64,000 bases of DNA from Pleurocapsa sp. PCC 7319 (GTDB lineage Bacteria; Cyanobacteriota; Cyanobacteriia; Cyanobacteriales; Xenococcaceae), in NCBI RefSeq assembly GCF_000332195.1, contig NZ_KB235922.1, positions 3,817,322 to 3,881,321 on the forward strand. The letters run 5' to 3'. Positions 1-64,000 of this stretch are shown piece by piece (the stretch's first letter is position 1; each line of letters begins with the position of its first letter). The position numbers and the translations under genes are program-made. The notes below the pieces were generated by a model that was not told the DNA's origin, made no database searches, and was given only the letters and a program-made list of their open reading frames with translations.

Positions 1-1086
1 TCAATCAAGATTGAAACCAACTCAGCAGCAGTATTAGTAGAAAGACCAATAGAAATAGTTGAGTATCAACGTCATCACTCTCTATGTCAGTGTTGTGGAG
101 AAATAACATCGCCACAATGGTCTCATCAGATTGTACCAGGACAAGACTTGGGAATTAAGTTACAGGGATTACTAGGATGGCTAGGAAACTATGGGCATCT
201 ACCCTATCAAAAGCAGCAGGAACTATTGCGGGAGTTAGGTCAAATTGAAGTTGGATTAGGAACTTTAGTTGCCAGTAACCAAAGAATTTCAGCAGCTATT
301 AAGCCCAGCATTAGTGAACTAGAAGAATGGATTAATCAGAATCATCCAACCTTAAATATTGATGAAACACCTTGGTCAGTAAGAGGATTAAAAGAATGGT
401 TGTGGGTGTTTGCTAATCCGAATTTTTGCTTATTTCGAGCGGGGGATACTCGTTCGAGAAAAGAAATAGAAGACCAACTAGGCGCGCAGTATTCGGGAAT
501 CATTATCTCCGATGATTTCAGCGTGTACAATGGCTATCCGGTCGCAGCACAACAAAAATGTCAGGCTCACTTACGTCGTCACTGTCAAAGACTCATGAAA
601 ACACCAGGAATTGACAATGGATCAATGGGACTAGCTTTGACCGAAATTGTGGATTCTGCTTTTCGACAACATCGATTATGGCGTGAAAATAATCATCGGC
701 AGCAATATCTCGATTCTACTACGCAATTAAAAACTCAAATCAATTTAGCTTTGAGTAAGTGGAGTGAGAAGGCAGGTTATGAAGCTGGTAAATTATTACG
801 GAATTTGAAATTAAAAGCAGACCAATGGTGGTATTTCTTAGACCATCCAGAAATTTCGCCTGATAACAATCTCGCCGAACGTGCTTTAAGATTGGCAGTC
901 ACTAAACGAAAAATAAGTGGTGGTTCTCGCAGCATGACACGATTTCAAGATACAGCTAATTTATTGAGTGTGATTCAAACCTGCCGTTTTCAGGGTCGCT
1001 CTGTGATGGATTTTTTCACTCAAGCTTTATTGGCAACTATCGGTGTTATCGATCGCCCTTCTTTAATCCCTCAATTTAGTACCTGA
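1..1086 (+). CDS. IS66-family transposase, 5' end outside window
   Basis: The frame is open from the first base, so the apparent TTG start at 148 is not the real start. Within the first 45 codons there is a CxxC-type zinc knuckle (CQCCG), as in the zf-IS66 domain. It is followed by the DDE catalytic core: Asp in NIDETPW (361-363), Asp in SDDFSVYNG (near 511) and Glu in NLAERALRL (877-879). All three acidic residues are present and the C-terminus ends normally, so the visible part looks intact. It would act as a cut-and-paste transposase on its own ends. Whether the N-terminus is complete cannot be judged here. Confidence 0.93.
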   Translation, partial: SIKIETNSAAVLVERPIEIVEYQRHHSLCQCCGEITSPQWSHQIVPGQDLGIKLQGLLGWLGNYGHLPYQKQQELLRELGQIEVGLGTLVASNQRISAAIKPSISELEEWINQNHPTLNIDETPWSVRGLKEWLWVFANPNFCLFRAGDTRSRKEIEDQLGAQYSGIIISDDFSVYNGYPVAAQQKCQAHLRRHCQRLMKTPGIDNGSMGLALTEIVDSAFRQHRLWRENNHRQQYLDSTTQLKTQINLALSKWSEKAGYEAGKLLRNLKLKADQWWYFLDHPEISPDNNLAERALRLAVTKRKISGGSRSMTRFQDTANLLSVIQTCRFQGRSVMDFFTQALLATIGVIDRPSLIPQFST

Positions 1087-1094
1087 ATTCTTAC
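1..1094 (+). mobile_element. IS66-family insertion sequence, right-hand part
   Basis: The element runs in from beyond the window. It contains the transposase C-terminal part and ends soon after its stop codon. IS66-family ends are usually GTAA...TTAC, and a TTAC lies at 1091-1094, which I take as the right tip. The next 8 bases (ATTAGAAC) would be one copy of the 8-bp target duplication this family makes; the other copy is outside the window. Directly beyond the tip an acetyltransferase frame starts in mid-gene, which supports this boundary. Confidence 0.75.
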
Positions 1095-1469
1095 ATTAGA
1101 ACTACAGTATTCCAGGAAGAGCAGGGAGTAGCACCAGAATTAGAATTTGATGGTTTAGACCAAAATGCTACTCACTTATTAGCTTTTATAAATGATAGAG
1201 CCGTGGGAACTGCCAGAATCAGGGAAATTGATCGGCAAACAGCCAAAATTGAGAGGCTGGCTGTTCTTCCAGAAGCGAGAAAGCAGGGTATTGGTAGAAA
1301 ATTAATGGAAACAGCTTTAGAAGCTATCTCGCAAATGAATAAATTACGAGCGATAGTTCATGCACAAGAATATATTGCCCCACTTTATCAGCAATTAAGA
1401 TTTGAAGAAGTGGGAGAAAAATTTAGCGAAGCTGGTATTACTCATGTCAAGATGGTCAAGCAGTTATAG
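1095..1469 (+). pseudogene. GNAT acetyltransferase (ElaA-like), N-terminus removed by IS66
   Basis: The frame reads IRTTVFQEEQGV, then a THLLA strand, GTARIR, the acetyl-CoA loop region (LPEARKQGIG) and the C-terminal HAQ...FY-like region. This is the GNAT fold of the ElaA/YitI group, normally about 150 residues. Here 124 codons remain and the first 15-20 are missing: the frame emerges directly from the IS66 tip, and upstream there is only a stop codon in IS66 at 1077. The first usable start codon is GTG at 1203, which would remove the beta-1 to beta-3 core. Its stop codon TAG lies inside the terminal repeat of the MITE that follows, so both ends of the gene touch mobile DNA. Probably non-functional. 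Confidence 0.8.
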
Positions 1470-1570
1470 TCGTACAAAGTTGTATTAGGACAAGCTTATG
1501 TGATTGCTCTTAAGTAATGAGTAATAAGTAATGAGTAATAAGTGTCCTAATGTAAGTCAGTATTGCTATA
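1465..1570. mobile_element. MITE family A, copy 1 (heptamer core)
   Basis: A 106-bp element with imperfect terminal inverted repeats of about 28 bp beginning TATAG and ending GCTATA. Both arms carry a TTAGGACA-type block. The core is a run of 7-base units (AAGTAAT / GAGTAAT). Related copies lie at 11266-11514 and 24236-24341. The ends and TA target fit a non-autonomous IS630/Tc1-type miniature element. It supplies the stop codon of the acetyltransferase remnant and reaches to within 29 bp of the next gene's start. Confidence 0.75.
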
Positions 1571-1598
1571 TCTCAACAATAATTTGGTCTATCAAGTC

Positions 1599-2162
1599 AT
1601 GTTGCAATTAGATAAACTCGCATTGAGACGAGCAATACTAAAGCAGAGACAGTCTCTTTCTACCGAGGAATGGCATACAAAAAGCAATCTGATCGGCGAT
1701 CGCCTAAAAGACTTATCTGTATTTAAGGAAGCTAAAACAGTTTTAGCTTATTTTAGTTTCAAACAAGAAGCTGATTTAACTCCTCTATTTGCTTTCGATA
1801 AAAACTGGGGTTTTCCTCGTTGTGTAGATAAGTCCTTAATCTGGCATTTGTGGCAACCCGGTCAAAATTTAAACGTAGGTAAGTATGGAATTAGAGAACC
1901 TCAAGAAAATGCACCCATGATTAGACCTCAATCTGCTGATTTGATTCTGGTGCCAACTGTTGCCTGCGATCGCCAAGGATATCGCTTAGGTTATGGAGGA
2001 GGTTTCTACGATCGCCTTTTAAGTTCTATTCAAGGCTCCAATATGACCACAATTGGCATTGTGTATGATTTTGCCTTTCTGCAACAGTTACCCGTCGATC
2101 CTTGGGATCAAAAACTAGATTCTATTTGTACAGAAAGTCAATATGAGCAAATAGTTTTATAA
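1599..2162 (+). CDS. 5-formyltetrahydrofolate cyclo-ligase
   Basis: 187 residues, normal for the MTHFS/FAU family, which converts 5-formyl-THF to 5,10-methenyl-THF using ATP. The N-terminal basic helix (LRRAILKQRQSLS) and the family signature around RLGYGGGFYDR near residue 145 are both present. I chose the ATG at 1599 over the in-frame TTG at 1563, because the latter lies inside the MITE terminal repeat and adds residues unlike the family. No clear Shine-Dalgarno is visible. The nearby MITE may have displaced the native promoter. Cytosolic, one-carbon metabolism. Confidence 0.92.
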   Translation: MLQLDKLALRRAILKQRQSLSTEEWHTKSNLIGDRLKDLSVFKEAKTVLAYFSFKQEADLTPLFAFDKNWGFPRCVDKSLIWHLWQPGQNLNVGKYGIREPQENAPMIRPQSADLILVPTVACDRQGYRLGYGGGFYDRLLSSIQGSNMTTIGIVYDFAFLQQLPVDPWDQKLDSICTESQYEQIVL

Positions 2163-2295
2163 TTTACCATTTATTTTCTGGACTTAAAAATTACCATGAT
2201 TACAGAATAAGCTGGAATTAAATTGCCTAAAAATTTAGTTTTCAATTTATCAAACTCGGAACAAATAATTTTTAATTAATAACTAATACTCGCTC

Positions 2296-2922
2296 ATGGA
2301 AAAAAAACTTTTTATTGTTTTTGAAGGAATTGATAGTTCAGGCAAATCTACTCAGGCTGATTTGTTAAAAGATTACTTTGTGACCGTGGGGGAGCAAGCT
2401 GTAATTAGTTCTGAACCTACCAGCGGAATTATTGGCAATTTGATCCGTCAGGCATTAAAACAAAGAATTATTTTTAGTCGCGATCGCAATTTATTTGATC
2501 GGCAAATGGCTTATCTATTTGCAGCTGATCGTCACGATCATTTATATAATGATATTGATGGTGTATTTAAATTAATAGAAAATAATTATCATGTTATTAG
2601 CACTAGATACTACTTCTCTTCTTTAGCATATAACTGTGATACTGTAGAACAGTTTGAATTTATTAAAAAGCTAAATGATTCCTTCCCTAATCCAGATATT
2701 ACAGTTTATATTGATATTCCAATTGAAGTTTCTTTAGCAAGGTTACAGGAACGTTCTCTACAAGAAATATATGAAACCAAGACTAAATTAACTAAAGTCA
2801 GAGAGAAGTATCAACAGATATTTAGCGAATATAAGGAAAAAGTGATTGTTCTAGATGGAACACAAGATAAACATCGAATTCATCAGCAGATAATTGAGTT
2901 TGTGCATACTAATTTTACATAG
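2296..2922 (+). CDS. tmk: thymidylate kinase (dTMP kinase), divergent
   Basis: 208 residues, the usual length. The P-loop is GIDSSGKST at residues 11-19, and dTMP kinase signatures follow (EPTSG, AADRHDH). It would phosphorylate dTMP to dTDP for DNA synthesis. The segment that normally reads DRYxxSSxAY is here TRYYFSSLAY, so the conserved Asp of the DR motif is replaced by Thr. A lid region rich in Lys/Arg lies near residue 150. It could be a second, divergent dTMP-kinase-like enzyme beside a canonical one elsewhere. The gene stands alone between AT-rich spacers. Confidence 0.85.
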   Translation: MEKKLFIVFEGIDSSGKSTQADLLKDYFVTVGEQAVISSEPTSGIIGNLIRQALKQRIIFSRDRNLFDRQMAYLFAADRHDHLYNDIDGVFKLIENNYHVISTRYYFSSLAYNCDTVEQFEFIKKLNDSFPNPDITVYIDIPIEVSLARLQERSLQEIYETKTKLTKVREKYQQIFSEYKEKVIVLDGTQDKHRIHQQIIEFVHTNFT

Positions 2923-3006
2923 TATCTCTCTCTAAAAGTAATAAGTTGTAAGTTCTAATTCCTGACTTTGAATTCACGTCAGGTAGATGACTTCATTTAT
3001 ATCTAG

Positions 3007-3225
3007 TTAGTTGATTTCGATCAACTTATTGCTACTGGACAAACCAGACTTAATGATTATTTGAAACTTATTTACCTGATACCTCTCAGCTAGCAGTTTA
3101 ATTAACTCTTGATTTGCCTTACCTTTGATTGGTAAAGATTTGAGACGAATGACCAAACTACCATCTTCTAACTCCTCTACTTTTTGTTGCTTAGAGTTGG
3201 GCTTTACCCTAATCTTAATTTTCAT
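3007..3225 (-). CDS. DUF167 (YggU-family) protein
   Basis: 72 residues, small alpha/beta protein of the YggU/DUF167 family. It has the typical start [13 protein letters not shown] and the [16 protein letters not shown] core. The family has known structures but no firm biochemical function. The ATG is preceded by AT-rich DNA without a strong ribosome site. It is transcribed away from tamB, so the roughly 250 bp between them should carry two divergent promoters. Confidence 0.85.
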
Positions 3226-3479
3226 TTTTATAAGTTTTACTTAAGTATAATAATTCAAGATATATCTAGTTAATTAGAACCGTGATTAAAACAAGCGATA
3301 CAATCGATGATTGGTTATACTTAATTCTTGATTTAAAAAAATTAATTAATAATGTGCAACTAATTACTTGAATTTACCCTCTATATTCATAATATTCATA
3401 GCTAAAAAAACCTGAGCTAGATTGGAAATAATTCTCGCTCGTATTATTGGCATCTTCAGCCACAGACTATAACCCTAAG

Positions 3480-6400
3480 ATGAACCAAGATTCTGATCAC
3501 AATTCAGATAGACAAGCTAATAATGGCGATATCCCTCCGCGCACCAGCAGAGCTGATTGGGCTTCGCCCACCGCCAGAGGCGAGCGTCAAGTAATTCCTG
3601 GGGATAACTCTTCAAAAAGTGCTCGCTTAGGCAAGCCAATAATAGCTCCTGGAGGTTGTTGGCGTAAATTAATTTTTATCATAGCTATTTTACTTTTAGG
3701 TAGTGCTGGGGGTGGTTTAATTTATGGTTGGCAGTTTGTACAGCACAAATTAATTCCTTTGATTGAAAAGGAAGCGGGGAATTATCTTCATCGCCCCTTA
3801 GAATTGGGAGACCTAAAAGCAATCTCTCCCATCGGCGCGAGTTTTGGCAGAAGCGCCCTACCTGCTACTACTGATAATCCCGATTTTGTCAAAGTAAAAA
3901 AAGTGAAGGTAAACTTGGCACCACTTTACTTTTTACGTAAGCGCAAACTTAAAATAGACATTATTTTGATTAAACCTGATGTCTATATTGAGCAAGACGA
4001 ATCTAAACTGTGGACTCCCACCGATTTTGGTTCAGAGGATGATTCAGGAGGAGGAATACAAGTTGAGGTACAGTCAATTCGACTTCACCGAGGTAATCTG
4101 ACATTAGTTGCCTATAATTCCGAGCAAAAGCAATTAAACCCCCCTGTTAGGGCCAAATTGGATAAACTGATTGTCCGTCCTACTAATGATGACCAAACAA
4201 TCAAGTTTGATGCTACTGCCAAATTAGTTGAAGGTGGTAGATTTACTGTTGATGGTCAAGGATATAACGAGACAGGCATAATTGATTTAACTTTGGTAGC
4301 GCGACGGCTAGAAGCGTCTGAAGTAAGTAATTTACTAGCATTGCCAATTGAATTGGAGCAGGGCAAAATTAACGGCAAGCTCGGTGTTACTCTAACTGAT
4401 GCTCCGATCCCCGAGTTAAATGGCTCCTTAGACTTAGACGATGTTAGTCTGCAAATTCCTGAACTAGTACAACCCTTCAGTAAGAGTAATGGCAAGATGC
4501 ACTTTCAGGGATCAAAAATTGAGCTTGACAAGATAAGGACTAATTTTGGTGAAATATTGGGGCTAGCTTCTGGTTCACTTGATTTGGCTGAGTCGGGAAA
4601 TTATCAAATTAATGCTCAGGTAAAACCAGTAACCTTTACCAAAGCCCTCGATGCTTTAGAATTAGAGGCTCCTGTACCACTTAAAGGCAAAATAAGAGGA
4701 GATGTAGCAGTTCGAGGAGAGTTGGAAAATCCTTTAATCAAGTTAGATCTTGCTACTACTGGCTCTAGTCGCATCGATAAGTTGGATTTTAAGCAAATTG
4801 ATGCTGATTTAGAATTAGTGGGTTCAACCTTATCCGTCAATCAATTTACTAGCTTACCTCGGTCTGGAGGAAAATTTGAGGGAAACGGAAAACTCCAGTT
4901 AGATGGACTACAAAATCTAGCTTTTAATATCTGGGCGACCAATGTTTCTGGGAAGGCGATCGCCCGTAGCTACAATAACAAGTTACCTGTAGATCTGGGT
5001 TTGATTTCTGGTCAAACTCAACTATCTGCCCAAGCTGGAGACTTATCAACCCTGCGTTTACGAGCTGGGGAGGCTCGTTTTCCTTTAGGTAATGGCATGG
5101 TTCAGGTAGATAAACTTAATTATGGTAATAGTGTTTGGTCATCTAAGCTAACCTCATCAGGGGTAGAGTTTGGCAGTTTGCCTTTTGGTAAGGGCAGTGC
5201 TCCCACTATTGCTAAAGGCTTGGTTAATGGTGTGTTTGATGTCTCAGGTACCAAAGATCTGAGTAATTTGAATCAAGTTAAGGCTCGTGGTAAAGCAAAT
5301 TTAAGTACTGTAGGGGGTAAGATACCTATACCCAAAATTAAAATAGCTGATGGTCATTGGCAGGCAGATGCTAAAACCAAGAATTTAAAATTACAGCGTT
5401 TGTTTCCCGATTTGCCTGATGAATTTAACGACAATCTCAGTGGTGATTTTTATCTTACGGGAAATATTCCTGATGATGCTCAACCTCGAACTTTGATTAA
5501 TGGTTTTGGAGATTTAGCCCTGGCACAAGGCAAAGTTAAAGTAAATGACTTAAAAATAGTTGAGCAAAATTGGACAGCAAATGCTCAAGGAATCGATCTC
5601 CAACTAAAAGAATTGAGTTCCACTACTCCCGATCAGTTTGCTGGGTTAGTCAATGGCAAGATCAAGTTAGCCGGAACTACAGATGATATTACACCTGAAG
5701 GGATTAAAGCTAAGGGACATGGCAGTTTAACTCTGCCAGAAGGAGTTTTTGCCGCAGAAGAATTAGCGATCGCCAATGGTCAATTTAAAGCTCAAGTAAT
5801 TCCCCGAGGGGTGGATTTAAGTCTCTTTGCCGATCCTAATTCCGACGATCTAGAACTTAACGGGGAATTAGGAGGACAGTTAGAGGTAACTGGTAAGGTA
5901 GATAACCTAAGTCCTACGGCAGTGGCTGCTAAAGGTAAAGTTAACTTTAGCCAAGGAATCGATCTCTTGGAACAGTCCTTTGGAGCAGAAGTAGTATGGG
6001 ATGGCAAACGATTAGATGTATTGCAAGCCAAGGGTGATGACTTAGATGCCCAGGGTTATATTAAACTAGACGAGTCATTTTTTAGTGATATTCCCGATAA
6101 ATTGGCAGCAGTAGACTACTTTGAGTTTGATGTCTCCCAAGCACAATGGATCGATATTAGAAAGTTGCGTTTAACTCTTCCTAGCTGGGCAACTAATCTT
6201 GACTATTCAGGTAGAGGTGATTTTTCAGGACAAATTAGTGGTGTTCCATCTGCCATGGAAATAAATGGCGACTTGGGTTTAAGAAATTTTAGGGTAGAAA
6301 ATATCGATTTTGACCCTTTACTGGCAGGAAAGGTACAAGTATCTCCCATAAAAGGAGCCAAGCTTGAATTAAAAGAAGTTTTGACGTTTTCTGCTTTCTC

Positions 6401-9194
6401 TCCCTCCAGCAAAGATACGGTTTCGGGATCTAAGTCTCAAGATAAGATCGAATTGGTACTAGATTCTAATTTCTCCCCAGTAGCATTTGCGATCGCTCAT
6501 GATGATCTTGCTGTAACGGGGATAGGCAAACGAGAAATAGTCGAAATTACCACGCAAAATATTCCTGTGAAATTGCTGAAAACCATTGCCCTCAAAAGTG
6601 ATGATTTTGAAGTACCAGAAAATGTTGCCGTTCAACCTATAGACGGTCAGCTTTCTGGAGACTTTGTTTTTAATCTCAATACTCTGGCAACCTCAGGAGA
6701 AAATGTGGTCGTCGATTCGCCTACCTTTGCCAGTATTAGGGGTGATCGTCTTCAAGGAAATTTTCAATTTGCCGACGGTTACTTTGCTATTCAAGATGCG
6801 ACATTTAAGCAAAGAAATAGTATTTATCAGTTAGAAGGTAACTTAATTCAAAAACCAGACGATATCGAAGTTGATGGCCAAGTTTCCATTGTAGGGGGGC
6901 AGGTTCAAGATATTTTAATCGCTCTGCAAATTTTTGAATTGGCAGACTTTAATCGTATTTTTAGCGATCGCAACTATGGAAATTCAGCGGATTTATACCA
7001 GTCCACCACGCCACCAAATCAACCACCCCTATTTAATGTGGGATTAAAAGATGCTCAAATTATGGAACAGTTGCAATTGTTATCAGCAATTCAAGCTTGG
7101 TTAACCTCCGTTGAGCAACAGCGACAAACAGCTTTAATCCCACCAATCAAAAACTTAAGGGGAACTTTTGATGGTCAAGTGAATGTATCTGGTTCTTTAG
7201 ATAGGGGATTAAATTCAGAATTTGAATTTCTTGGGGAACAGTGGCGTTGGGGGAATCTAATTAGTCAACAAATTATCGCTAGAGGCAATCTCAAAGAAGG
7301 AATATTAACCCTGTTGCCAGTTTCGATTCAGTTTCAAGATGCAACTGTTCAACCTCAAAAAAATAAGAATCTAGATTCATCTTCTACCCTTTTATTTACA
7401 GGTACGTTTGGCGGAGAAACTCAATCGGGACAATTTAGACTAGTAGAAGTTCCAGTTAAATTAATTGAGCAACTCTTTTCCTTACCCTCAGATTTTGCTT
7501 TCGGCGGATTAATTAATGCAACTGCTAGTATTGCCGGCTCGAAAGACGATCCTCAAGCTAGAGGAGAAATTAGAATTGACAATGCATCCCTCAACCAAAC
7601 TTCAATTCAGTCTACTAAAGGTAGCTTTAATTATAATGATGCTCGCTTAGACTTCTCTGCCAGTAGTGTTATTGCCGAAAATGCCGAGCCTCTTACTATA
7701 ACAGGTAATATTCCCTATCAACTGCCTTTTGCCCAAGTTAAACCAGATAGCGATCGCTTAGAGCTACAATTAAGCGTCAAAGACAGAGGCTTGGCTCTGT
7801 TGGATATCTTTTCTGGAGGAGAACTTAAGTGGATGGATGGCAAAGGAGAAATTGTCCTTGATATCTCTGGTATTCTCGAAGCCAATCAAACTTTTCCCCG
7901 GCAGCTAGTAGCTCAGGGGAAGGCTACAATTGCCAATGCCACGATTACCGCCAAAAGCTTACCCAAGAATCCATTTACTAATATCAATAGTCAAGTCTTT
8001 TTTGATCTCGATAATATTCGTGTTGATCGTTTGCGAGGGAGCTTTGGTGGAGGTGAAATTTTAGCAGCGGGTACTATTCCTTTTACTAATGGGGTAGCAG
8101 CCGATCCTCTGACAGTTAATTTGAATGATATTAGTGTTGATATTCCCAAACTTTATAATGGAGGTATTAAAGGCAAACTAAAGATTTTAGGTAAAGCAAC
8201 TGAACCAAATATTTCTGGAAATCTCACTCTTTTTGACGGTACTGTTTTGTTGGATAGTGAAGCTCCTACGGGTGAGGATGAGGTAGTAAATAATAAAACG
8301 CAGGAGATTAATGCCATCAGTAGACGTAGCGGTCAAACCGATCAAGGAATCGCGGCAGTCACTCAGTACAAAAACCTGAAACTAAGATTAGGGGAAGATA
8401 TTCAAATCAGCCAACCACCAATTTTTACTTTTTTGGCTACTGGAGCTTTAAATGTCAATGGAACTTTTCTACAACCTAGTCCTGAAGGGACAATCAATCT
8501 ACAACGAGGTCAAGTTAATCTGTTTACTACTCAGCTAAATTTATCACGAGACTATCAAAATACGGCTCGTTTTTCTAGTAACAATCTCCTCGATCCCTTT
8601 TTAGATGTATTATTAGTTGGTTCGGCCCTAGAAACTACAGGTAGAAATATTCCCAGTGAGGTTTTGCCCACAGAAAGACCTGATGTCTCTAATATAGGAA
8701 CTTTAGAAACTGTCAGAGTTTCGGCGAAAGTTAAGGGACTTACGAGCCAAATTACTAATAAAATTGAACTGACCAGTAGTCCTCCCCGTAGCCAAGCAGA
8801 AATTGTCGCCTTATTAGGGGGCGGATTCGTGGAAAACTTAGCCAATAGCAATAGTACCTTAGGATTAGCTAGTCTAGCTGGTTCAGCACTGTTTGGTAGT
8901 TTAAATTCTGAATTTAATAACGCTTTTCCTATCGGTGAATTACGTCTATTTCCGACCCAAATTATTGAAGATGAAGAAAATCCAGATGATGGTAGTCGTG
9001 ATGGATTGGCAGGGGAGATTGCTTTTGACTTAATTGATAATTTTTCTTTTTCGATACTGAAAATTCTTAATGTTGATATTCCTGCTCAGTTTGGGTTACG
9101 CTATCGGCTCAATAATAATTTTGTTATTAGGGGCTCAACTAATTTTGAAAGCAAAGGTAGCAGGGCACTAATTGAATTTGAATCAAGATTTTAA
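3480..9194 (+). CDS. tamB: TamB-like translocation/assembly module protein (DUF490)
   Basis: 1904 residues. After a polar N-terminal tail comes one membrane anchor (residues about 63-84). A very long series of beta-strand repeats follows (AsmA/TamB type, full of short Gly-Asp-Leu and LxLxD motifs). It ends in a C-terminal DUF490 domain from about residue 1480, finishing in an aromatic-rich beta strand (RALIEFESRF) as in Omp85-partner proteins. It should span the periplasm from inner membrane to outer-membrane Omp85/TamA, for protein assembly or lipid transport. ATG 3480 is used; an in-frame TTG at 3447 would add 11 residues, and neither has a clear ribosome site. Residues about 19-37 are encoded by a GC-rich repeat-like insert. 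Confidence 0.9.
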   Translation: MNQDSDHNSDRQANNGDIPPRTSRADWASPTARGERQVIPGDNSSKSARLGKPIIAPGGCWRKLIFIIAILLLGSAGGGLIYGWQFVQHKLIPLIEKEAGNYLHRPLELGDLKAISPIGASFGRSALPATTDNPDFVKVKKVKVNLAPLYFLRKRKLKIDIILIKPDVYIEQDESKLWTPTDFGSEDDSGGGIQVEVQSIRLHRGNLTLVAYNSEQKQLNPPVRAKLDKLIVRPTNDDQTIKFDATAKLVEGGRFTVDGQGYNETGIIDLTLVARRLEASEVSNLLALPIELEQGKINGKLGVTLTDAPIPELNGSLDLDDVSLQIPELVQPFSKSNGKMHFQGSKIELDKIRTNFGEILGLASGSLDLAESGNYQINAQVKPVTFTKALDALELEAPVPLKGKIRGDVAVRGELENPLIKLDLATTGSSRIDKLDFKQIDADLELVGSTLSVNQFTSLPRSGGKFEGNGKLQLDGLQNLAFNIWATNVSGKAIARSYNNKLPVDLGLISGQTQLSAQAGDLSTLRLRAGEARFPLGNGMVQVDKLNYGNSVWSSKLTSSGVEFGSLPFGKGSAPTIAKGLVNGVFDVSGTKDLSNLNQVKARGKANLSTVGGKIPIPKIKIADGHWQADAKTKNLKLQRLFPDLPDEFNDNLSGDFYLTGNIPDDAQPRTLINGFGDLALAQGKVKVNDLKIVEQNWTANAQGIDLQLKELSSTTPDQFAGLVNGKIKLAGTTDDITPEGIKAKGHGSLTLPEGVFAAEELAIANGQFKAQVIPRGVDLSLFADPNSDDLELNGELGGQLEVTGKVDNLSPTAVAAKGKVNFSQGIDLLEQSFGAEVVWDGKRLDVLQAKGDDLDAQGYIKLDESFFSDIPDKLAAVDYFEFDVSQAQWIDIRKLRLTLPSWATNLDYSGRGDFSGQISGVPSAMEINGDLGLRNFRVENIDFDPLLAGKVQVSPIKGAKLELKEVLTFSAFSPSSKDTVSGSKSQDKIELVLDSNFSPVAFAIAHDDLAVTGIGKREIVEITTQNIPVKLLKTIALKSDDFEVPENVAVQPIDGQLSGDFVFNLNTLATSGENVVVDSPTFASIRGDRLQGNFQFADGYFAIQDATFKQRNSIYQLEGNLIQKPDDIEVDGQVSIVGGQVQDILIALQIFELADFNRIFSDRNYGNSADLYQSTTPPNQPPLFNVGLKDAQIMEQLQLLSAIQAWLTSVEQQRQTALIPPIKNLRGTFDGQVNVSGSLDRGLNSEFEFLGEQWRWGNLISQQIIARGNLKEGILTLLPVSIQFQDATVQPQKNKNLDSSSTLLFTGTFGGETQSGQFRLVEVPVKLIEQLFSLPSDFAFGGLINATASIAGSKDDPQARGEIRIDNASLNQTSIQSTKGSFNYNDARLDFSASSVIAENAEPLTITGNIPYQLPFAQVKPDSDRLELQLSVKDRGLALLDIFSGGELKWMDGKGEIVLDISGILEANQTFPRQLVAQGKATIANATITAKSLPKNPFTNINSQVFFDLDNIRVDRLRGSFGGGEILAAGTIPFTNGVAADPLTVNLNDISVDIPKLYNGGIKGKLKILGKATEPNISGNLTLFDGTVLLDSEAPTGEDEVVNNKTQEINAISRRSGQTDQGIAAVTQYKNLKLRLGEDIQISQPPIFTFLATGALNVNGTFLQPSPEGTINLQRGQVNLFTTQLNLSRDYQNTARFSSNNLLDPFLDVLLVGSALETTGRNIPSEVLPTERPDVSNIGTLETVRVSAKVKGLTSQITNKIELTSSPPRSQAEIVALLGGGFVENLANSNSTLGLASLAGSALFGSLNSEFNNAFPIGELRLFPTQIIEDEENPDDGSRDGLAGEIAFDLIDNFSFSILKILNVDIPAQFGLRYRLNNNFVIRGSTNFESKGSRALIEFESRF
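3535..3588. repeat. GC-rich palindromic repeat inserted in-frame in tamB
   Basis: This stretch is strongly GC-rich against AT-rich surroundings. It contains short inverted pieces (GGCTTCGCCC, GCCAGAGGCGAGC) like those of the interspersed repeats at 25.6, 53.9 and 55.35 kb. It is in frame and falls in the disordered N-terminal tail before the membrane anchor, where an insertion would be tolerated. Confidence 0.5.
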
Positions 9195-9453
9195 GTAGTT
9201 AAGTTTAATTTTCACTCTAAAGAAAAAGTTACACTTTATACAAGTTAGCCTTGTTAATTTCAACTCTTTTAACTATCCGCTATTCTCTATCAGTTTTTGA
9301 TTAACAACCTTTTTTAAATCATATTAAACGTAAGTTTTATTTTTTCACTAGTTGGTATTGCTAATCTTTTAATATTGTAATAACCATGCATAATTTAAAA
9401 ACGCAATGCCTATAATAAAAATATAGTAGATATCATTAATCTGATTTTTTAAC

Positions 9454-9924
9454 ATGAACCAGAAAAGACAAGAGGTTGATCCTGGAATTGCCTATATTTT
9501 ATGGGCCTGTGGTTTTTTGGGATTTTTTGGCATCCATCGTTTCTATACGGGTAAGGTAACAAGTGGTTTGCTCTACTTTTTTACCCTAGGTTTTTTTGGT
9601 ATTGGTCAATTTGTTGATTTGTTTCTTATCCCTGGTATGACCAGAGAGAGAAATCTATATCTTCTATATGAAGCTACTGTTAAATCCCACGCAGAAGCTC
9701 CTAAGGTAACTTTGGTCAAAAAGGAAGATACTGACCCCATGTTAGTTTTACTTAAGGCAGCAGCAGCACAAAATAATGTTTTGTCTGTAGGACAGGCAAT
9801 GCTGGCAACTGAATTACCCATAGAAAAAGTTGAAAGCTTATTACAAAATGCTCTCAAGCAAGGATTAGCTCATATAGATAACGATGAAAAAACTGGTGCA
9901 GTCAGATACTATTTTGATGTTTAA
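9454..9924 (+). CDS. TM2-domain membrane protein
   Basis: 156 residues. The first about 65 form a TM2 domain: two membrane helices with the diagnostic FGIHRFYTGK between them and a GQFVDLFLIP second helix. The remaining about 80 residues are soluble, with a helix-turn-helix-like pattern (LSVGQAMLATELPIEKVESLL) resembling a small winged-helix. The role of bacterial TM2 proteins is not established. The gene has its own spacer on both sides and a long inverted repeat downstream, so it is probably monocistronic. Confidence 0.85.
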   Translation: MNQKRQEVDPGIAYILWACGFLGFFGIHRFYTGKVTSGLLYFFTLGFFGIGQFVDLFLIPGMTRERNLYLLYEATVKSHAEAPKVTLVKKEDTDPMLVLLKAAAAQNNVLSVGQAMLATELPIEKVESLLQNALKQGLAHIDNDEKTGAVRYYFDV

Positions 9925-10002
9925 ATCTAGTAGACTTGCCTTTAAGAAAAGTATAGATAATTATTACAAAAAGATCTTTTTTGCATAACTTGTAGGGTTA
10001 AA

Positions 10003-10059
10003 AACCAAGTAGTAAATCGAGTTTTTTCTCTAGATATCAATACGATTTATTACTTGGTT
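10003..10059. terminator. Long inverted repeat downstream of the TM2 gene
   Basis: Arms AACCAAGTAGTAAATCG (10003-10019) and CGATTTATTACTTGGTT (10043-10059) pair over 17 bases with one mismatch around a loop of 23 bases. No clean T-run follows. It may act as a bidirectional terminator between two convergent genes or may be a small repeat. Confidence 0.45.
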
Positions 10060-10219
10060 GAACTAGGATAAACTTTAGAGCTTTTTGGTAAATCACCATT
10101 AAAAGTCTCAGGGCTAGATATTTTTGAGTCTAAATATTCAGGATTTCCGCAATCAATTGTTACTGTGCTTATTCTTGATTTGAAGTTTTGTATGACTCTC
10201 TAATTTTCACCGTCTAGGG

Positions 10220-11224
10220 CTATTTCAACTTTACCACCATCTTGCCAATATTTTTGCCTTCAAACAGACCGATGAATGCGCTAACAGCTTGGTCAATCCC
10301 AGTCACCACTGTTTCTTTACTTTTTAGTTTACCAGCTTGGACATAACCGCCCACTTCCCGTTCAAATTCACTCTGGTGATCGAGCCAATCACTAACAATT
10401 AAGCCTTTCATCGTTAATCGTTTGGTAGTCATATTAGGAAGATTATGCGGTGCAGACGGTGGCTCGGTCGCGTTATAGCTTGCAATACTGCCACAGGCGA
10501 TGATTCGACCATGCGTCCGTAAAACTGAAAGAGCAGCTTCGAGCATCTCGCCACCTACATTATCGAAGTAGACATCAATTCCATCTGGCGCAGCCGATTC
10601 TAGCTTTTCGAGGACAGAACCGCTTTTGTAATTAAAAGCTTCATCAAATCCACAGTATTCCTTAAGATATTCAATCTTTGACGATGAACCAGCAGTTCCT
10701 ATAACTTTACATCCCCGTATTTTTGCCAGTTGTCCAGCTACACTTCCAACCGCCCCAGCCGCGCCCGAAATGAAAACTATGTCGTCCGCCTTGACCTCGA
10801 CTAAATTTAATCCTACCCAAGCGGTCATGCCAGTTGACCCTAAAGCACCGAGGTAAATCGAAAGTGGTTGAATTTCCTGCTCGACTCGATGCAAATCCTG
10901 GGGTGCAGCGATGAAGTATTCTCGCCAACCAAAGTTAGATGTAACAATATCACCTGGTTGGAAATCTTGCGTGCGTGACTCGATCACTTCGCCTACTGCT
11001 GCACCTGTAAGGGGCTCACCTAACTCAAACGGCGGAATATAGGATTTTTCCTCATTCATACGACCGCGCATGTATGGATCGACCGACATATAAAGGTTAC
11101 GCACCAGCACCTGCCGATCTTGTAGTGGCTCTAGTTCGGTTTGAACCAGGTCAAAGTTATCCTTCGTGGGCATTCCCTCGGGACGAGAGATTAACCGAAT
11201 TTCCCGACTTTTGATAGCTGTCAT
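10220..11224 (-). CDS. NADP-dependent MDR oxidoreductase (CurA/prostaglandin-reductase type)
   Basis: 334 residues. Zinc-independent medium-chain dehydrogenase/reductase of the leukotriene-B4 dehydrogenase/CurA group: no zinc-binding cysteines, the YMSVDPYMRGRM signature near residue 45 and the nucleotide-binding AAGAVGSVAGQLAK loop. It likely reduces alpha,beta-unsaturated ketones or aldehydes with NADPH in the cytosol. The ATG encoding MTAIKSREI is chosen because AGGAG lies 6 bases upstream. The longer frame runs back into the MITE and is not credible. Confidence 0.9.
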   Translation of the reverse strand: MTAIKSREIRLISRPEGMPTKDNFDLVQTELEPLQDRQVLVRNLYMSVDPYMRGRMNEEKSYIPPFELGEPLTGAAVGEVIESRTQDFQPGDIVTSNFGWREYFIAAPQDLHRVEQEIQPLSIYLGALGSTGMTAWVGLNLVEVKADDIVFISGAAGAVGSVAGQLAKIRGCKVIGTAGSSSKIEYLKEYCGFDEAFNYKSGSVLEKLESAAPDGIDVYFDNVGGEMLEAALSVLRTHGRIIACGSIASYNATEPPSAPHNLPNMTTKRLTMKGLIVSDWLDHQSEFEREVGGYVQAGKLKSKETVVTGIDQAVSAFIGLFEGKNIGKMVVKLK

Positions 11225-11265
11225 ATTTTTCTCCTGATTGATGATAATTGCAGAACACAGTGATA

Positions 11266-11514
11266 TATATCCGTACAAAGTTACGTTAGGACAAATTTAT
11301 TTGATTGCTCGTAAGTAAAGGTGCGACCCCGCGTTATGCGGAGCGGTATACCACAAGGGCACAATGTCCTTTAGGGCGACGTAAGGCGTTTACCCAGGAG
11401 CGTTATCTAGGCAAGGGAATGCGCGACCGAAGGAAGTCCTTTAGGGCACCTCCCGAAGGGTGAGTAACGAGTAACGAGTAATGAGTGTCCTAATAAAAGT
11501 TCGTATTGCTATAT
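11266..11514. mobile_element. MITE family A, copy 2, carrying a GC-rich nested insert
   Basis: The ends match the family found at 1465 and 24236: left arm TATATCCGTAC...GTTAGGACAA, right arm ...GTGTCCTAATA...GTATTGCTATA, with the heptamers GAGTAAC/GAGTAAT before the right arm. It is about 249 bp instead of 106. The extra about 140 bp (roughly 11324-11462) is GC-rich, palindromic and contains two CCTTTAGGGC blocks. It lies directly upstream of the oxidoreductase start, so it may affect that promoter. Confidence 0.7.
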
Positions 11515-11541
11515 ATTAATCATATAGAAAACGAACCAGAG

Positions 11542-12030
11542 TTAGCTAGTTGGCGAGAAGCCCCACATCTCTATTACGACAGCAATGAGTGTGGGATGAA
11601 TCGCCAGTAATAGACTAGCTATAGGAGAATCTTGATTTTCTATATATTTTCTCAGTGTTGAAATAGTAACTCCACCACATGACGCGAGAAAGTAGCTACT
11701 ATCCCAAACCACTTTCTTTTTATAGTATGTTTTCTCTAGTTCTGGTAAAAATTCTTGCCTCAGCTTACGACTAGAAATACTTTTAAGGCTATTAACCAGT
11801 TTGCTTAATTGTATTTCTGGGTGGTATTGAAAAAGCAAGTGTGCGTGGTCACTCTCTGCGTTGAACTCAACGATTTTGCCGTCAAATTTATCCAACAAAG
11901 ATTCCCAGATTTCATGAAGCCTATCTATCATTGGCGCAGTCAAAACTTTACGTCTGTATTTGGTTGTTAAAACTAAATGAGCTTTTAAATCAGATACAGA
12001 ACGCCCTCTTGATACAAAATCTTTCTTCAT
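11542..12030 (-). CDS. tnpA: IS200/IS605 TnpA, HUH single-strand transposase
   Basis: 162 residues. Y1 HUH fold: the HxH metal site is in ESDHAHLLF near residue 62, and the catalytic Tyr is in STLRKYIENQ near residue 129. It would nick and rejoin single-stranded ends during replication. The last about 25 residues after the catalytic helix are encoded by the left-end hairpin region and are longer than in many relatives. Catalytic residues are intact, so it could be active. Confidence 0.92.
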   Translation of the reverse strand: MKKDFVSRGRSVSDLKAHLVLTTKYRRKVLTAPMIDRLHEIWESLLDKFDGKIVEFNAESDHAHLLFQYHPEIQLSKLVNSLKSISSRKLRQEFLPELEKTYYKKKVVWDSSYFLASCGGVTISTLRKYIENQDSPIASLLLAIHPTLIAVVIEMWGFSPTS

Positions 12031-12086
12031 GAATAGGTGGAGATAAATATGTTAATATCAGTGTATCAGAATAAACAACTCTAATT

Positions 12087-13478
12087 TTGCTATACAACTA
12101 CCAGTACCGACTAAGACCAACTACAGAACAAAAGCTTGTCCTTAATGACTGGCTTCGTATCTGTCGGTACTGGTACAACCGCCAACTGAGAGAAAGGTTT
12201 GATTGGTGGTCGAAGAATCGTAGCTACACTGACCGATGCCCATTAATCTGTCATTTGCCACAGTTAAAAGAAAAACCTGAATATTATGGGCAAAAAAAGC
12301 AGCTACCAATAATCAAAAAAGATTTGGTTTCTGTTGGCTGGAGTGGTGAATTGTTGGACTTCAATTCTGTTCCCTCACAGACTCTGCAAGAGGTGTGCAA
12401 ACGGGTGAAACTAGCTTTCAGTCGTTTCGTATCGGGAGACAAAAACGGTAAGCGTTCGGGCAAACCAAGATTCAAAATAAGCGTACGTTTCAGATCGATG
12501 GTTATGAGCGGGGTAAAGCTTCATTCTTGTTCTGTTGGTGGTAAATGGCTGCATATTAATTTGCCAAAAATAGGTATGGTCAAGGTGCGACATCATAGAC
12601 AACTGGTTGATGGTGCAACATTAAAGCAAGCTCAGGTAATCAAGAAAGTCGATGGTTGGTACATCAACCTAAGATTACAAGACGATTCTGTTCCTGATTT
12701 CCAGCCCGATATTACTCCTACTTGGGATAACTCATTGGGCATGGACGCTGTTCTTCATGAAAATGACTATTTGGCTACGAGCGAAGGCGTTAAATTACCT
12801 AGTCTTAAGTCATTTCGGAAATCTCAAGGCAAACTAGCCAAGATTCAGGCGCGTAAATCTACAAAAAAACGAGGTAGTAAATCTCGTCGTAAGCTGGCGA
12901 AGCGCGAAGCCAAGCTACATCAGCAAATAGCGAGAGCTAGAAAAGATCATGCCTACAATACTGCCCAGGCTCTCCTTAATACTGGCAAAAAAGTTTTCTT
13001 TCATGAACAACTCAATCTTGCTGGGTTGAGTCGGAGGAATAAAGTTAAAACTGATGAGACGGGTAAGTTTTTACCTAATGGACAGTCAGCTAAATCAGGA
13101 CTAAATAAGTCTTGGGCTGATGCTGCCTTTGGTCAGTTTTTCAACATACTGAAGTTCAAAGCCGAGAAAGCTGGTGCTTTGGTAATACCTGTTAATCCAC
13201 AATACACATCTCAATTGCTGCCGTACAAAGATGAATTTGTTTTTACCGATTGCAGCATCAGAGAATATTGGGATGAAGAATATCAACTTTTGGTAGACCG
13301 AGACATCTCGGCTGGAATAAATACCAAGAGGGTTGGACTGGATGTGTTTCCAACTTTAAAACGGCGTAAAGGGAATCCAGTAATAGTCGCATCTACTACT
13401 AATAGTACCTTGAAGCAAGTTCTCTCTGTCCTTCGGGATTTGGAGAAGCCTACATCTGTACCCGAAGGGTCAGTGTAG
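12087..13478 (+). CDS. tnpB: TnpB (IS605 OrfB) RuvC-like nuclease
   Basis: 463 residues, starting at TTG with the family start LYNYQYRLRPT. It has the N-terminal HTH and wedge regions, then RuvC acidic residues: Asp in LGMDAVL, Glu in FFHEQLNLAGL, and Asp in LVDRDISAGINTKR. TnpB uses an RNA from the element's right end to guide cutting. The zinc ribbon between the last two motifs, normally TSQxCxxCG...CxxCG, is degenerate: TSQLLPYKDE and a single Cys (TDCS). Nuclease residues remain, so loss of zinc need not mean loss of activity. The 3' end overlaps the probable guide-RNA scaffold. Confidence 0.88.
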   Translation: MLYNYQYRLRPTTEQKLVLNDWLRICRYWYNRQLRERFDWWSKNRSYTDRCPLICHLPQLKEKPEYYGQKKQLPIIKKDLVSVGWSGELLDFNSVPSQTLQEVCKRVKLAFSRFVSGDKNGKRSGKPRFKISVRFRSMVMSGVKLHSCSVGGKWLHINLPKIGMVKVRHHRQLVDGATLKQAQVIKKVDGWYINLRLQDDSVPDFQPDITPTWDNSLGMDAVLHENDYLATSEGVKLPSLKSFRKSQGKLAKIQARKSTKKRGSKSRRKLAKREAKLHQQIARARKDHAYNTAQALLNTGKKVFFHEQLNLAGLSRRNKVKTDETGKFLPNGQSAKSGLNKSWADAAFGQFFNILKFKAEKAGALVIPVNPQYTSQLLPYKDEFVFTDCSIREYWDEEYQLLVDRDISAGINTKRVGLDVFPTLKRRKGNPVIVASTTNSTLKQVLSVLRDLEKPTSVPEGSV

Positions 13479-13479
13479 G
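13449..13479 (+). other. IS605 right-end hairpin / probable omega-RNA 3' scaffold
   Basis: CCTACA-CTG...CCC GAA GGG...CAG-TGTAGG folds into an imperfect hairpin that covers the tnpB stop codon. In IS605 elements this position holds the TnpA recognition hairpin. In active TnpB systems it is also the 3' part of the guide RNA, whose guide would be the DNA just outside the element. Confidence 0.5.
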
Positions 13480-13571
13480 TACATCACCGAAGAAAATTCG
13501 TGATTTATTTGATCGAGAAATCTATTCTCGGTTTAAATAGTCTTTAGTGGGCTTGATTGCATGAATTAATA

Positions 13572-14285
13572 ATGATTGTCAAAGGTTGCTCGTCGATCGC
13601 TCAATTAAAACAAATTTCCATCTTTAAAGATTTAGTTTCCACCCAACTAGAAAGTCTTATTCCCTATAGTTGTGTTCGAGAATATCAATCAGATGAGATA
13701 GTAATGCAAGAAGGCGATCACATCCCGCAACAACTTCATGCTCTAATTACGGGTAGACTGGAAATCAAAAAAATTGCTGACAGTGGTAAAGAAACAGTCG
13801 TGCGACTCATTCCAGCAGGAGAACTCTTTGCCGCACCAGCTATTTTTGGCAACGGATTGTCCCCCGCAACGGTAATCTGTCAAGTAGAATCGCAAATATT
13901 AACGATCAACCGCGAAGCTTTATTAAAAGCGATCTCTCACTCACCAGAAATTAGTTTAAGAATACTAGAAGTATTTAATCAAAGACTACAACAACTCCAC
14001 AATACAGTACACGGACTAATTTCTGAACGGGCAATAATGCGTTTAGTCAGATTAATTGAATATTATCGCGATCGCTATGGCACTCACACAACAAAAGAAG
14101 GAGATTGTTTGAATCTAAAATTGCCCTACTATCAAATTGCTCGCAGTATTGGTATTACCTACGAAGAATGTGTGCGTTTGTTTAAAAAATTGCCAGGAAC
14201 GGTGATTTATCGAAGAGGCGGAACAATTATTATTCGAGATTGGGGAAAATTAGAAGAGGTAAGTAAAATCCGATCTAAACCTTAG
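13572..14285 (+). CDS. Crp/Fnr-family transcriptional regulator
   Basis: 237 residues. An N-terminal cyclic-nucleotide-binding-type beta barrel (about 15-125) contains EIVMQEGD and LIPAGELFAAP. A long dimer helix follows, then a C-terminal winged helix (about 155-230) with the recognition helix around YYQIARSIGITYEECVR. The effector cannot be read; the phosphate-binding cassette of true Crp (GExAL...R[TS]A) is not obvious. ATG 13572 is preferred over the TTG at 13557. It follows the IS605 element directly, so its native upstream region may have been displaced. A small CGAGAA/TTCTCG hairpin sits 40 bp upstream. Confidence 0.88.
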   Translation: MIVKGCSSIAQLKQISIFKDLVSTQLESLIPYSCVREYQSDEIVMQEGDHIPQQLHALITGRLEIKKIADSGKETVVRLIPAGELFAAPAIFGNGLSPATVICQVESQILTINREALLKAISHSPEISLRILEVFNQRLQQLHNTVHGLISERAIMRLVRLIEYYRDRYGTHTTKEGDCLNLKLPYYQIARSIGITYEECVRLFKKLPGTVIYRRGGTIIIRDWGKLEEVSKIRSKP

Positions 14286-14315
14286 CTAATAGCTCTCTAA
14301 AACGCCTAATGTGAA

Positions 14316-16907
14316 TTAATTTTGATTACCATTTACATCGGAAGGTTCTTGTTCTAAAGTTTCTACCATTTGTTCTAAAGTTTGTTTAGATTCGTCGTCG
14401 TGATAATTAAACGGAAGTAATTTACTTGCCTCTTCCGCAGCTAGAGGTCGACCAAACCAAAAACCTTGCATATGTTGACAATTTAAACTACGCAATAAAT
14501 CAATTTGTGCTTGGGTTTCCACTCCTTCAGCCACTACCCTAAGATTGAATCCTTTGCCTAATTCTATTAATGCTGCAATAATCGCCACATCCTTAGGGTT
14601 ATCAGTTAATTGTTCAACTAAAGAGCGATCTATTTTTAAAGTACTTAAAGGAAATTGTTTAAGATTTTCCAGGTAAGAAAAGCCAGCAGTAAAATCATCA
14701 ACAGCAATATGTATTCCTAAGGCATGTAATTGCTGAAGAAGATGCTGACTATGTTCAATATTTTGAATCAAACTGTCTGCACTAATTTCTAATTCTAATA
14801 AATTAGATTCTAAACCGGTTTCTGACAATATTGCGCCAATTTTTTGTACTAAATCGGGCTGTTGAAATTGAGCAGAAGATAAACTCACTGTCATTTTTGA
14901 TGCAGGTAATCCCTGGGATTGCCATGCTTTATTCTGGTTACAGGCTGTGCGGATTGTCCATTCTCCAATCGGCACAATAAGTTTAGTTTTCTCGGCTGCT
15001 TTAATAAAATTATTAGGAGCGACTAAGCCTAACTCTGGATGTTCCCAACGTAATAAAGCCTCAATTGCTTCTAGTTTTCCGGTATCTATATTGATCTGGG
15101 GTTGATAATACAGCCTAAATTCTTCTCGTTCTAGAGCTTTTTGCAGCAAAGCTTCTAATTCTAGGGATACTAATGCCTGGGTATTCATGGCAGCATCATA
15201 AAATTGATAACTGCTTTTATTTTGGTGAGCACGATCTAGTGCTGTATTGGCATTAGCTAAGAGAATTTCTTCATTAGCGCCATCTTGAGGGTAAATGGCA
15301 ATACCAATAGTGGTGTTGGCGGTAGCATAGGTGTCACCAATTTTAAAAGATTGCTTGATAGATTTTTGAATTCGTTGATTTATTCGGGCTACTTCTTCTA
15401 CACCACTAATTTGAGGCATTAGTAGAGCAAACTTACCTTCTTGCCAATGAACCACTGTATCTCCAGAACGCAAACAGGTACTTAATCTTTGACCTAAATT
15501 GGCTAAAAATTGGTTACTTTTCTGAATGCCAATCGTAGCGCGAATATCAGGTAGAAAATCAATATTACAAAACATCACTGCTAACAGTTTTTCGCTTCTT
15601 CTAGCATTGGCGATCGCCGTCAGTAATTGTTGATTAAATACGTCTCTCTTGGATAAGTCAATCCCCAAGATATTGCTAGCATTTTCTGGAAGATGTTGGC
15701 GTTCAGTCAGTTCATGTATGACTAGACAAATTTTTTCGCTTAAACCAGAATTAATAGAGTCAATTTTGACCTGAGCTTTGACTATATTGCTATTATGATG
15801 ACGTAATAGGCACTCTCCCCAAAAGCTATTTTTTTCAGTGATAACTCTCTGTAAAACTGCTGACAGTTTCTCCGATTCGCAACTTAGCTCATATATATTC
15901 ATTTGCAGCATTTCTGTGGCAGAATATCCTAACAAATCGCTACAAGCAGAATTTACTTCAATGATTTTTTTAGTAGCTATATCAACAATAATAATTCCTT
16001 CAGAGATTTGTTGAACTATGCTATTGTAAAGTGCTGTTTTGTGTTCAAGTTTAGTTTCTAAATTCTTTTGCTGAGTTATATCTACTATGAAATTTATAAT
16101 TGCTTGATTATCTGGTAAATAGTGAGCATTTTGCAGAAAAACCCGATCGCCAACCTTAACTTCTCTAGTGATAATATTTTTATCTTGATTTTGATATTCA
16201 AAAATTAGGTTCTCAAATAAAGGATGGTTGAGCTTTTGATGATAGATATCTTTAAAGTGAATCAGACCAGCCGAATTTATATAGGTGATATTTCCTGATA
16301 AATCTATTTCGATAATTGGCTGAAAACTCAATTCACCAAGGGAAGTTTGATGTGAAGATTCCCAAGATTTGCCAGTATGGAGAGCCTCTGGAGGTGAAGC
16401 AACAATTGTATCTTTATTAGTGAGAGTATTTTTACTTACTTCCAGCCTGGTAGCATTATCGTTCTTATAATTAGCGGGGGAGTTTTGATCTGCTTGGCTA
16501 ATAGAGATTTGATATCTAGCCTGAGCATCTCCACTAAATTGGATCACATCTCCGTGTTTTAGTTCATGAACTAAGCTCTTCTTACCATTGATATAAATTC
16601 CATTACGACTTCTATTCCCTTGCAAATCTCCATCTAAGATCCAATAAGAATACTTATTCGTTTTTGCATCTGTTCTTCTAAGTAAAGTAGCGTGATTACG
16701 AGAAGTTTTTTGACAAGAAAGAACAATATCATTACTTGAATGGCGACCAATAGAATAAGTAGCACCATCGAGGGGAATCTCCCTTTCAAAAGAGGGATCT
16801 TCAATTACTAACACATGGTGTAACTGAGCTAAACTATCCATCGTCTTATCTAGGTTATATTGTTGATCCATATTGCTCTTAGCATCAATTAAAGTTACTT
16901 TAACCAT
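14316..16907 (-). CDS. FHA-PAS-PAS-GGDEF-EAL signalling protein
   Basis: 863 residues, cytosolic. Order: FHA phosphothreonine-binding domain (about 35-130; SIGRHSSNDIVL, SRNHATL), two PAS domains (about 195-395), GGDEF (about 425-575) and EAL (about 590-840). The GGDEF signature is replaced by WQEGKF and the upstream metal Asp context is weak, so cyclic-di-GMP synthesis is unlikely. The EAL domain keeps EALLRW, the DD pair (DDFTAG), LKIDRS and AEGVET, consistent with phosphodiesterase activity. The FHA domain implies control by a Ser/Thr kinase; one is encoded 2 kb away. Convergent with the Crp-type gene, 30 bp apart. Confidence 0.92.
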   Translation of the reverse strand: MVKVTLIDAKSNMDQQYNLDKTMDSLAQLHHVLVIEDPSFEREIPLDGATYSIGRHSSNDIVLSCQKTSRNHATLLRRTDAKTNKYSYWILDGDLQGNRSRNGIYINGKKSLVHELKHGDVIQFSGDAQARYQISISQADQNSPANYKNDNATRLEVSKNTLTNKDTIVASPPEALHTGKSWESSHQTSLGELSFQPIIEIDLSGNITYINSAGLIHFKDIYHQKLNHPLFENLIFEYQNQDKNIITREVKVGDRVFLQNAHYLPDNQAIINFIVDITQQKNLETKLEHKTALYNSIVQQISEGIIIVDIATKKIIEVNSACSDLLGYSATEMLQMNIYELSCESEKLSAVLQRVITEKNSFWGECLLRHHNSNIVKAQVKIDSINSGLSEKICLVIHELTERQHLPENASNILGIDLSKRDVFNQQLLTAIANARRSEKLLAVMFCNIDFLPDIRATIGIQKSNQFLANLGQRLSTCLRSGDTVVHWQEGKFALLMPQISGVEEVARINQRIQKSIKQSFKIGDTYATANTTIGIAIYPQDGANEEILLANANTALDRAHQNKSSYQFYDAAMNTQALVSLELEALLQKALEREEFRLYYQPQINIDTGKLEAIEALLRWEHPELGLVAPNNFIKAAEKTKLIVPIGEWTIRTACNQNKAWQSQGLPASKMTVSLSSAQFQQPDLVQKIGAILSETGLESNLLELEISADSLIQNIEHSQHLLQQLHALGIHIAVDDFTAGFSYLENLKQFPLSTLKIDRSLVEQLTDNPKDVAIIAALIELGKGFNLRVVAEGVETQAQIDLLRSLNCQHMQGFWFGRPLAAEEASKLLPFNYHDDESKQTLEQMVETLEQEPSDVNGNQN

Positions 16908-17201
16908 TTATTCAGTTGAAACTTTTATCAACACCAGCACCGCTCAAAAACCATGTAGCAGAATATGTTTTGGCTGCTCGTGATTGTTCTCTAACTGATG
17001 TACCAGCTATTAGATATATTTAGTATTATTCAAAGTATTGCTTGCTCTTCATAACAATTAATTATATTGTTCCCGAAAGCCAGAATAAAATATCAGCTAG
17101 AACCAATGAATTATCTATCTCGCTCAAATACTAGTAATTTTTCGGTTAGCTAATCACATTGAGGAAGCATAGGCTGGGGTGGATGAATAGTTAATTAATT
17201 C

Positions 17202-18731
17202 ATGTTGGCAAGGGTTTGGAGCGCAGCAATCGCAGGTATTAATGCCATCAAGGTAGGTGTAGAAGTTGATGTTTCTGGTGGACTGCCCAAGATTGTCATT
17301 GTGGGATTACCGGATGTGGCAGTGCAAGAATCGAGAGAGAGAGTTAAAGCTGCTCTCAAAAATGCTGATTTTGCCTTTCCAGTACGTAAAATTGTGATTA
17401 ATCTCACTCCCGCAGATTTACGTAAAGAAGGACCATGCTTTGATTTGCCTATTAGTATGGGTATTTTAGCCGCATCAGAACAGGTAGATCCGCAGTTGTT
17501 AGGAGATTATTTGTTTTATGGTGAAGTTTCTTTAGATGGTACTTTAAGACCAGTATCTGGAGTACTGCCAATTGCTGCCGCTGCTACCAATATGGGAATT
17601 GCTGGATTAATTGTGCCTCGCGGCAATGCTCAGGAAGCAGCAGTTGTCAAAGATATTGCAGTATATGGATTTGACAATCTCAAGCAAGTAGCAAGCTTTC
17701 TCAATCAACCAGATAAGTATCAGCCCATCACAGTAGAACACCAACTTCCATCCAGCCTATCTCGACCGCCAATACCTAATCTCAAGGACGTTAAAGGTCA
17801 GGTTCACGCCAGACGAGCCTTAGAAATTGCCGCAGCGGGAGGACATAATCTAATATTTGTTGGTCCCCCTGGTAGTGGCAAAACAATGCTGGCTAAAAGA
17901 CTTCCAGGTATTTTACCAAGTCTTTCTTTCCCCGAAGCATTGGAAGTTTCCCAGATTCATTCTGTTGCTGGTTTGCTCAAAGATCGAGGACGATTAATTA
18001 CAGAAAGACCGTTTCGTAGCCCTCATCATTCGGCATCTGGTCCTTCTTTGGTGGGAGGTGGTAGCTATCCACGCCCTGGTGAAATCTCCTTAGCCCACAA
18101 AGGTCTGCTTTTTTTGGATGAGTTGACAGAGTTTAAACGCAATGTACTGGAATATTTGCGTCAACCTCTTGAAGACGGTCAGGTAACGATTTCCCGTACT
18201 CGACAATCGGTAGTTTTTCCGGCTCAGTTCACCTTGGTTGCTAGTACAAATCCCTGTCCCTGTGGTTATTTTGGCGATCCAATTCAAAACTGTACCTGTT
18301 CTCCTCGGCAAAGAGAAAATTACTGGGCAAAATTATCTGGACCGTTAATGGATCGGATTGATTTGCAGGTAGCGGTTAACCGTCTTAAACCAGAAGAAAT
18401 GACCAGACAAACTTTTGGAGAGGATTCTCAAGACGTGAGAGAAAGAGTGGTTACTGCCCGAAAGCTAGCAGAAAAGCGTTTTCAGGGGGAAACCGGAATT
18501 AGCTGCAACGCCGAAATGCGATCACCCCACCTGCGAGAATTTTGTATCTTAGATGATGACAGCCGCAATTTATTAGAAGGGGCAATACGCAAACTAGGTT
18601 TATCTGCTAGAGCGATGGATCGGGTGTTAAAAGTATCTCGGACTATTGCTGACTTAGCAGGCGATCGCCACTTACAAAGTCATCATTTAGCAGAAGCCAT
18701 TCAGTATCGCACCATAGATAGAATGCAATAG
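17202..18731 (+). CDS. YifB/ComM-type Mg-chelatase-like AAA+ ATPase
   Basis: 509 residues, full length. N-terminal Lon-protease-like fold ChlI domain (about 20-145; VDVSGGLPKIVIVGLPD), central AAA+ module with Walker A GPPGSGKTM and Walker B LLFLDE, and a C-terminal Mg_chelatase_C domain with a Cys-rich NPCPCGY segment. In transformable bacteria ComM is a hexameric helicase that extends branch migration of incoming single-stranded DNA. Here it would act in natural transformation or recombination. It starts at ATG with no neighbour in the same operon. Confidence 0.93.
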   Translation: MLARVWSAAIAGINAIKVGVEVDVSGGLPKIVIVGLPDVAVQESRERVKAALKNADFAFPVRKIVINLTPADLRKEGPCFDLPISMGILAASEQVDPQLLGDYLFYGEVSLDGTLRPVSGVLPIAAAATNMGIAGLIVPRGNAQEAAVVKDIAVYGFDNLKQVASFLNQPDKYQPITVEHQLPSSLSRPPIPNLKDVKGQVHARRALEIAAAGGHNLIFVGPPGSGKTMLAKRLPGILPSLSFPEALEVSQIHSVAGLLKDRGRLITERPFRSPHHSASGPSLVGGGSYPRPGEISLAHKGLLFLDELTEFKRNVLEYLRQPLEDGQVTISRTRQSVVFPAQFTLVASTNPCPCGYFGDPIQNCTCSPRQRENYWAKLSGPLMDRIDLQVAVNRLKPEEMTRQTFGEDSQDVRERVVTARKLAEKRFQGETGISCNAEMRSPHLREFCILDDDSRNLLEGAIRKLGLSARAMDRVLKVSRTIADLAGDRHLQSHHLAEAIQYRTIDRMQ

Positions 18732-18749
18732 CGGATATTTATATTTATA

Positions 18750-18770
18750 GGGGCGAACGGCGATTCGCCC
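18750..18770. terminator. Hairpin between convergent comM-like and kinase genes
   Basis: GGGCGAA (18751-18757) pairs with TTCGCCC (18764-18770) around a 6-base loop. It is followed on the plus strand by TTACAAAAATTTT. It sits between two gene ends and may terminate the plus-strand transcript. The same sequence type is common in cyanobacteria as a small interspersed palindrome, so function is uncertain. Confidence 0.45.
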
Positions 18771-18792
18771 TTACAAAAATTTTATCTTTCTA

Positions 18793-20322
18793 TTAGCCAG
18801 AACTTGCATCTGTTAATTTAGATTGTTTTACCTTGGATAAAATTTTGTCTTTGAGCTTTTCGAGTTCGGTTTTTAAAATTTCTTTGGCTAAAGTAACATC
18901 ACCGACACTTCTTGTTACCTGACTCAAATTAGCCCATTGCTCTAGCATCTTACGATTCTGAGCATTAATTACTGAACTAGCTACATGTTGGCAACGACTG
19001 GATTGATTAAGAGCATAAAATAAAATACGATATTTGCCCTGTTCTGAGAGCGATCGACTAATTTGTTGTCCTTTATTAGATTTAAGGTCAAGGTAACATG
19101 AAAGCCATTTAGGACCATGTTCGGCATTGTATAGCAGAGTAATCCAGAGCAACATTGGATGTGGATAATTTAAGTATAAAAACTGGTTATAGCAAATGCT
19201 CGCAATTCTATTGTGAATATCCTCTTGGTCTAACATGACACAAAGTACGGGAGCTTCTCCTAAAGGAGTAGAAATTAGTTGCGCAAATACAATTTTGCGC
19301 AAAGGCTTATTTTGAGGCCAGGTCGTTTGAAGACATATTTCTGTGATAGAAGATTCGGTATTTAAAGTTTTATCGACAGCTACTTGTGTCTGATCATCAT
19401 GGATCAATAAATTGCTAGGATTTGTGATGTGATCAATCGGTATTGACTCTAATGATTCTAATGACTCTAAAATATTTAAAATTTCTCTAACGCTTTGAGG
19501 TCTATCTTCTCTTGCTTTAGCTAGACAGCGCAATACTAAGGTTTGTAGTTTTTCTGGGATCTGAAGTTGATGGCTAAATGGCTCTGGTTTGAAGTTGTGA
19601 TGTGCCTGATACCATCCACCGAAAGAAGAGTTTTGAGGCAATAAAGGCATATCCATAGTGAGCATCTCATACATCATGACTCCCAAGCTGTAGATATCAG
19701 AACGATTATCTAATTCTTGTCCTTCCATTTGTTCGGGAGAACAATAAGCTAAAGTCCCCATAAAAGATTGGGTTTGGTTGGCACTGGCTTGGATTAACTT
19801 GGCGATGCCAAAGTCAAGTATTTTAGCAACTTCTCCCAGGGTAGGATCTTGAACTACTATTATATTACTAGGCTTGATATCGCGATGAATAATGCGACAG
19901 AGTTCTCCGTTTAGATCAATACCTTGATGAGCAGATTCTAAACCCAAACAAACGTGACGAATTAAGGTTAAAAACCTGTCCAAAGTTAAAGGATTAAAGC
20001 GAATTACTTCATTAAAGCTTGCTCCGGAAAGAAATTCCATCACATAAAAAGGTATATTATTTTTGTCTACACCATAGTCTTTGACCCTAACTACATGAAT
20101 ACTTTTTTCTCCCAATAGTGCCGAAATTGTTGCCTCGCGCTCGAAACGCTCGCGCATATTATCATTTAGCAGTGCTTGAGATAAAAATTTGACTGCTACG
20201 GTAACACCACCTAAGATAGTGTCCCTGGCACGATAAACTTTTCCCATAGCACCTTCGCCCACTAAATCAGATAGCTGGTAACGGTTAGCAAGTAATCGAC
20301 CGTGATTAAGATCTTTATTCAT
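18793..20322 (-). CDS. Ser/Thr protein kinase (Hanks type) with unknown C-terminal domain
   Basis: 509 residues from the ATG encoding MNKDLNHGRLLANRYQ. The kinase domain (about 15-290) is complete: glycine loop GEGAMGKVY, VAVKF lysine, HRDIKPSN catalytic loop, DFG as ILDFGIAK, and the SPEQ-type activation segment end. No transmembrane helix and no PASTA repeats. The C-terminal 200 residues are soluble and not recognised; they contain an LGEAPVLCVMLDQ stretch and end in a basic helix. The longer frame with 19 extra residues has no better ribosome site. The small gene upstream ends 64 bp away on the same strand, so the two are probably co-transcribed. A possible partner of the nearby FHA protein. 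Confidence 0.9.
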   Translation of the reverse strand: MNKDLNHGRLLANRYQLSDLVGEGAMGKVYRARDTILGGVTVAVKFLSQALLNDNMRERFEREATISALLGEKSIHVVRVKDYGVDKNNIPFYVMEFLSGASFNEVIRFNPLTLDRFLTLIRHVCLGLESAHQGIDLNGELCRIIHRDIKPSNIIVVQDPTLGEVAKILDFGIAKLIQASANQTQSFMGTLAYCSPEQMEGQELDNRSDIYSLGVMMYEMLTMDMPLLPQNSSFGGWYQAHHNFKPEPFSHQLQIPEKLQTLVLRCLAKAREDRPQSVREILNILESLESLESIPIDHITNPSNLLIHDDQTQVAVDKTLNTESSITEICLQTTWPQNKPLRKIVFAQLISTPLGEAPVLCVMLDQEDIHNRIASICYNQFLYLNYPHPMLLWITLLYNAEHGPKWLSCYLDLKSNKGQQISRSLSEQGKYRILFYALNQSSRCQHVASSVINAQNRKMLEQWANLSQVTRSVGDVTLAKEILKTELEKLKDKILSKVKQSKLTDASSG

Positions 20323-20386
20323 ACTTATACAATAAGAACTAATTTGAGAAAATTTAAAATCAGCTCTTTTGAATTCCAAGATACTA

Positions 20387-20824
20387 TTAACGTTTGAGAG
20401 TGGCTTCGATAGTACTTTTTAAACTATGACCTTCTAAAATACTGCTGGTGAAATGATATGTATTTTGATCTATGCAGTAATAAGAGTCTAGCCCTCTAGA
20501 GTTTTTGGCAGTACCCATAAACCAGTAATACTGAATAATTGATTGAAAACCGAGCCGCCCCTCTCCCTCAATATTCCCAAAAAGGCTGTGTTGTGAAACA
20601 TAGGTATAGTATTTTTCTTCGTAATTTAGGTTGCCTCGACATTCGTAAATAATTTGGGTCGCTGTTTGATCATCACAAGTCAAACTAGTAGTCAATTTAA
20701 ACCAGTTTTCTCGCTTCCAGCTAATTTGAATATTTCCCTGGAGCGGAACAAGTGCAGAATTGGATTTTAACCAATGACCATCAACATTCCAGTACCCCGA
20801 CTCTAATAAGAAACTATGAGCCAC
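20387..20824 (-). CDS. Unrecognised 145-residue protein upstream of the kinase
   Basis: No family recognised. The sequence is rich in Trp, Tyr and Ser/Thr with alternating hydrophobics, suggesting a small beta-barrel or lipocalin-like fold (ESGYWNVDGHW, YYWFMGTAKNSRG). No signal peptide or membrane segment. It reads as a two-strand-per-motif protein that might bind a small molecule. Same strand as the Ser/Thr kinase and 64 bp upstream of it, so it may be the kinase's sensor or substrate; this is inference from position only. Confidence 0.7.
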   Translation of the reverse strand: MAHSFLLESGYWNVDGHWLKSNSALVPLQGNIQISWKRENWFKLTTSLTCDDQTATQIIYECRGNLNYEEKYYTYVSQHSLFGNIEGEGRLGFQSIIQYYWFMGTAKNSRGLDSYYCIDQNTYHFTSSILEGHSLKSTIEATLKR

Positions 20825-20900
20825 AAGCCTATCCTCATAATTTGTATATGGTAATTAATATATTTATAATTCATATTTCATTGGCTCTGATCTATGTAAT

Positions 20901-22049
20901 CTACGGTACGTGAATATCTCCTAGTAGCATTGCTCTGGCTGCTCCTGTAACTTGAGGTAAGTTACCAGCAATAGAATTAACCCGCCAGTACGCCAATATA
21001 GCAAAAGCGATCGCCTCTTTGAAATTGCCATCAATTCCCGATCGATCGGTAGTAGTAATCTTTGCCGATGTTAACTTAGCTTGTAGGCGTTGTCTCAAAT
21101 ATAAATTTCTACTACCACCACCACACAGTAAAACTTCGTCGGGCATCTGGGGTAAAAACTGCTCATAGCTATGGGCAATCGAGGCTATTGTAAGTTCTGT
21201 AATGGTAGCAAGGCGATCGCTATCATTAAGCTGTGCTTGCTCCATATCTTGCCAACACTGATTTAGGTAATCTTGACCAAATAATTCTCGTCCCGTAGAT
21301 TTCGGTGGAGACTGCTGAAAAAAATCCTGCTGTAACCACTGAGCAACTAATTGCTGATTAGGAGTTCCCTGGGCTGCCCATTGACCATTATGATCATAAG
21401 TTTGCCTACCATCTGTTAAGCGAGCAACTGCTAAATCCAATAAGGCATTTCCTGGTCCTGTATCCCAGCCACGGATTTGTTGCTGCCAATTTAATTCTTG
21501 GTTTGGTGGTAAATATGCCACGTTACCAATACCACCAATATTTTGAATTGCCCTAGTTTTGGTAGGATGAGACAGTAAACAAGCGTCTACTTTTGGTACC
21601 ATAGGTGCACCTTCTCCGCCAGCAGCGATATCTGCTGCCCGAAAGTTACTGATAGTTTTGATTCCCGTAAGATGAGCAATTAATTCTCCTCTACCAATTT
21701 GTAAGCTATAGCCTAAATTCTTATCAGTTCCTTCTATTAAGGGTGGTCGATGATATACAGTTTGACCATGAGAACCAATTAATTTGGCTGGAGATTTCTG
21801 AGATTGGATCTTTTGGGCAGCCTGCGCAAAGTTTAAAGCGATCGCATCATCTAAACTAGCTAACTTATCGAGGGAAATGGGCTTGCCACTGCACACTGCC
21901 AGTATTTTTGCCCTTAGTTCTTCAGGATAAGCAAAAGTTTCTCCTGCCAGTAGCTCAACTTTAAGATCTGTTTCTTGACCACTAACTTCTATTAACACGG
22001 CATCAATACCATCAACAGAAGTTCCACTCATCAACCCGATAATTTTCAT
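20901..22049 (-). CDS. anmK: Anhydro-N-acetylmuramic acid kinase
   Basis: 382 residues, full length. It shows the family start [15 protein letters not shown], the [12 protein letters not shown] motif, the IGGIGNV phosphate loop and a C-terminal LLCGGGSRN segment. AnmK opens and phosphorylates 1,6-anhydro-MurNAc from peptidoglycan turnover to give MurNAc-6-phosphate. The lipoprotein gene 28 bp upstream on the same strand probably shares its transcript. Confidence 0.95.
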
Positions 22050-22077
22050 TTATAGTTTGATTATTAATTATTAGTTA

Positions 22078-23376
22078 TTACTTGCTTATTTTATTTTTCT
22101 TGATTATTAATATTAAATTGTTGTGGTCAATAGATAATTGGTTGCCAATGACAAAATCAAGAGATTTAATTTGTTTTTTAGAGTTATATGCTTTCCATAA
22201 TTCAGGTTGATATTGATTGCCAAATAACTCGGCTGGTTTACTATATTTTCCATAAAAATGAAAATTCCAGTTTTGAGGATTAAAATCACTTAATGGCACC
22301 CCAGAATCATCCTGTAATAAATATTTGCTTCGAGATAAGATTAATTCTTTAATGCTAGAGAAGCGATCAAAATGCATTAAATAAGCTGCTGATTTCAGAT
22401 AAGTAACTATATTATGCCGACTGTCAATAAATTTACTCAATTCTGGATTTTGAGCTAATTCTTGATTAGATAGATTGCTTGAAAAATAATATAAGTAATT
22501 TAATTCAGTGTTAACTGGAGTAAGAAAAGTTATTTTAACTCCTGTAAGCATTCCTGGTTGTTGAGGGATAATTATTCCTGCTTCGTTAAGACTAATATGC
22601 TCTATATTAACAATGCGATTATTGCTTCTGGCTATCAAGACACATAAAGCAGGTAGAGCTTCTATAGTTTGTAAATTGTGAATTTCCTCAGTACGTAAGG
22701 AATTATTCGATAGAATATGATAGAGATAAGTTCTTGCTTTTTGTAATTCTTGTCGAATTTGCTGCGGTTTAGCTTGGACAAAATCAACTAAATTTCCTAC
22801 AGGATATGAGTCAATTAATATATATTCTTTACTGTGAGGAAATAAAGTATAAGTGTGGAGAAAATCTGCACGACTAAAAGGGTATAAAACTGTGGTGCGA
22901 TCGCCAATGATTGGAGATAGCTCGGTTTGTTGCCAATAACGAATTTTCGCTAGATGTTGAGATTCTAGTTGTGACCAAGCATTGCTGAGAAAATCAATAT
23001 GCGAAGACCAGGCAGCTAAATTCTTTACCTGAGCTAACTGACTGTAGTTACTGATACGCATTCCTGCCAGTAGCTTTGCAGTATCAGTCAATAAGTCGGA
23101 TTTTTGCCGATCGTATTCTGACGGCTGGTTAAATAATTCTCGCTCCTCGATATTATTTGATTTCTGGTCTGTAGCGTTAGAAGGGATTTTTTGGGGTTCC
23201 TGAGAGAGATTGACAAGTTTGGCTAGCCGCTGAGGAGTCTTTACGGCAGAAGAGACGTTACAAGATTGCAGCAAAATCAAGCAAACAGAAGCCATGCCAA
23301 GTTTGAGAAATAGTCGATATTTTCTACCAATGCTTGCTATTCGTAGTCTACATAAATATGAGTGTAGCGATGACAT
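22078..23376 (-). CDS. Predicted lipoprotein of unknown function
   Basis: 432 residues. The N-terminal basic stretch and hydrophobic helix end in a lipobox, LLQSC, near residue 39, so the mature protein should be lipid-anchored at Cys. The rest is soluble, mixed alpha/beta, with a conspicuous segment YPFSRADFLHTYTLFP and ILIDSYPVG. I do not recognise a named family with certainty. It ends 28 bp before anmK on the same strand and may serve cell-wall turnover in the envelope; that is inference from location. Stretches of the 3' flank consist of ATTATTA heptamers. Confidence 0.75.
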   Translation of the reverse strand: MSSLHSYLCRLRIASIGRKYRLFLKLGMASVCLILLQSCNVSSAVKTPQRLAKLVNLSQEPQKIPSNATDQKSNNIEERELFNQPSEYDRQKSDLLTDTAKLLAGMRISNYSQLAQVKNLAAWSSHIDFLSNAWSQLESQHLAKIRYWQQTELSPIIGDRTTVLYPFSRADFLHTYTLFPHSKEYILIDSYPVGNLVDFVQAKPQQIRQELQKARTYLYHILSNNSLRTEEIHNLQTIEALPALCVLIARSNNRIVNIEHISLNEAGIIIPQQPGMLTGVKITFLTPVNTELNYLYYFSSNLSNQELAQNPELSKFIDSRHNIVTYLKSAAYLMHFDRFSSIKELILSRSKYLLQDDSGVPLSDFNPQNWNFHFYGKYSKPAELFGNQYQPELWKAYNSKKQIKSLDFVIGNQLSIDHNNLILIIKKNKISK

Positions 23377-23630
23377 AGGACGAATAACTTGATTTGTTAG
23401 TGACTAACCGTTGTAGCCTACAAACCAATCAAACCGCAAGGTTTAATTATCATCTGTCATAACTATTACCAAAAGCTCACAAGTTCTTCAAAATTTTCGC
23501 CTAATCTAAAACTAGAAAAGAAAACAACAATTATTAATTAATAAATATTTCGAGAATAAATGGTGCATCTAGAGTTAGATTTAAATAGTTATTAGATTAA
23601 AATAGTCGCTAAATAAAGAGGTAAAAAAAC

Positions 23631-23771
23631 ATGAAAATCTTTACATGGATACAAGACACATTTCAATATCTTGTTAACGGAGTTGCAAGACTTTTTGAAC
23701 CTACTGACGATGACTATCCCAATACAGGAGTTCAACCTTTTAGTGGCGATCCTAGTAATGATCAAGAATAA
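23631..23771 (+). CDS. 46-residue small protein with amphipathic N-terminal helix
   Basis: Too short for most gene finders. A good ribosome site (AAAGAGG about 8 bases before ATG) and a strong terminator 58 bp downstream mark it as a real single-gene transcript. The N-terminal half is an amphipathic helix (FTWIQDTFQYLVNGVARLF). The C-terminal half is acidic and proline/glycine-rich (DDDYPNTGVQPFSGD). The size and pattern recall small conserved cyanobacterial proteins such as the F-type ATP synthase regulator AtpTheta (AtpT, about 48 residues). I cannot confirm that match without alignment, so no symbol is given. Confidence 0.75.
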   Translation: MKIFTWIQDTFQYLVNGVARLFEPTDDDYPNTGVQPFSGDPSNDQE

Positions 23772-23828
23772 TACTTTTAGTACTATGATGATGTGATAAG
23801 AAAAATAAAGATTGATTTTCCAATGACC

Positions 23829-23867
23829 AGCTAGTAGAATTAAAAATTTTCTACTAGCTTTTTATTT
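23829..23867 (+). terminator. Intrinsic terminator of the 46-residue gene
   Basis: Perfect 11-bp stem AGCTAGTAGAA / TTCTACTAGCT with a 9-base A/T loop, followed by TTTTATTT. It ends the small-gene transcript before the pseudogene zone. Confidence 0.85.
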
Positions 23868-23898
23868 GCTTAGTTATTAGTTATCAGTGCTTATTGAT

Positions 23899-24051
23899 AT
23901 GGCAGTGAGCCAAGGCAAAGAAATCTCTATTCGTGGGAGTGTAGTTAATGTTTTATCTCGTAAACGAGTAAAAGAGGGGCTATATTCCGCAATCGATCCC
24001 CTACAATCAGATTCTAAAATGCTAACTTCTCAAATAGTTAGCGATCGCTAA
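23899..24051 (+). pseudogene. Collapsed remnant of N-type (alternative) F1Fo ATP synthase beta subunit
   Basis: A 50-codon frame joins two distant parts of the alternative ATP synthase beta subunit. Residues 1-18 (GKEISIRGSVVNV) match the family's extreme N-terminus. Residues 18-50 (LSRKRVKEGLYSAIDPL, then SKMLTSQIV) match a segment about 350 residues further on, after the catalytic core. P-loop, Walker B and the rest are gone, so it cannot work as an ATPase. The joint falls in a VNVL/IVLSRKR-like stretch, suggesting deletion by short homology. A TAA lies directly in HIP1. Family assignment rests on recalled motif order. Confidence 0.65.
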
Positions 24052-24072
24052 AATAACTCAAATAATTTTGGC

Positions 24073-24560
24073 ATGAACTTAAAAAAGGGAATCAAACTAA
24101 TTGAGGAAACAGAAGGAACTGGAAATCGTGTTCAACGCCATCGATATTATATACTCGCAATTCGCTTGACCCTGAATAAAGGTGATGTGGTAAAAGTTCC
24201 GCATCAATGCTTATCTTATTCAATTGATCCACATTTATAGCCGTACAAAATTACGTTAGGACAAGTTTATTTGATTGCTCGTAAGTAATGAGTAACGAGT
24301 AACGAGTAATGAGTGTCATAATAAAAGTTCGTATTGCTATAAAGGTTAATGATGATGGCTTTTTAAAACATCGGACACGGATAGATCGGGAATATTTAGT
24401 TCCAGGAATTTTTTATGCAGTTCAAGGGATGAAAGTAAAGGGCTATCGAAAAATAATTATTAGCCCCCATTTAGGTTATGGAGAAAAGGGAATTCTTGGC
24501 GTTATCCCTAAAAATGCCAAATTAATAGCTGAGATCAAAGTTTTACAGGAAGCAGATTGA
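24073..24560 (+). pseudogene. FKBP-type peptidyl-prolyl isomerase split by a MITE
   Basis: The first 55 codons (MNLKKGIKLIEE ... LNKGDVVKVP) and the downstream part (VPGIFYAVQGMKVKGYRK, then SPHLGYGEKG ... IPKNAKLIAEI) are the two halves of one FKBP domain. The MITE at 24236-24341 separates them. Removing the element and one TA restores an unbroken frame, PHL-KVNDDGF. With the element present, the first half stops at a TAG inside the terminal repeat. The second half could only start from an ATG contributed by the element (24309), giving 83 residues without the N-terminal strands. Probably inactive. Confidence 0.82.
24236..24341. mobile_element. MITE family A, copy 3, with TA target duplication
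   Basis: 106 bp, same ends as copies 1 and 2: TATAGCCGTAC...GTTAGGACA and TGTCATAATA...GTATTGCTATA. The core is four heptamers (GAGTAAC/GAGTAAT). The TA at 24236-24237 and 24340-24341 is the target duplication, proved by the FKBP frame that is restored when the element is removed. This copy defines the true ends of the family as TAGC...GCTA. Confidence 0.85.
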
Positions 24561-24781
24561 CATTAATAACCCCAATACTAAAGCTTCTGAGAGCTTTAGC
24601 GTCTTTATTTCTGCCGACTCTCCTGGAACAATATTGAGTGGATTTGCGCTGTAAAGTGATGAGTGTGATTAATTAATACTCAATAAATTTCCGTGTATTC
24701 ACTTATATTAAGCTCTCATACTAAATGCTAACATACTTTTATTTATGACCAATAGCGTCAAATTTATAACTATTACTTGGC

Positions 24782-25507
24782 ATGGAAAAATTACAAGAAT
24801 TATTGAAAAATCCTCCTTTGATACATGAAGAAGCTCCAGGTAAACTGACTTCATGGCAGTTATCTGATGAAGTCCTTTATTTTATTAATAATAATATTAA
24901 TGAAGATTCCATAACTTTAGAAACAGGTACTGGAATTAGCACAATACTTTTTGCTATAAAATCTTCTCATCATACTTGCATTTGTCCTAGTGAAAAACAG
25001 GTTGACAGAATCAAGAGTTACTGTCAAAGACATCAAATAAATACTGATAAAATAGATTTTAAAATAGATTTTTCGGAAAAGGTTTTGCCATCTTTAAATA
25101 TTAACAAAATGGATTTAGTTTTAATTGATGGTTCTCATGCATTTCCTATACCGTTTATTGATTGGTACTATACATATCAAAAGTTAAAAGTAGGAGGAAA
25201 AATCATCATCGATGATACTCAGCTATGGACTGGTTTAGTTTTAAAACAGTTTTTGAATTTAGAACCAGAATGGAAATTAAACAAAAATTCTCCGCCCAGA
25301 TCGGCAATTTTTACTAAAATTCAAAAGTATGCCCAAGCAAAATGGTATGCTCAACAACCTTACATTGTCAAAAATAGCTATTTTTTGATTTTCAAGGCTA
25401 AAGTCCAAAACTTTTTACGACTTTTGTATGTCGGAGACTTTCATAAGTTGGGTAAACTCATCGGCAATCAACTCAACCAACTTAAAATAAGGCAAAATAA
25501 GATTTAG
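24782..25507 (+). CDS. Class I SAM-dependent methyltransferase (Methyltransf_24-like)
   Basis: 241 residues. Motif I appears as LETGTGISTI (about residue 47), followed by DLVLIDGSHAF and LKVGGKIIIDDTQLW, the pattern of the Methyltransf_24 group. This group includes small-molecule and sugar-modifying enzymes. The C-terminal 60 residues are basic and helical. The substrate cannot be told. The gene stands alone; 221 bp upstream hold a small AAAGCT/AGCTTT hairpin that may end the FKBP transcript. Confidence 0.8.
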   Translation: MEKLQELLKNPPLIHEEAPGKLTSWQLSDEVLYFINNNINEDSITLETGTGISTILFAIKSSHHTCICPSEKQVDRIKSYCQRHQINTDKIDFKIDFSEKVLPSLNINKMDLVLIDGSHAFPIPFIDWYYTYQKLKVGGKIIIDDTQLWTGLVLKQFLNLEPEWKLNKNSPPRSAIFTKIQKYAQAKWYAQQPYIVKNSYFLIFKAKVQNFLRLLYVGDFHKLGKLIGNQLNQLKIRQNKI

Positions 25508-25839
25508 TTAGCTCACTAACTAATCTTATTAATTGTAAATGTCTCATATAGAAATTAAACAATTAAACTTTCTTAGATCGCTCCTCTCGATTAATTGGCG
25601 CTCAGCTCTGCTGGTTCGCGATGCGGAGCGCGAAAAGCGAAGCGAGGCGGGGGGTCCACCCGTTGAGACTATTGAGCAAGAAGCTAGTATATGCAGCTTA
25701 AGCCTTTGTTTAGGGCGGAGGGCAATCGCCTAGCGATATTCAAAACGTTTTTTATAGTTCAAATGCCACTTTGGCACAATTTTTGAGACATTTACGTAAT
25801 TATCCACATGGAGATGCTCAATAGACCAGAGTCTTACAG
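25508..25839. repeat. Gene-free stretch with a GC-rich interspersed repeat
   Basis: Roughly 25590-25730 is GC-rich and palindromic (GGAGCGCGAAAAGCG, GAAGCGAGGCGG). It ends in a 38-base block (25693-25730) that recurs with two differences at 53976-54013. A 64-codon frame across it is only a product of the repeat. After it, 25735-25824 reads as an open piece of about 28 codons ending in TAG (FLRHLRNYPHGDAQ), which looks like the tail of a decayed gene that I cannot name. Confidence 0.6.
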
Positions 25840-28800
25840 TCACTTCCCTAATGTAATCCCTAATTCTATTTTATCGTCTGTAAAATAAGCTCCAAATTCT
25901 ACTAACAGTTTATTCATAGGATATGTTTCAATATCGCTAGGATCTTGTCCATCTCTAACGCATTCGTTTAATTTGACAAACTTTTTTCTCAAATCATCGC
26001 TGTGACTAAATTTTTGCCACGACCATCCTGTGCCAATAGCGATAATTTTCCCTCCCTCTGAAACAAATTTTTTAATAGCATTAATTTCAGCATCTTTTAG
26101 ATTCCCCCAGGCATTTGCAATTATCAAAATTCGACCTTTTTTGAGTTGATTAAGATTAATATCTTGAGAAATTTCTTCTATTTCATAATTCCATTTATTA
26201 AGTTGCTCTTCTGAAATTTTTTTGTTGTCCCAGCCTCCATTTTTGGTTACATGTTCACAATGTCCATTTGAAATTAAGATTTTGATTTTCTTGTCATCAT
26301 TCTTGTCATCATTAATTCCACTAAGAAGGTTGAGTACTATTAACAAAAATCCTTTTTGTACGTTTTTTTTCTGGGTTAAAATGCCCTCATGTCCAATTGC
26401 CAATACTTTTCCTCGTTTATATTTGCGAAGCATAGCATATGCTTTTTTCTCTTCTTCCTCTTTTTCCAAGAGAGCCTTCCAATCATTATTAGGTGATTTT
26501 TTTTCGATCCTTCCAGGAATATCCTGTCTCTCTTCAGTATCAGTAAAATTCAGCACATCTTCAGGAGGAAATGCTCGTAATACTTTGATTAGACCAAATT
26601 GGAATTGATCGAATGCTGATAAGATTTGTATGATGGTATAAGCCAAGATAGTAAGTAAGATTGCTCCTAGCGTAATTGAGCTAGTTGAACGAAGCCTATT
26701 ATTGCGCTTTCTTTGAAGACTACGCTGCACAAACTCAGCTTCTATCTGGTTAAACCAGTATTTACTAGTTTCAAGTTTTTCTTTTAATACATTAAGATAA
26801 GGATTGCCATGCCATAGATAATCCACAGGTTTGTTCCCAGAAGGCTGTTCTCCATCTTCTAAATTTTTCCATTCTTTTGCTATGGGTGTTAGCCGCCGTA
26901 GTAAGAGTAAACTTTCTTCCTCCTGCTGTTTCCATACCAACAGCTTTGACCATCCTCGAACCAAAGCATCATGAGCTGGTTCTACATAGGAGTTTCCCTC
27001 AGTATCTTGCCCTTCTACCAGTAAACGTGCAGCAGAGAAGTGCAAAATCATCTTTTTAACCCGTCCGTTTTCTGGTTCAGGATATTCTAGTTCCGATAAA
27101 AGTACTCGGCGACGAGCTATTTCTCCTCCACCTACAGCAATCATGCGTAACAATACATTACGAATAGTTTGAGCTTGGGCTGAATCTTGTTGGACTAACT
27201 TTTCATATTCGTTGTTGGCTCTTTGAGTCAGACTGTATGCTACTCCTCCTATCTCTTGATAGTCTTCTTGAGTAATTACCCGCTTATCTCTAATTCCTGC
27301 ACGGAATTTCTGCAAATACTTAATATACAGCTCGCTTAAAGCAAAAGAAAGTAAAGGTAAAGCTCCTGGCATCTGAACTACTTCATCAATTAATTGCTCC
27401 ACCAATGAGTAAGGTTCAAAATACATCACCCGTGCTGCTGCTGGTTTTTCAATTGCTTCTCTTAATTCCTCTCTGGTCATGGTTGGCACTACAAATCTAG
27501 CTTTTTGCCAATACGACTTTAAAATCAGAGTTCTAAATTGGGGTTCAAAGTCACTGCGAAGAGTGAAGAGAATATGCAACTGTTGAGGATATTTTTTTAA
27601 CCATTCAGCCAACAGAAGGAAAAATTCATCTTGCTCTCTCCTATTTCGACATAGAGTAACTAGTTCTTCTGTTTGGTCAATTACCAATAACAACTTAGTT
27701 CGAACGTCCGCAGCCAGTATATAATCAATTTTGCCTGTCAAAACCTCTTTTTTTTCCCTGCTAGTCAGACTAAGAATTGAGGAGCCAGATGAATTGTGTT
27801 CTGACAATATTTTATTTAACGCTTTGAAGGCAGATTCTCCAGGACGCATAGGAGACAAAACTTGCCATCGGTTTTCTGTTGTTTTTAACTGCTGGATATA
27901 AGTAATTAATCCCGCCTTGACCAAGCTCGATTTACCTGTTCCCGAAGCCCCTAAAACTACTGTTAATGGTCGCTGTTGGCAAAACTGGTATAACTTTTCT
28001 GTTAGAGCTTGTCTACCAAAGAATAGATTGTGGTGTTCCTGGTCAAAAGATTCTAAACCACGATAAGGATTTTGGCTTTCATCGAGGGGCGGTGCATCAG
28101 GTAAGTTCAGTTCATGTCCAGGAGTATGAAAAATGTATTCTCCATGATCGTGTTTATTGAAGGGAAATAAACCAGGGGTTTGTTTTGTTCCATTTTCTTC
28201 GGTGGCTAGTTCTACACGATCGCGCAAATATAAGTATAGTTCCGTGGCAGTTATGACTCCATCCCCTGCAGGTTTTCCATTTTTTGCTGGAGGATTAGAA
28301 TCCGCATCACCCTGCAAAGCCTCAATTAAAGCTGCCGCAAAAGGAGAATGATGACTGTCGGTTTCTCCACGATCATCTTTTAAAGCTAGGTTATCATATG
28401 CTGTTTGATTGTGAGCTGCAGAAGTAATTACTTGCCATGCAGAAGCTTCAATAAAGCGATCGTAATGTTGTCGGTGAATGACCTCGGGGATAACCAATAA
28501 CTTTCTAGTGCTAGACCAACGAAATGCCCCGGCAAAACAGCAATCAAGGATTCCTAGAAAATGACGACAGGGCAATTTATCCAAAGCCTTTTGCAGTTGC
28601 ACCATTGGTAAATAACTACTGGTGTCCCCCATTCGAGCATCTTGAGGAATCAAAAACCCTTCAGGTCCATCATCACCGTTAAGAGCAATACCGTGTCCCG
28701 CAAAATAGAAAATCAGGCGATCGCTTTCTAGAATTTTGTTTGGTAAAGATTCTTCTATCAAACGTATAAATTTGGCTAACGTTGCTTTTTCGTCTAATAA

Positions 28801-28953
28801 TCCCCAAATTTTGTAACCATGGTAGTTATGCAGAATCTGAGAGATTTTTTTAGCATCGTTAACAGCTGTTCTGAGAGTTGGAATACCATGTTGATAGTTA
28901 TCGATACCAATAATTATGGCTACGCTACGTTTAAATTTAGGAGACATAATCAA
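25840..28953 (-). CDS. Caspase-like protease / STAND NTPase / TM / amidotransferase-fold fusion
   Basis: 1037 residues. Residues 8-270 form a caspase (peptidase C14, metacaspase-like) domain with the His in FYFAGHG (H87) and Cys in LDCCFAG (C138/139). Residues 295-700 form an nSTAND-type NTPase: entry motif NPYRGLESF, Walker A GASGTGKSS (335-343), Walker B LLLVIDQTEE (421-430), and helical winged region. A transmembrane helix spans about 757-778. The C-terminal 190 residues (KVLAIGHEGIL, then GRILIIANAWG, GGKIIAIGTGWSW) look like the Rossmann-type amidotransferase-fold domain found beside M60-like proteases. No WD40 or TPR sensor. Probably a membrane-tethered stress or conflict executor. No partner gene on the same strand. 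Confidence 0.88.
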   Translation of the reverse strand: MIMSPKFKRSVAIIIGIDNYQHGIPTLRTAVNDAKKISQILHNYHGYKIWGLLDEKATLAKFIRLIEESLPNKILESDRLIFYFAGHGIALNGDDGPEGFLIPQDARMGDTSSYLPMVQLQKALDKLPCRHFLGILDCCFAGAFRWSSTRKLLVIPEVIHRQHYDRFIEASAWQVITSAAHNQTAYDNLALKDDRGETDSHHSPFAAALIEALQGDADSNPPAKNGKPAGDGVITATELYLYLRDRVELATEENGTKQTPGLFPFNKHDHGEYIFHTPGHELNLPDAPPLDESQNPYRGLESFDQEHHNLFFGRQALTEKLYQFCQQRPLTVVLGASGTGKSSLVKAGLITYIQQLKTTENRWQVLSPMRPGESAFKALNKILSEHNSSGSSILSLTSREKKEVLTGKIDYILAADVRTKLLLVIDQTEELVTLCRNRREQDEFFLLLAEWLKKYPQQLHILFTLRSDFEPQFRTLILKSYWQKARFVVPTMTREELREAIEKPAAARVMYFEPYSLVEQLIDEVVQMPGALPLLSFALSELYIKYLQKFRAGIRDKRVITQEDYQEIGGVAYSLTQRANNEYEKLVQQDSAQAQTIRNVLLRMIAVGGGEIARRRVLLSELEYPEPENGRVKKMILHFSAARLLVEGQDTEGNSYVEPAHDALVRGWSKLLVWKQQEEESLLLLRRLTPIAKEWKNLEDGEQPSGNKPVDYLWHGNPYLNVLKEKLETSKYWFNQIEAEFVQRSLQRKRNNRLRSTSSITLGAILLTILAYTIIQILSAFDQFQFGLIKVLRAFPPEDVLNFTDTEERQDIPGRIEKKSPNNDWKALLEKEEEEKKAYAMLRKYKRGKVLAIGHEGILTQKKNVQKGFLLIVLNLLSGINDDKNDDKKIKILISNGHCEHVTKNGGWDNKKISEEQLNKWNYEIEEISQDINLNQLKKGRILIIANAWGNLKDAEINAIKKFVSEGGKIIAIGTGWSWQKFSHSDDLRKKFVKLNECVRDGQDPSDIETYPMNKLLVEFGAYFTDDKIELGITLGK

Positions 28954-29565
28954 ATTTTGCTGCTGGGAGTAAAAAAAAGTTTAATTATAGGAAAGCAGAC
29001 AACTAGTGTTGAATGAATTGAATAGCGCGCGAAGCTCAATTAAATTCCCACTGATTGAAGATATTTGATTTCTTTGTAAAGAGGTAAAGAGTTGCTAGTC
29101 AGTGATGAAAAAGGTGACTATACACTGGTCTTCAGGTAATTACTAGCCAATTCACAAGTAGCAGATAACAAGTAGCAAGTAGCAAGTTTTACCTCTTCCT
29201 AGAGTAAGAGGCTTTATACCGACTTCGGAGTCATATTTGCTATTTGCTATTTGCTACTTTAGCTTCGAAGGAGCTTGGTAAAATCCGCAGTTAGTTAAAC
29301 TGGGATTACTGAAATTATGAATTTTAGGTTAATGATGAAACCCTATTGCGTGGGGAGTGGTTTTAAATAAGAAAGAAGATTTAAGAGTACGATCTGGACT
29401 CAAAGAAGCTTTTACAGTTAATAACATAGCCAAAGTAACCTCTTATTATGAGATGTTTATTGTAATATTTTATTAACATATATAATCAGTAGCTTAAAGA
29501 GACTACAAAACTTTATAGAAGGTGAAAACCCACAAGCGAAGCGTCAGTTCTCTCGTGAGTTTTCT
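28954..29565. other. Gene-free 0.6 kb, repeats only
   Basis: No supported gene. It holds the promoter side of the caspase gene, a GC-rich GCGCGCGAAGC patch near 29025, and the inverted heptamer repeat at 29156-29259. Next to the flippase gene it has a hairpin (GAAAACCCAC/GTGAGTTTTC, about 29522-29565) that could end the flippase transcript. Short in-frame pieces such as SDEKGDYTLVF near 29100 hint at a decayed gene but cannot be identified. Confidence 0.5.
29156..29259. repeat. Inverted heptamer repeat
   Basis: The left arm is built of AAGTAGC-type 7-base units. The right arm carries the same units in reverse complement (TTGCTAT, GCTACTT). Between them are two smaller hairpins (CCTAGAGTAAGAGG, ACTTCGGAGT). 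The whole would fold into one long hairpin. Related in style to the heptamer cores of the MITEs. Confidence 0.7.
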
Positions 29566-30513
29566 CTAATCATTTATTTTTTTAGCTGCACTAAGCATTT
29601 GTCCCAAAAAAGGTAAGCCAATTAAAGCAGGAATAAAATAGCGAGAAGTACACAATAAACCCAAAGCTGCTCCTGTTGCATCACTCAAGTAATTTTGATA
29701 AAAATAGATGATCGCTGCATCGCGAGTGCCTATTCCAGCAAAGGTTAGAGGGAGCAATCCTGCCAATATTGATAGGGGAGAGAGGGCTAAACTAATAATA
29801 AAGGGAGTGAAAGCTTTTAAAGCCAAGATAAACAGCCAAATTTGCAGTAGATGCAAGAACCAAATAAATACTGAAGTGCTGCTAATTAGTAATAATTGCG
29901 GTTTATTACTCCAAAAATAGCTATACATCTCTCGCCAGGAGACTTGCATTTTCTGTAGCTTAATTTTTAATGACTTAGGGGCAAAACTAATAGCTAAATT
30001 AAAAAATAAATCGGCAAATTGTTGAGAGCTTAATAATAACAAGCCTAAAGCCAATCCCGTTGCTACTCCTAAGGTCATTGTCCAAAATAGAGGATCTTTG
30101 GCAGGATATAAAATCAAGCCAAAAACGCACCACAGCAACAAAGAAAGTAAATCACAAGCTTTTTCAAAAATAGAAATTGCTAAAGCCAGTCCCCCGCTCA
30201 AATTGGAGCGTTCACACATAAAATATGCTTTGGCAATATCACCCATCTTGGACGGTAACACCATATTGAGAACACTCGCTCCCAAAATTAGACGGTTAGC
30301 TTCTAGAAATCCTAAACTTTGCTGTGGTACTAACTGTTGTAGTCGCCAAGCGGTAATCAGGGTAATCGGAATAACCATCCCTAAGCTGATGGCTAACATT
30401 AAGCGATCGCAATTTTGAAAAACTTGGAGGAGATTGACAACATCAATCTGAGCATAGATATACAGTAAAATAGCAACGCTAATTACCAAGGAAACAAACC
30501 GTTTGAGATTCAT
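29566..30513 (-). CDS. Flippase-like membrane protein (LPG synthase TM / UPF0104 family)
   Basis: 315 residues with about 8 membrane helices. The family signature is present: the helix around SKMGDIAKAYFM, FEKACDLLSLLL, and FAGIGTRDAAIIYFY near residue 265. The family includes the MprF transmembrane domain and AglD, implicated in lipid or glycolipid flipping. No catalytic aminoacyl-transferase domain is attached. It is divergent from the membrane-protein gene at 30595, with about 80 bp between them. Confidence 0.88.
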   Translation of the reverse strand: MNLKRFVSLVISVAILLYIYAQIDVVNLLQVFQNCDRLMLAISLGMVIPITLITAWRLQQLVPQQSLGFLEANRLILGASVLNMVLPSKMGDIAKAYFMCERSNLSGGLALAISIFEKACDLLSLLLWCVFGLILYPAKDPLFWTMTLGVATGLALGLLLLSSQQFADLFFNLAISFAPKSLKIKLQKMQVSWREMYSYFWSNKPQLLLISSTSVFIWFLHLLQIWLFILALKAFTPFIISLALSPLSILAGLLPLTFAGIGTRDAAIIYFYQNYLSDATGAALGLLCTSRYFIPALIGLPFLGQMLSAAKKIND

Positions 30514-30594
30514 AGTTAGTGATTGGCAAAAACTCCTCCGTAGAGAAGATTGCCTTCATCCATTTTTACTTTCTGCTTTTATGTAGTATGGAAG

Positions 30595-31329
30595 ATGATA
30601 TCAGTTTGCCTCAATAGGTTCAAAAATTTTAGATTGCTACTAATGAGAGAAAAATTCAATGCTTTTCCCCAATTTAAATTTTGGTTAAATAAAGGAAAGC
30701 AGCATTTTAACCGTATCCCGATTCTAATTTGGTTAAATATTATCACTATTGTGATTCTGAGTCTGCTGAGTATTTATGCCAAAATCAAAAGTAAAGGCGC
30801 AGGTATCGAAAGTCTCTTTAGCGATCCTTTTTATGTTGGGATGTTCTATTTAGGCTGGTTTACCAGCATTTCGGAGATAATGTGGTGTGTTGCGATCGCC
30901 ATCAGCTTATTTTCTGCTATTTTATTACCTCCTGCCAACCGTCGTTTCAAAATCTTTTTATTTGTTAGCGCACTGATCATGCTGCTACTCTTCTTTGACG
31001 ATCGCTTTCGTTTAACCTTAATCATGTGCGCCTTTTTTGGAACGTGTAAGCTAGTTAAACTAAGCGTCTATACTCTGTATGGTGTAGTTTTGATTTTCTA
31101 TGCTTGGGCATTTCGGAGCACAATTCGTCACACTCCCTATATCCCTTTACTATTATCTTTTTGTTTATTCGGCTTTTCTAGTGCGATCGATATTACGCCA
31201 ATTAGCAGTCGTGGCATTCATGCCATGTTAGAAGATGGTACGAAGTTAGTTGGCTTAATAAATTTAACTATTTACTTTTGGTGGATTTGCCAACATGAAA
31301 TTAAAAAAAATATAGTGCAGAAACAATAA
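30595..31329 (+). CDS. Polytopic membrane protein of unknown function
   Basis: About 244 residues with six predicted membrane helices (first near residue 45, last near residue 220), a basic N-terminal tail and a conserved-looking polar patch FDDRFRLTL between helices. No family recognised. Start uncertain: ATG 30595 is used, but ATG 30643 (MREKFNAF) and TTG 30550 are in frame, and none has a convincing ribosome site. The stop codon lies inside a strong terminator hairpin. Confidence 0.7.
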   Translation: MISVCLNRFKNFRLLLMREKFNAFPQFKFWLNKGKQHFNRIPILIWLNIITIVILSLLSIYAKIKSKGAGIESLFSDPFYVGMFYLGWFTSISEIMWCVAIAISLFSAILLPPANRRFKIFLFVSALIMLLLFFDDRFRLTLIMCAFFGTCKLVKLSVYTLYGVVLIFYAWAFRSTIRHTPYIPLLLSFCLFGFSSAIDITPISSRGIHAMLEDGTKLVGLINLTIYFWWICQHEIKKNIVQKQ

Positions 31330-31357
31330 CTCAATTGTTTCTGCACTATTTAATTCT
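31312..31357. terminator. Bidirectional intrinsic terminator
   Basis: Perfect 16-bp stem ATAGTGCAGAAACAAT / ATTGTTTCTGCACTAT with a 6-base loop. On the minus strand it runs into an uninterrupted T-tract (complement of AAAAAAAAT at 31303-31311), so it should stop the transcript of the gene at 31404-31931 efficiently. On the plus strand the tail is weaker (TTAATTCT). Confidence 0.88.
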
Positions 31358-31403
31358 CTAGTTTTGATTAATATCCCAACGCTAACAAAGCTATTGTCAA
31401 AGA

Positions 31404-31931
31404 TTAAGCCAGGCTACAAGAACTGCGATAGAAACCGCGCAATAAAGTAGTAGCTGCAACTAATTTAATTACCTCTAAACTCCAATAAACTATATGCATG
31501 GCGGTCATAGAGGCAGAAGTAGAGCTTGTATTGGCAAACATATCTAATGACATTCCCATACTGCTCATTTGAGGAGTCAAAATATAGGTATAAGCAATAG
31601 AAATAACCAATAAAATGGCTGCAGTTAATATCGACTTGTAATTGATTTCACTGGTTAACCGATAACCGTAACGATAGACCAAGCATCCGGCTAAAACAGT
31701 AGCAGCACACAATAGTTCTAGATGATTAAAAGTGCCAAAAATAATGTAGGCAGCACTAGCAAAACCCGACTCACTCATCATGCCGCTGGTTAACATCCCA
31801 GGAACAACCAACAAGTCAAAGACCAAACTAGCGCTTAGCCAAAATCCCAAAGCAAACATGATGACTGTTGACCAGTTTATTGGTTTAGAAGTGCGAGATG
31901 AAGATTCCATAGGAATTAAGGTATGTATCAT
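31404..31931 (-). CDS. Small four-helix membrane protein
   Basis: 175 residues with four membrane helices (FALGFWLSASLVFDLLVVPGM, FNHLELLCAATVLAG, SILTAAILLVISIAYTY and the C-terminal helix). The helix 1 motif resembles the DUF4149-type proteins of cyanobacteria. The start is supported by GAGAGG 7 bases before the ATG. Function unknown. It follows pyrE on the same strand 63 bp later and may be co-transcribed with it. Confidence 0.78.
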   Translation of the reverse strand: MIHTLIPMESSSRTSKPINWSTVIMFALGFWLSASLVFDLLVVPGMLTSGMMSESGFASAAYIIFGTFNHLELLCAATVLAGCLVYRYGYRLTSEINYKSILTAAILLVISIAYTYILTPQMSSMGMSLDMFANTSSTSASMTAMHIVYWSLEVIKLVAATTLLRGFYRSSCSLA

Positions 31932-31994
31932 ATAATTACCTCTCTAGCTTAACCAATAACATTCTCACCCAACATAACGAAAAGTAAATTATTT

Positions 31995-32591
31995 TTAAGT
32001 TGAGTGTTGCTGAATTTCTTTGATCGAAAATAAAGCTTGAAAATCAATTCCTTTGGACTGATAAAGTTCACTTCCTCCTTGTTCTCGATCTACTAAAGAG
32101 AGAATTTGTATTACTTGATATTCAGCATCCTGCAATCTTTCGACTGCGGTTAAAGCTGAACCTCCTGTAGTAACTACATCTTCTAAGACAACTATCTTTG
32201 CTCCTGGTGTCAAAGATGGTCCTTCTATATAAGCCTGCGTTCCATGTCCCTTGGGTTTTTTACGAATAATTAAAGCAGGAATAGGTTTATTTGACCAAGC
32301 AGAAACAACACTCACGGCACAAACCATGGGATCTGCCCCCAAAGTAAGACCTGCTACTGCTGCCGTATCTTCTGGCAATAGTTGAAATAATAAGCGACCT
32401 AATGCTAATGCCCCCTCGGCTCTAAGGGTTACTTGCTTGCAGTTGATATAGTAGTCGCTTTTTGCCCCAGAAGAGAGAACAAAATCTCCTTCGACGTAGG
32501 CATATTTGACAATTAAATCTAAAAGAACTTGTCGTAGAGTATCAGTATTAGCCGTAGCTAGAGAAGAAATAGAAATCTGGTCTGTATTCAT
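31995..32591 (-). CDS. pyrE: Orotate phosphoribosyltransferase
   Basis: 198 residues. Type I phosphoribosyltransferase with the PRPP-binding motif VVLEDVVTTGGSAL, a flexible loop KKPKGHGTQAY and LTLGADPMV. It converts orotate plus PRPP to OMP in UMP synthesis. It opens divergently from the secreted-protein gene at 32681, leaving 89 bp for two promoters. Confidence 0.95.
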   Translation of the reverse strand: MNTDQISISSLATANTDTLRQVLLDLIVKYAYVEGDFVLSSGAKSDYYINCKQVTLRAEGALALGRLLFQLLPEDTAAVAGLTLGADPMVCAVSVVSAWSNKPIPALIIRKKPKGHGTQAYIEGPSLTPGAKIVVLEDVVTTGGSALTAVERLQDAEYQVIQILSLVDREQGGSELYQSKGIDFQALFSIKEIQQHST

Positions 32592-32680
32592 AATTTATGA
32601 AGTGAAAATAATACTTCTAGACTGTCCTTTCACTAAATCATCAGCTAGGATTGAGCAGAAGTTAATCCATCAATAAAGTA

Positions 32681-33052
32681 ATGTCTATTAAGTTTACTAA
32701 ATTAACTAAATTATCCAAAATCTTAGTAGTATCAACCCTTGCCAGCTTATTTTCACTTCCAGCCCAAGCAGAAATGATGCCTCTTCATGAGGCGTTTGAA
32801 GATGCCTATTTTACCAAGGGCAAAAATGCTTTCAAACAAAGTAGTATTTGGGGTCAGTTCAACACTATCTTCGGTTTTACAGGATTTCCCGAGCAGCATA
32901 TTTCTAGCGACGGTAAAGCTGTTGATCGAGTATATCAAGAGGGGATGATGCAACAAGCAGCAACAGGAATGCGCATGTACACTAGAGATCTGGAAAATCC
33001 CTATGATACTTCCCTTAAAGAAAATCCAAGCTATAGTGCAATTAGCTATTAG
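32681..33052 (+). CDS. Secreted/periplasmic small protein of unknown function
   Basis: 123 residues. A classical signal peptide (KILVVSTLASLFSLPAQA) with predicted cleavage after AQA near residue 30 gives a mature protein of about 93 residues. It contains GFTGFPEQHISSDGKAVDRVYQEGMMQQ and no Cys, so no disulfides. The pattern is that of a conserved cyanobacterial periplasmic protein; family not recognised by name. The stop codon lies within a run of ATTAGCT-type heptamers. Confidence 0.78.
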   Translation: MSIKFTKLTKLSKILVVSTLASLFSLPAQAEMMPLHEAFEDAYFTKGKNAFKQSSIWGQFNTIFGFTGFPEQHISSDGKAVDRVYQEGMMQQAATGMRMYTRDLENPYDTSLKENPSYSAISY

Positions 33053-33126
33053 CCATTAGCTATTGACTTTAAAGAAAGAGTCATCACTGTCGATAGATCT
33101 AAAATTAATCTTATACATGATTAGTA

Positions 33127-33199
33127 TCCAGGGTGCAGGAGTTGAACCTGCCTAGCACAAATTATGAGTTTGTTGCCTAAACCGCTCGGCCAACCCTGG
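33127..33199 (-). tRNA. tRNA with CAU anticodon, probably tRNA-Ile2 (lysidine type)
   Basis: 73 nt on the minus strand fold into a full cloverleaf: acceptor CCAGGGT/ACCCTGG, D-stem GCC/GGC, anticodon stem ACAAA/TTTGT around CTCATAA, variable loop GCTAG, T-arm GCAGG-TTCAACT-CCTGC, discriminator A. CCA is not encoded. The loop context ACTCATAAT resembles plastid trnI-CAU more than elongator or initiator Met. It would read AUA after TilS converts C34 to lysidine. An automated caller may label it Met. Confidence 0.88.
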
Positions 33200-33284
33200 G
33201 TATTTATTTTTTTTCTCTAGTAGACCATTATATTAGTAAGTCTTGTATCTTTGACAAAATTCATTCAAAAAAAATTGCGATCGC

Positions 33285-33536
33285 ATGAAAGTAAGAGTTA
33301 ACTTCTGGCTGACCATATTTTTATTTCTGATGATGCTTCTGGCTGGGGTAGCTAGCTCTTATGTTGGCTATTTCATGGGTCGAGAAGCTCTTAAAGTGGT
33401 AACTCAACCTGATATCAATTCTGAGGATACCAGCAGCCAAAAACCCTTGGGGGGAAAGCATAAAGGTCTAAAAATCATTAAGGAAAAGGATATTTTAACC
33501 AAGGTATACAATTTAACTCACTCTAAAAATAAATGA
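33285..33536 (+). CDS. Small single-pass membrane protein
   Basis: 83 residues: a short basic start (MKVRVN), one membrane helix with a small-residue face (FLFLMMLLAGVASSYVGYFMG, about 8-30), then a polar basic tail. The start lies directly behind a HIP1-like GCGATCGC. It resembles a conserved cyanobacterial small protein with the GREALKxV motif after the helix. Function unknown. It lies 58 bp before the CNNM/CorC gene and could be its leader gene. Confidence 0.7.
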   Translation: MKVRVNFWLTIFLFLMMLLAGVASSYVGYFMGREALKVVTQPDINSEDTSSQKPLGGKHKGLKIIKEKDILTKVYNLTHSKNK

Positions 33537-33593
33537 GCAAAAAGCAAGTTACGCGATGGCATCTAATATTTATTACTCATCGTTAGTTAATCG

Positions 33594-34913
33594 ATGGTTG
33601 GTCAAAATTTGTTGTTAACCTTTGTTGGTGTTTTTTTACTAATTGCAATTAATGCTTTTTTCGTTACTGCGGAATTTTCGATTGTTTCTGTCCGTCGTTC
33701 TCGTATTAGTCAACTGGTTCGAGAGGGTGACATTCAAGCTCAAACCGTACAGTCTTTACAAAGGAGTATCGATCGCCTTTTATCTACTACCCAGTTAGGT
33801 ATCACTCTTTCCAGTCTTGCTTTGGGGTGGGTAGGCGAGAAAACGATGGCCGTATCTATTGTTGCTATAATCCAACGTTTGTCTCTACCTTCCTTTGTTT
33901 CCAAAGCGATCGCCCATTCATTGGCAATCCCCCTAGCTTTTGTTATCTTGGCATATTTACAAATTGTCCTCGGGGAACTTTGTCCCAAATCTGTAGCTTT
34001 AATGTACCCCGAAAAACTAGCTAGGTTTTTTGGGCCTCCCAGTGTTGTAATAGCTCGTATTTTTCGCCCTTTTGTGGCTATCTTAAACCTATCAACTCGT
34101 TTACTCTTGAAACTAGTGGGAGTTGAATATAGTGGACAAGGATGGTACAAAAAAGTTACCTCAGAAGAATTACAGTTAATTATCGCTACAGATCGAGAAT
34201 CTATTGGTTTAGAAGCGGAGGAAAGACAACTACTCAAAAATGTCTTTGACTTTCATGACGATACTGCTGAACAAGTCATGATTCCCAGAACCGATATTAA
34301 ATTTCTGTCCCTGACCACCACCTTTGAAGAACTACTACAAACTGTTGCCGAAACAGGCTACTCTGGGTACCCTGTTATCGGTGATTCTCTAGACGATATT
34401 CAAGGAATTATTCATTACAAAAAATTATCTGAGCCATTAGCTAAAGGTCAATTATCAAATGAATCGACCATTGAGCCCTGGATTAAACCTGTTAGTTTTA
34501 TTCCTGAATCCACCTTCCTTAACGAATTGTTGCCAATGATGCAGCGATCGCACCAAAAAATGGTGATCGTGATTGATGAATTTGGAGGAACTTCTGGTTT
34601 AATTACCCTCCATGATTTAGTTGCCGAGATTGTTGGTGATGCAGGCAGTGATCCCGAAACCGGGATTGAAGCTATCCAAGAATTAGATGAAAATACATTC
34701 CTCGTCTCGGCACAAATGAATCTTGAGGAAGTTAATGAACAACTAGATTTAGATCTTCCCTTAGCAGACAATTACAATACCTTGGGTGGCTTTTTGTTAG
34801 AGCAGTGGCAGAAAATACCTCAACAGGGAGAAAAGCTTCAATACGAAGACCTTGATTTCACTGTAACTATTGCTGACAGTAATCGACTTTACCAAATTCT
34901 CATTCACCGTTAG
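33594..34913 (+). CDS. CNNM/CBS/CorC-type transporter (hemolysin-C family)
   Basis: 439 residues. N-terminal CNNM/DUF21 membrane domain with four helices (about 1-190; TTQLGITLSSLALGW signature), a CBS pair (about 210-340; MIPRTDIKFLS, VVIDEFGGTSGL) and a C-terminal CorC_HlyC domain (about 355-439). The family exports Mg2+ or Co2+, with ATP-Mg sensed by the CBS pair. Complete. It converges on the pentapeptide gene with only 1 bp between stops. Confidence 0.93.
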   Translation: MVGQNLLLTFVGVFLLIAINAFFVTAEFSIVSVRRSRISQLVREGDIQAQTVQSLQRSIDRLLSTTQLGITLSSLALGWVGEKTMAVSIVAIIQRLSLPSFVSKAIAHSLAIPLAFVILAYLQIVLGELCPKSVALMYPEKLARFFGPPSVVIARIFRPFVAILNLSTRLLLKLVGVEYSGQGWYKKVTSEELQLIIATDRESIGLEAEERQLLKNVFDFHDDTAEQVMIPRTDIKFLSLTTTFEELLQTVAETGYSGYPVIGDSLDDIQGIIHYKKLSEPLAKGQLSNESTIEPWIKPVSFIPESTFLNELLPMMQRSHQKMVIVIDEFGGTSGLITLHDLVAEIVGDAGSDPETGIEAIQELDENTFLVSAQMNLEEVNEQLDLDLPLADNYNTLGGFLLEQWQKIPQQGEKLQYEDLDFTVTIADSNRLYQILIHR

Positions 34914-34914
34914 A

Positions 34915-35472
34915 TTAATTGTGATAAACACTGCCATCTGGCATTATTGCTCCAGTTAATATAGTGTGCTTTAAATCTATTCCTGCTAAACAAGCTTGAA
35001 ACAAATTTGCTTCTTGTAGAAAAGTATTGTCTAAATTTGCTTCAGTCAAATCTGCACCTGTCAGATTGACACCAATTAAGTTAGCTTGGCTGAGATTAGC
35101 TTTAATTAATATGGCTTGGCTGAGATTGGCATCCCGTAAAAATGTCCTTTTCAAAATGGCTTGGCTAAGATTAGCTTTTTGCAACTGCGCCTTGCCTAAG
35201 GAAGCTTTATATAGCAATGCGGATTGCAAAGAAGTAGATCTTAAATCCGCTCGGGTTAATCTAGCTTGACTTAAATTACTCAGATCTAGAATGGCTTGAT
35301 AAAAATTTGCTTCCTCTAAGTTAGCTCCTGTGAAGTCAGCCTCAGTCAATATTGCTTGGCTAAAGTCAATTTTAGCTAGGTTAGTGTTTCTAAGAATTAC
35401 TCGGGCAAGATCGACTCGTTGAAAGTTTCTCACTCCAACTTGATATTGTCTCAAAAGTTCTTCTGTGTTCAT
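34915..35472 (-). CDS. Pentapeptide-repeat protein
   Basis: 185 residues, of which about 150 form pentapeptide repeats of A(D/N)LxX type (TNLAKIDFSQAILTEADFT ... LIKANLSQANLIGV). It predicts a right-handed quadrilateral beta-helix of about 7-8 coils. No signal peptide. Many cyanobacterial members are soluble or lumenal with unknown roles. The coding DNA is internally repetitive (TTGGCTGAGATTAGC units), so it is prone to repeat-number change. Confidence 0.9.
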   Translation of the reverse strand: MNTEELLRQYQVGVRNFQRVDLARVILRNTNLAKIDFSQAILTEADFTGANLEEANFYQAILDLSNLSQARLTRADLRSTSLQSALLYKASLGKAQLQKANLSQAILKRTFLRDANLSQAILIKANLSQANLIGVNLTGADLTEANLDNTFLQEANLFQACLAGIDLKHTILTGAIMPDGSVYHN

Positions 35473-35709
35473 ACCATCCTGTAAATATTGCTGACTGAAA
35501 TTGTTAGTACTACTTTGTTAACATTTGTTTACAAAACTATCAGTTTTTGTAAGTCTAAATACTCAGATTAATGATGAATTAAGATTTGTATCGAGTAAAT
35601 TGAGCAGTAAATTTAACAATTAATTAAAATTACACGGTAAAGCTTTAAAAAACATTAAGATTTGCATTAATATTTAAAAAATTGAAAGTGTCTACAGGAA
35701 AAATAATTT

Positions 35710-37557
35710 TTGCCTGACTCCAACGCCAACAATAATTCAGAGACTTTTGCTCTCAGCCAGGAACAAGCAAATCTATTAACAGCGATCGCCCTACGAATTA
35801 GGCAGTCATTAGATCTAGAAGTCATTCTTAGTCAAACCGTTGCTGAGGTAAGACAGTTTTTGCAAACAGATCGAGTGTTAATTTATCGTTTTGAGCCTGA
35901 CTGGAGTGGGGTGGTCGTAGTGGAATCGATCAGATACCAAGCGCAAACTGTTTTTGGGTTTAAGATTGAAGATCCTTGTTTTGCTGCCGAGCATATTGAA
36001 AAATATCGGCAAGGAAGAATTCATATCATTGAGAATGTTTTAGAAGCTAATTTAGCTCCTTGTTATACTGATGTACTCAATGCATTTGAAGTTAAAGCCA
36101 ATTTAGTGGTGCCAATTCTTGCTAACGGAGAATTGTGGGGACTTTTGATTGCTCATCATTGTGAATCGTCTCGTCAATGGCAACCTGCGGAGGTAGAATT
36201 ACTCAAACAACTATCTACACAGGTAGGAATTGCCGTACAACAAGCCGAACTTTATGAACAAGTTCAGAGCCTTAATTCTTACTTAGAGCAAAAAGTCAAG
36301 CAGCGGACAGCAAAACTACAAAGTTCGGTCAAGTTTGAAACTTTGATTCGCAAAGTAACCGAAAAGGTAAGAGATAGCCTTGATGAACCTCAAATATTGC
36401 AGACAGTTACTCAAGAACTAGGACGAGTTTTAAAGATAGAACGCTGTAAAATCGAGCTATACAATAGCGATCGCTCCATGGCGACTGTTGCTTACGAATA
36501 TACAATTGAATCCCCTAATTGCCAGGGAACAGTGAGACAAGTAGCTAATTTTCCTGAGCTTTATCAACAACTACTACAAAAACAATCTCTTCAATTTGTA
36601 GAGAAAGTTCCTGAGCTTAGTCCTCGCAAAATTCAAGCCACTAGATTAGTCTGTCCCATTTTTGATGATCGAGGTATTTTGGGGAATCTTTGGCTCCTCC
36701 GACCCAAAGAAGAGCTGTTTGAACAATCAGAAATCATGTTGGTAGAACAGGTTGCCAATCAATGCGCGATCGCGATTAGACAAGCTCGATTATATCAACA
36801 GTCTCAAATACAAGTTGAAGAACTTGCCAAATTAAATATCATCAAAGACGATTTCTTGAGAACAATTTCTCATGAATTGCGTACTCCTATGAGCAGTATT
36901 CAGCTAGCTTCAGAAACTCTAGAGGCACTGCTAGAAAAAGAGATAGGTAGCAATAAATCTGCAACATTTACTAGAGTATTGGATATTTTTCGTTCTGCTT
37001 GTCAACGACAAAATCAACTAGTTGATGATCTGCTAACTCTCTGCTACATCGATGCCAAGAAAGAAACCATGACAATGCAATGGCTCGAGCTGTCGGTATG
37101 GCTGCCGCAAATTATCGAACCCTTCCAGGAAAGAATTAATACTCAAAACCAAGAGCTGTTGGTGGACGTACTTCCAAGCTTGCCCCTGTTTAAATCAGAT
37201 GTATCGACAATTAAACGAGCTTTAACAGAATTACTTAATAATGCTTGTAAATATACACCTGCGGGAGAAAGGATTATCATTTCAGCTCAACCAATGCAGG
37301 ATGGAATTAAACTTACTGTTAGTAATACAGGTATAGAAATCCCTCTCTCTGAACAACAGCGAGTTTTTGACAAATTTTATCGAATTCCCAACCACGATCC
37401 TTGGCAATATGGCGGTACTGGTATTGGACTAGCTCTCGTGAAGAAATTAGTAGAACTTTTGGGGGGCAAAATTCAGTTAGCAAGTCAACCAAGACAAACT
37501 AACTTTATAATTTTTCTTCCTTGTGAAACGATGATGAATGAAGTATCAGAAATTTGA
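35710..37557 (+). CDS. Cyanobacteriochrome-type GAF histidine kinase
   Basis: 615 residues. GAF1 (about 20-185) is a cyanobacteriochrome GAF: it has the DXCF motif DPCF (Cys90) and a Cys at the canonical chromophore position (Cys118, LAPCYTDVL) before KANLVVPI and LWGLLIAHH. The residue after the canonical Cys is Tyr where His is usual. GAF2 (about 205-365) lacks these cysteines. Then HisKA with H388 (ISHELRTP), and HATPase_c with N, F and GTGIGLAL boxes. It probably senses blue/green light through a linear tetrapyrrole and phosphorylates an unlinked response regulator; none lies nearby. TTG start with CAGGA upstream. Confidence 0.88.
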   Translation: MPDSNANNNSETFALSQEQANLLTAIALRIRQSLDLEVILSQTVAEVRQFLQTDRVLIYRFEPDWSGVVVVESIRYQAQTVFGFKIEDPCFAAEHIEKYRQGRIHIIENVLEANLAPCYTDVLNAFEVKANLVVPILANGELWGLLIAHHCESSRQWQPAEVELLKQLSTQVGIAVQQAELYEQVQSLNSYLEQKVKQRTAKLQSSVKFETLIRKVTEKVRDSLDEPQILQTVTQELGRVLKIERCKIELYNSDRSMATVAYEYTIESPNCQGTVRQVANFPELYQQLLQKQSLQFVEKVPELSPRKIQATRLVCPIFDDRGILGNLWLLRPKEELFEQSEIMLVEQVANQCAIAIRQARLYQQSQIQVEELAKLNIIKDDFLRTISHELRTPMSSIQLASETLEALLEKEIGSNKSATFTRVLDIFRSACQRQNQLVDDLLTLCYIDAKKETMTMQWLELSVWLPQIIEPFQERINTQNQELLVDVLPSLPLFKSDVSTIKRALTELLNNACKYTPAGERIIISAQPMQDGIKLTVSNTGIEIPLSEQQRVFDKFYRIPNHDPWQYGGTGIGLALVKKLVELLGGKIQLASQPRQTNFIIFLPCETMMNEVSEI

Positions 37558-37784
37558 TGGGACTTTTTACTATTTAATTGATCAAAAAAGCTAATAGCTA
37601 ATAGCTGCGGCTTTGCCGCTTTATGCCGTGCTAGTTACACCTAGCCAAAAGTTAAGGTTTGATACCTATCTTTAGTTGGCTAAAAATTCCTAACTATGAG
37701 GGGGCGAAATCAAAACCTGTATATCCTTAGGATGAATTAAACGGCTTATTAATAACACTTCAACAAAAATTACGTTAATTGTCC

Positions 37785-38318
37785 ATGATCCAAATCAACC
37801 CGGCTGAAATTCCTCCGCTACGACCCAATGACCATGTTCTAGGAAACTCTACTACCGCTATAGTTTTAATGGAATATGGAGATTATCAATGTTCTCAGTC
37901 GGGACAGGCATACTCAACTGTTGAGAAACTACAACGACAATTAGGCGATCGCTTCTGTTTTGTCTTTCGTCACTTTCCTCAACCGGAGCTTCATCCTCAG
38001 TCAGTCAAGGCAGCAGAAACCGCAGAAGCAGCAGGCTCACAGGGTAAATTTTGGGAAATGCACTCCATGCTGTTTGAAAACCAAGAAGCATTGGAAGATG
38101 GCAATTTAATCGAATATGCTGTGAGTTTAGAACTTGATATTCCTCGTGTATTAAGAGAATTAAGCGACTGTATTCATCGTGATCGTTTACAAGAAGATAT
38201 TAATAGTGGAATGGAACATGGAGTAGAGCGAACTCCGACTTTTTTTATTGGTATTCGTCATGAAGGAACGCAGAACCTGGAAGCTCTGCTAATACAGATT
38301 TTAGAGACTGTTAGTTAG
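37785..38318 (+). CDS. DsbA-family thioredoxin-fold protein, CxxS active site
   Basis: 177 residues from the ATG; the TTG 6 bases upstream is a less likely start. Thioredoxin_4/DsbA fold with a helical insertion. The active-site motif after EYGDYQ is CSQS where CPYC is usual, so only the nucleophilic Cys remains. TPTFFIG supplies the cis-proline. No signal peptide, so cytosolic. A monothiol centre suggests disulfide isomerisation or a mixed-disulfide or glutathione-linked role instead of dithiol oxidation. The intergenic DNA upstream has AGCTAAT heptamers and a small GCGGCTTTGCCGC palindrome. Confidence 0.85.
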   Translation: MIQINPAEIPPLRPNDHVLGNSTTAIVLMEYGDYQCSQSGQAYSTVEKLQRQLGDRFCFVFRHFPQPELHPQSVKAAETAEAAGSQGKFWEMHSMLFENQEALEDGNLIEYAVSLELDIPRVLRELSDCIHRDRLQEDINSGMEHGVERTPTFFIGIRHEGTQNLEALLIQILETVS

Positions 38319-38519
38319 AAACATTGGTTGAGATCTAATACTAGACTAAACTAATAAAGTATCCCGTCTTGATTCAGTTTGACGTTCAACTTGAGGAGTC
38401 TGCATAGCGCAGTCGTCGCTCGATTAAAATATTCGGCAATTATGTTGATTTTCTGTTGTGGCAACAGTTAGAAAATTTTCAACAGAAATAGATATTCAGT
38501 AAAGTCAAGGAATAAATAA

Positions 38520-39083
38520 ATGAGCAATGCCAACTCAAACCGGCACTTTTCGATACTCGACCAAATGCCACTACAAGAGACACAGTCAGCTTCTGTAAGT
38601 TCTTCTAACACGATGTCAGTCAAGTTAAATATTAATGGCACAGAACACGAGTTACAGCTCGAACCCTGTGTGACTTTATTAGATACATTACGTGAGTATT
38701 TGGGCCTGACAGGAACGAAAAAAGGTTGTGATCATGGACAGTGCGGTGCTTGTACAGTTTTAATTGCAGGACAGCGAGTTGTTTCTTGTCTATCTTTAGC
38801 AGCAGCCCATCAAGGAGAAGAAATTACGACGATCGAAGGTTTAGCCCAAGATAATAAGTTACATCCTGTGCAGGAAGCTTTTATTAAACACGATGGATTT
38901 CAATGTGGTTACTGTACTCCCGGACAAATTATGTCAGCTGTAGGTTTAATCGCAGAAGGACAGGCACAGACTGATGCTGAAATTCGCGAATTGATGAGTG
39001 GTAATATTTGTCGCTGTGGTGCTTATTTAGGCATCCTAGAGGCAATAAAAGAAGCAAAAGGCAACAGTGAGGTACTTGCGTGA
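38520..39083 (+). CDS. Molybdenum hydroxylase 2Fe-2S subunit (PaoA/YagT-like)
   Basis: 187 residues. After about 33 disordered residues comes a plant-type ferredoxin domain (CDHGQCGAC ... C), then the C-terminal four-helix domain with the second cluster (CGYC ... CRC). This is the iron-sulfur subunit of the xanthine-oxidase family aldehyde oxidoreductases. No twin-arginine signal, unlike E. coli PaoA, so the enzyme should be cytosolic. Ribosome site AGGA 9 bases before ATG. It overlaps the next gene by 4 bases (GTGA), so translation is coupled. Confidence 0.93.
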   Translation: MSNANSNRHFSILDQMPLQETQSASVSSSNTMSVKLNINGTEHELQLEPCVTLLDTLREYLGLTGTKKGCDHGQCGACTVLIAGQRVVSCLSLAAAHQGEEITTIEGLAQDNKLHPVQEAFIKHDGFQCGYCTPGQIMSAVGLIAEGQAQTDAEIRELMSGNICRCGAYLGILEAIKEAKGNSEVLA

Positions 39084-40072
39084 AACATTTTACTTATGAA
39101 CGAGCAAGCGATCGCACGGATGCTATTACTCAAGTCGCTGAAAATCCTCAGGCTAAGTTTATTGCCGGGGGAACAAACTTTATGGATATGTGGAAAGAAG
39201 GGGTAGAAACCCCAGAACGCTTGATTGATATTCGCCGGCTTCCTGGAGAGATTGCCGTTAAAAATGATGGTGGGCTGTGTATTGGTGCCTCCACTACCAA
39301 TTCCCAGGTTGCTTATCATTCGGCAGTACGCGATCGCTATCCGGTATTATCCCAGGCAATTTTAGCAGGAGCATCCCCCCAGTTACGTAACATGGCAACT
39401 ACAGGGGGAAATTTAATGCAGCGCAATCGCTGTTCTTATTTTCACGATGTTTCTTATCCCTGTAATAAACGGCAGCCCAATTCGGGTTGTCCCGCTATTG
39501 AAGGAATTAATCGGATGCACGCTATCTTTGGTACAAGCGATCGCTGTATTGCTGCTCATCCCTCAGATATGTGTGTTGCTTTGGCTGCTTTAGCGGCAGT
39601 AGTACAGACTCGTCAACCCAATGGTGAGGAACGACGTATTGCTTTTGAAGATTTTCATCTGCTTCCGGGAGACACTCCTCATCGGGAAACAGCCTTAGAA
39701 CATGGGGAATTAATCGAAGCCGTGGAAATACCATCTTTACCCTGGGCAAAGCGATCGCATTACTTGAAAGTACGCGATCGCTATTCTTATGCTTACGCTT
39801 TAGTTTCCGCAGCAGTAGCTATAGAAATCGAAGGGGACAAGATCGTCAATGCCAGAGTGGCAATGGGAGGAGTAGGAACGAAACCCTGGAGATCCGCTGC
39901 AGCAGAATCGGCTTTAGTTAATGTAGCTGCTAATGAAGAGAATTTTACAGCAGCAGCAGTAGCAGCATTACAAGGGGCGCAACCCTATCCCCATAACAGT
40001 TTTAAAATCGATTTAGCTAAATCGACACTGGTACAAGCATTATTAACTGCCTCAACAATGGAGATCGATTAA
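39080..40072 (+). CDS. Molybdenum hydroxylase FAD subunit (PaoB/YagS-like)
   Basis: 330 residues, GTG start coupled to the preceding stop. PCMH-type FAD-binding domain (FIAGGTNFMDMW near residue 30; GASPQLRNMATTGGNL) and a C-terminal CO-dehydrogenase flavoprotein domain. Between them four cysteines (RCSYFHDVSYPC ... C) match the extra 4Fe-4S site of the PaoB group. It passes electrons from the Fe-S subunit to an acceptor. It ends in TAATG overlap with the catalytic subunit. Confidence 0.93.
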   Translation: MKHFTYERASDRTDAITQVAENPQAKFIAGGTNFMDMWKEGVETPERLIDIRRLPGEIAVKNDGGLCIGASTTNSQVAYHSAVRDRYPVLSQAILAGASPQLRNMATTGGNLMQRNRCSYFHDVSYPCNKRQPNSGCPAIEGINRMHAIFGTSDRCIAAHPSDMCVALAALAAVVQTRQPNGEERRIAFEDFHLLPGDTPHRETALEHGELIEAVEIPSLPWAKRSHYLKVRDRYSYAYALVSAAVAIEIEGDKIVNARVAMGGVGTKPWRSAAAESALVNVAANEENFTAAAVAALQGAQPYPHNSFKIDLAKSTLVQALLTASTMEID

Positions 40073-42363
40073 TGACCAGTACTCAAGACAAAACTAATAT
40101 TCAACAGCAAACAGGAAAGGACATTTCTCGTGTAGACGGAAGACTTAAAGTTACGGGAGAAGCTTGTTATTCGGCAGAGTTTCCCTTAGAAGGAATTGCT
40201 CACGGCTATTTAATCCAGAGTACTATCGCTAAAGGAAGAATTAAAGCTATCGATACTTCTGAAGCTGAATTACCAGGAGTATTAGCAATACTGACTCATC
40301 AGAATGCACCAAAAATCAATGCTTTAGCAGATGGAGATTTTGGCAGTGGTTATCCAGGAGATAAGTTTTTACCTTTACAGAGCGATCGCATTTATTTTGA
40401 TGGTCAACATATTGGCATTGTCATCGCTGAAACTTTGGAACAAGCAAGACTAGCTGCTTCACTAACTAAGATAGCTTACGAAATAGAAGAACCAGTATTC
40501 GACCTTGAGCAAGCCTTAGAACAGTCAGAAAAATATGATGCGGGAGAAAAGTTACAACCCAGTCGTGGTGATGTGTCAGGCGGACTAAAACAAGCGTCAG
40601 TCACTATTGAAGAAACCTATACAACTCCCTTAGAACATCATAATCCGATGGAAACCTCGGCAACTACTGCCGAATGGCATGATGATGAATTGACGGTATA
40701 TGATGCGACTCAGTGGGTTATGGGTACGCGAGGAATGCTGGCTAAAGGATTAGGATTACCTGAAGAAAAAGTACGGGTAATTTCTCATTTTGTCGGGGGA
40801 GGGTTTGGTTGCAAAGGACTTTTCTGGACTCATCCCTTATTAGCTGCGATCGCTGCTCGTAAAGTTAATCGTCCTGTGAGGTTAATGTTAACCAGGCAGC
40901 AGATGTTTTCTGCTTGTGGACATCGTCCACGCACTATACAAAAGATCACATTAGGAGCAGATGATACCGGAAAACTAACTGCAATTCGCCATCTTACCGA
41001 TACCGAAACCTCATTTATTGGTGATCATGCAGAACCTTGTGGAATGACTACAACTTTACTTTATGCTTGTCCCAATTTAGAGGTCAAACATAATATAGCA
41101 AGAGTCAATGTCAGTACGCCGACACCAATGCGAGGACCTGGGGAAACATCGGGTACTTTTGCTTTAGAATCAGCCATGGATGAACTAGCTTACAAAGCAG
41201 ATATCGATCCCGTAGAATTTCGCATCATTAATCATGCAGATCGACATCCACAGTCCAATAAACCTTGGTCGAGCAAATATTTAATCGAGTGTTATCATCG
41301 CGCTGCTGATGCTTTTGGCTGGCAAAATCGCGATCCTCGTCCTGGTTCGATGGGAGATGGAGACGAGCTAATTGGTTGGGGGATGGCAACAGCAACCTAT
41401 CCAGGTTATCGCTTTCCTGCTGCTGCTAAAGCTCAAATTTTAGCTAATGGTCAAGTAATTGTTGGTAGCGCTACTCACGACATCGGCACGGGAACCTATA
41501 CAATCATGAGCCAAATAGCTGCTGATACTCTGGGTTTACCAATAGAGCGAGTAAAATTTGAATTAGGCGATACGAAATTGCCTAAAGCCTCGGTATCTGG
41601 TGGTTCTTCAACCGCAGGCAGTGTCAGTCCCGCAGTGCGTTCAGCTTGTGAGGCTGCTTGTCTTAAATTAATTGAAATAGCGATCGCCGATTCTGAATCT
41701 CCACTGCATAATTACACTGTAGAAAACATTACTACCGAACAAGGACGTATTTTTGTAGCTGAATCTCCTAATATCGGAGAAACCTATCAAGAGATTTTAC
41801 AACGTCATCACTTACCCTTGGTAGAAGCAGAAGTATCACCTCAAGATCGAGGAGCGCGCTATAAATCCATCGCAGCCCGTACTAAACCAGGGGTCGTAGA
41901 AGACGAAGGTGCAGATTCCGAAAAATTTGCTTTTCATTCTTTTGGAGCGCATTTTGCTGAAGTTCGGATTAATCCTCGTCGCAACCAAGTTCGAGTTACT
42001 CGTATGGTGGGAGCTTTTGATATCGGACGAGTACTCAACCAAAAAACCGCTCGCAGTCAAATTTATGGTGGTGTAATTTTTGGGATTGGCATGGCATTAA
42101 TGGAAGAAACACTCCTCGATCCTCATTCTGGTCGCGTAATTATTCATAATTTAGCCGATTACCACGTACCGATTCAGGCAGATATTCCCCAAATTGAAGC
42201 TATTTTTGTCGAAAAACCCGACTATCATTTTAATCCTTTAGGAGCGCGAGGCATAGGTGAAATTAGCACCACTGGAGTAGCAGCAGCCGTAGCCAATGCT
42301 GTCTATCATGCCACTGGTAAACGGGTTCGTGATTTGCCTATTACTCCCGATAAGTTGTTATGA
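40072..42363 (+). CDS. Molybdenum hydroxylase catalytic subunit (PaoC/YagR-like)
   Basis: 763 residues. N-terminal Ald_Xan_dh_C fold (about 15-150) and molybdopterin-binding domain (about 160-755) with GGGFGCKG, MRGPGE and the C-terminal GARGIGEIS carrying the catalytic Glu. The enzyme probably oxidises aromatic aldehydes or an N-heterocycle; the exact substrate is not readable. It requires sulfurated Moco-MCD, which needs an XdhC/PaoD chaperone. An xdhC-like start codon overlaps its stop (ATGA), but that copy is truncated. Confidence 0.94.
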   Translation: MTSTQDKTNIQQQTGKDISRVDGRLKVTGEACYSAEFPLEGIAHGYLIQSTIAKGRIKAIDTSEAELPGVLAILTHQNAPKINALADGDFGSGYPGDKFLPLQSDRIYFDGQHIGIVIAETLEQARLAASLTKIAYEIEEPVFDLEQALEQSEKYDAGEKLQPSRGDVSGGLKQASVTIEETYTTPLEHHNPMETSATTAEWHDDELTVYDATQWVMGTRGMLAKGLGLPEEKVRVISHFVGGGFGCKGLFWTHPLLAAIAARKVNRPVRLMLTRQQMFSACGHRPRTIQKITLGADDTGKLTAIRHLTDTETSFIGDHAEPCGMTTTLLYACPNLEVKHNIARVNVSTPTPMRGPGETSGTFALESAMDELAYKADIDPVEFRIINHADRHPQSNKPWSSKYLIECYHRAADAFGWQNRDPRPGSMGDGDELIGWGMATATYPGYRFPAAAKAQILANGQVIVGSATHDIGTGTYTIMSQIAADTLGLPIERVKFELGDTKLPKASVSGGSSTAGSVSPAVRSACEAACLKLIEIAIADSESPLHNYTVENITTEQGRIFVAESPNIGETYQEILQRHHLPLVEAEVSPQDRGARYKSIAARTKPGVVEDEGADSEKFAFHSFGAHFAEVRINPRRNQVRVTRMVGAFDIGRVLNQKTARSQIYGGVIFGIGMALMEETLLDPHSGRVIIHNLADYHVPIQADIPQIEAIFVEKPDYHFNPLGARGIGEISTTGVAAAVANAVYHATGKRVRDLPITPDKLL

Positions 42364-42455
42364 AAGAATTACAAGATATTATTGCTACTTGGAAACAGCT
42401 TAAAAATCAACATAAGGCAGCTTTAGCAATTTTAGTAAAGGTAGAAGGCTCTTGA
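42360..42455 (+). pseudogene. 5' remnant of an xdhC/paoD-like gene
   Basis: 31 codons starting ATGA-coupled to the catalytic subunit: KELQDIIATWKQL ... LVKVEGS. This aligns with the start of the complete XdhC at 44296 (KELQEIIQVWKQL ... LVKVEGS), with moderate divergence, and breaks exactly after GGCTC. There the first 33-bp direct repeat begins and gives an immediate TGA. So the operon's own Moco chaperone was lost and the distant xdhC presumably replaces it. Confidence 0.85.
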
Positions 42456-42480
42456 CCAATTAAATTCAAATGGCGATCGC
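42448..42480. repeat. 33-bp direct repeat, left copy
   Basis: Begins GCTCTTGACCAATTAAATTC and ends in HIP1-like GCGATCGC. It differs at one base from the copy at 43124-43156. The two copies enclose the HicBA module. The left copy also forms the break point of the truncated xdhC. Confidence 0.85.
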
Positions 42481-42598
42481 GCCTATAATTTCTGTCGATA
42501 TTTTTCTATAGAAGTACATGGGTACTTATATGTGTTGGTAGTTGACGATAGATATAATTAACATACTAAGTTTTCAGTTTTAATCAGAACGAAAAATA

Positions 42599-42838
42599 AT
42601 GAAAGCGATCGTTAAACTAAAGATCGAGAGATTTGAAGAACAGCAAAAAGAATACTTTGTTGCTACTAGCGATGAAATACAAGGTTTGGTAGCAGAAGGA
42701 AAGACAGTTGAAGAAGCCGTAGCTATAGCTGAAGATCTCGCTCGTATTCTTTTAGAACTTGATCGCAACTCAAAATCTAAAGAGACACTATCGGCAATGC
42801 CCAAACAATTTGAATATCCTTTAATTATTGAAGTGTAA
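42599..42838 (+). CDS. hicB: HicB-like antitoxin
   Basis: 79 residues. Partial RNase-H-like HicB fold: opening strands KAIVKLKIERFEEQ, then GLVAEGKTVEEAVAIAEDLARIL. It would bind the HicA toxin and autoregulate the pair. Its last codon overlaps the toxin start (TAATG). It lies between 33-bp direct repeats inserted in the molybdenum-enzyme operon. Confidence 0.85.
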   Translation: MKAIVKLKIERFEEQQKEYFVATSDEIQGLVAEGKTVEEAVAIAEDLARILLELDRNSKSKETLSAMPKQFEYPLIIEV

Positions 42839-43059
42839 TGGGTAGGTTGGCAGGTTTTTCTTATCGAGAGGTAACTCGTAAATTGAGAAAGTTAGGATTT
42901 GAATTTTATCGTACTGGAAAAGGAGACCATGAAATTTGGATTAATTCAACTACTAATATAAGAACCACCATTCCCCATCATGGAGAAGTCAGGGAAGGAA
43001 TTTTAAGGAATATTCTCAAACAAGCGCGAGTAGAGGTAGAAGATTTCTTAAAGGCTTAG
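42838..43059 (+). CDS. hicA: HicA-type mRNA interferase toxin
   Basis: 73 residues. dsRBD-like HicA fold: GFSYREVTRKLRKLGF, catalytic His in GKGDHEIW (usually GSH), TTIPHHGEVREGILRNILKQ. It would cleave mRNA ribosome-independently when HicB is degraded. The order antitoxin-toxin is the reverse of the module at 59.75 kb. Confidence 0.88.
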   Translation: MGRLAGFSYREVTRKLRKLGFEFYRTGKGDHEIWINSTTNIRTTIPHHGEVREGILRNILKQARVEVEDFLKA

Positions 43060-43123
43060 AAAAATATTGCAGCAGTATCTAAAAAATCTAAAAAAACTTG
43101 AATTTTCCAGATTATGAGCGATC

Positions 43124-43156
43124 GCTCTTGACCAATTAAATTCAAATTGCGATCGC
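43124..43156. repeat. 33-bp direct repeat, right copy
   Basis: Matches 42448-42480 in 32 of 33 bases (ends TTGCGATCGC instead of TGGCGATCGC). It lies immediately past the HicA gene and before the end of the methyltransferase gene on the other strand. The sequence just left of it is itself a HIP1 palindrome. Confidence 0.85.
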
Positions 43157-43164
43157 TTTTTTAG

Positions 43165-43977
43165 TCATGCTGATTTCCAAGCTTTAACATAAAGATTGTT
43201 TGCTTCTTGCCATACTCCTGTTTCTGCAATTAAGTGATCAACAGCCTTAATATATTCAACCTGCAACAGTTGTTTTTGTACTGGCGATAAATTTGATAAA
43301 GGATTGCCTCTAGGATAAAATTCATTTTCAATTTGCGTAGAGCGATAATTATCGTTTATTTTTTCTCTGCGAAACAGGTGTTTTTCGATTTTAGTATTTT
43401 GAAATCCAGAATCCTGTAAGAGTTTAGTACATTTTTCGGCAGTCCACAGAGGTCTAATAATATGAGGTAGATCGATGTCAAACAAATCCTTACAAACTCT
43501 AACCCTGACTTCGGATAAATGAGAACCTTTGTTAGACGAAGTAAACGCCAAATAACCGCCAGGTTTTAGCCAACGATAGCATTTGTTAAGTAGCGTGGGA
43601 ATATCGCTAACATATACCAGTGCCGAACAACAAAAAATTCGATCAAATTGTTCGTTATTGAAATCAACTGATTCTACATCAGCTTCAATTAATTCCAGAT
43701 TTTTAATTCCTTCGGCTTCAATTTTAGTTTTTGCTTGTGTTAGCATTCCTGGTGACATATCCACACCAATCACCGAACCCTGCTGTCCGACAGTTTTTGC
43801 CACTGTTATTGCTACTAAACCAGTCCCCGTACATAGATCGAGGATAATTTGACCTGGTTTTACGGTCACAAAGTCTAAAAATCTTTTAGCATTTTCGGGA
43901 TGACCTTTTCCTTCATAATCATAGCTAGTTCTACGATTAAAAAAATTAGTTATTGTTTGTTTGTAATTATTCAACAT
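43165..43977 (-). CDS. Class I SAM-dependent methyltransferase (UbiE-like)
   Basis: 270 residues. Motif I is LDLCTGTGLVAITVAKT (about residue 45), then VIGVDMSPGML, IEADVESVDF and LKPGGYLAFTSSNKG. It resembles the UbiE/COQ5 and small-molecule C/O-methyltransferase group. The C-terminal 70 residues are helical. Substrate unknown. It stands between the HicBA module and the complete xdhC, and is not obviously part of the molybdenum system. Confidence 0.87.
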   Translation of the reverse strand: MLNNYKQTITNFFNRRTSYDYEGKGHPENAKRFLDFVTVKPGQIILDLCTGTGLVAITVAKTVGQQGSVIGVDMSPGMLTQAKTKIEAEGIKNLELIEADVESVDFNNEQFDRIFCCSALVYVSDIPTLLNKCYRWLKPGGYLAFTSSNKGSHLSEVRVRVCKDLFDIDLPHIIRPLWTAEKCTKLLQDSGFQNTKIEKHLFRREKINDNYRSTQIENEFYPRGNPLSNLSPVQKQLLQVEYIKAVDHLIAETGVWQEANNLYVKAWKSA

Positions 43978-44295
43978 TGTTAATTCTCTCTAATCTTAGT
44001 GAATATTGATGACAATGTCGGTGGTTGCTTCATTAATAATAAGGCGATCGCTTTTTAATTCAGTTAGATATGGCTATGCGATCATTTTTTGACAGTAAAC
44101 CGTCTGTAATAGTAATAGATATTTAGCTAAATATCTCATTTAAAACTATTTTAAAGATTGCCCTAGCTGTCTTAGTTGTAGTTGTCGTCAATGATACTTA
44201 TCAATGGGGCAAATTGAAAAAGAGCCATTAATCCTATAAATTGAATATTTTTAACTCGATCGCTAAGTTTATATTATGCGTAGGCTCAAAAGCTC
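43978..44295. other. Gene-free 0.3 kb upstream of xdhC
   Basis: AT-rich. A start-less frame ending near 44231 (LKIALAVLVVVVVNDTYQWGK) looks like one short membrane helix, but it has no start codon and is preceded by an in-frame stop, so it is not called. The region should carry the promoters of the methyltransferase (minus) and of xdhC (plus). No riboswitch or clear operator is visible. Confidence 0.5.
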
Positions 44296-45474
44296 ATGAA
44301 AGAATTACAAGAGATTATTCAAGTCTGGAAACAACTCCTACCAGAACAAACGGCAGCTTTGGCAACTCTCGTTAAGGTAGAAGGCTCGGCATATCGTCGT
44401 CCTGGGGCGAGAATGTTAATTACCTCAGACGGTCAACAGGTAGGTACAATTAGCGGTGGTTGCTTGGAAAGCGATGTGGTCGAGCGATCGCAACAAGTCC
44501 TCAAAACAGGAATTTCTACTCTAGTTAAATACGATACTACTTCTGAAGACGATCTAATTTGGGGTTTGGGTTTGGGTTGTCAGGGGGTGGCTTATATCCT
44601 CATCGAACCATTAAAAAGCGCTCAAGCGAATGTACTGAGTTTAATAGACCAATGTTTATCTACTAGACAAGCTGGTGCAGTCGCAACTGTATTTAGAGTA
44701 GAAGGTACGAACACAGTCGAAACAAGCGATTACGCTATGACGAACCCGACTGATCGCATTTTAATAAATCCTGATGGTAGCGTTATTTCAACTATTACTA
44801 ATTTTGAACTAAAGGATCTTGTTACTCAAGATACTAGATCTGTTTTCCAACAACAACAATCACGGTCGCAAGTATATAGATTGTCAGAGGAAATAGTTGA
44901 AGTTTTTTTGGAAGTAATTCAACCACCAACTTCCTTGATTATTTTCGGGGCTGGTTTTGATGTGCTTCCTGTAGTTCATTTTGCTAAAGAATTAGGCTGG
45001 TACGTTACCGTCATCGATCCTCAAGGACGTACGATGACAGCAAAACGTTTTGATGAGTGCGATCGTGTTGTTTTTGGTTTATCCGAGCTGACTGAGTCAC
45101 AAATCAAGTTTAATAAACAAACTGTAGTCGTAGTGATGAGTCATAATTATCTATACGATCTAGAATTTCTACAGACATTAAGTTCTCTGACTGTTAAATA
45201 TCTGGGGATACTTGGTCCAAAGCAAAGAACTAACCGTTTACTTCTAGATTTACAGTCTGAAGGCTTTATTCCTCAACTAGAATCGGAGTTATATAGTCCT
45301 GTAGGATTGGATCTTGGTGCAGATAATCCAGAGGCGATCGCGTTATCGATTATTGCTGAAATTCAAGCTGTGATTCAAAATCGTCAGGGTGGATTTCTGA
45401 AACACCGCAGCGCACCAATTCATTCTGAACAACCTCGATATGTTCAACCAGTCAGTAGTTGGGATACAAATTAA
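44296..45474 (+). CDS. XdhC/CoxI-family molybdenum cofactor chaperone
   Basis: 392 residues. The XdhC_CoxI domain (about 10-80) has GARMLI, GTISGGCLE and DDLIWGLGLGC. The C-terminal Rossmann domain (about 205-350) has LIIFGAGFDVLPVV. XdhC proteins bind Moco, promote its sulfuration and insert it into xanthine-oxidase-type enzymes; here the client is most likely the enzyme at 38.5-42.4 kb. Complete, unlike the 31-codon remnant in the operon. A DUF1206 gene follows 15 bp later, suggesting a new small operon. Confidence 0.92.
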   Translation: MKELQEIIQVWKQLLPEQTAALATLVKVEGSAYRRPGARMLITSDGQQVGTISGGCLESDVVERSQQVLKTGISTLVKYDTTSEDDLIWGLGLGCQGVAYILIEPLKSAQANVLSLIDQCLSTRQAGAVATVFRVEGTNTVETSDYAMTNPTDRILINPDGSVISTITNFELKDLVTQDTRSVFQQQQSRSQVYRLSEEIVEVFLEVIQPPTSLIIFGAGFDVLPVVHFAKELGWYVTVIDPQGRTMTAKRFDECDRVVFGLSELTESQIKFNKQTVVVVMSHNYLYDLEFLQTLSSLTVKYLGILGPKQRTNRLLLDLQSEGFIPQLESELYSPVGLDLGADNPEAIALSIIAEIQAVIQNRQGGFLKHRSAPIHSEQPRYVQPVSSWDTN

Positions 45475-45489
45475 TCGATTTCATAATCA

Positions 45490-46332
45490 ATGATTAGTCA
45501 ATGGTCAAATAAAGCGAAGAGTTGGCTAAAGGGAAGCTTAAGCGCTAATCCTTGGCTAAAACAATATATTCTCATCGGGTATGCTGCTAAAGGAACTGTG
45601 TACCTGTTAATTGGCTTATTAGCAGTTCAAGCTGCTGTGGTTTCTGACCGACAAGCATCGGGAACCTATCTTACCCTTACTTGGCTTACCAAGCAGCCAT
45701 TGGGAAAGTTGCTAGTTTGTTTATTAGCAATTGCTCTAACAGGATATGTAATGCGAAGATTACTTCAGACAATACTTATGTCAGGACATTCTAATCCTTG
45801 GAGTTTAAAGAGTATTTTCCAACGCCTCGGTTACATCATGAGTGGTTTGAGCTATGGGGGTGTTTCTTATTCTGCTCTCAATATAGTTTTTGAATTAGGA
45901 GAATATGACGACACCATGGAAGACTTAGTAAATCAATTATTTGACCAAGCCGTTGGTGAATGGTTGATTCTATTGGGGGGAATTACTGTCACAACAATCG
46001 GTCTTGGTTATGTTTATGGAGCTTACACTGGTTCATACATAAGTGATTTTGAGTCGGACGATATTCACCACCAATTAGAAACATGGGCTACACGCATCGG
46101 TAAACTGGGTGTGGCTTCCAGAGGAATAGCTTTTGTTTTAACTGGTATTTTCTTGATTCAAGCTGCTCTCTCTGGTAATTCAGAGCTGGCTGGAGGATTA
46201 CAAAATGCTTTGCGAGTGCTGGCTACTAAACCTTTTGGGTGGCTGTGGTTAGGCTTAATTGGTATTGGTTTGATTTGCTATGGACTGTATATGTTTGTTG
46301 CTGCTATGTATCGACGTTATGCCATTAGATAA
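45490..46332 (+). CDS. DUF1206 membrane protein
   Basis: 280 residues made of three repeats, each with two membrane helices and a GYAAKGTVYLLIG-like motif (residues about 30, 110 and 205; third: GVASRGIAFVLTGIFL). This is the three-repeat architecture of DUF1206. Role unknown. It follows xdhC by 15 bp and overlaps the next gene's start by 14 bp, so the three are probably one transcript. Confidence 0.85.
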   Translation: MISQWSNKAKSWLKGSLSANPWLKQYILIGYAAKGTVYLLIGLLAVQAAVVSDRQASGTYLTLTWLTKQPLGKLLVCLLAIALTGYVMRRLLQTILMSGHSNPWSLKSIFQRLGYIMSGLSYGGVSYSALNIVFELGEYDDTMEDLVNQLFDQAVGEWLILLGGITVTTIGLGYVYGAYTGSYISDFESDDIHHQLETWATRIGKLGVASRGIAFVLTGIFLIQAALSGNSELAGGLQNALRVLATKPFGWLWLGLIGIGLICYGLYMFVAAMYRRYAIR

Positions 46333-47131
46333 AGCTTATTCAACTTCAACTATCAAAGCTGCTAAAAAAATATCGTTTTTGGCGATCGCTTACTTTATTA
46401 TTGTAACTTTTTCAGCCTGTTCCAATAGTTCAGAAATAAAAATTGACCGCAGCAGTTTAGTAGATGTAGCTACAATAACCGAGAATATCGACCTCTTTGT
46501 GGGAAAATCCGTATTAGTTCGAAATGATGTTCTCGAGACAATAGGGGAAAAAGGTTTAATTTTAGATAAAGATCGAGCTTTTAGTGGTGCCAGTATTTTA
46601 GTTATAGATACCTCTCAAACACCTTTGACATTTGCTACGGAGAAAACACCCGAAGTTTTAGTTAGTGGAAAAATAGAGCGATTGAGTTTCACTGATATTA
46701 AACAGAAGTACGATTTACATCTCGACCCCAACCTTTATACTCAATATGAAAACCAGCCTGTAATTATTGCCGATTCCCTAACGCTTTCACCTGACCCAGA
46801 GGATTTAACTCGTAGTCCTGAGGTTTACTATGGTAAGCCCTTAGCAATCAAAGGAGAGCTAGAAGATCTTAAAAGCTATGGAGTATTTGAACTTGATGAG
46901 GAACAAGTATTTGGCGGCGAAGATTTGTTGGTAGTACAACTTAAGCCTAGAATTAAACTTGATAACGAACAAACAGCGATCGTGTACGGGACTCTACGTC
47001 CATTTATTGCAGTTGAGTTAGAGCGGGATTACGATTTAGGCTGGGATTTATCGATTCAGAAACAGATAGAAGCCAATTATTCTCAAAAACCCGTCTTAAT
47101 CGCTGAAAAAATTCAAATTTTAAAACTGTAG
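46319..47131 (+). CDS. Predicted lipoprotein with two tandem OB-like units
   Basis: 270 residues from the ATG encoding MPLDKAYSTST; an upstream ATG at 46280 would lie deeper in the previous gene. The hydrophobic helix ends in a lipobox TFSAC near residue 34. The mature part shows two similar halves, each with a FVGKSVLVRNDV / YYGKPLAIKGEL segment followed by an FxLDE(D) hairpin and a VSGKIERL / VYGTLRP strand. This suggests a duplicated small beta-barrel. No family name known to me. Envelope location inferred. Confidence 0.78.
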   Translation: MPLDKAYSTSTIKAAKKISFLAIAYFIIVTFSACSNSSEIKIDRSSLVDVATITENIDLFVGKSVLVRNDVLETIGEKGLILDKDRAFSGASILVIDTSQTPLTFATEKTPEVLVSGKIERLSFTDIKQKYDLHLDPNLYTQYENQPVIIADSLTLSPDPEDLTRSPEVYYGKPLAIKGELEDLKSYGVFELDEEQVFGGEDLLVVQLKPRIKLDNEQTAIVYGTLRPFIAVELERDYDLGWDLSIQKQIEANYSQKPVLIAEKIQILKL

Positions 47132-47276
47132 TTAATAATACGAGAGTGTCCAAATTTGTACAGCAAGCTGTTGGAAAATTATATTTCCACCTGAAATGTC
47201 AGACTATATTTAAAGAATTGACAAGCTTATCCGAGCGCCCGAATCAACACTCAACATTCGTTTCTTTTAACATATT

Positions 47277-48182
47277 ATGTTTCAATTACCTGGTTTTAGC
47301 GAGCTTTCTCTGACCACTAGTCTTGGCAAGATGGTCTATTATACAGCCGATGGGGCTCCTTGGTTCCTAGAGGGAAGTTCATCTGAAACCCTGCCGACAC
47401 TAGTATTTCTGCACGGCTTTGGAGGTGGCTCCTCAGCTTACGAGTGGTCTCAAGTCTATCCCGCTTTTGCCAGTGAATATCGCATTCTGGCACCCGATTT
47501 AATTGGTTGGGGAAGGTCAGACCATCTGACCCGAAATTATCAGATTGATGACTACCTGACCACCATTCCTGAATTCTTAGAGAACACCTGCAACGGACCG
47601 ACTACGGTGATCGCTTCATCTTTGACAGCGGCCTTTACAATCCGAGTAGCGATCGCTCGTCCTGAGTTGTTCAAGTCCTTGATTCTCACTACACCGGCTG
47701 GACTTTCTGATTTTGGAGAAAACTACACACGTAGCTTCTTTGCCCAACTGGTCAGTACCCCAATCCTCGATCGCTTTATCTACGATTTTGGTGTCGCTAA
47801 TGAGTTAGGAATTCGTAACTTTTTGGAACAGCGTCAATTTGCCCGTCCAGAACGAGTCTATCCTGAGATAGTACAAGCTTACTTAGAATCAGCTAAGCAA
47901 CCGAATGCGGAATATAGTGCTCTTTCTTTCGTGCGAGGAGATTTATGCTTTGACCTATCTCAGTACATCGAGCAACTGACGACTCCTACGGCCATCATAT
48001 GGGGTCAAAAATCTCAGTTTACTGGTCCTGATATTGGAAGACGCTTAGCGAATATGAATCCGACGGCAATTAAGGTTTTTCAAGTATTAGAAGAAGTGGG
48101 TCTTACTCCGCAACTAGAACTTCCTGCTGTTACTATTGGCTTGATTCGCCGATTTTTAAACTCAGAACTTCTCTTAAATTAA
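47277..48182 (+). CDS. Alpha/beta-hydrolase-fold protein, triad incomplete
   Basis: 301 residues. Canonical oxyanion region FLHGFGGGSSAYEW and APDLIGWGRSDHL. The nucleophile elbow is ASSLTAAF, not GxSxG, though a Ser is present. At the usual His position (GHxPxxExP) the sequence is GLTPQLELP, so the catalytic His is replaced by Leu. This variant pattern appears conserved in cyanobacterial relatives, as far as I recall. It may be a non-hydrolytic member with a binding or lyase-type role. Own promoter region of about 145 bp. Confidence 0.85.
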   Translation: MFQLPGFSELSLTTSLGKMVYYTADGAPWFLEGSSSETLPTLVFLHGFGGGSSAYEWSQVYPAFASEYRILAPDLIGWGRSDHLTRNYQIDDYLTTIPEFLENTCNGPTTVIASSLTAAFTIRVAIARPELFKSLILTTPAGLSDFGENYTRSFFAQLVSTPILDRFIYDFGVANELGIRNFLEQRQFARPERVYPEIVQAYLESAKQPNAEYSALSFVRGDLCFDLSQYIEQLTTPTAIIWGQKSQFTGPDIGRRLANMNPTAIKVFQVLEEVGLTPQLELPAVTIGLIRRFLNSELLLN

Positions 48183-48244
48183 CGAGAACTCCAAACTTGA
48201 CGCTAATTCGGGAATAAATCTTCACCCTTTTTACATTTAACGTC

Positions 48245-48365
48245 TAAGTAGGTGGGTGTAATTAAATATAAAATGCCTACGGTAAGGGAATAGGGAATAG
48301 GGAATAGGGGATAGGGAAATAGCTTAATAGTATGGTTTTATAAATCATTCTGCCTACCTACTTAA
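48245..48365. mobile_element. MITE family C with (GGGAATA)n core
   Basis: About 121 bp. Imperfect terminal inverted repeats of about 28 bp: AAGTAGGTGGGTG...ATATAAAA at left and the complement of TTTTATAAATC...CCTACCTACTT at right. The centre is tandem GGGAATA heptamers. It ends about 110 bp before the hli start and lies within or beside the hli promoter region. Confidence 0.7.
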
Positions 48366-48476
48366 TAGAACTTGTGACTATTTTGGTACTTGTATGCACC
48401 TATCGTAATAATTGTTTATAATATATGTAATAAATCTTTACGAACACGGCGATCAAAGTTACCAAGAATTAATCTC

Positions 48477-48620
48477 ATGGAAAACCAAAACAACAAGTTC
48501 GGCTTTACCCAATTTGCAGAGAACTGGAATGGTCGTCTGGCTATGCTGGGCATAGTTATCGGCATAGCCACTGAATTGATGACCGGTCAAGGCATTCTAT
48601 CTCAGTTGGGTCTGCTGTAG
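48477..48620 (+). CDS. hli: High-light-inducible protein (one-helix Lhc-like)
   Basis: 47 residues. The chlorophyll-binding signature ENWNGRLAMLG is followed by one membrane helix (GIVIGIATELMTGQG). Hli/Scp proteins bind chlorophyll and carotenoid as dimers at photosystem II and in chlorophyll synthesis, and protect against excess light. The ATG before ENQNNKFGF is chosen over the longer frame; AAGAA lies upstream. A TATAAT-like -10 occurs at 48417-48422. Transcription could be altered by the adjacent MITE. Confidence 0.93.
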   Translation: MENQNNKFGFTQFAENWNGRLAMLGIVIGIATELMTGQGILSQLGLL

Positions 48621-48846
48621 TGAACAAGTAGCTGGTGCTGCCAGAATGAATTTTCTGACCGCACTATTCTGGGCGGTAAATTGCTATTGCTTAAACGCAC
48701 CTATGTTGCATCTTAGATTAATTGAGAGAAAGACCAGAAAAATCATTCTCTCTGCTCCTATTGAGCCTAATCGCAAAGTTAAATGTGACATGGCTTACTG
48801 CTTCATAACCACCGTAAATTTTAACCACAGTTATCAGTTTTAGTTG

Positions 48847-49119
48847 ATGTTTCCTAATCTTCTTCAAGCAACAAAAGAATACTGGCGCCAGTTAGATGAG
48901 CTAGAAGTTGCTTATCAGCAAGGTGAAATACCTCTAGAAGAAGTAGACGCCAGAGTAGCTGATTTGATGGCCGAACTAGCTATTGAACGCCGCGCTGCTT
49001 TAGCCTATCTTGGGAATGGCTTACAGCATTGGTTGACTACACAAAAAGAGACTCTCATCAGTTTGGCTATTTTGGCGCTCGTCACTTATGCTTGGGCGTT
49101 GACCAGTCTAATTTCTTAA
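48847..49119 (+). CDS. Small C-terminally membrane-anchored protein
   Basis: 90 residues: two amphipathic acidic helices (LLQATKEYWRQLDELEVAYQ, LEEVDARVADLMAELAIERR), a short linker, and one C-terminal membrane helix (LISLAILALVTYAWALTSLI). The coiled-coil head faces the cytosol or stroma side. It is conserved-looking but I cannot name the family. ATG 48847 is preferred over TTG 48844. The position beside hli suggests a thylakoid or stress link, by inference only. Confidence 0.72.
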   Translation: MFPNLLQATKEYWRQLDELEVAYQQGEIPLEEVDARVADLMAELAIERRAALAYLGNGLQHWLTTQKETLISLAILALVTYAWALTSLIS

Positions 49120-49208
49120 TTCCACTATAGCGATCGCATACACATTTCATACTTGCAGAGGAAATAAAGCGATCGCCTAAAACCAATATTTATCAAACAT
49201 TGAATACT

Positions 49209-49724
49209 ATGAACTATCTAGTTGCAGTTTTAGCCAATAAACAACAAGCAGAAGAGGCATATTCCATTCTCAAAAAAGATGGTATATCACCAGAAAAAGT
49301 TACTATCCTCGGTGATGGCTACCAAAGCGCCGATGAATTTGGCTTAATCAATCCTAATCAACAAGGACTCAAAAGAGCTAAAAAGTTGGCTTATTGGCTT
49401 ATCCCTTTTGGCTTTGCCACAGGTTACTTATTTAATCTATTGACAAACATCGAAATTTTTTCCTTTGTCAACCCGATAATCAATCATATTATTGGCGGTA
49501 TTTTAGGTGCGGTTTCTGGATTATTAGGAGCTATTGTTGTTGGCGGTGGTGTCGGCTTAACAGTGGGTAGTGGAGATGCTTTGACCTATCGTAATCGACT
49601 TAATGCAGGTCGATACATCATTATCACCAAAGGCACAGACAGTTTAATTAGTCAGGCTACTAGATTATTACGTCAGTTTGAGCCTGAATATATCCAAGGA
49701 TATACCGAACCTACCAATGCTTGA
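49209..49724 (+). CDS. Glycine-zipper stress-type protein (GSP17M-like)
   Basis: 171 residues. The N-terminal ferredoxin-like alpha/beta part (YLVAVLANKQQAEEAYSIL, VTILGDG) resembles general stress protein 17M. The middle holds two membrane segments rich in Gly (GGILGAVSGLLGAIVVGGG), a glycine zipper. The C-terminal part returns to a soluble strand-helix (GRYIIITKGTD). The ATG 49209 is preferred over TTG 49200. Likely membrane-associated stress protein. Confidence 0.78.
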   Translation: MNYLVAVLANKQQAEEAYSILKKDGISPEKVTILGDGYQSADEFGLINPNQQGLKRAKKLAYWLIPFGFATGYLFNLLTNIEIFSFVNPIINHIIGGILGAVSGLLGAIVVGGGVGLTVGSGDALTYRNRLNAGRYIIITKGTDSLISQATRLLRQFEPEYIQGYTEPTNA

Positions 49725-49775
49725 AATTTTTTTGGTTTATTAATTTAGTTTTGATTAGTTTTGGTCTAAGTTCCA

Positions 49776-50960
49776 TTAATAAATTCTCCCGCGCCATTGA
49801 GTAGGAGTTTGTCGAGAAGATAAGAAAATCCTAAGTACAGCTAGAGGATCTGCAAGGGGAGAAAGCCAAAATAACCAAGAAGCTAGAGAAAATTGAGCGG
49901 GACGTTGGTAAGAAGACGCGATCGCTATTAAGATAATGAGGCGTAAAAATAGCAAGAAAAGATTCAAACCTATTACTGCAACCAAAGTAATTGAACCGTA
50001 CCCTAAATTAAGTAGCAACCAAGCAACGAGCGATAAAACAAGAGGTAATCCCTGAACCAATAACAAAAACCACCAATCACTCCAGACTTGAAATACCGAA
50101 GCAGCATCTTTAAGATCGAGCGAGCGCCCCCATTCTTGCCAAGTTTCTTTCGCCCCTTCATACATTCTGACTTTAATCAGCTTGGCACCATCCAAGAAGC
50201 CAACTTTATAACCTGCTGCTGCTATGTTACGGGCAAGAGTGACATCATCACAAAAAGAATTTGCTGCACTACTATAACCAGCCAATGATTCTAAGACTGA
50301 ACGACGGCAGAAAAAGCATTGTCCGTTTGACATTACTCGTTCAGGATTAGCTGTATTTACTCCAGCAGAATCAAAGCGATAGAGTAAGGTGACTAGTAAG
50401 GCTGGCTGTAACCACCATTCCCCTGGATATTGCAAAATAAATTGAGGTGCCAGAGAAATTAGATCGTAGCCTTCTGTGGTGGCAATAGTAAGTAAACTGT
50501 TAATTAATCCAGCTTGCGGCTGAGTATCGGCATCTATGCCAAGAATCCATTCACTTTGATTAGAACTATTTAAAAATCCATTATGTAATGCCCAAGGACG
50601 ACCAACCCATTCTTTAGGTAAAGGAGGGTCATTAATCAAACGAAAACGTGAATCGATTTGGGCTTGAGTTTGAACTATTGCTGGTGTTTCATCTTGGGAA
50701 TTACTATCTACGACAATAACTTCCCTTAGTTCCCCACCTTGACGACTCAAACCCCGTAAACAAGGTTTGATTCTGGCAGCTTCGTTAAGTGTAGGAATAA
50801 TCGCGCTGACTTTTCCTGAAAAGCTTTGATTGAACGGTTGGGGTTTAAGAGGCGAACGACGCATCGCTCCTGGTAACAAGCGAGACAATAGAATCAGAGT
50901 TGCTACTCCCTGAAATATTAAAACTCCCAGAGAAATAGCATTTATTAGTTCTGAATTCAC
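49776..50960 (-). CDS. cruG: Carotenoid 2'-O-glycosyltransferase CruG
   Basis: 394 residues. Family 2 glycosyltransferase: VSAIIPTLNEAARI near residue 50, DxD region as LGIDADTQP, then NGQCFFCRRS, and three C-terminal membrane helices. The 4-bp overlap with cruF is the arrangement known for the myxoxanthophyll pathway, where CruG adds the sugar to the 2'-hydroxyl. The assignment rests on this pairing; the glycosyltransferase fold alone would not prove it. Confidence 0.9.
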   Translation of the reverse strand: MNSELINAISLGVLIFQGVATLILLSRLLPGAMRRSPLKPQPFNQSFSGKVSAIIPTLNEAARIKPCLRGLSRQGGELREVIVVDSNSQDETPAIVQTQAQIDSRFRLINDPPLPKEWVGRPWALHNGFLNSSNQSEWILGIDADTQPQAGLINSLLTIATTEGYDLISLAPQFILQYPGEWWLQPALLVTLLYRFDSAGVNTANPERVMSNGQCFFCRRSVLESLAGYSSAANSFCDDVTLARNIAAAGYKVGFLDGAKLIKVRMYEGAKETWQEWGRSLDLKDAASVFQVWSDWWFLLLVQGLPLVLSLVAWLLLNLGYGSITLVAVIGLNLFLLFLRLIILIAIASSYQRPAQFSLASWLFWLSPLADPLAVLRIFLSSRQTPTQWRGRIY

Positions 50961-51877
50961 TGCTGAATTACTCCAGCCTCAGCAACAGGAACTGTGGAGG
51001 TGACTAATTCATTTGGCTCAGAAGTAGAATCAGTTTGATTTTTAGCGATTTCGTAAAAAAGTAGGATCGGAAAAACCCCTAACATAACTCCTAAAAATAC
51101 GGGAGGATATATTCCTGCTGACCAACTCAATATTGTGGCAAAAGCAAAATTACTGAGATAAATTGCTAAGGGTAAGCCTAAATCATAATTAGGTAATTTC
51201 AAGGGTTTAATTCGCCACAGAATTGCTGCCACGGTCATAAACAAAACGCCAGTACCCATCCAACCAGCAAAGTTTTGATAAGGCATGCCAAAAAATGCCC
51301 CTGGTTGTTCCCAGAGCCAAAACGGAATCGCCGCTTGACTCATAGCGGGATCGAGAACAAAATCCCAAGAAGTAAGACATAATGCTCCAAAGGCGATCGC
51401 CAGAAATTGACGTAACCAGGATTTAAGTTCAACAGCTTCTAAGCCAGCACGAGCAATAATATAAGCACTAAAACCTAAATAAAACCAGGATAAGGGAATG
51501 GTAAAGGGAACTAAACCCGCAATTTTATATCCTAGACCACTAAGATAGCGATAGTGACCGAAAGGAAACCCTGTGCTAGTACCTAGTAGTTCACTACTTA
51601 AAGATAATGCGATCGCCGGTAGCATAAAACTAAGCCAGTGCCATTTGCCAATCGTTCGATAAGCATAAAATGCTACTGCCAGTGTTCCCAAGAGCATATA
51701 TATTACCCCACCGCCAGCCATCGACCAACTAAAAATAGTTGCTCCCCATTTAAATTGAACTAATTCGGCTTGAAATTCGGAATTCGGTAAAACTAAAATA
51801 ATTCCTGCTAATCCAAAAACCATCGATAAAATATGACCGATTAGCAATAAACGTTCCGCGTTACGCAGTTGCTTCAT
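50957..51877 (-). CDS. cruF: Carotenoid 1',2'-hydratase CruF
   Basis: 306 residues, about 8 membrane helices, DUF422 family. The segment GTSTGFPFGHYRY and SWDFVLDPAM carry the conserved acidic and His residues. CruF hydrates the psi end of gamma-carotene-type precursors, leading to myxol glycosides. It precedes cruG with coupled translation. A GAGGAG lies about 14 bases before the ATG, slightly far for a ribosome site. Confidence 0.92.
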   Translation of the reverse strand: MKQLRNAERLLLIGHILSMVFGLAGIILVLPNSEFQAELVQFKWGATIFSWSMAGGGVIYMLLGTLAVAFYAYRTIGKWHWLSFMLPAIALSLSSELLGTSTGFPFGHYRYLSGLGYKIAGLVPFTIPLSWFYLGFSAYIIARAGLEAVELKSWLRQFLAIAFGALCLTSWDFVLDPAMSQAAIPFWLWEQPGAFFGMPYQNFAGWMGTGVLFMTVAAILWRIKPLKLPNYDLGLPLAIYLSNFAFATILSWSAGIYPPVFLGVMLGVFPILLFYEIAKNQTDSTSEPNELVTSTVPVAEAGVIQQ

Positions 51878-52395
51878 AAAAAAAATTCGCTCCTCAGAGG
51901 ATGTAGGAAAAGTCTGAAATAAATGTTTTATTTCCGCCTCGTTACACTAGCATCATTACTTAACATATAAACACAAACTCTCTTATCTCTTCAATAAATT
52001 ATAAATACCAATCAATAAGAGCTTTGGGGTTTTATACCTAAAGCCCAAAGCTCTAAATATTGCAGTTAGTATTTTGTTAGTAGACATAGAAAACCTGGGG
52101 AATTTTAGTCGTTATGTAAAGTTATGTTGATTAACTTGAACACAGATCAATATAAATAATTGCGGAAGCTACTGTTACATTTCGGCTGAGGATTAGCCTT
52201 TTCACTAGGCAGTAACTTAAATCAAATCAATCGTCAATCTGTTGATTATATTTAAAGTATAGTAACTTTTCTTCAAGAAATGTAAATATTATTAAGTGAC
52301 AAAGTAGTTGGGGATGATTACTCTAGCTTATAAGTGAACAGACATCAGTAAATATTCTGATAAAACTAAGAGATTTTCACCTTGTTACCAGGTAC
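51878..52395. other. Gene-free 0.5 kb upstream of cruF
   Basis: No supported gene on either strand. It must hold the cruF promoter. Two structured spots are visible: the hairpin at 52018-52054, and a nested stem near 52172-52218 (TACTG...CAGTA enclosing GGCT...AGCC). The latter could belong to a small RNA. Neither has a convincing promoter that I can read. Confidence 0.5.
52018..52054. other. Hairpin AGAGCTTTGGG/CCCAAAGCTCT
   Basis: Perfect 11-bp stem with a 15-base AT-rich loop. It is not followed by a T-run on either strand, so it is not a simple terminator. It may be an RNA structure in the cruF leader or a small palindromic repeat. Confidence 0.55.
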
Positions 52396-52439
52396 AATAA
52401 AAAACCCCACCCGCAAATTCTAGCAAGGGGTGGGAGTTT
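52396..52439 (-). terminator. Intrinsic terminator of the rhodanese gene
   Basis: On the minus strand AAACT-CCCACCCC and its partner GGTGGGGTTT form a GC-rich stem with one bulged base, followed by TTTTTATT. It lies about 45 bp past the stop codon, the expected position. Confidence 0.85.
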
Positions 52440-52483
52440 GGCTGTCAATTAAGGAAGATAGGATTAATTTGGTTTTTCTAGAT

Positions 52484-52855
52484 TTAGGCAACAACAGCAG
52501 AGTTTCCTTCAATCGGATAGCCATTAGCCTTCCAGGCAGCCAAGCCACCTGTTAATTCAGCCACGTTTTGATAGCCAGCAGTACGTAATTGAGTCGCAGC
52601 CTCAGCAGTCTGCTCATCAGTAGAACCATAAACATAGAGATCGCGAGTAAGTTCAAGATTAATCAAAGCATGATCGACTAACCCAGTCATAGGCAGGGAA
52701 ACTGCTCCCATGATATGGCTGATGTTGAAAGCATCTCGGTCTCTAACATCAATGATGGTGAGAGCTGGTTCTCCCCAGTCAAGGCGTTCTTTCAAGTCAT
52801 AAGAACGAGATTGAGACTTAAGAGGTGCGGGGATAGGAATAATGCTAATACTCAT
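52484..52855 (-). CDS. Rhodanese-like domain protein without the active-site Cys
   Basis: 123 residues, single rhodanese domain: IIDVRDRDAFNISHIMGAVSLP near residue 35 and GYQNVAELTGGLAAWKANGYPIEG at the end. At the active-site loop, normally VYCxxGxRS, the sequence is YVYGSTDEQT, so the catalytic Cys is absent. Sulfur transfer is not expected; a binding or regulatory function is more likely. Own terminator downstream. Confidence 0.9.
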   Translation of the reverse strand: MSISIIPIPAPLKSQSRSYDLKERLDWGEPALTIIDVRDRDAFNISHIMGAVSLPMTGLVDHALINLELTRDLYVYGSTDEQTAEAATQLRTAGYQNVAELTGGLAAWKANGYPIEGNSAVVA

Positions 52856-52959
52856 GATTTGTTTTTGTGAGATCTCTAAACTAAAAACTACTCTTTAGAT
52901 TGTAACAAAAATTTAAGTTTTGGTAATTTTTATGAAAATTTGCTGACAAATATTCAATT

Positions 52960-53859
52960 TTAATAAAATGAATTTGAGATCTCAGTTAAGAGAAGTGGTA
53001 GAAACAGGCAGCCATCTAAGCCGATGTTATAGACATTTCTGGGAGTGTCGGGACTTAGAAGCCAAATTAAGACTAAATTGATCGCCAGCACAGGCAAGAC
53101 CACTTCTAATGCAGGAGAATTCAGTCCTGTTGTCCAGAACCAGACTAAAAAGGCAAACAAACTAAGATTTAAACCGGTCCAGATGAGGCGATTTCCTCTT
53201 ACTCCTAGCATCAGAGGCCAAGTCAGTACTCCCTGTTCTCGGTCTGAGTCGAGATCGCGAACGTCAAAGAGGTGGGAGTTAGTGCCTGTAAAAATTAATA
53301 AGAATAGAGCAGTCAGTGCTGCTGATTCTTCAAACATAACGCCAGCGTATGCTAGAGGGACAGCGACTAGAGCGTAGGTAATTATTCCGGCAACAATCCA
53401 AGCCTTAGCGCCAGGAACATCTTTGAGTCGGTACCACCGCAGATTTTGACCTCTAGCCCAAGGCAGTATGGGAATTCCGTAGATTAAAGGTAAGAGTCCA
53501 CCACAACTTACAAGTTGTACCTGAAACGGAGCTTGATATAGTAAAATCCCCAGTGTTAATCCCGTGACCAGTAAGAGGAGGCTAAAACTAGGATGGCGAA
53601 CGTAAGACTGAACCTTGGGGTCAGGAATAGGTTGGATGTAGGAGTCTAGAAGACGGTCTAAATTATAAAAAAGAAGAGCGGCAGCAAAAATGAGAGCAAC
53701 TGCTCGCCAGTTAGGAGGCAGGTTAAGGATTTCTTGGACAAAGTAAGTCAGGGAGGCGACTCCAGCAGCAGTCCAAATGCTGGGATAGATCAATATTTCT
53801 AAGAAGCGTTGGTAAAGCCACTGCTCGCTTGAGGATTGTTTTTGTTGGTGTGATAACAT
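52960..53859 (-). CDS. UbiA-family prenyltransferase-like membrane protein
   Basis: About 299 residues with 8-9 membrane helices. Two Asp-rich regions fit the UbiA pattern: FYNLDRLLDSY near residue 70 and SHLFDVRDLDSDREQG near residue 195. UbiA enzymes join prenyl chains to aromatic acceptors; the first motif is degenerate (NxxDRxxD), so substrate and even activity are unsure. ATG 53859 is used. A GTG at 53922 would add 21 residues and begins next to a GC-rich repeat with weak AAAGG upstream. Confidence 0.78.
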   Translation of the reverse strand: MLSHQQKQSSSEQWLYQRFLEILIYPSIWTAAGVASLTYFVQEILNLPPNWRAVALIFAAALLFYNLDRLLDSYIQPIPDPKVQSYVRHPSFSLLLLVTGLTLGILLYQAPFQVQLVSCGGLLPLIYGIPILPWARGQNLRWYRLKDVPGAKAWIVAGIITYALVAVPLAYAGVMFEESAALTALFLLIFTGTNSHLFDVRDLDSDREQGVLTWPLMLGVRGNRLIWTGLNLSLFAFLVWFWTTGLNSPALEVVLPVLAINLVLIWLLSPDTPRNVYNIGLDGCLFLPLLLTEISNSFY

Positions 53860-53924
53860 CGTAGATTTTAGTTTGAGAATCGACTTGTCTATGAGGAGAC
53901 TGTCAGTAGTTAGCTGCTGCACCT

Positions 53925-54238
53925 TTCGGCGATCAGCTTTGCTGGTGCGCGACGCGAAGCTAGTCCTTTAGGACATGCGGCTTAAGCCTTTGTTTAGGGC
54001 GGAGAGCAATCGCCTTGGTCAATTAATTGAGCAATAACCGAAGAAGTCCCAGTTCCTAATCCCATCGTAAGAGGGCTTATCTGTAGCAAGGGTCATGGAA
54101 ATAATTGTTTTTAGTTTGTGTTGATTTGTTTTTAAGGTAACGCAATATAAATTTTTATCGCCAAAGCTTGATTTATTTTGTCTATTAGTATATTAAACCA
54201 GGGTCGGTTTTTTCCATCTCGCTCAAACTGTTAATTAT
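53925..54238. repeat. GC-rich interspersed repeat and gene-free spacer
   Basis: About 53928-54013 is the same repeat type as at 25.6 kb: GCTGGTGCGCGACGCGAAGC, CCTTTAGGAC, and a 38-base block (53976-54013) matching 25693-25730 with two differences. From 54014 to 54238 nothing is supported. A 27-codon piece on the minus strand (TMGLGTGTSSVIAQLID, near 54020-54090) may be a gene remnant that I cannot identify. Confidence 0.6.
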
Positions 54239-55123
54239 TTATGCACAGATACGAAAAAGTAAGGCTTCGTAATCTCTATGATTAGTTAAAGATTCAGCTT
54301 CTACCAACAATTGAGTCGATTCTTCTGAATATTTGTTTATTTTGGTCAGACAAGCAGCTAAAAAAACGAAAGAACACCAATTTTGAGAATTTAAAGCAAT
54401 CGCTCTACGGAACATTAATTCGGCTTCTAAATAAAGTCCCATACGAAAAAGTGGCGCTGCATTATTATGCCAAAGAGTTGAAATTTTTGTAGGATTTGCT
54501 AATTTTAATTTTTCTATTGTTTCTATTTGTTCTTTAATTTTTGCTGTTAGTTGGATTGCCCGATCAACATTACCTTCAGCTTCTAATAAGTTTAACTCTA
54601 CTGCTAATATCTCAATCTCTACCCAGGTTTTGTTCTCCCAGTTAATATTCTCTAGCAGTAAGTTTTTCAGTTTAGCGATCGCATCTTCAGCCAATTTATA
54701 TCGAGTTGCGGTGCTAAAAATTCGCGCTGCTGTTCTGAAATAATAGAAGCGAGCCAATCTATTTTCTTGACTAGGTTCAGTATTGTCGATTAGTTGATTA
54801 AAAATATTAATCCAGTCATCAAGACGATTCAGTTGTAACCAACACAAGGCTTGAGTTCCGTCATTCATTACTTCTAATATATACTTAGAAGCTAGATTAG
54901 AAGAGATAGCCCATTTCAGATAATTCTCTTGTTGAGTGACAGCATCATTACAGCGGCGTAACATAGCAAGATTATCTACTAAATTCCACCAAGCCCAAAT
55001 CCTTTCTTCTACTTTTAAATCGGCTCGTAAATAATTTTCTAATAAATCTATGATCGCTTCCTTATTACCTGCTCTACTGTAATTTTCTACCTGTAAGCGA
55101 ATTTCTGTAAAACTATAGTTCAT
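54239..55123 (-). CDS. Alpha-helical TPR-like protein
   Basis: 294 residues, entirely helical, with loosely TPR-like repeats of about 34-38 residues (YYFRTAARIFSTATRYKLAEDAI; LWHNNAAPLFRMGLYLEAELMFRRAI). Trp-rich in the N-terminal third. No signal peptide or membrane helix, so probably a cytosolic scaffold or adaptor. No family name is apparent. Just upstream on its strand is a partial copy of the RND-derived repeat, then the DUF5615 remnant. Confidence 0.75.
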   Translation of the reverse strand: MNYSFTEIRLQVENYSRAGNKEAIIDLLENYLRADLKVEERIWAWWNLVDNLAMLRRCNDAVTQQENYLKWAISSNLASKYILEVMNDGTQALCWLQLNRLDDWINIFNQLIDNTEPSQENRLARFYYFRTAARIFSTATRYKLAEDAIAKLKNLLLENINWENKTWVEIEILAVELNLLEAEGNVDRAIQLTAKIKEQIETIEKLKLANPTKISTLWHNNAAPLFRMGLYLEAELMFRRAIALNSQNWCSFVFLAACLTKINKYSEESTQLLVEAESLTNHRDYEALLFRICA

Positions 55124-55175
55124 CTTTTATTCGTTCTGCTTGGAGTTGTAGGGCGTGATCTCGCTCATTCTTCTA

Positions 55176-55442
55176 TTAAAGGGGTATTTTAGCAATCCGA
55201 TTTATCCATTCTTCTGTACTTGAAACAGCCCAAATTAAGATTAATTCTTCGATAATAATTTCGATTGGTACTTTTCTTGAAACAATAATCACTCCTAAAC
55301 TTTGATTATTGGTAATAAACTGGGCAAATTCTGATGGCATTGTTTTGCGATCGCGTAGCGCCTTGGCTTCGCCAAGATCGTGACTAATTAGAATGCGTTG
55401 TTGTTGTGCTGCAATCGCCAATACCTCCGTATCCTTATTCAC
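55176..55442 (-). pseudogene. DUF5615 PIN-like protein, N-terminus lost, repeat inserted
   Basis: 88 codons from a GTG. The central AIAAQQQRILISHD is the DUF5615 (Mut7-C-like PIN) core, and VSSTEEWINRI the usual tail. The family's first about 30 residues, holding the first catalytic Asp (LLDENL-type), are missing and the upstream DNA is repeat. Between HD and RKTMP an extra LGEAKALRD is encoded by a 27-bp palindromic insert (CTTGGCGAAGCCAAG) within a GATCGC site. Probably a dead toxin-like gene. Confidence 0.72.
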
Positions 55443-55504
55443 AATTTAACAAACTTGCATAAATGAGATCGCCTTTTAGACATAATCAAAAAACAGCGAT
55501 CGCG

Positions 55505-55571
55505 CCAAGGCATAATAAAGAGAAGCATCGTATTCCATTCCTTCTGCTTGAAGTTGTAAGGTGTGATCGCC
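55505..55571. repeat. RND-derived HIP1-bordered repeat, copy 1
   Basis: AAGCATCGTATTCCATTCC followed by TTCTGCTTGAAGTTGTAAGG and GTGATCGC. The complement reads AEGMEYDASL, the segment that precedes the RND fragment at 59.28-59.59 kb. A shorter piece (TTCTGCTTGGAGTTGTAGGG) lies at 55134-55153. Confidence 0.75.
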
Positions 55572-55700
55572 TTTCAGACACAATTAAGAAAAACTGCCTT
55601 TTTCTTTCCCTAAAAATTTAGTTCGAGTAATAAATTTGTTTTGGCTAAAATTAAAAAGCTATATGATTTGGTATTTTGTAACATTAATTGCTATCAAAAT

Positions 55701-55931
55701 ATGACTGAGTTACTACGTTTGGCGATCGCCGAAATTGAAAAACTGTCACCAGAACAACAAGATGCGATCGCTTCTAGATTTTTAGAAGAATTACAAGATG
55801 AGCAAAAGTGGTCAACCCGCTTTAATTCAACAACTGACGAACAATGGGATCGGATGGCGGAAATGGTGCGACAGGAAATTAATAGTGATGAAACTGTTTC
55901 GCTTGATGATTTTCTTTCGACTGAAAAATGA
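55701..55931 (+). CDS. Type II antitoxin of a RelE/ParE-type pair
   Basis: 76 residues from the ATG encoding MTELLRLAIAEIEKLSPEQQ; an upstream TTG would add 20 unlikely residues. Helical, acidic, with the SPEQQDAIASRFLEEL stretch common in cyanobacterial antitoxins next to ParE-like toxins. It overlaps the toxin start by 4 bases (ATGA). It would neutralise the toxin and probably repress the pair. Confidence 0.82.
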   Translation: MTELLRLAIAEIEKLSPEQQDAIASRFLEELQDEQKWSTRFNSTTDEQWDRMAEMVRQEINSDETVSLDDFLSTEK

Positions 55932-56197
55932 AATCGAGTGTCACTAAGTCATTTCGTAAAGGATTCAAGCAGCTTCCTCCATCAGTTTGGAAACAGGCTA
56001 TTAAAGCATACAAACTGTGGCAAAAAGATTCATCTCATCCCAGTCTTCAATTCAAGAAAGTAAGTCAGAAACAACCAATTTATTCTGCTCGCGTAAGTTT
56101 GAACTACAGAACTTTGGGTTTGTTGGAGTCAGATTGTATTTACTGGTTTTGGATTGGTACGCATGATGAATATGATGAATTGCTTAAAAGAATTTAA
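55928..56197 (+). CDS. RelE/ParE-superfamily toxin
   Basis: 89 residues. The fold is visible from KSFRKGFKQLPPSVWKQAIKAY (helix pair), SARVSLNYRTLG (core strand with Arg), and YWFWIGTHDEYDELLKR (C-terminal strand and helix). It resembles mRNA-interferase RelE/HigB types. Translation is coupled to the antitoxin upstream. Confidence 0.87.
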   Translation: MKSSVTKSFRKGFKQLPPSVWKQAIKAYKLWQKDSSHPSLQFKKVSQKQPIYSARVSLNYRTLGLLESDCIYWFWIGTHDEYDELLKRI

Positions 56198-56244
56198 TTT
56201 AAAATGAAAAGCGATCACATTTCACCACATAATTTTAAAACCAG

Positions 56245-56317
56245 AGATCGCAACTAACCATAAAAGAGAGAAGCATCCTACTCCATACCTTCATCTTGGA
56301 ATTGTAAGGCACGATCT
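56245..56317. repeat. RND-derived HIP1-bordered repeat, copy 2
   Basis: GATCGCAACTAACCATAAAA, then AGAAGCATCCTACTCCATAC and TTCATCTTGGAATTGTAAGG, ending ACGATCTC. The complement shows the same RND frame with an in-frame stop (GME*DAS). It is nearly identical to the copy at 63714-63783. Confidence 0.75.
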
Positions 56318-56352
56318 CATTTCACCACATAATCAAAAAATAGCAATTTGCT

Positions 56353-56757
56353 TTACTGCTCTAACCAATTTTCCAGCTTCAAGCCATCAATATTTTTAAA
56401 ATGACGAATATTATTGGTAACTAATGTATCGAGGCGAGAACGTGCAACGGCTGCAATCAAAGCATCTATTTCTCCTGTAGGTTTTCCTTTGCTTCTTAGT
56501 TCGCCTTGAATCAAACCAAACTCTAACGCAGCAACGCGATCAAATTCAATAATTGCTACTAAAGATAAGAAATTTTTCAAATTTACCAGATTTTTCTCAA
56601 CTTTTTGGGAACAGTAAACACCTTTATAAAGTTCGCCTAAAACAAGAGTGGGAATATAACATTGAACTGCTTTAGCCATAAAAATTGGCATAACTATCGG
56701 ATTAGCCTTGATTAAAGCAATACAGATATTACTATCGAGTAAATACACATTTGCCAC
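56353..56757 (-). CDS. vapC: VapC-type PIN-domain toxin
   Basis: 134 residues. Acidic residues of the PIN site: Asp in YLLDSNICI (residue 8), Glu in LVLGELYKG, Asp in TGEIDALIAA and the C-terminal TNNIRHF. It should be an RNA endonuclease acting on tRNA or rRNA. Directly downstream of its antitoxin, 1 bp apart. Confidence 0.92.
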   Translation of the reverse strand: MANVYLLDSNICIALIKANPIVMPIFMAKAVQCYIPTLVLGELYKGVYCSQKVEKNLVNLKNFLSLVAIIEFDRVAALEFGLIQGELRSKGKPTGEIDALIAAVARSRLDTLVTNNIRHFKNIDGLKLENWLEQ

Positions 56758-56758
56758 C

Positions 56759-57025
56759 TCAATCGTCTAGTGAATCGATTTGTCGTCCATAATAGCTGTG
56801 ACGTTTTCGATCTATTTCAGCAAAGATGGTATCAATTTCTGAATCGTTTTGCCATGCACCTAAAACTTGTTCAATTCGGTTTTGCCGTTCTTGCGGACTA
56901 AGATTAGCGAGGGGATGAAACGTTACAGGGGAAATTTCTACTATAATCTCTTCTCCATCAGCAATATTATTAACTTGTTCTAGTAATTCTATTGTTTGAC
57001 CTCGTTTGATACCTTTAATTTTCAT
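56759..57025 (-). CDS. vapB: VapB-type antitoxin
   Basis: About 88 residues from the ATG encoding MKIKGIKRGQTIELLEQ, the typical start of these cyanobacterial antitoxins (AbrB-like strand pattern). An ATG at 57070 would add 15 residues. The C-terminal half is acidic and helical for toxin binding (RQNRIEQVLGAWQND). Operon with vapC. Confidence 0.82.
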   Translation of the reverse strand: MKIKGIKRGQTIELLEQVNNIADGEEIIVEISPVTFHPLANLSPQERQNRIEQVLGAWQNDSEIDTIFAEIDRKRHSYYGRQIDSLDD

Positions 57026-57293
57026 ATCTTTTTTGGCATAGAAATTTGCTTGATATTCATATTTTGTCATTTCTTGTGGTTAAAGTTGGTTAAATGATAG
57101 CGATCGCATTGCACTACATAATTTTAAAATAGCGATCGCAAATGTAGCTTTGAAACTGGGTTTTTCTCATCAAAGCCACCTCAGTTGTTACTTTAAAGAT
57201 TAGTAGGAGTAGCGCCCAAAGAGTTTAGAAAGCTTTTATAGCAGTCGAAGCAAAAGTTAAGATCGATTTGCCATACTGAATTTTACCTTAGCA

Positions 57294-57875
57294 ATGAATC
57301 GAGCTTTTTTTGACTATATTCAACAACTTTCACCAGAATTAAAATTTGATGCCAGACTTGTTCGATCTTTTTTAAAGTCTCAAAAAGTTTCTAAAGGGGA
57401 ATTTATATTTCATCAAGGCGATGTGTGTAAAGCCGTTTATTTCACTCTAAACGGCTGTTTGAGAAGCTTTGTCATCACAAAGGGGAAAGAATACACTTTA
57501 TTTTTTCATTCCGAAAAGCAAACTTTTGGAGATTATGAAAGTTTCCAAAAACAAACACCAGCTTGTTTTTCCTGTCAGGCGATTGAAGATTCCGAAATCC
57601 TTATATTCGATCACCGAGCAATAGCTTTTTTTGAAAATGCTCCCGACGGACAAAAGTTTTTAAGACTTGTGGCTGAAGACTTAGCGTTTTTTCTTCGAGA
57701 TAAATTACTTTCTCTTTTTTTAGATACTCCTGAAGAACGCTATCTTAAACTTCTCAAAAACGAACCAGAATTATTACAACGTCTTCCTCAATATTATTTA
57801 GCTTCTTATTTGGGTATCGAGCCTGAATCTCTCAGTCGTTTAAAACGAAGAGTATATCAAAAAGAAATTTCTTAA
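57294..57875 (+). CDS. Crp/Fnr-like regulator
   Basis: 193 residues. cNMP-binding-type barrel (about 20-120; FIFHQGDVCKAVYFTLNG) and a short C-terminal HTH (about 150-190; LPQYYLASYLGIEPESLSRLKRR). It resembles the short Crp-family regulators that control a neighbouring stress or catabolic gene. The next gene, a SnoaL-type protein, starts 68 bp downstream and could be its target or operon partner. No Cys cluster for Fe-S. Confidence 0.88.
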   Translation: MNRAFFDYIQQLSPELKFDARLVRSFLKSQKVSKGEFIFHQGDVCKAVYFTLNGCLRSFVITKGKEYTLFFHSEKQTFGDYESFQKQTPACFSCQAIEDSEILIFDHRAIAFFENAPDGQKFLRLVAEDLAFFLRDKLLSLFLDTPEERYLKLLKNEPELLQRLPQYYLASYLGIEPESLSRLKRRVYQKEIS

Positions 57876-57943
57876 CTTAAGTCAATGCTCCTTGTTTGTC
57901 TGCTTAGTAAAGTGATGAAAATATACTATTGCAGAAAAATACT

Positions 57944-58348
57944 ATGTTACTCGAACAGAATAAAGCGATCGTCATTAAAATGTATCGAGCATTCGATCGT
58001 CAGGATGTCGAACAAGGACAGAAATTTATGGCTACTGACATTGTAGGTCATGGAATGTACGGGATTACTCGCCAAGGTGTAGATAGTTTTATAGAATACG
58101 CAATGTCAATGTTTAGTGTATTCCCAGATGGTTGTCATCAAATAGATGAAATCATTGCAGAAGGCGATAAAGTTGTCACTCGTAGAATATTTTGCGGAAC
58201 TCATCAGGGAGAGTTGATGGACGTTCCAGCTACAGGTAAAAGGGTTCGATTTTCATTTGTTCACATCGATCACATCGTAGATGGCAAAGTTGTCAAACAC
58301 TGGGGACAAGCAGATGTGTTTAGTATGATGCAGCAGTTACAAAAATAG
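57944..58348 (+). CDS. SnoaL-like ester-cyclase-fold protein
   Basis: 134 residues. NTF2-like cone fold: KMYRAFDRQDVEQGQKFMA, VFPDGCHQIDEIIAEGDKVVTRRIFCGTHQGE, GKRVRFSFVHIDHIVDGKVVKHW. The conserved HW near the end fits the SnoaL/ester cyclase group. Substrate unknown. ATG 57944 preferred over TTG 57929. Probably co-transcribed with the Crp-like regulator. Confidence 0.85.
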   Translation: MLLEQNKAIVIKMYRAFDRQDVEQGQKFMATDIVGHGMYGITRQGVDSFIEYAMSMFSVFPDGCHQIDEIIAEGDKVVTRRIFCGTHQGELMDVPATGKRVRFSFVHIDHIVDGKVVKHWGQADVFSMMQQLQK

Positions 58349-58422
58349 TTTTAGTTTTAGAAACAAGAAATTCTTAACCCAAGTCAATGAGAAGAATAGG
58401 AGTTGCTTAATAGGATAACGAA

Positions 58423-58540
58423 TATAGCGGTTCTCAAATAAGTGAGGTACAAATATAAACTTAGTCAAAAACCTGAAAACCCCTATTCCCTATTCCCTGA
58501 CTCCACCAAGGCGTATCTCATTAATACGAGAACCGCTATA
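58423..58540. mobile_element. MITE family B with (TATTCCC)n core
   Basis: 118 bp. Terminal inverted repeats of about 28 bp: TATAGCGGTTCTC...AAGTGAGGTAC at left and the complement GTATCTCATTAATACGAG, then AACCGCTATA at right. Centre CCCTATTCCCTATTCCCTG is heptameric. Ends TATAGC/GCTATA resemble family A, implying the same transposase type. It sits just before the Rieske gene and donates codons to a spurious longer frame. Confidence 0.75.
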
Positions 58541-58570
58541 CATAGTCAATCGAAAGTTTATATAACCGTA

Positions 58571-59143
58571 ATGAATCCTATTTTAAAAGGCGCACCTTGG
58601 TTAATTGCTCACCGCTCGATGTTAGGAATAAATCGACCCTACAAAATAACTTTAAATGGAAGCGATTATGTTATCTGGCAAAACGATCAAGGAGAAATTT
58701 CGGCTTTAGATAATATTTGTCCTCATCTGCAAGCACCTCTATCTAATGGCTGGATATGTAAGTCTCGTAACTCTATTGTCTGTCCGTATCATGCATTAGA
58801 ATTTGATCGCGAAGGTAGACTGCTGAAAACTTTCCCTTCTACTACATTGTTTAAAGCTAAAATTCCCTTGGGTGAATTACGGCAATTCTTTATTCTGTAT
58901 CCAGAAACAGAGAATCGCACTCGTACTTTTGTTTTGTCTTATGCCAATTGGAAAAGTCCACTAACAAAAGTGCCTGTAATCAAAAATCTCATCGAGCGAT
59001 CGCTTGTAGAATCGACAGCTAAAATTGTCGAGCAAGATAGCAGTGCGGTAGAAAGTTTATATCCCAGACAAAAGCCAAAAATCAGGTTGCCGAAAGAAGA
59101 GATTATGACTTATGTTGAAGAGCTTTATTATCAGTGGGAATAA
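58571..59143 (+). CDS. Rieske 2Fe-2S protein, oxygenase core lost
   Basis: 190 residues from the ATG encoding MNPILKGAPWLIAHRSML. The Rieske site is intact: CPHLQAPLS (Cys-His) and CPYHALEFD (Cys-His). It then jumps directly into FFILYPETENRTRTFVLSY, a strand from late in the catalytic domain of Rieske non-haem iron oxygenases, and a tail. Relatives run to about 330 residues; the missing middle would hold the His/His/Asp iron site. So it can carry electrons but should not oxygenate. It may be an internally deleted pseudogene that stays in frame. Confidence 0.75.
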   Translation: MNPILKGAPWLIAHRSMLGINRPYKITLNGSDYVIWQNDQGEISALDNICPHLQAPLSNGWICKSRNSIVCPYHALEFDREGRLLKTFPSTTLFKAKIPLGELRQFFILYPETENRTRTFVLSYANWKSPLTKVPVIKNLIERSLVESTAKIVEQDSSAVESLYPRQKPKIRLPKEEIMTYVEELYYQWE

Positions 59144-59276
59144 CTGAGAAATAGACAGAATTTAAACTACAGAGCGATCGCTTTTCCCTCGTTAAAGATT
59201 TAGAAGAGTTATTGATAAGTGATTGTGTTGTTGAGAGAAATCGCATAGTCTCATTTAGATGTTTTAAAAACTTATC

Positions 59277-59594
59277 TTATTGACTTTTCTCCTCTACTAA
59301 TTCTCTAGATTCTTCTTGTTGTCGCTCTTGCTCTTTGATACTTCTTCTAGGTTGAAAATCCTGTAATAATCCCATTAAAGGGGAAATTACTGTTGGAGTT
59401 AAGAAAGTAGAGAGAGCTAAACCGCCTGTTAGAGCAATACCCAAGCCTTGATAGAGTTCTGCGCCTTTCCCTGGAAGAATAGCAAGGGGTAACAGACCCA
59501 GTACGCTAGTTCCAGCCGACATAAAAATGGGGCGCAAGCGATCGCCTATCCCATTATAGAGAGAGGCATCGTATTCCATGCCTTCTTCTTGGAA
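59277..59594 (-). pseudogene. RND efflux permease, C-terminal fragment 1
   Basis: About 105 codons: EEGMEYDASLYNGIGDRLRP then IFMSAGTSVLGLLPLAILPG, ALTGGLALSTFLTPTVISP and a charged tail. This is the last pair of membrane helices of an AcrB/HAE1-type permease (normally about 1050 residues). An in-frame stop at 59595-59597 and the absence of the remaining 950 residues make it non-functional. Nearly identical to the fragment at 61819. It contains the source sequence of the short repeats nearby. Confidence 0.88.
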
Positions 59595-59749
59595 TTATAA
59601 AGCGCGGTCAGCTTCGCTGGCTCGGAACGAGATCGCAGTTCACCGCAGAATTTTGAAAAATAGCGATCGCCGACAAGATAATATACAGAGGTATGGTATT
59701 AAATAAATGTTCGCTCGATTATGAGTAACAGTTAATAAAATTACAATCT

Positions 59750-59959
59750 ATGCCCAGAAAAATTCGAGAATTAAAATCTCAAATTACTCGTGAAGGATTT
59801 GTTTATTTACCTAAGCGTGGCAAAGGTAGTCACGAACGCTGGCGACATCCCTTACTAAAGAAAACACTCACCATTTCAGGCAAAGACGGAGATGATGTAC
59901 CACTATACTTAGAGAAGCAGCTAGCTAAGTTATTGATTGAATTGGAAGAGTTGAGGTAG
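59750..59959 (+). CDS. hicA: HicA-type toxin
   Basis: 69 residues. KIRELKSQITREGFVYLPKRG, catalytic His in GKGSHERWRHP, and the C-terminal VPLYLEKQLAKLL. Typical HicA mRNA interferase. The antitoxin gene follows 10 bp later, its ribosome site (AGGTAGGAAAA) lying in the toxin's last codons. Confidence 0.9.
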   Translation: MPRKIRELKSQITREGFVYLPKRGKGSHERWRHPLLKKTLTISGKDGDDVPLYLEKQLAKLLIELEELR

Positions 59960-59969
59960 GAAAAATTTT

Positions 59970-60188
59970 ATGAACCAATACAGTATGGTCGTGCAATGGA
60001 ATGATGAAGATCGTCTTTTTTTAGTTACGATACCAGAATTTGCAGAAAGAGTTGTGATGCCTTGTACTCATGGTAAAACTCGCGAAGAGGCAATTCGCAA
60101 TGGAGAAGAAGTAATTGAAATGTATCTAGAAGCTTGGGTTACAGAAGGCGAATCTATTCCCGCACCTAATACGCTACAAATTGCTTAA
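59970..60188 (+). CDS. hicB: HicB-type antitoxin
   Basis: 72 residues, short HicB: YSMVVQWNDEDRLFLVTIPE, THGKTREEAIRNGEEVIEMYLE. The partial RNase-H-like fold neutralises HicA. It lacks a C-terminal DNA-binding domain, so regulation is probably by the complex or by another protein. Confidence 0.9.
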   Translation: MNQYSMVVQWNDEDRLFLVTIPEFAERVVMPCTHGKTREEAIRNGEEVIEMYLEAWVTEGESIPAPNTLQIA

Positions 60189-60263
60189 AATTTGAACTTG
60201 AGGAAAAGCGATCGCATTTTACCCCATGATTTTAAAAATAGTGATCGCAACGAACCATAATAT

Positions 60264-60385
60264 AAAGAAGCATCGTATTCCATACCTTCTACTTGAAGTT
60301 GTTATTGATAATAGATTGTACAGAGCAAGCTGAATGGAAAGGAATTGTGCTGTATTTGCCTTTATGACTATTTAACCGCGATCGC
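60264..60385. repeat. 122-bp perfect direct repeat, left copy (includes RND-derived part)
   Basis: Identical to 62801-62922 as far as I can compare base by base. The first about 40 bp are the RND-derived segment (AAAGAAGCATCGTATTCCAT). The rest (GTTATTGATAATAGATTG ... AACCGCGATCGC) occurs only in these two copies and ends in HIP1. The pair encloses the esterase, RND fragment 2 and Uma2 genes. Confidence 0.88.
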
Positions 60386-60429
60386 GACTCGACACAATAA
60401 AAAGAATCGAGACTGTTTATTATGTAATG

Positions 60430-61653
60430 CTAATTTGTCTGCTTGTTATTTAATTTCTGCCTAAATTCAACGCCATCATACTTCAGGTCTTTTAACTCAA
60501 TTTCTTGATTTCCTACTAAATATTTTTCAAAAAAGCTTAAATGATAATTGGTAATAATTTCACGAAATTCATATTTTTCTCTTTTACCTATTTGATTTAA
60601 AATATTTACCTGTCTTAATATAAATAGTGCGTCTGTATAACCCAAATGTGCAGTACGATTTAAGATCGCCATATAGGTGTCTTCTGTATTATATATATAA
60701 GTCGTTCTTGAAATGTTTTTGATTACAGGAGAACCTAAAAGCATAAATGGCTTTTTGATATCTTCATATAAAAAATCTCCTAGAGTTCCGCCATCCATAT
60801 TTATTCCAGCTACAAATCTATCGTCATTTAGGCAAGTCTGGGCAGCAGTTGCTCCTCCATAAGAATGACCTGTAATTCCCAGTCCTAAATTTAGCTGTAA
60901 TTTACTCTTGAATACTGATTCTATTTTACCTGTATTTAGTTCTTCTAATGAGTCAGCTACAAAGGAAGAATCTGCTGTCCAAATTTTTACATTGTCATTC
61001 AAATATTGATTGTTTTCCAGAAAAAGATATTCTGTTGTTTGCATTGCTTTGCTATCTGAATAGTATTTCTTTTTTGACTCTTTTAATACCCGTCGAGCAT
61101 TCTTTTTATATTCTTTTGAAAGATTGCCAGATTTCAATTTTTTCTGGATAGTTTTATCCATTTTAATTACACGACCATCTAAATATTTTACTCCTAAAGA
61201 TTCATAAGGATGACCAACAGAAACAACTATATATCCCGAACTAGCTAAATCAGAACATAATATTGTATTTTGCATTGCGTAACTACCATAACCGTGATTA
61301 AAAAGGATAACTGGATACTTATCTTGACTTGATGAAATTGGTACGTCTTGATAACAATTGGTCTTAATTTTTGCGACATTGTTTGAGACGAGTCCAAATG
61401 TCATTTTGCTCAGAATCTCTAAATCTAAGATTTCTGGAGAAGAATAGGATGCGCTATCTTGACCCCCATTACTTTCGGCTGGATAGAAAATAATTACAGG
61501 AATTTCTCTAAATGCATTATCCTCTTCAAAGGTCAACACTTTTTTTCGGCTTTTATCGGTAAAATCTAATTGCGTAATTCCCACAATATATTTACCTACT
61601 GGTTTTGGTAGTTCTTTTACATTTCCAAATAAAATTCCCAGCATAACCACCAT
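60430..61653 (-). CDS. PAF-acetylhydrolase-like alpha/beta hydrolase
   Basis: About 407 residues. Oxyanion-hole region VILFNHGYGSYA, nucleophile elbow GITGHSYGGATAAQ, acidic residue region GINMDGG and a late His (ITNYHLSFFEKY). This fits the platelet-activating-factor acetylhydrolase isoform II family, esterases of short or oxidised acyl chains. A long charged helical insert (KKLKSGNLSKEYKKNARR ...) lies mid-protein. The start is chosen at MVVMLGILFG; the 35 extra codons upstream look foreign. Base composition is markedly AT-rich. It lies between the paired 122-bp repeats. Confidence 0.82.
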   Translation of the reverse strand: MVVMLGILFGNVKELPKPVGKYIVGITQLDFTDKSRKKVLTFEEDNAFREIPVIIFYPAESNGGQDSASYSSPEILDLEILSKMTFGLVSNNVAKIKTNCYQDVPISSSQDKYPVILFNHGYGSYAMQNTILCSDLASSGYIVVSVGHPYESLGVKYLDGRVIKMDKTIQKKLKSGNLSKEYKKNARRVLKESKKKYYSDSKAMQTTEYLFLENNQYLNDNVKIWTADSSFVADSLEELNTGKIESVFKSKLQLNLGLGITGHSYGGATAAQTCLNDDRFVAGINMDGGTLGDFLYEDIKKPFMLLGSPVIKNISRTTYIYNTEDTYMAILNRTAHLGYTDALFILRQVNILNQIGKREKYEFREIITNYHLSFFEKYLVGNQEIELKDLKYDGVEFRQKLNNKQTN

Positions 61654-61818
61654 CCTAAAGTAAACGATTACACGCTCCGTCAGGTTACGGATCGCCCTAA
61701 TTATAATTCTTTTTCCTTTCCCGATTTCATCATGGTTTGACCCCGATTTCAGACGCACTTTATCTGTCCTAAAGGATACCGCTTCGCATATGGGGCTGAT
61801 GGATGTGGGTTATATTTT

Positions 61819-62083
61819 CTAACTTTTATCTTTGATTAATTGCCTAGATTCTTCCTGTTGACGCTCTTGCTCTTTAATACTTCTTCTAGGTTGAAAATCC
61901 TGTAACAATCCCATTAAAGCGGGAATTACCGTAGGAGTTAAGAAAGTAGAGAGAGCCAAACCGCCTGTTAAAGCGATACCCAAACCCTGATAGAGTTCTG
62001 CGCCTTTTCCTGGAAGGATCGCGAGGGGTAACATACCCAGTACACTAGTTCCTGCGGACATAAAAATCGGACGCAGGCGATCG
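61819..62083 (-). pseudogene. RND efflux permease, C-terminal fragment 2
   Basis: About 88 codons: DRLRPIFMSAGTSVLGMLPL ... ALTGGLALSTFLTPTVIPA, tail RSIKEQERQQEESRQL. Nearly the same as fragment 1, but homology stops exactly at a GCGATCGC site (62077-62084). Upstream of it the frame runs into unrelated sequence. Non-functional. Confidence 0.85.
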
Positions 62084-62147
62084 CATATTAAACAATGATT
62101 ATCATAAATACAGATATTATGTTTGATTAGAAATTTACTAAATTATC

Positions 62148-62732
62148 ATGACTAGTGTTACCTTAAGCCTCAAACCCTTCATTGACAGAATTAGCGAGAC
62201 AGATTTAGAACAATTATGCCAAGAAAATCCCGAAGCGCGATTGGAAACTAATTCTGAAGGTCAATTAATTATTATGTCTCCTACAGGAAGTGAAAGTGGC
62301 AAGTTCAACATTAGTTTAGCTGCCCAAGTTTGGAATTGGAACAATCAAACGAAATTAGGTATTGTTTTTGATTCTTCTACAGGGTTTAAATTATCTAATG
62401 GCGCAGTGCGTTCTCCTGATGTAAGCTGGGTAGCAGTTGCCAAATGGAATAGTTTGAGTAAACAGCAGCAAAGAAAATTTGCACCCATCGCTCCTGATTT
62501 TGCGCTCGAATTAATGTCTCCTACAGACGAGCTTAGTGAGTTGCAAAAAAAGATGAAAGAATATATGGACTGTGGTGTTAGATTGGGTTGGTTGATTAAT
62601 CCCGACGAAAAACAAGTAGAAATTTACCGTCAACAAGAAGAACTAGAAATATTAAATAATCCACAAACTTTATCAGGAGAGCTAATACTACCTAATTTAA
62701 TTATTAATTTACAAGATATTTTTGAAGATTAA
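62148..62732 (+). CDS. Uma2-family (DUF820) endonuclease-fold protein
   Basis: 194 residues. PD-(D/E)XK-type fold: GQLIIMSPTGSESG, SPDVSWVAVAKW (Asp), FALELMSPTDEL (Glu-x-x-S) and the C-terminal GWLINPDEKQVEIYR. Uma2 genes are massively amplified in cyanobacteria and presumed to be selfish or defence-related nucleases; function unproven. Complete. Confidence 0.93.
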   Translation: MTSVTLSLKPFIDRISETDLEQLCQENPEARLETNSEGQLIIMSPTGSESGKFNISLAAQVWNWNNQTKLGIVFDSSTGFKLSNGAVRSPDVSWVAVAKWNSLSKQQQRKFAPIAPDFALELMSPTDELSELQKKMKEYMDCGVRLGWLINPDEKQVEIYRQQEELEILNNPQTLSGELILPNLIINLQDIFED

Positions 62733-62800
62733 ACAAAGAACTTATTTTTAGATTAGCAGTTCCGCAATGGCTCGCTACACGAGGTCGCCTACAGCATAAT

Positions 62801-62922
62801 AAAGAAGCATCGTATTCCATACCTTCTACTTGAAGTTGTTATTGATAATAGATTGTACAGAGCAAGCTGAATGGAAAGGAATTGTGCTGTATTTGCCTTT
62901 ATGACTATTTAACCGCGATCGC
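62801..62922. repeat. 122-bp perfect direct repeat, right copy
   Basis: Same as 60264-60385. It lies directly behind a GAGGTCGCC/GC-rich patch and ends in GCGATCGC, followed by another HIP1-type spacer (ACTTCACCGCATAATC) common to the repeat family. Confidence 0.88.
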
Positions 62923-62967
62923 ACTTCACCGCATAATCAAAAGAAACAAGTTGAAAAATAGCTATTG

Positions 62968-63372
62968 TTAGAGTTGCGTCAAAACTATTGGTAAATATTG
63001 GCTAAAATTGACGAAGTCTTTGTCTGTAGTGAAAATTTCATAATTTCTTCGATTGGCAGTAGCACAAATTAAAAAGTCGGTATTTGCCCCTTGAATACCA
63101 TGCCGACGACAAAGATTAAAATATTCTGCTGCTAATTCATAATCTTCTGTATCTAATATTAGATCGGGAAAGGCTCGAAGGCGATTTCTTAACTTCTCAA
63201 ATTGTTCTTGATGTTTGATACCAGAAAGAATTTCTTGTCTGACTGCACCAAGCAGAACTACTCGACTATCAACAATTAGATCGCGAAGTTTGTTGATTAT
63301 TGAACCATTCTGTTGCTTTTTTGATCGTCTCAACGATAATGACCAAACTGAAGTATCAACAATGACTTTCAT
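62968..63372 (-). CDS. vapC: VapC-type PIN-domain toxin
   Basis: 134 residues from the ATG encoding MKVIVDTSVWSLSL, which overlaps the antitoxin stop (ATGA); the longer frame is therefore rejected. PIN acidic residues: Asp6, Glu in VRQEILSGI, Asp in GANTDFLICA and TTDKDF. Likely RNA endonuclease. Second VapBC pair of the window. Confidence 0.93.
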   Translation of the reverse strand: MKVIVDTSVWSLSLRRSKKQQNGSIINKLRDLIVDSRVVLLGAVRQEILSGIKHQEQFEKLRNRLRAFPDLILDTEDYELAAEYFNLCRRHGIQGANTDFLICATANRRNYEIFTTDKDFVNFSQYLPIVLTQL

Positions 63373-63614
63373 GACTTGCGACGGGGCATACAAGCCCCTG
63401 CGTTTGACTCAGGGGACAGTCCCTCACGTTGTTGCTTATAGTCATAGTCATCTTCATATTCAATCCTTCCAAACAATTCAGTAATTTCTAGTTGTTTGCG
63501 ACGCTGTACGTATTCTTGCAATGCTGCTTCAACCACAGCACGTTTGGTGCGATGTCCGCCAAGTCTTAATGCTTCTTGGATTAATTCATTGTCAATTTCT
63601 AAATTAGTAGCCAT
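63369..63614 (-). CDS. vapB: VapB-type antitoxin with repeat-derived tail
   Basis: 81 residues. NLEIDNELIQEALRLGGH then RTKRAVVEAALQEYVQRR is the ribbon-helix-helix domain of the VapB/DUF2191 type. The tail after DYDYKQQR is EGLSPESNAGACMPRR, encoded by a GC-rich palindromic insert (GGGGCATACAAGCCCC and GGGGACAGTCCCC) that keeps frame and the ATGA overlap with vapC. The toxin-binding end may be altered. Confidence 0.85.
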   Translation of the reverse strand: MATNLEIDNELIQEALRLGGHRTKRAVVEAALQEYVQRRKQLEITELFGRIEYEDDYDYKQQREGLSPESNAGACMPRRKS

Positions 63615-63713
63615 GGACAGTTAACTAAATCTTGTGCAATCTTTTCTACAATATAACGCACAAGATTTAACTTGTTAGCGATCGCATTTCACCACGTAAT
63701 TATAAAACTAGCG

Positions 63714-63783
63714 ATCGCAACTAACCATGATAGAGAGAAGCGTCCTACTCCATACCTTCATCTTGGAATTGTAAGGCACGATC
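63714..63783. repeat. RND-derived HIP1-bordered repeat, copy at 63.7 kb
   Basis: GATCGCAACTAACCATGATA, then AGAAGCGTCCTACTCCATAC and TTCATCTTGGAATTGTAAGG, ending ACGATCGC. The complement keeps the RND frame apart from one stop. Nearly identical to copy 2 at 56245. Confidence 0.75.
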
Positions 63784-63810
63784 GCCTTTCACCGCAAAAT
63801 CTAAGAAAAA

Positions 63811-63882
63811 GCGATCGCCTATCGCATAATATAAAGAAGCATCGTATTCTATACCTTCTGCTTGGAGTTGTAGGGCGCGATC
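63811..63882. repeat. RND-derived HIP1-bordered repeat, copy at 63.8 kb
   Basis: GCGATCGCCTATCGCATAAT, then AAAGAAGCATCGTATTCTAT and TTCTGCTTGGAGTTGTAGGG, ending GCGATCAC. The complement reads ALQLQAEGIEYDASLYYAIG without a stop, so this copy is closest to an intact RND segment. A 92-codon frame across this region on the plus strand is spurious. Confidence 0.75.
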
Positions 63883-63894
63883 ACGAATCAATAA

Positions 63895-63999
63895 TTATAT
63901 GTATCGAACTTGATTTTCCATTTCATCTGCTGTTACTTGATTCAAAATAGCTAGAAGTCTTCTGGAAATTGCCTGGGGTGGACGGCGAACGGCTAAAAT
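63895..63999 (-). CDS. C-terminal end of an unidentified protein, cut by window edge
   Basis: The frame is open from the window edge to a TAA at 63895-63897: LAVRRPPQAISRRLLAI, then LNQVTADEMENQVRYI. Basic then acidic helix. Too short to assign. Immediately beyond its stop the RND-derived repeat begins. Confidence 0.4.
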   Translation of the reverse strand: MLAVRRPPQAISRRLLAILNQVTADEMENQVRYI

Positions 64000-64000
64000 T

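What the first reader, a model, noticed from the sequence alone, without database searches (positions are those of the whole stretch)
25840..28953. Caspase-like/STAND NTPase/TM protein ending in an amidotransferase-fold domain
Seen: one 1037-residue chain with a caspase-type His/Cys dyad (FYFAGHG, LDCCFAG), a full Walker A/B NTPase of nSTAND type, one transmembrane helix, then about 190 residues with two GGK/GRILIIA-type Rossmann strands. Known: cyanobacterial caspase-STAND proteins usually end in WD40, TPR or sulfatase-like sensors. Here the usual sensor is replaced by a membrane anchor plus a domain resembling the amidotransferase-like module next to M60 proteases. Inference: a membrane-tethered suicide or immunity switch in which the C-terminal domain senses ligand, cell-wall or sugar state. 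It lies among decayed genes and repeats, typical for defence genes.
Basis: partly seen in the sequence, partly recalled or inferred. Interest (0 to 1): 0.75.

Follow-up and report, generated by a model that had tools for sequence, protein, structure and literature searches.

The report
Membrane caspase-NTPase with swapped sensor tail
A cyanobacterial gene encodes a probable membrane-anchored death switch, a caspase-like protease plus a molecular-switch ATPase, whose membrane segment and sensing tail look like a swappable cartridge that some other cyanobacteria attach to a different killing domain.

Summary
The minus-strand ORF at 25840-28953 is intact: Peptidase_C14 (9-262), nSTAND1 NTPase (296-699), one hydrophobic helix (760-778) and a 190-residue tail. 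The tail looks like a diverged GIFT domain (IFT52/GldG/DUF4350 relatives, amidotransferase-like fold), supported by sub-threshold profile matches and a medium-quality model.

The helix does not replace the usual sensor: WD40-tailed relatives have one in the same place. What changes is a cassette of helix plus tail.

Three results give this weight. (1) Two Moorena-type cores share 92.7% identical DNA up to codon 741; past that point one has WD40 and the other the GIFT-like tail. (2) The core tree needs at least three tail changes among 29 proteins. (3) The same tail sits behind TIR domains in two other cyanobacteria. All seven distinct strong tails found are fused to a caspase-nSTAND1 or TIR module.

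Best reading: a one-protein transmembrane receptor. An extracytoplasmic GIFT-like sensor would drive NTPase assembly and caspase activation, leading to cell death or dormancy. Ligand, topology and defence role are inferred, not shown. Caspase-NTPase-TM-WD40 proteins are already described, so this is a new variant of a known kind.

The parts
25840..28953 (-). whole ORF, 1037 codons from TTG; likelier start ATG at 28947 (1035 aa)
   Evidence: start aligned with homologues
28168..28929 (-). caspase-like Peptidase_C14 domain, residues 9-262 (H87, C139)
   Evidence: E 7.8e-17; dyad in 29 of 30 rows, the miss being a contig end
26857..28068 (-). nSTAND1 NTPase, residues 296-699 (Walker A K341, Walker B D426)
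   Evidence: E 2.9e-99; K341 and D426 in 30 of 30 rows
26620..26676 (-). predicted membrane helix, residues 760-778, preceded by an Arg/Lys-rich stretch
   Evidence: mean hydropathy 2.23; N-side net charge +5
25870..26442 (-). GIFT-like tail, residues about 838-1028; invariant in 6 aligned tails: H855, G897 H898 C899 E900, N947-G950, G967 G968, C998, Q1003, T1010-N1014

Best explanation
A single-protein, membrane-anchored, NLR-like death switch. Shown here: a conserved caspase-like domain and nSTAND1 NTPase, then a hydrophobic helix with a positively charged N-side, then a diverged GIFT-like domain; the helix-plus-tail unit has been exchanged with WD40 tails on closely similar cores, and the same tail is fused to TIR domains elsewhere. 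Inferred: by the positive-inside rule the caspase and NTPase are cytoplasmic and the tail is in the periplasm or thylakoid lumen. The tail's invariant residues (GHCE motif, NAWG, C998-GQ, TYPMN) would form a pocket for a small envelope ligand, most plausibly a sugar, glycan or cell-wall fragment released by phage attack or envelope damage. Ligand or damage would change the tail, the signal would cross the helix, the NTPase would exchange nucleotide and cluster, and the clustered caspases would cleave themselves and other targets, stopping growth or killing the cell. In the TIR versions the same sensor would cluster TIR domains directly, to consume NAD.
For: Domains and catalytic residues. GIFT relationship: 5 of 5 tail rows match IFT52_GIFT, DUF4350 and ABC_transp_aux in Pfam at E up to 1 (best E 6.9e-7, 1.6e-6, 4.1e-5); the tail profile finds the sequence of a solved IFT52 at E 7.8e-5; Foldseek lists mouse IFT52 with probability 1.00 though only E 6.9e-3 and TM-score 0.35-0.37. 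Cassette exchange: L049 (GIFT-like tail) and L014 (WD40 tail) are 92.7% identical in DNA over 2288 bp, ending at L049 codon 741, which is window residue 744, 16 residues before the helix; three more GIFT/WD40 comparisons end at the same codon (L049-L012, L048-L012, L048-L014); L007/L014 protein identity falls from 88% (705-729) to 60%, 28% and 5% in the next three blocks; the core tree of 29 rows needs three tail changes, one change in 0% of 200 bootstrap trees. Tail-effector link: the 7 distinct proteins with a strong tail match all carry caspase-nSTAND1 (5) or TIR (2). Topology: N-side net charge +3 to +6 in 28 of 28 rows with the segment, C-side -1 to +3. GIFT domains are proposed in print to bind sugars (passages of PMC7226087). 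An extracellular WD40 behind a TM in orthocaspases has been proposed (passages of PMC7475262).
Against: The window's own Pfam scores for the tail are below the curated cut-off (IFT52_GIFT 20.7 bits for the whole protein, 24.2 for the tail, against 27.2). Scanned as whole proteins at E 0.01, IFT52_GIFT appears in 3 of 5 relatives (L047, L050, L053), not in L048 or L049. The tail model has mean pLDDT 63 and pTM 0.70, no PDB fold match reaches E 0.001 and the top-ranked one is an unrelated ATPase. The full-length model is unusable (pLDDT 39.9). The shuffle test on the tree shows no significant clustering of the tail (67 of 500 as low), and three changes may be one gain and two losses. The helix region varies strongly even between the two Pleurocapsa-type GIFT-tailed proteins (32% at 755-779). 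No experiment, topology test, ligand or phage link exists. WD40 propellers on the far side of a membrane would be unusual, so the helix may not cross. No operon partner was found.
Confidence: 0.55

Rival explanations
1. Same receptor logic, but the trigger is abiotic envelope or redox stress in programmed cell death, not phage infection.
For: Orthocaspase literature frames these proteins as stress or extrinsic cell-death receptors (passages of PMC7475262). The two invariant cysteines C899 and C998 could be redox-active. The tail was not found in phage or plasmid records or viral contigs, so it does not ride on those elements as far as these searches reach.
Against: Sharp exchange of tails on a closely similar core resembles conflict-driven diversification. 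TIR fusions are typical of defence proteins (recalled).
Confidence: 0.25
2. The tail is a second effector or an enzyme (amidotransferase- or ThuA-like) released by caspase self-cleavage, and the helix or another element is the sensor.
For: In the caspase proteins of EACC1 systems the domains C-terminal to the caspase are read as effectors freed by autoproteolysis (section 33 of PMC7159879). The tail has a set of invariant polar residues including a cysteine (H898-C899-E900). ThuA matches 2 of 5 tails weakly.
Against: Here an NTPase lies between caspase and tail, the tail sits beyond a hydrophobic helix, the position is otherwise held by WD40 repeats, and the same tail is fused to TIR, itself an effector. 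The tail's closest named families (GldG-type, IFT52) are not known to me as enzymes (recalled).
Confidence: 0.12
3. The hydrophobic helix lies in or on the membrane without crossing, so the tail stays cytoplasmic and reads an internal ligand.
For: WD40 tails at the same position are easier to understand in the cytoplasm; topology rests only on hydropathy and charge bias. IFT52, the closest solved relative by profile, is cytoplasmic (recalled).
Against: Positive bias on the N-side in 28 of 28 rows. A published survey infers extracellular WD40 for such proteins (passages). GldG-type proteins, weakly similar to the tail, carry membrane helices of their own by eye (side of the domain recalled).
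Confidence: 0.2

Closest known systems
Cyanobacterial caspase - AAA_16/NACHT (STAND) - TM - WD40 orthocaspases (for example Ava_0039, GEI7407_1667 as named in passages of PMC7475262)
   Same: N-terminal caspase domain, STAND-type NTPase, one membrane helix, C-terminal recognition module
   Different: The tail is a GIFT-like domain, not WD40; the cassette exchange and its breakpoint are not in the passages I read
EACC1-associated caspase proteins (System 4, Kaur et al. 2020, PMC7159879, section 33)
   Same: A constant caspase with varied C-terminal domains, some with TM plus an extracellular periplasmic-binding-protein domain
   Different: Scores 68.3 bits against a cut-off of 140 for the EACC1-type caspase model
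GIFT domains (IFT52, GldG, OST48/Wbp1; PF23355, PF09822, PF14258)
   Same: Core strand-helix unit; a GHxE motif in a GldG-type cyanobacterial protein (QGHGE) aligns with GHCE in the tail (hhalign probability 58%)
   Different: Extra N-terminal part with RKYxxGKVLAIGH, C-terminal C..GQ..TYPMN region, and fusion to death effectors
Antiviral STAND/Avs proteins
   Same: N-terminal effector, central STAND NTPase, C-terminal sensor (layout as in passages of PMC10907252)
   Different: Membrane helix and GIFT-like tail; no defence test
TIR-TM-ectodomain receptors (Toll-like layout; resemblance recalled)
   Same: L050 and L053 place TIR domains, one hydrophobic helix and the same tail in one chain
   Different: No leucine-rich repeats; unrelated sensor fold; order along the chain is reversed (recalled)

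Membership tests
Orthocaspase / Peptidase_C14 | p20 fold with His/Cys dyad | tested here: met
   H87 and C139 in 29 of 30 rows, the miss lacking that region
nSTAND1 NTPase | profile match with Walker A and B | tested here: met
   (333.7 bits, cut-off 27.1)
STAND antiviral protein | effector - NTPase - variable C-terminal domain order | tested here: met
   that the tail senses is inferred
STAND antiviral protein | protects against phage | not testable with these tools
   needs phage challenge
GIFT domain | profile match of the window protein above the curated cut-off | tested here: not met
   20.7 bits (whole protein) or 24.2 bits (tail) against 27.2
GIFT domain | fold and remote profile similarity | tested here: inconclusive
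   5 of 5 tails match at E up to 1; IFT52 found by profile and by Foldseek with prob 1.00 but E 6.9e-3. I call the tail GIFT-like, not a member
EACC1-caspase system | EACC1-type caspase model over cut-off | tested here: not met
   68.3 against 140 bits
EACC1-caspase system | EACC1 gene alongside | not tested
   neighbouring ORFs were listed but not scanned for EACC1
M60-associated amidotransferase-like module | direct similarity to that module | not tested
   no such protein was fetched; Peptidase_M60 in 0 of 60 genomes of the order
Single-span membrane receptor | helix crosses the membrane, tail outside | not testable with these tools
   hydropathy and charge bias only

The most novel reading that the evidence does not exclude
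Cyanobacteria have a family of one-chain transmembrane death receptors with interchangeable ectodomain cassettes. A GIFT-type, probably glycan-reading ectodomain is plugged onto either a caspase-NTPase or TIR effectors, giving bacteria a Toll-like or inflammasome-like receptor that watches the cell envelope from outside the cytoplasm.
Probability: 0.3. Interest if true: 0.75.

Novelty: new variant of a known kind. Interest (0 to 1): 0.5.

Why it matters
The characterised bacterial NLR-like proteins that I know of sense phage parts inside the cytoplasm (recalled). If the tail is outside, this is a bacterial receptor that couples an envelope signal directly to a caspase or a TIR enzyme. The sharp exchange of helix-plus-tail cassettes on a conserved core gives a natural set of swaps for finding which ligand each tail reads.

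Tried and rejected
Full-length AlphaFold2 model: mean pLDDT 39.9, discarded. VIA-align search: library not available, so only Foldseek was used. BFVD matches: two with E below 0.001, one a virion structural protein of Ralstonia phage RP12; not followed because TM-scores were at most 0.48 and PHROGs gave only two families, each from one of 6 members. The tail was not found in plasmid records, phage records or viral contigs. A Planctomycetales match (L051, 28% over 83 residues) was judged too weak and was not counted. Weak tail matches: 5 genomes and 17. Of these I scanned three ORFs (L042, L043, L044), and 3 of 3 hit ABC_transp_aux, the GldG-type family; the G239 ORFs that I printed (L040, L046) look unrelated by eye; the rest were not scanned. 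The repeat-rich setting was tested and not seen. A conserved gene neighbour was sought and not found: of 16 window ORFs compared, none but the gene itself matched in L047, L048 or L049. M60 peptidase: none in 60 genomes. The genome-contig scan used only two short peptide patterns and did not return the genome of L053, so the count of tails is a lower bound. EACC1-type caspase was rejected on score.
Full report
WHAT IS THERE. The ORF is real and intact on the minus strand at 25840-28953. It starts TTG-ATT-ATG; the ATG at 28947 is the likelier start because homologues begin there. Pfam gives Peptidase_C14 at 9-262 (E 7.8e-17) and nSTAND1 at 296-699 (E 2.9e-99). The window lies in a 7.39 Mb genome of 10 contigs. 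Same-genus genome G268 holds the same protein as a record named Pleurocapsa sp. MO_192.B19 (L006 and L047). The window's organism is therefore probably a Pleurocapsa-type cyanobacterium (inference).

THE CORE IS COMMON. In 291 genomes of the order, 37 have a match to the protein at E 1e-100 or better. I aligned the 29 loci returned besides the window's own, plus the window protein. The caspase dyad is kept in 29 of 30 rows; the miss is a contig end. The P-loop lysine and Walker B aspartate are kept in 30 of 30. Of the 30 rows, 4 have the tail seen here, 23 show two or more WD40-type motifs, 1 (L022) showed none by my motif but ends in a WD40-like sequence by eye, and 2 (L025, L034) are cut before the tail. 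In the window's own genome there are 4 Peptidase_C14 matches and 4 strong nSTAND1 matches among 10.

THE HELIX IS NOT THE NEW PART. The window's helix is residues 760-778. All 28 rows long enough have a hydrophobic segment at about the same place (mean hydropathy 1.58-2.63), preceded by a net charge of +3 to +6. By the positive-inside rule the tail would be outside the cytoplasm. The same inference for WD40 tails has been published (PMC7475262, passages).

THE TAIL IS GIFT-LIKE. Residues about 838-1028 match IFT52_GIFT, DUF4350 and ABC_transp_aux in 5 of 5 tails at E up to 1 (best E 6.9e-7, 1.6e-6, 4.1e-5). The window's own scores are below the curated cut-offs. In whole-protein scans at E 0.01 IFT52_GIFT shows in 3 of 5 relatives, and ABC_transp_aux in 5 of 5. 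A profile of five tails finds IFT52 among solved structures at E 7.8e-5. The model of the tail (5-sequence alignment) has pLDDT 63, pTM 0.70 and alternating strands and helices. Foldseek lists mouse IFT52 fifth, with probability 1.00 but E 6.9e-3 and TM-scores of 0.35-0.37; no PDB match reaches E 0.001, and the top-ranked match is an unrelated ATPase. Three weakly similar cyanobacterial ORFs are GldG-type by Pfam (3 of 3 scanned), and one aligned to the tail profile shares a GHxE motif with it (hhalign probability 58%). GIFT domains are proposed to bind sugars (PMC7226087, passages). Six aligned tails share 35 invariant residues, including H855, G897-H898-C899-E900, N947-A948-W949-G950, C998, Q1003 and T1010-Y-P-M-N1014, which suggests a binding pocket (inference).

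THE TAIL TRAVELS. Strong tail matches: 5 of 291 genomes of the order at E 1.5e-37 or better, with five more weak ones; 2 of 386 genomes of the phylum strong (own, and G551 at 1.2e-61) and 17 weak; in 30 genomes of the family of G551 only G551 itself. In genome contigs a scan with two peptide patterns gave 59 stretches, of which 5 were relatives: 4 strong and 1 weak. Merging duplicates, seven distinct proteins carry the tail: the window protein, L047/L006, L048, L008, L049/L007 (caspase-nSTAND1) and L050/L039 and L053/L071 (TIR). L008 was not scanned with Pfam but aligns with the window protein over residues 6-1028. L050 has three TIR_2 stretches and L053 one. Each of the two has a hydrophobic stretch between TIR and tail by eye.

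THE SWAP HAS A SHARP EDGE. In the tree of the core (29 of 30 rows; L025 was dropped by a length rule), the four GIFT-tailed proteins do not group: starred branches force three changes and 0% of 200 bootstrap trees show one. Three changes may be one gain and two losses; L034, whose tail is not seen, counts as unlabelled; and the shuffle test, 67 of 500 as low, shows no significant clustering of the label. In the subtree with L007 and L008, GIFT and WD40 tails interleave. L049 (GIFT-like) and L014 (WD40) share 92.7% identical DNA over 2288 bp, from 63 bases before the start codon to codon 741, plus an 89-base piece further upstream, and no coding match beyond. L049-L012, L048-L012 and L048-L014 end at the same codon, which is window residue 744, 16 residues before the helix. 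L007/L014 protein identity is 80-100% in each 25-residue block up to 729, then 60%, 28% and 5% up to 804. In 735-800 the window protein is closer to the two Moorena-type GIFT proteins (43-44%) than to its nearest WD40 relatives L009 and L010 (28-30%), though its caspase domain is closer to the latter (74-75% against 63-64%) and its NTPase is about equally far from both (57-60%). I read this as helix and tail moving together. The helix region is variable even between the two Pleurocapsa-type proteins (32% at 755-779). The tail also varies more than the core: 67% against 81-84% between the two Pleurocapsa-type proteins, 69% against 83-86% between L007 and L008.

SETTING. The flank from 29566 onward is conserved in the genus: the 29566-30513 protein is found in 12 of 13 genomes, own included. 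In 2 of the 9 fetched regions the far flank is also held: in L078 (G162) the genes matching 17202-18731 and 29566-30513 lie about 2.8 kb apart, and in L082 (G019) about 3.3 kb, against 10.8 kb in the window. The caspase gene therefore sits in a variable stretch. It was not found in any of the 9 fetched regions, and in L047 the homologue has other neighbours. No partner gene is shared among the loci compared.

HOW IT PROBABLY WORKS. Shown: domains, conserved residues, helix position, tail exchange, TIR fusions. Inferred: the tail faces outward, binds an envelope ligand, the NTPase clusters, the caspase is activated and the cell stops growing or dies. Confidence 0.55 for the receptor-switch reading as a whole; the trigger (phage or stress) is open.

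NOVELTY. Caspase-STAND-TM-WD40 proteins are in print (passages), and C-terminal domain variety behind caspases is in print (section 33 of PMC7159879). A survey of 473 cyanobacterial orthocaspases lists 35 accessory domains, none of them GIFT (passages with Table 1 of PMC8283722); 'GIFT' is also absent from the main texts searched. Literature searches showed no GIFT-caspase or GIFT-TIR fusion in their listings (titles and starts of abstracts); most subscription papers are not held. I rate it a new variant of a known kind.

Noticed in passing
window 18731-29566: Variable stretch between conserved flanks: about 10.8 kb here, about 2.8 kb in L078 and 3.3 kb in L082. It holds a Ser/Thr kinase gene (18793-20379, Pfam), an anmK-like ORF (20901-22049, by eye) and a methyltransferase-like ORF (24782-25507, Pfam).
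   Followed up: partly
L048:97-3270 and L049:64-3159: In both Moorena records the gene just upstream encodes a similar long protein. The L048 one matches the alpha/beta-hydrolase-like DUF7379 and the end of a caspase domain; the L049 one was not scanned. A caspase-hydrolase pairing is noted in passages of PMC7159879.
   Followed up: no
L050:3865-6597: A 910-residue protein with three TIR_2 stretches, a hydrophobic helix and the same tail, in a Prochloraceae cyanobacterium record.
   Followed up: partly
   Followed up: partly
BFVD A0A248SJG3_1 and A0A1L7N0W2: Two viral predicted structures, one a virion structural protein of Ralstonia phage RP12, match the tail model at E 5.5e-5 and 1.5e-4; possibly the same fold in large-phage particles.
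   Followed up: no
window 24309-24560: Short ORF of 83 residues resembling the end of an FKBP-type isomerase (by eye, recalled); possibly a fragment.
   Followed up: no
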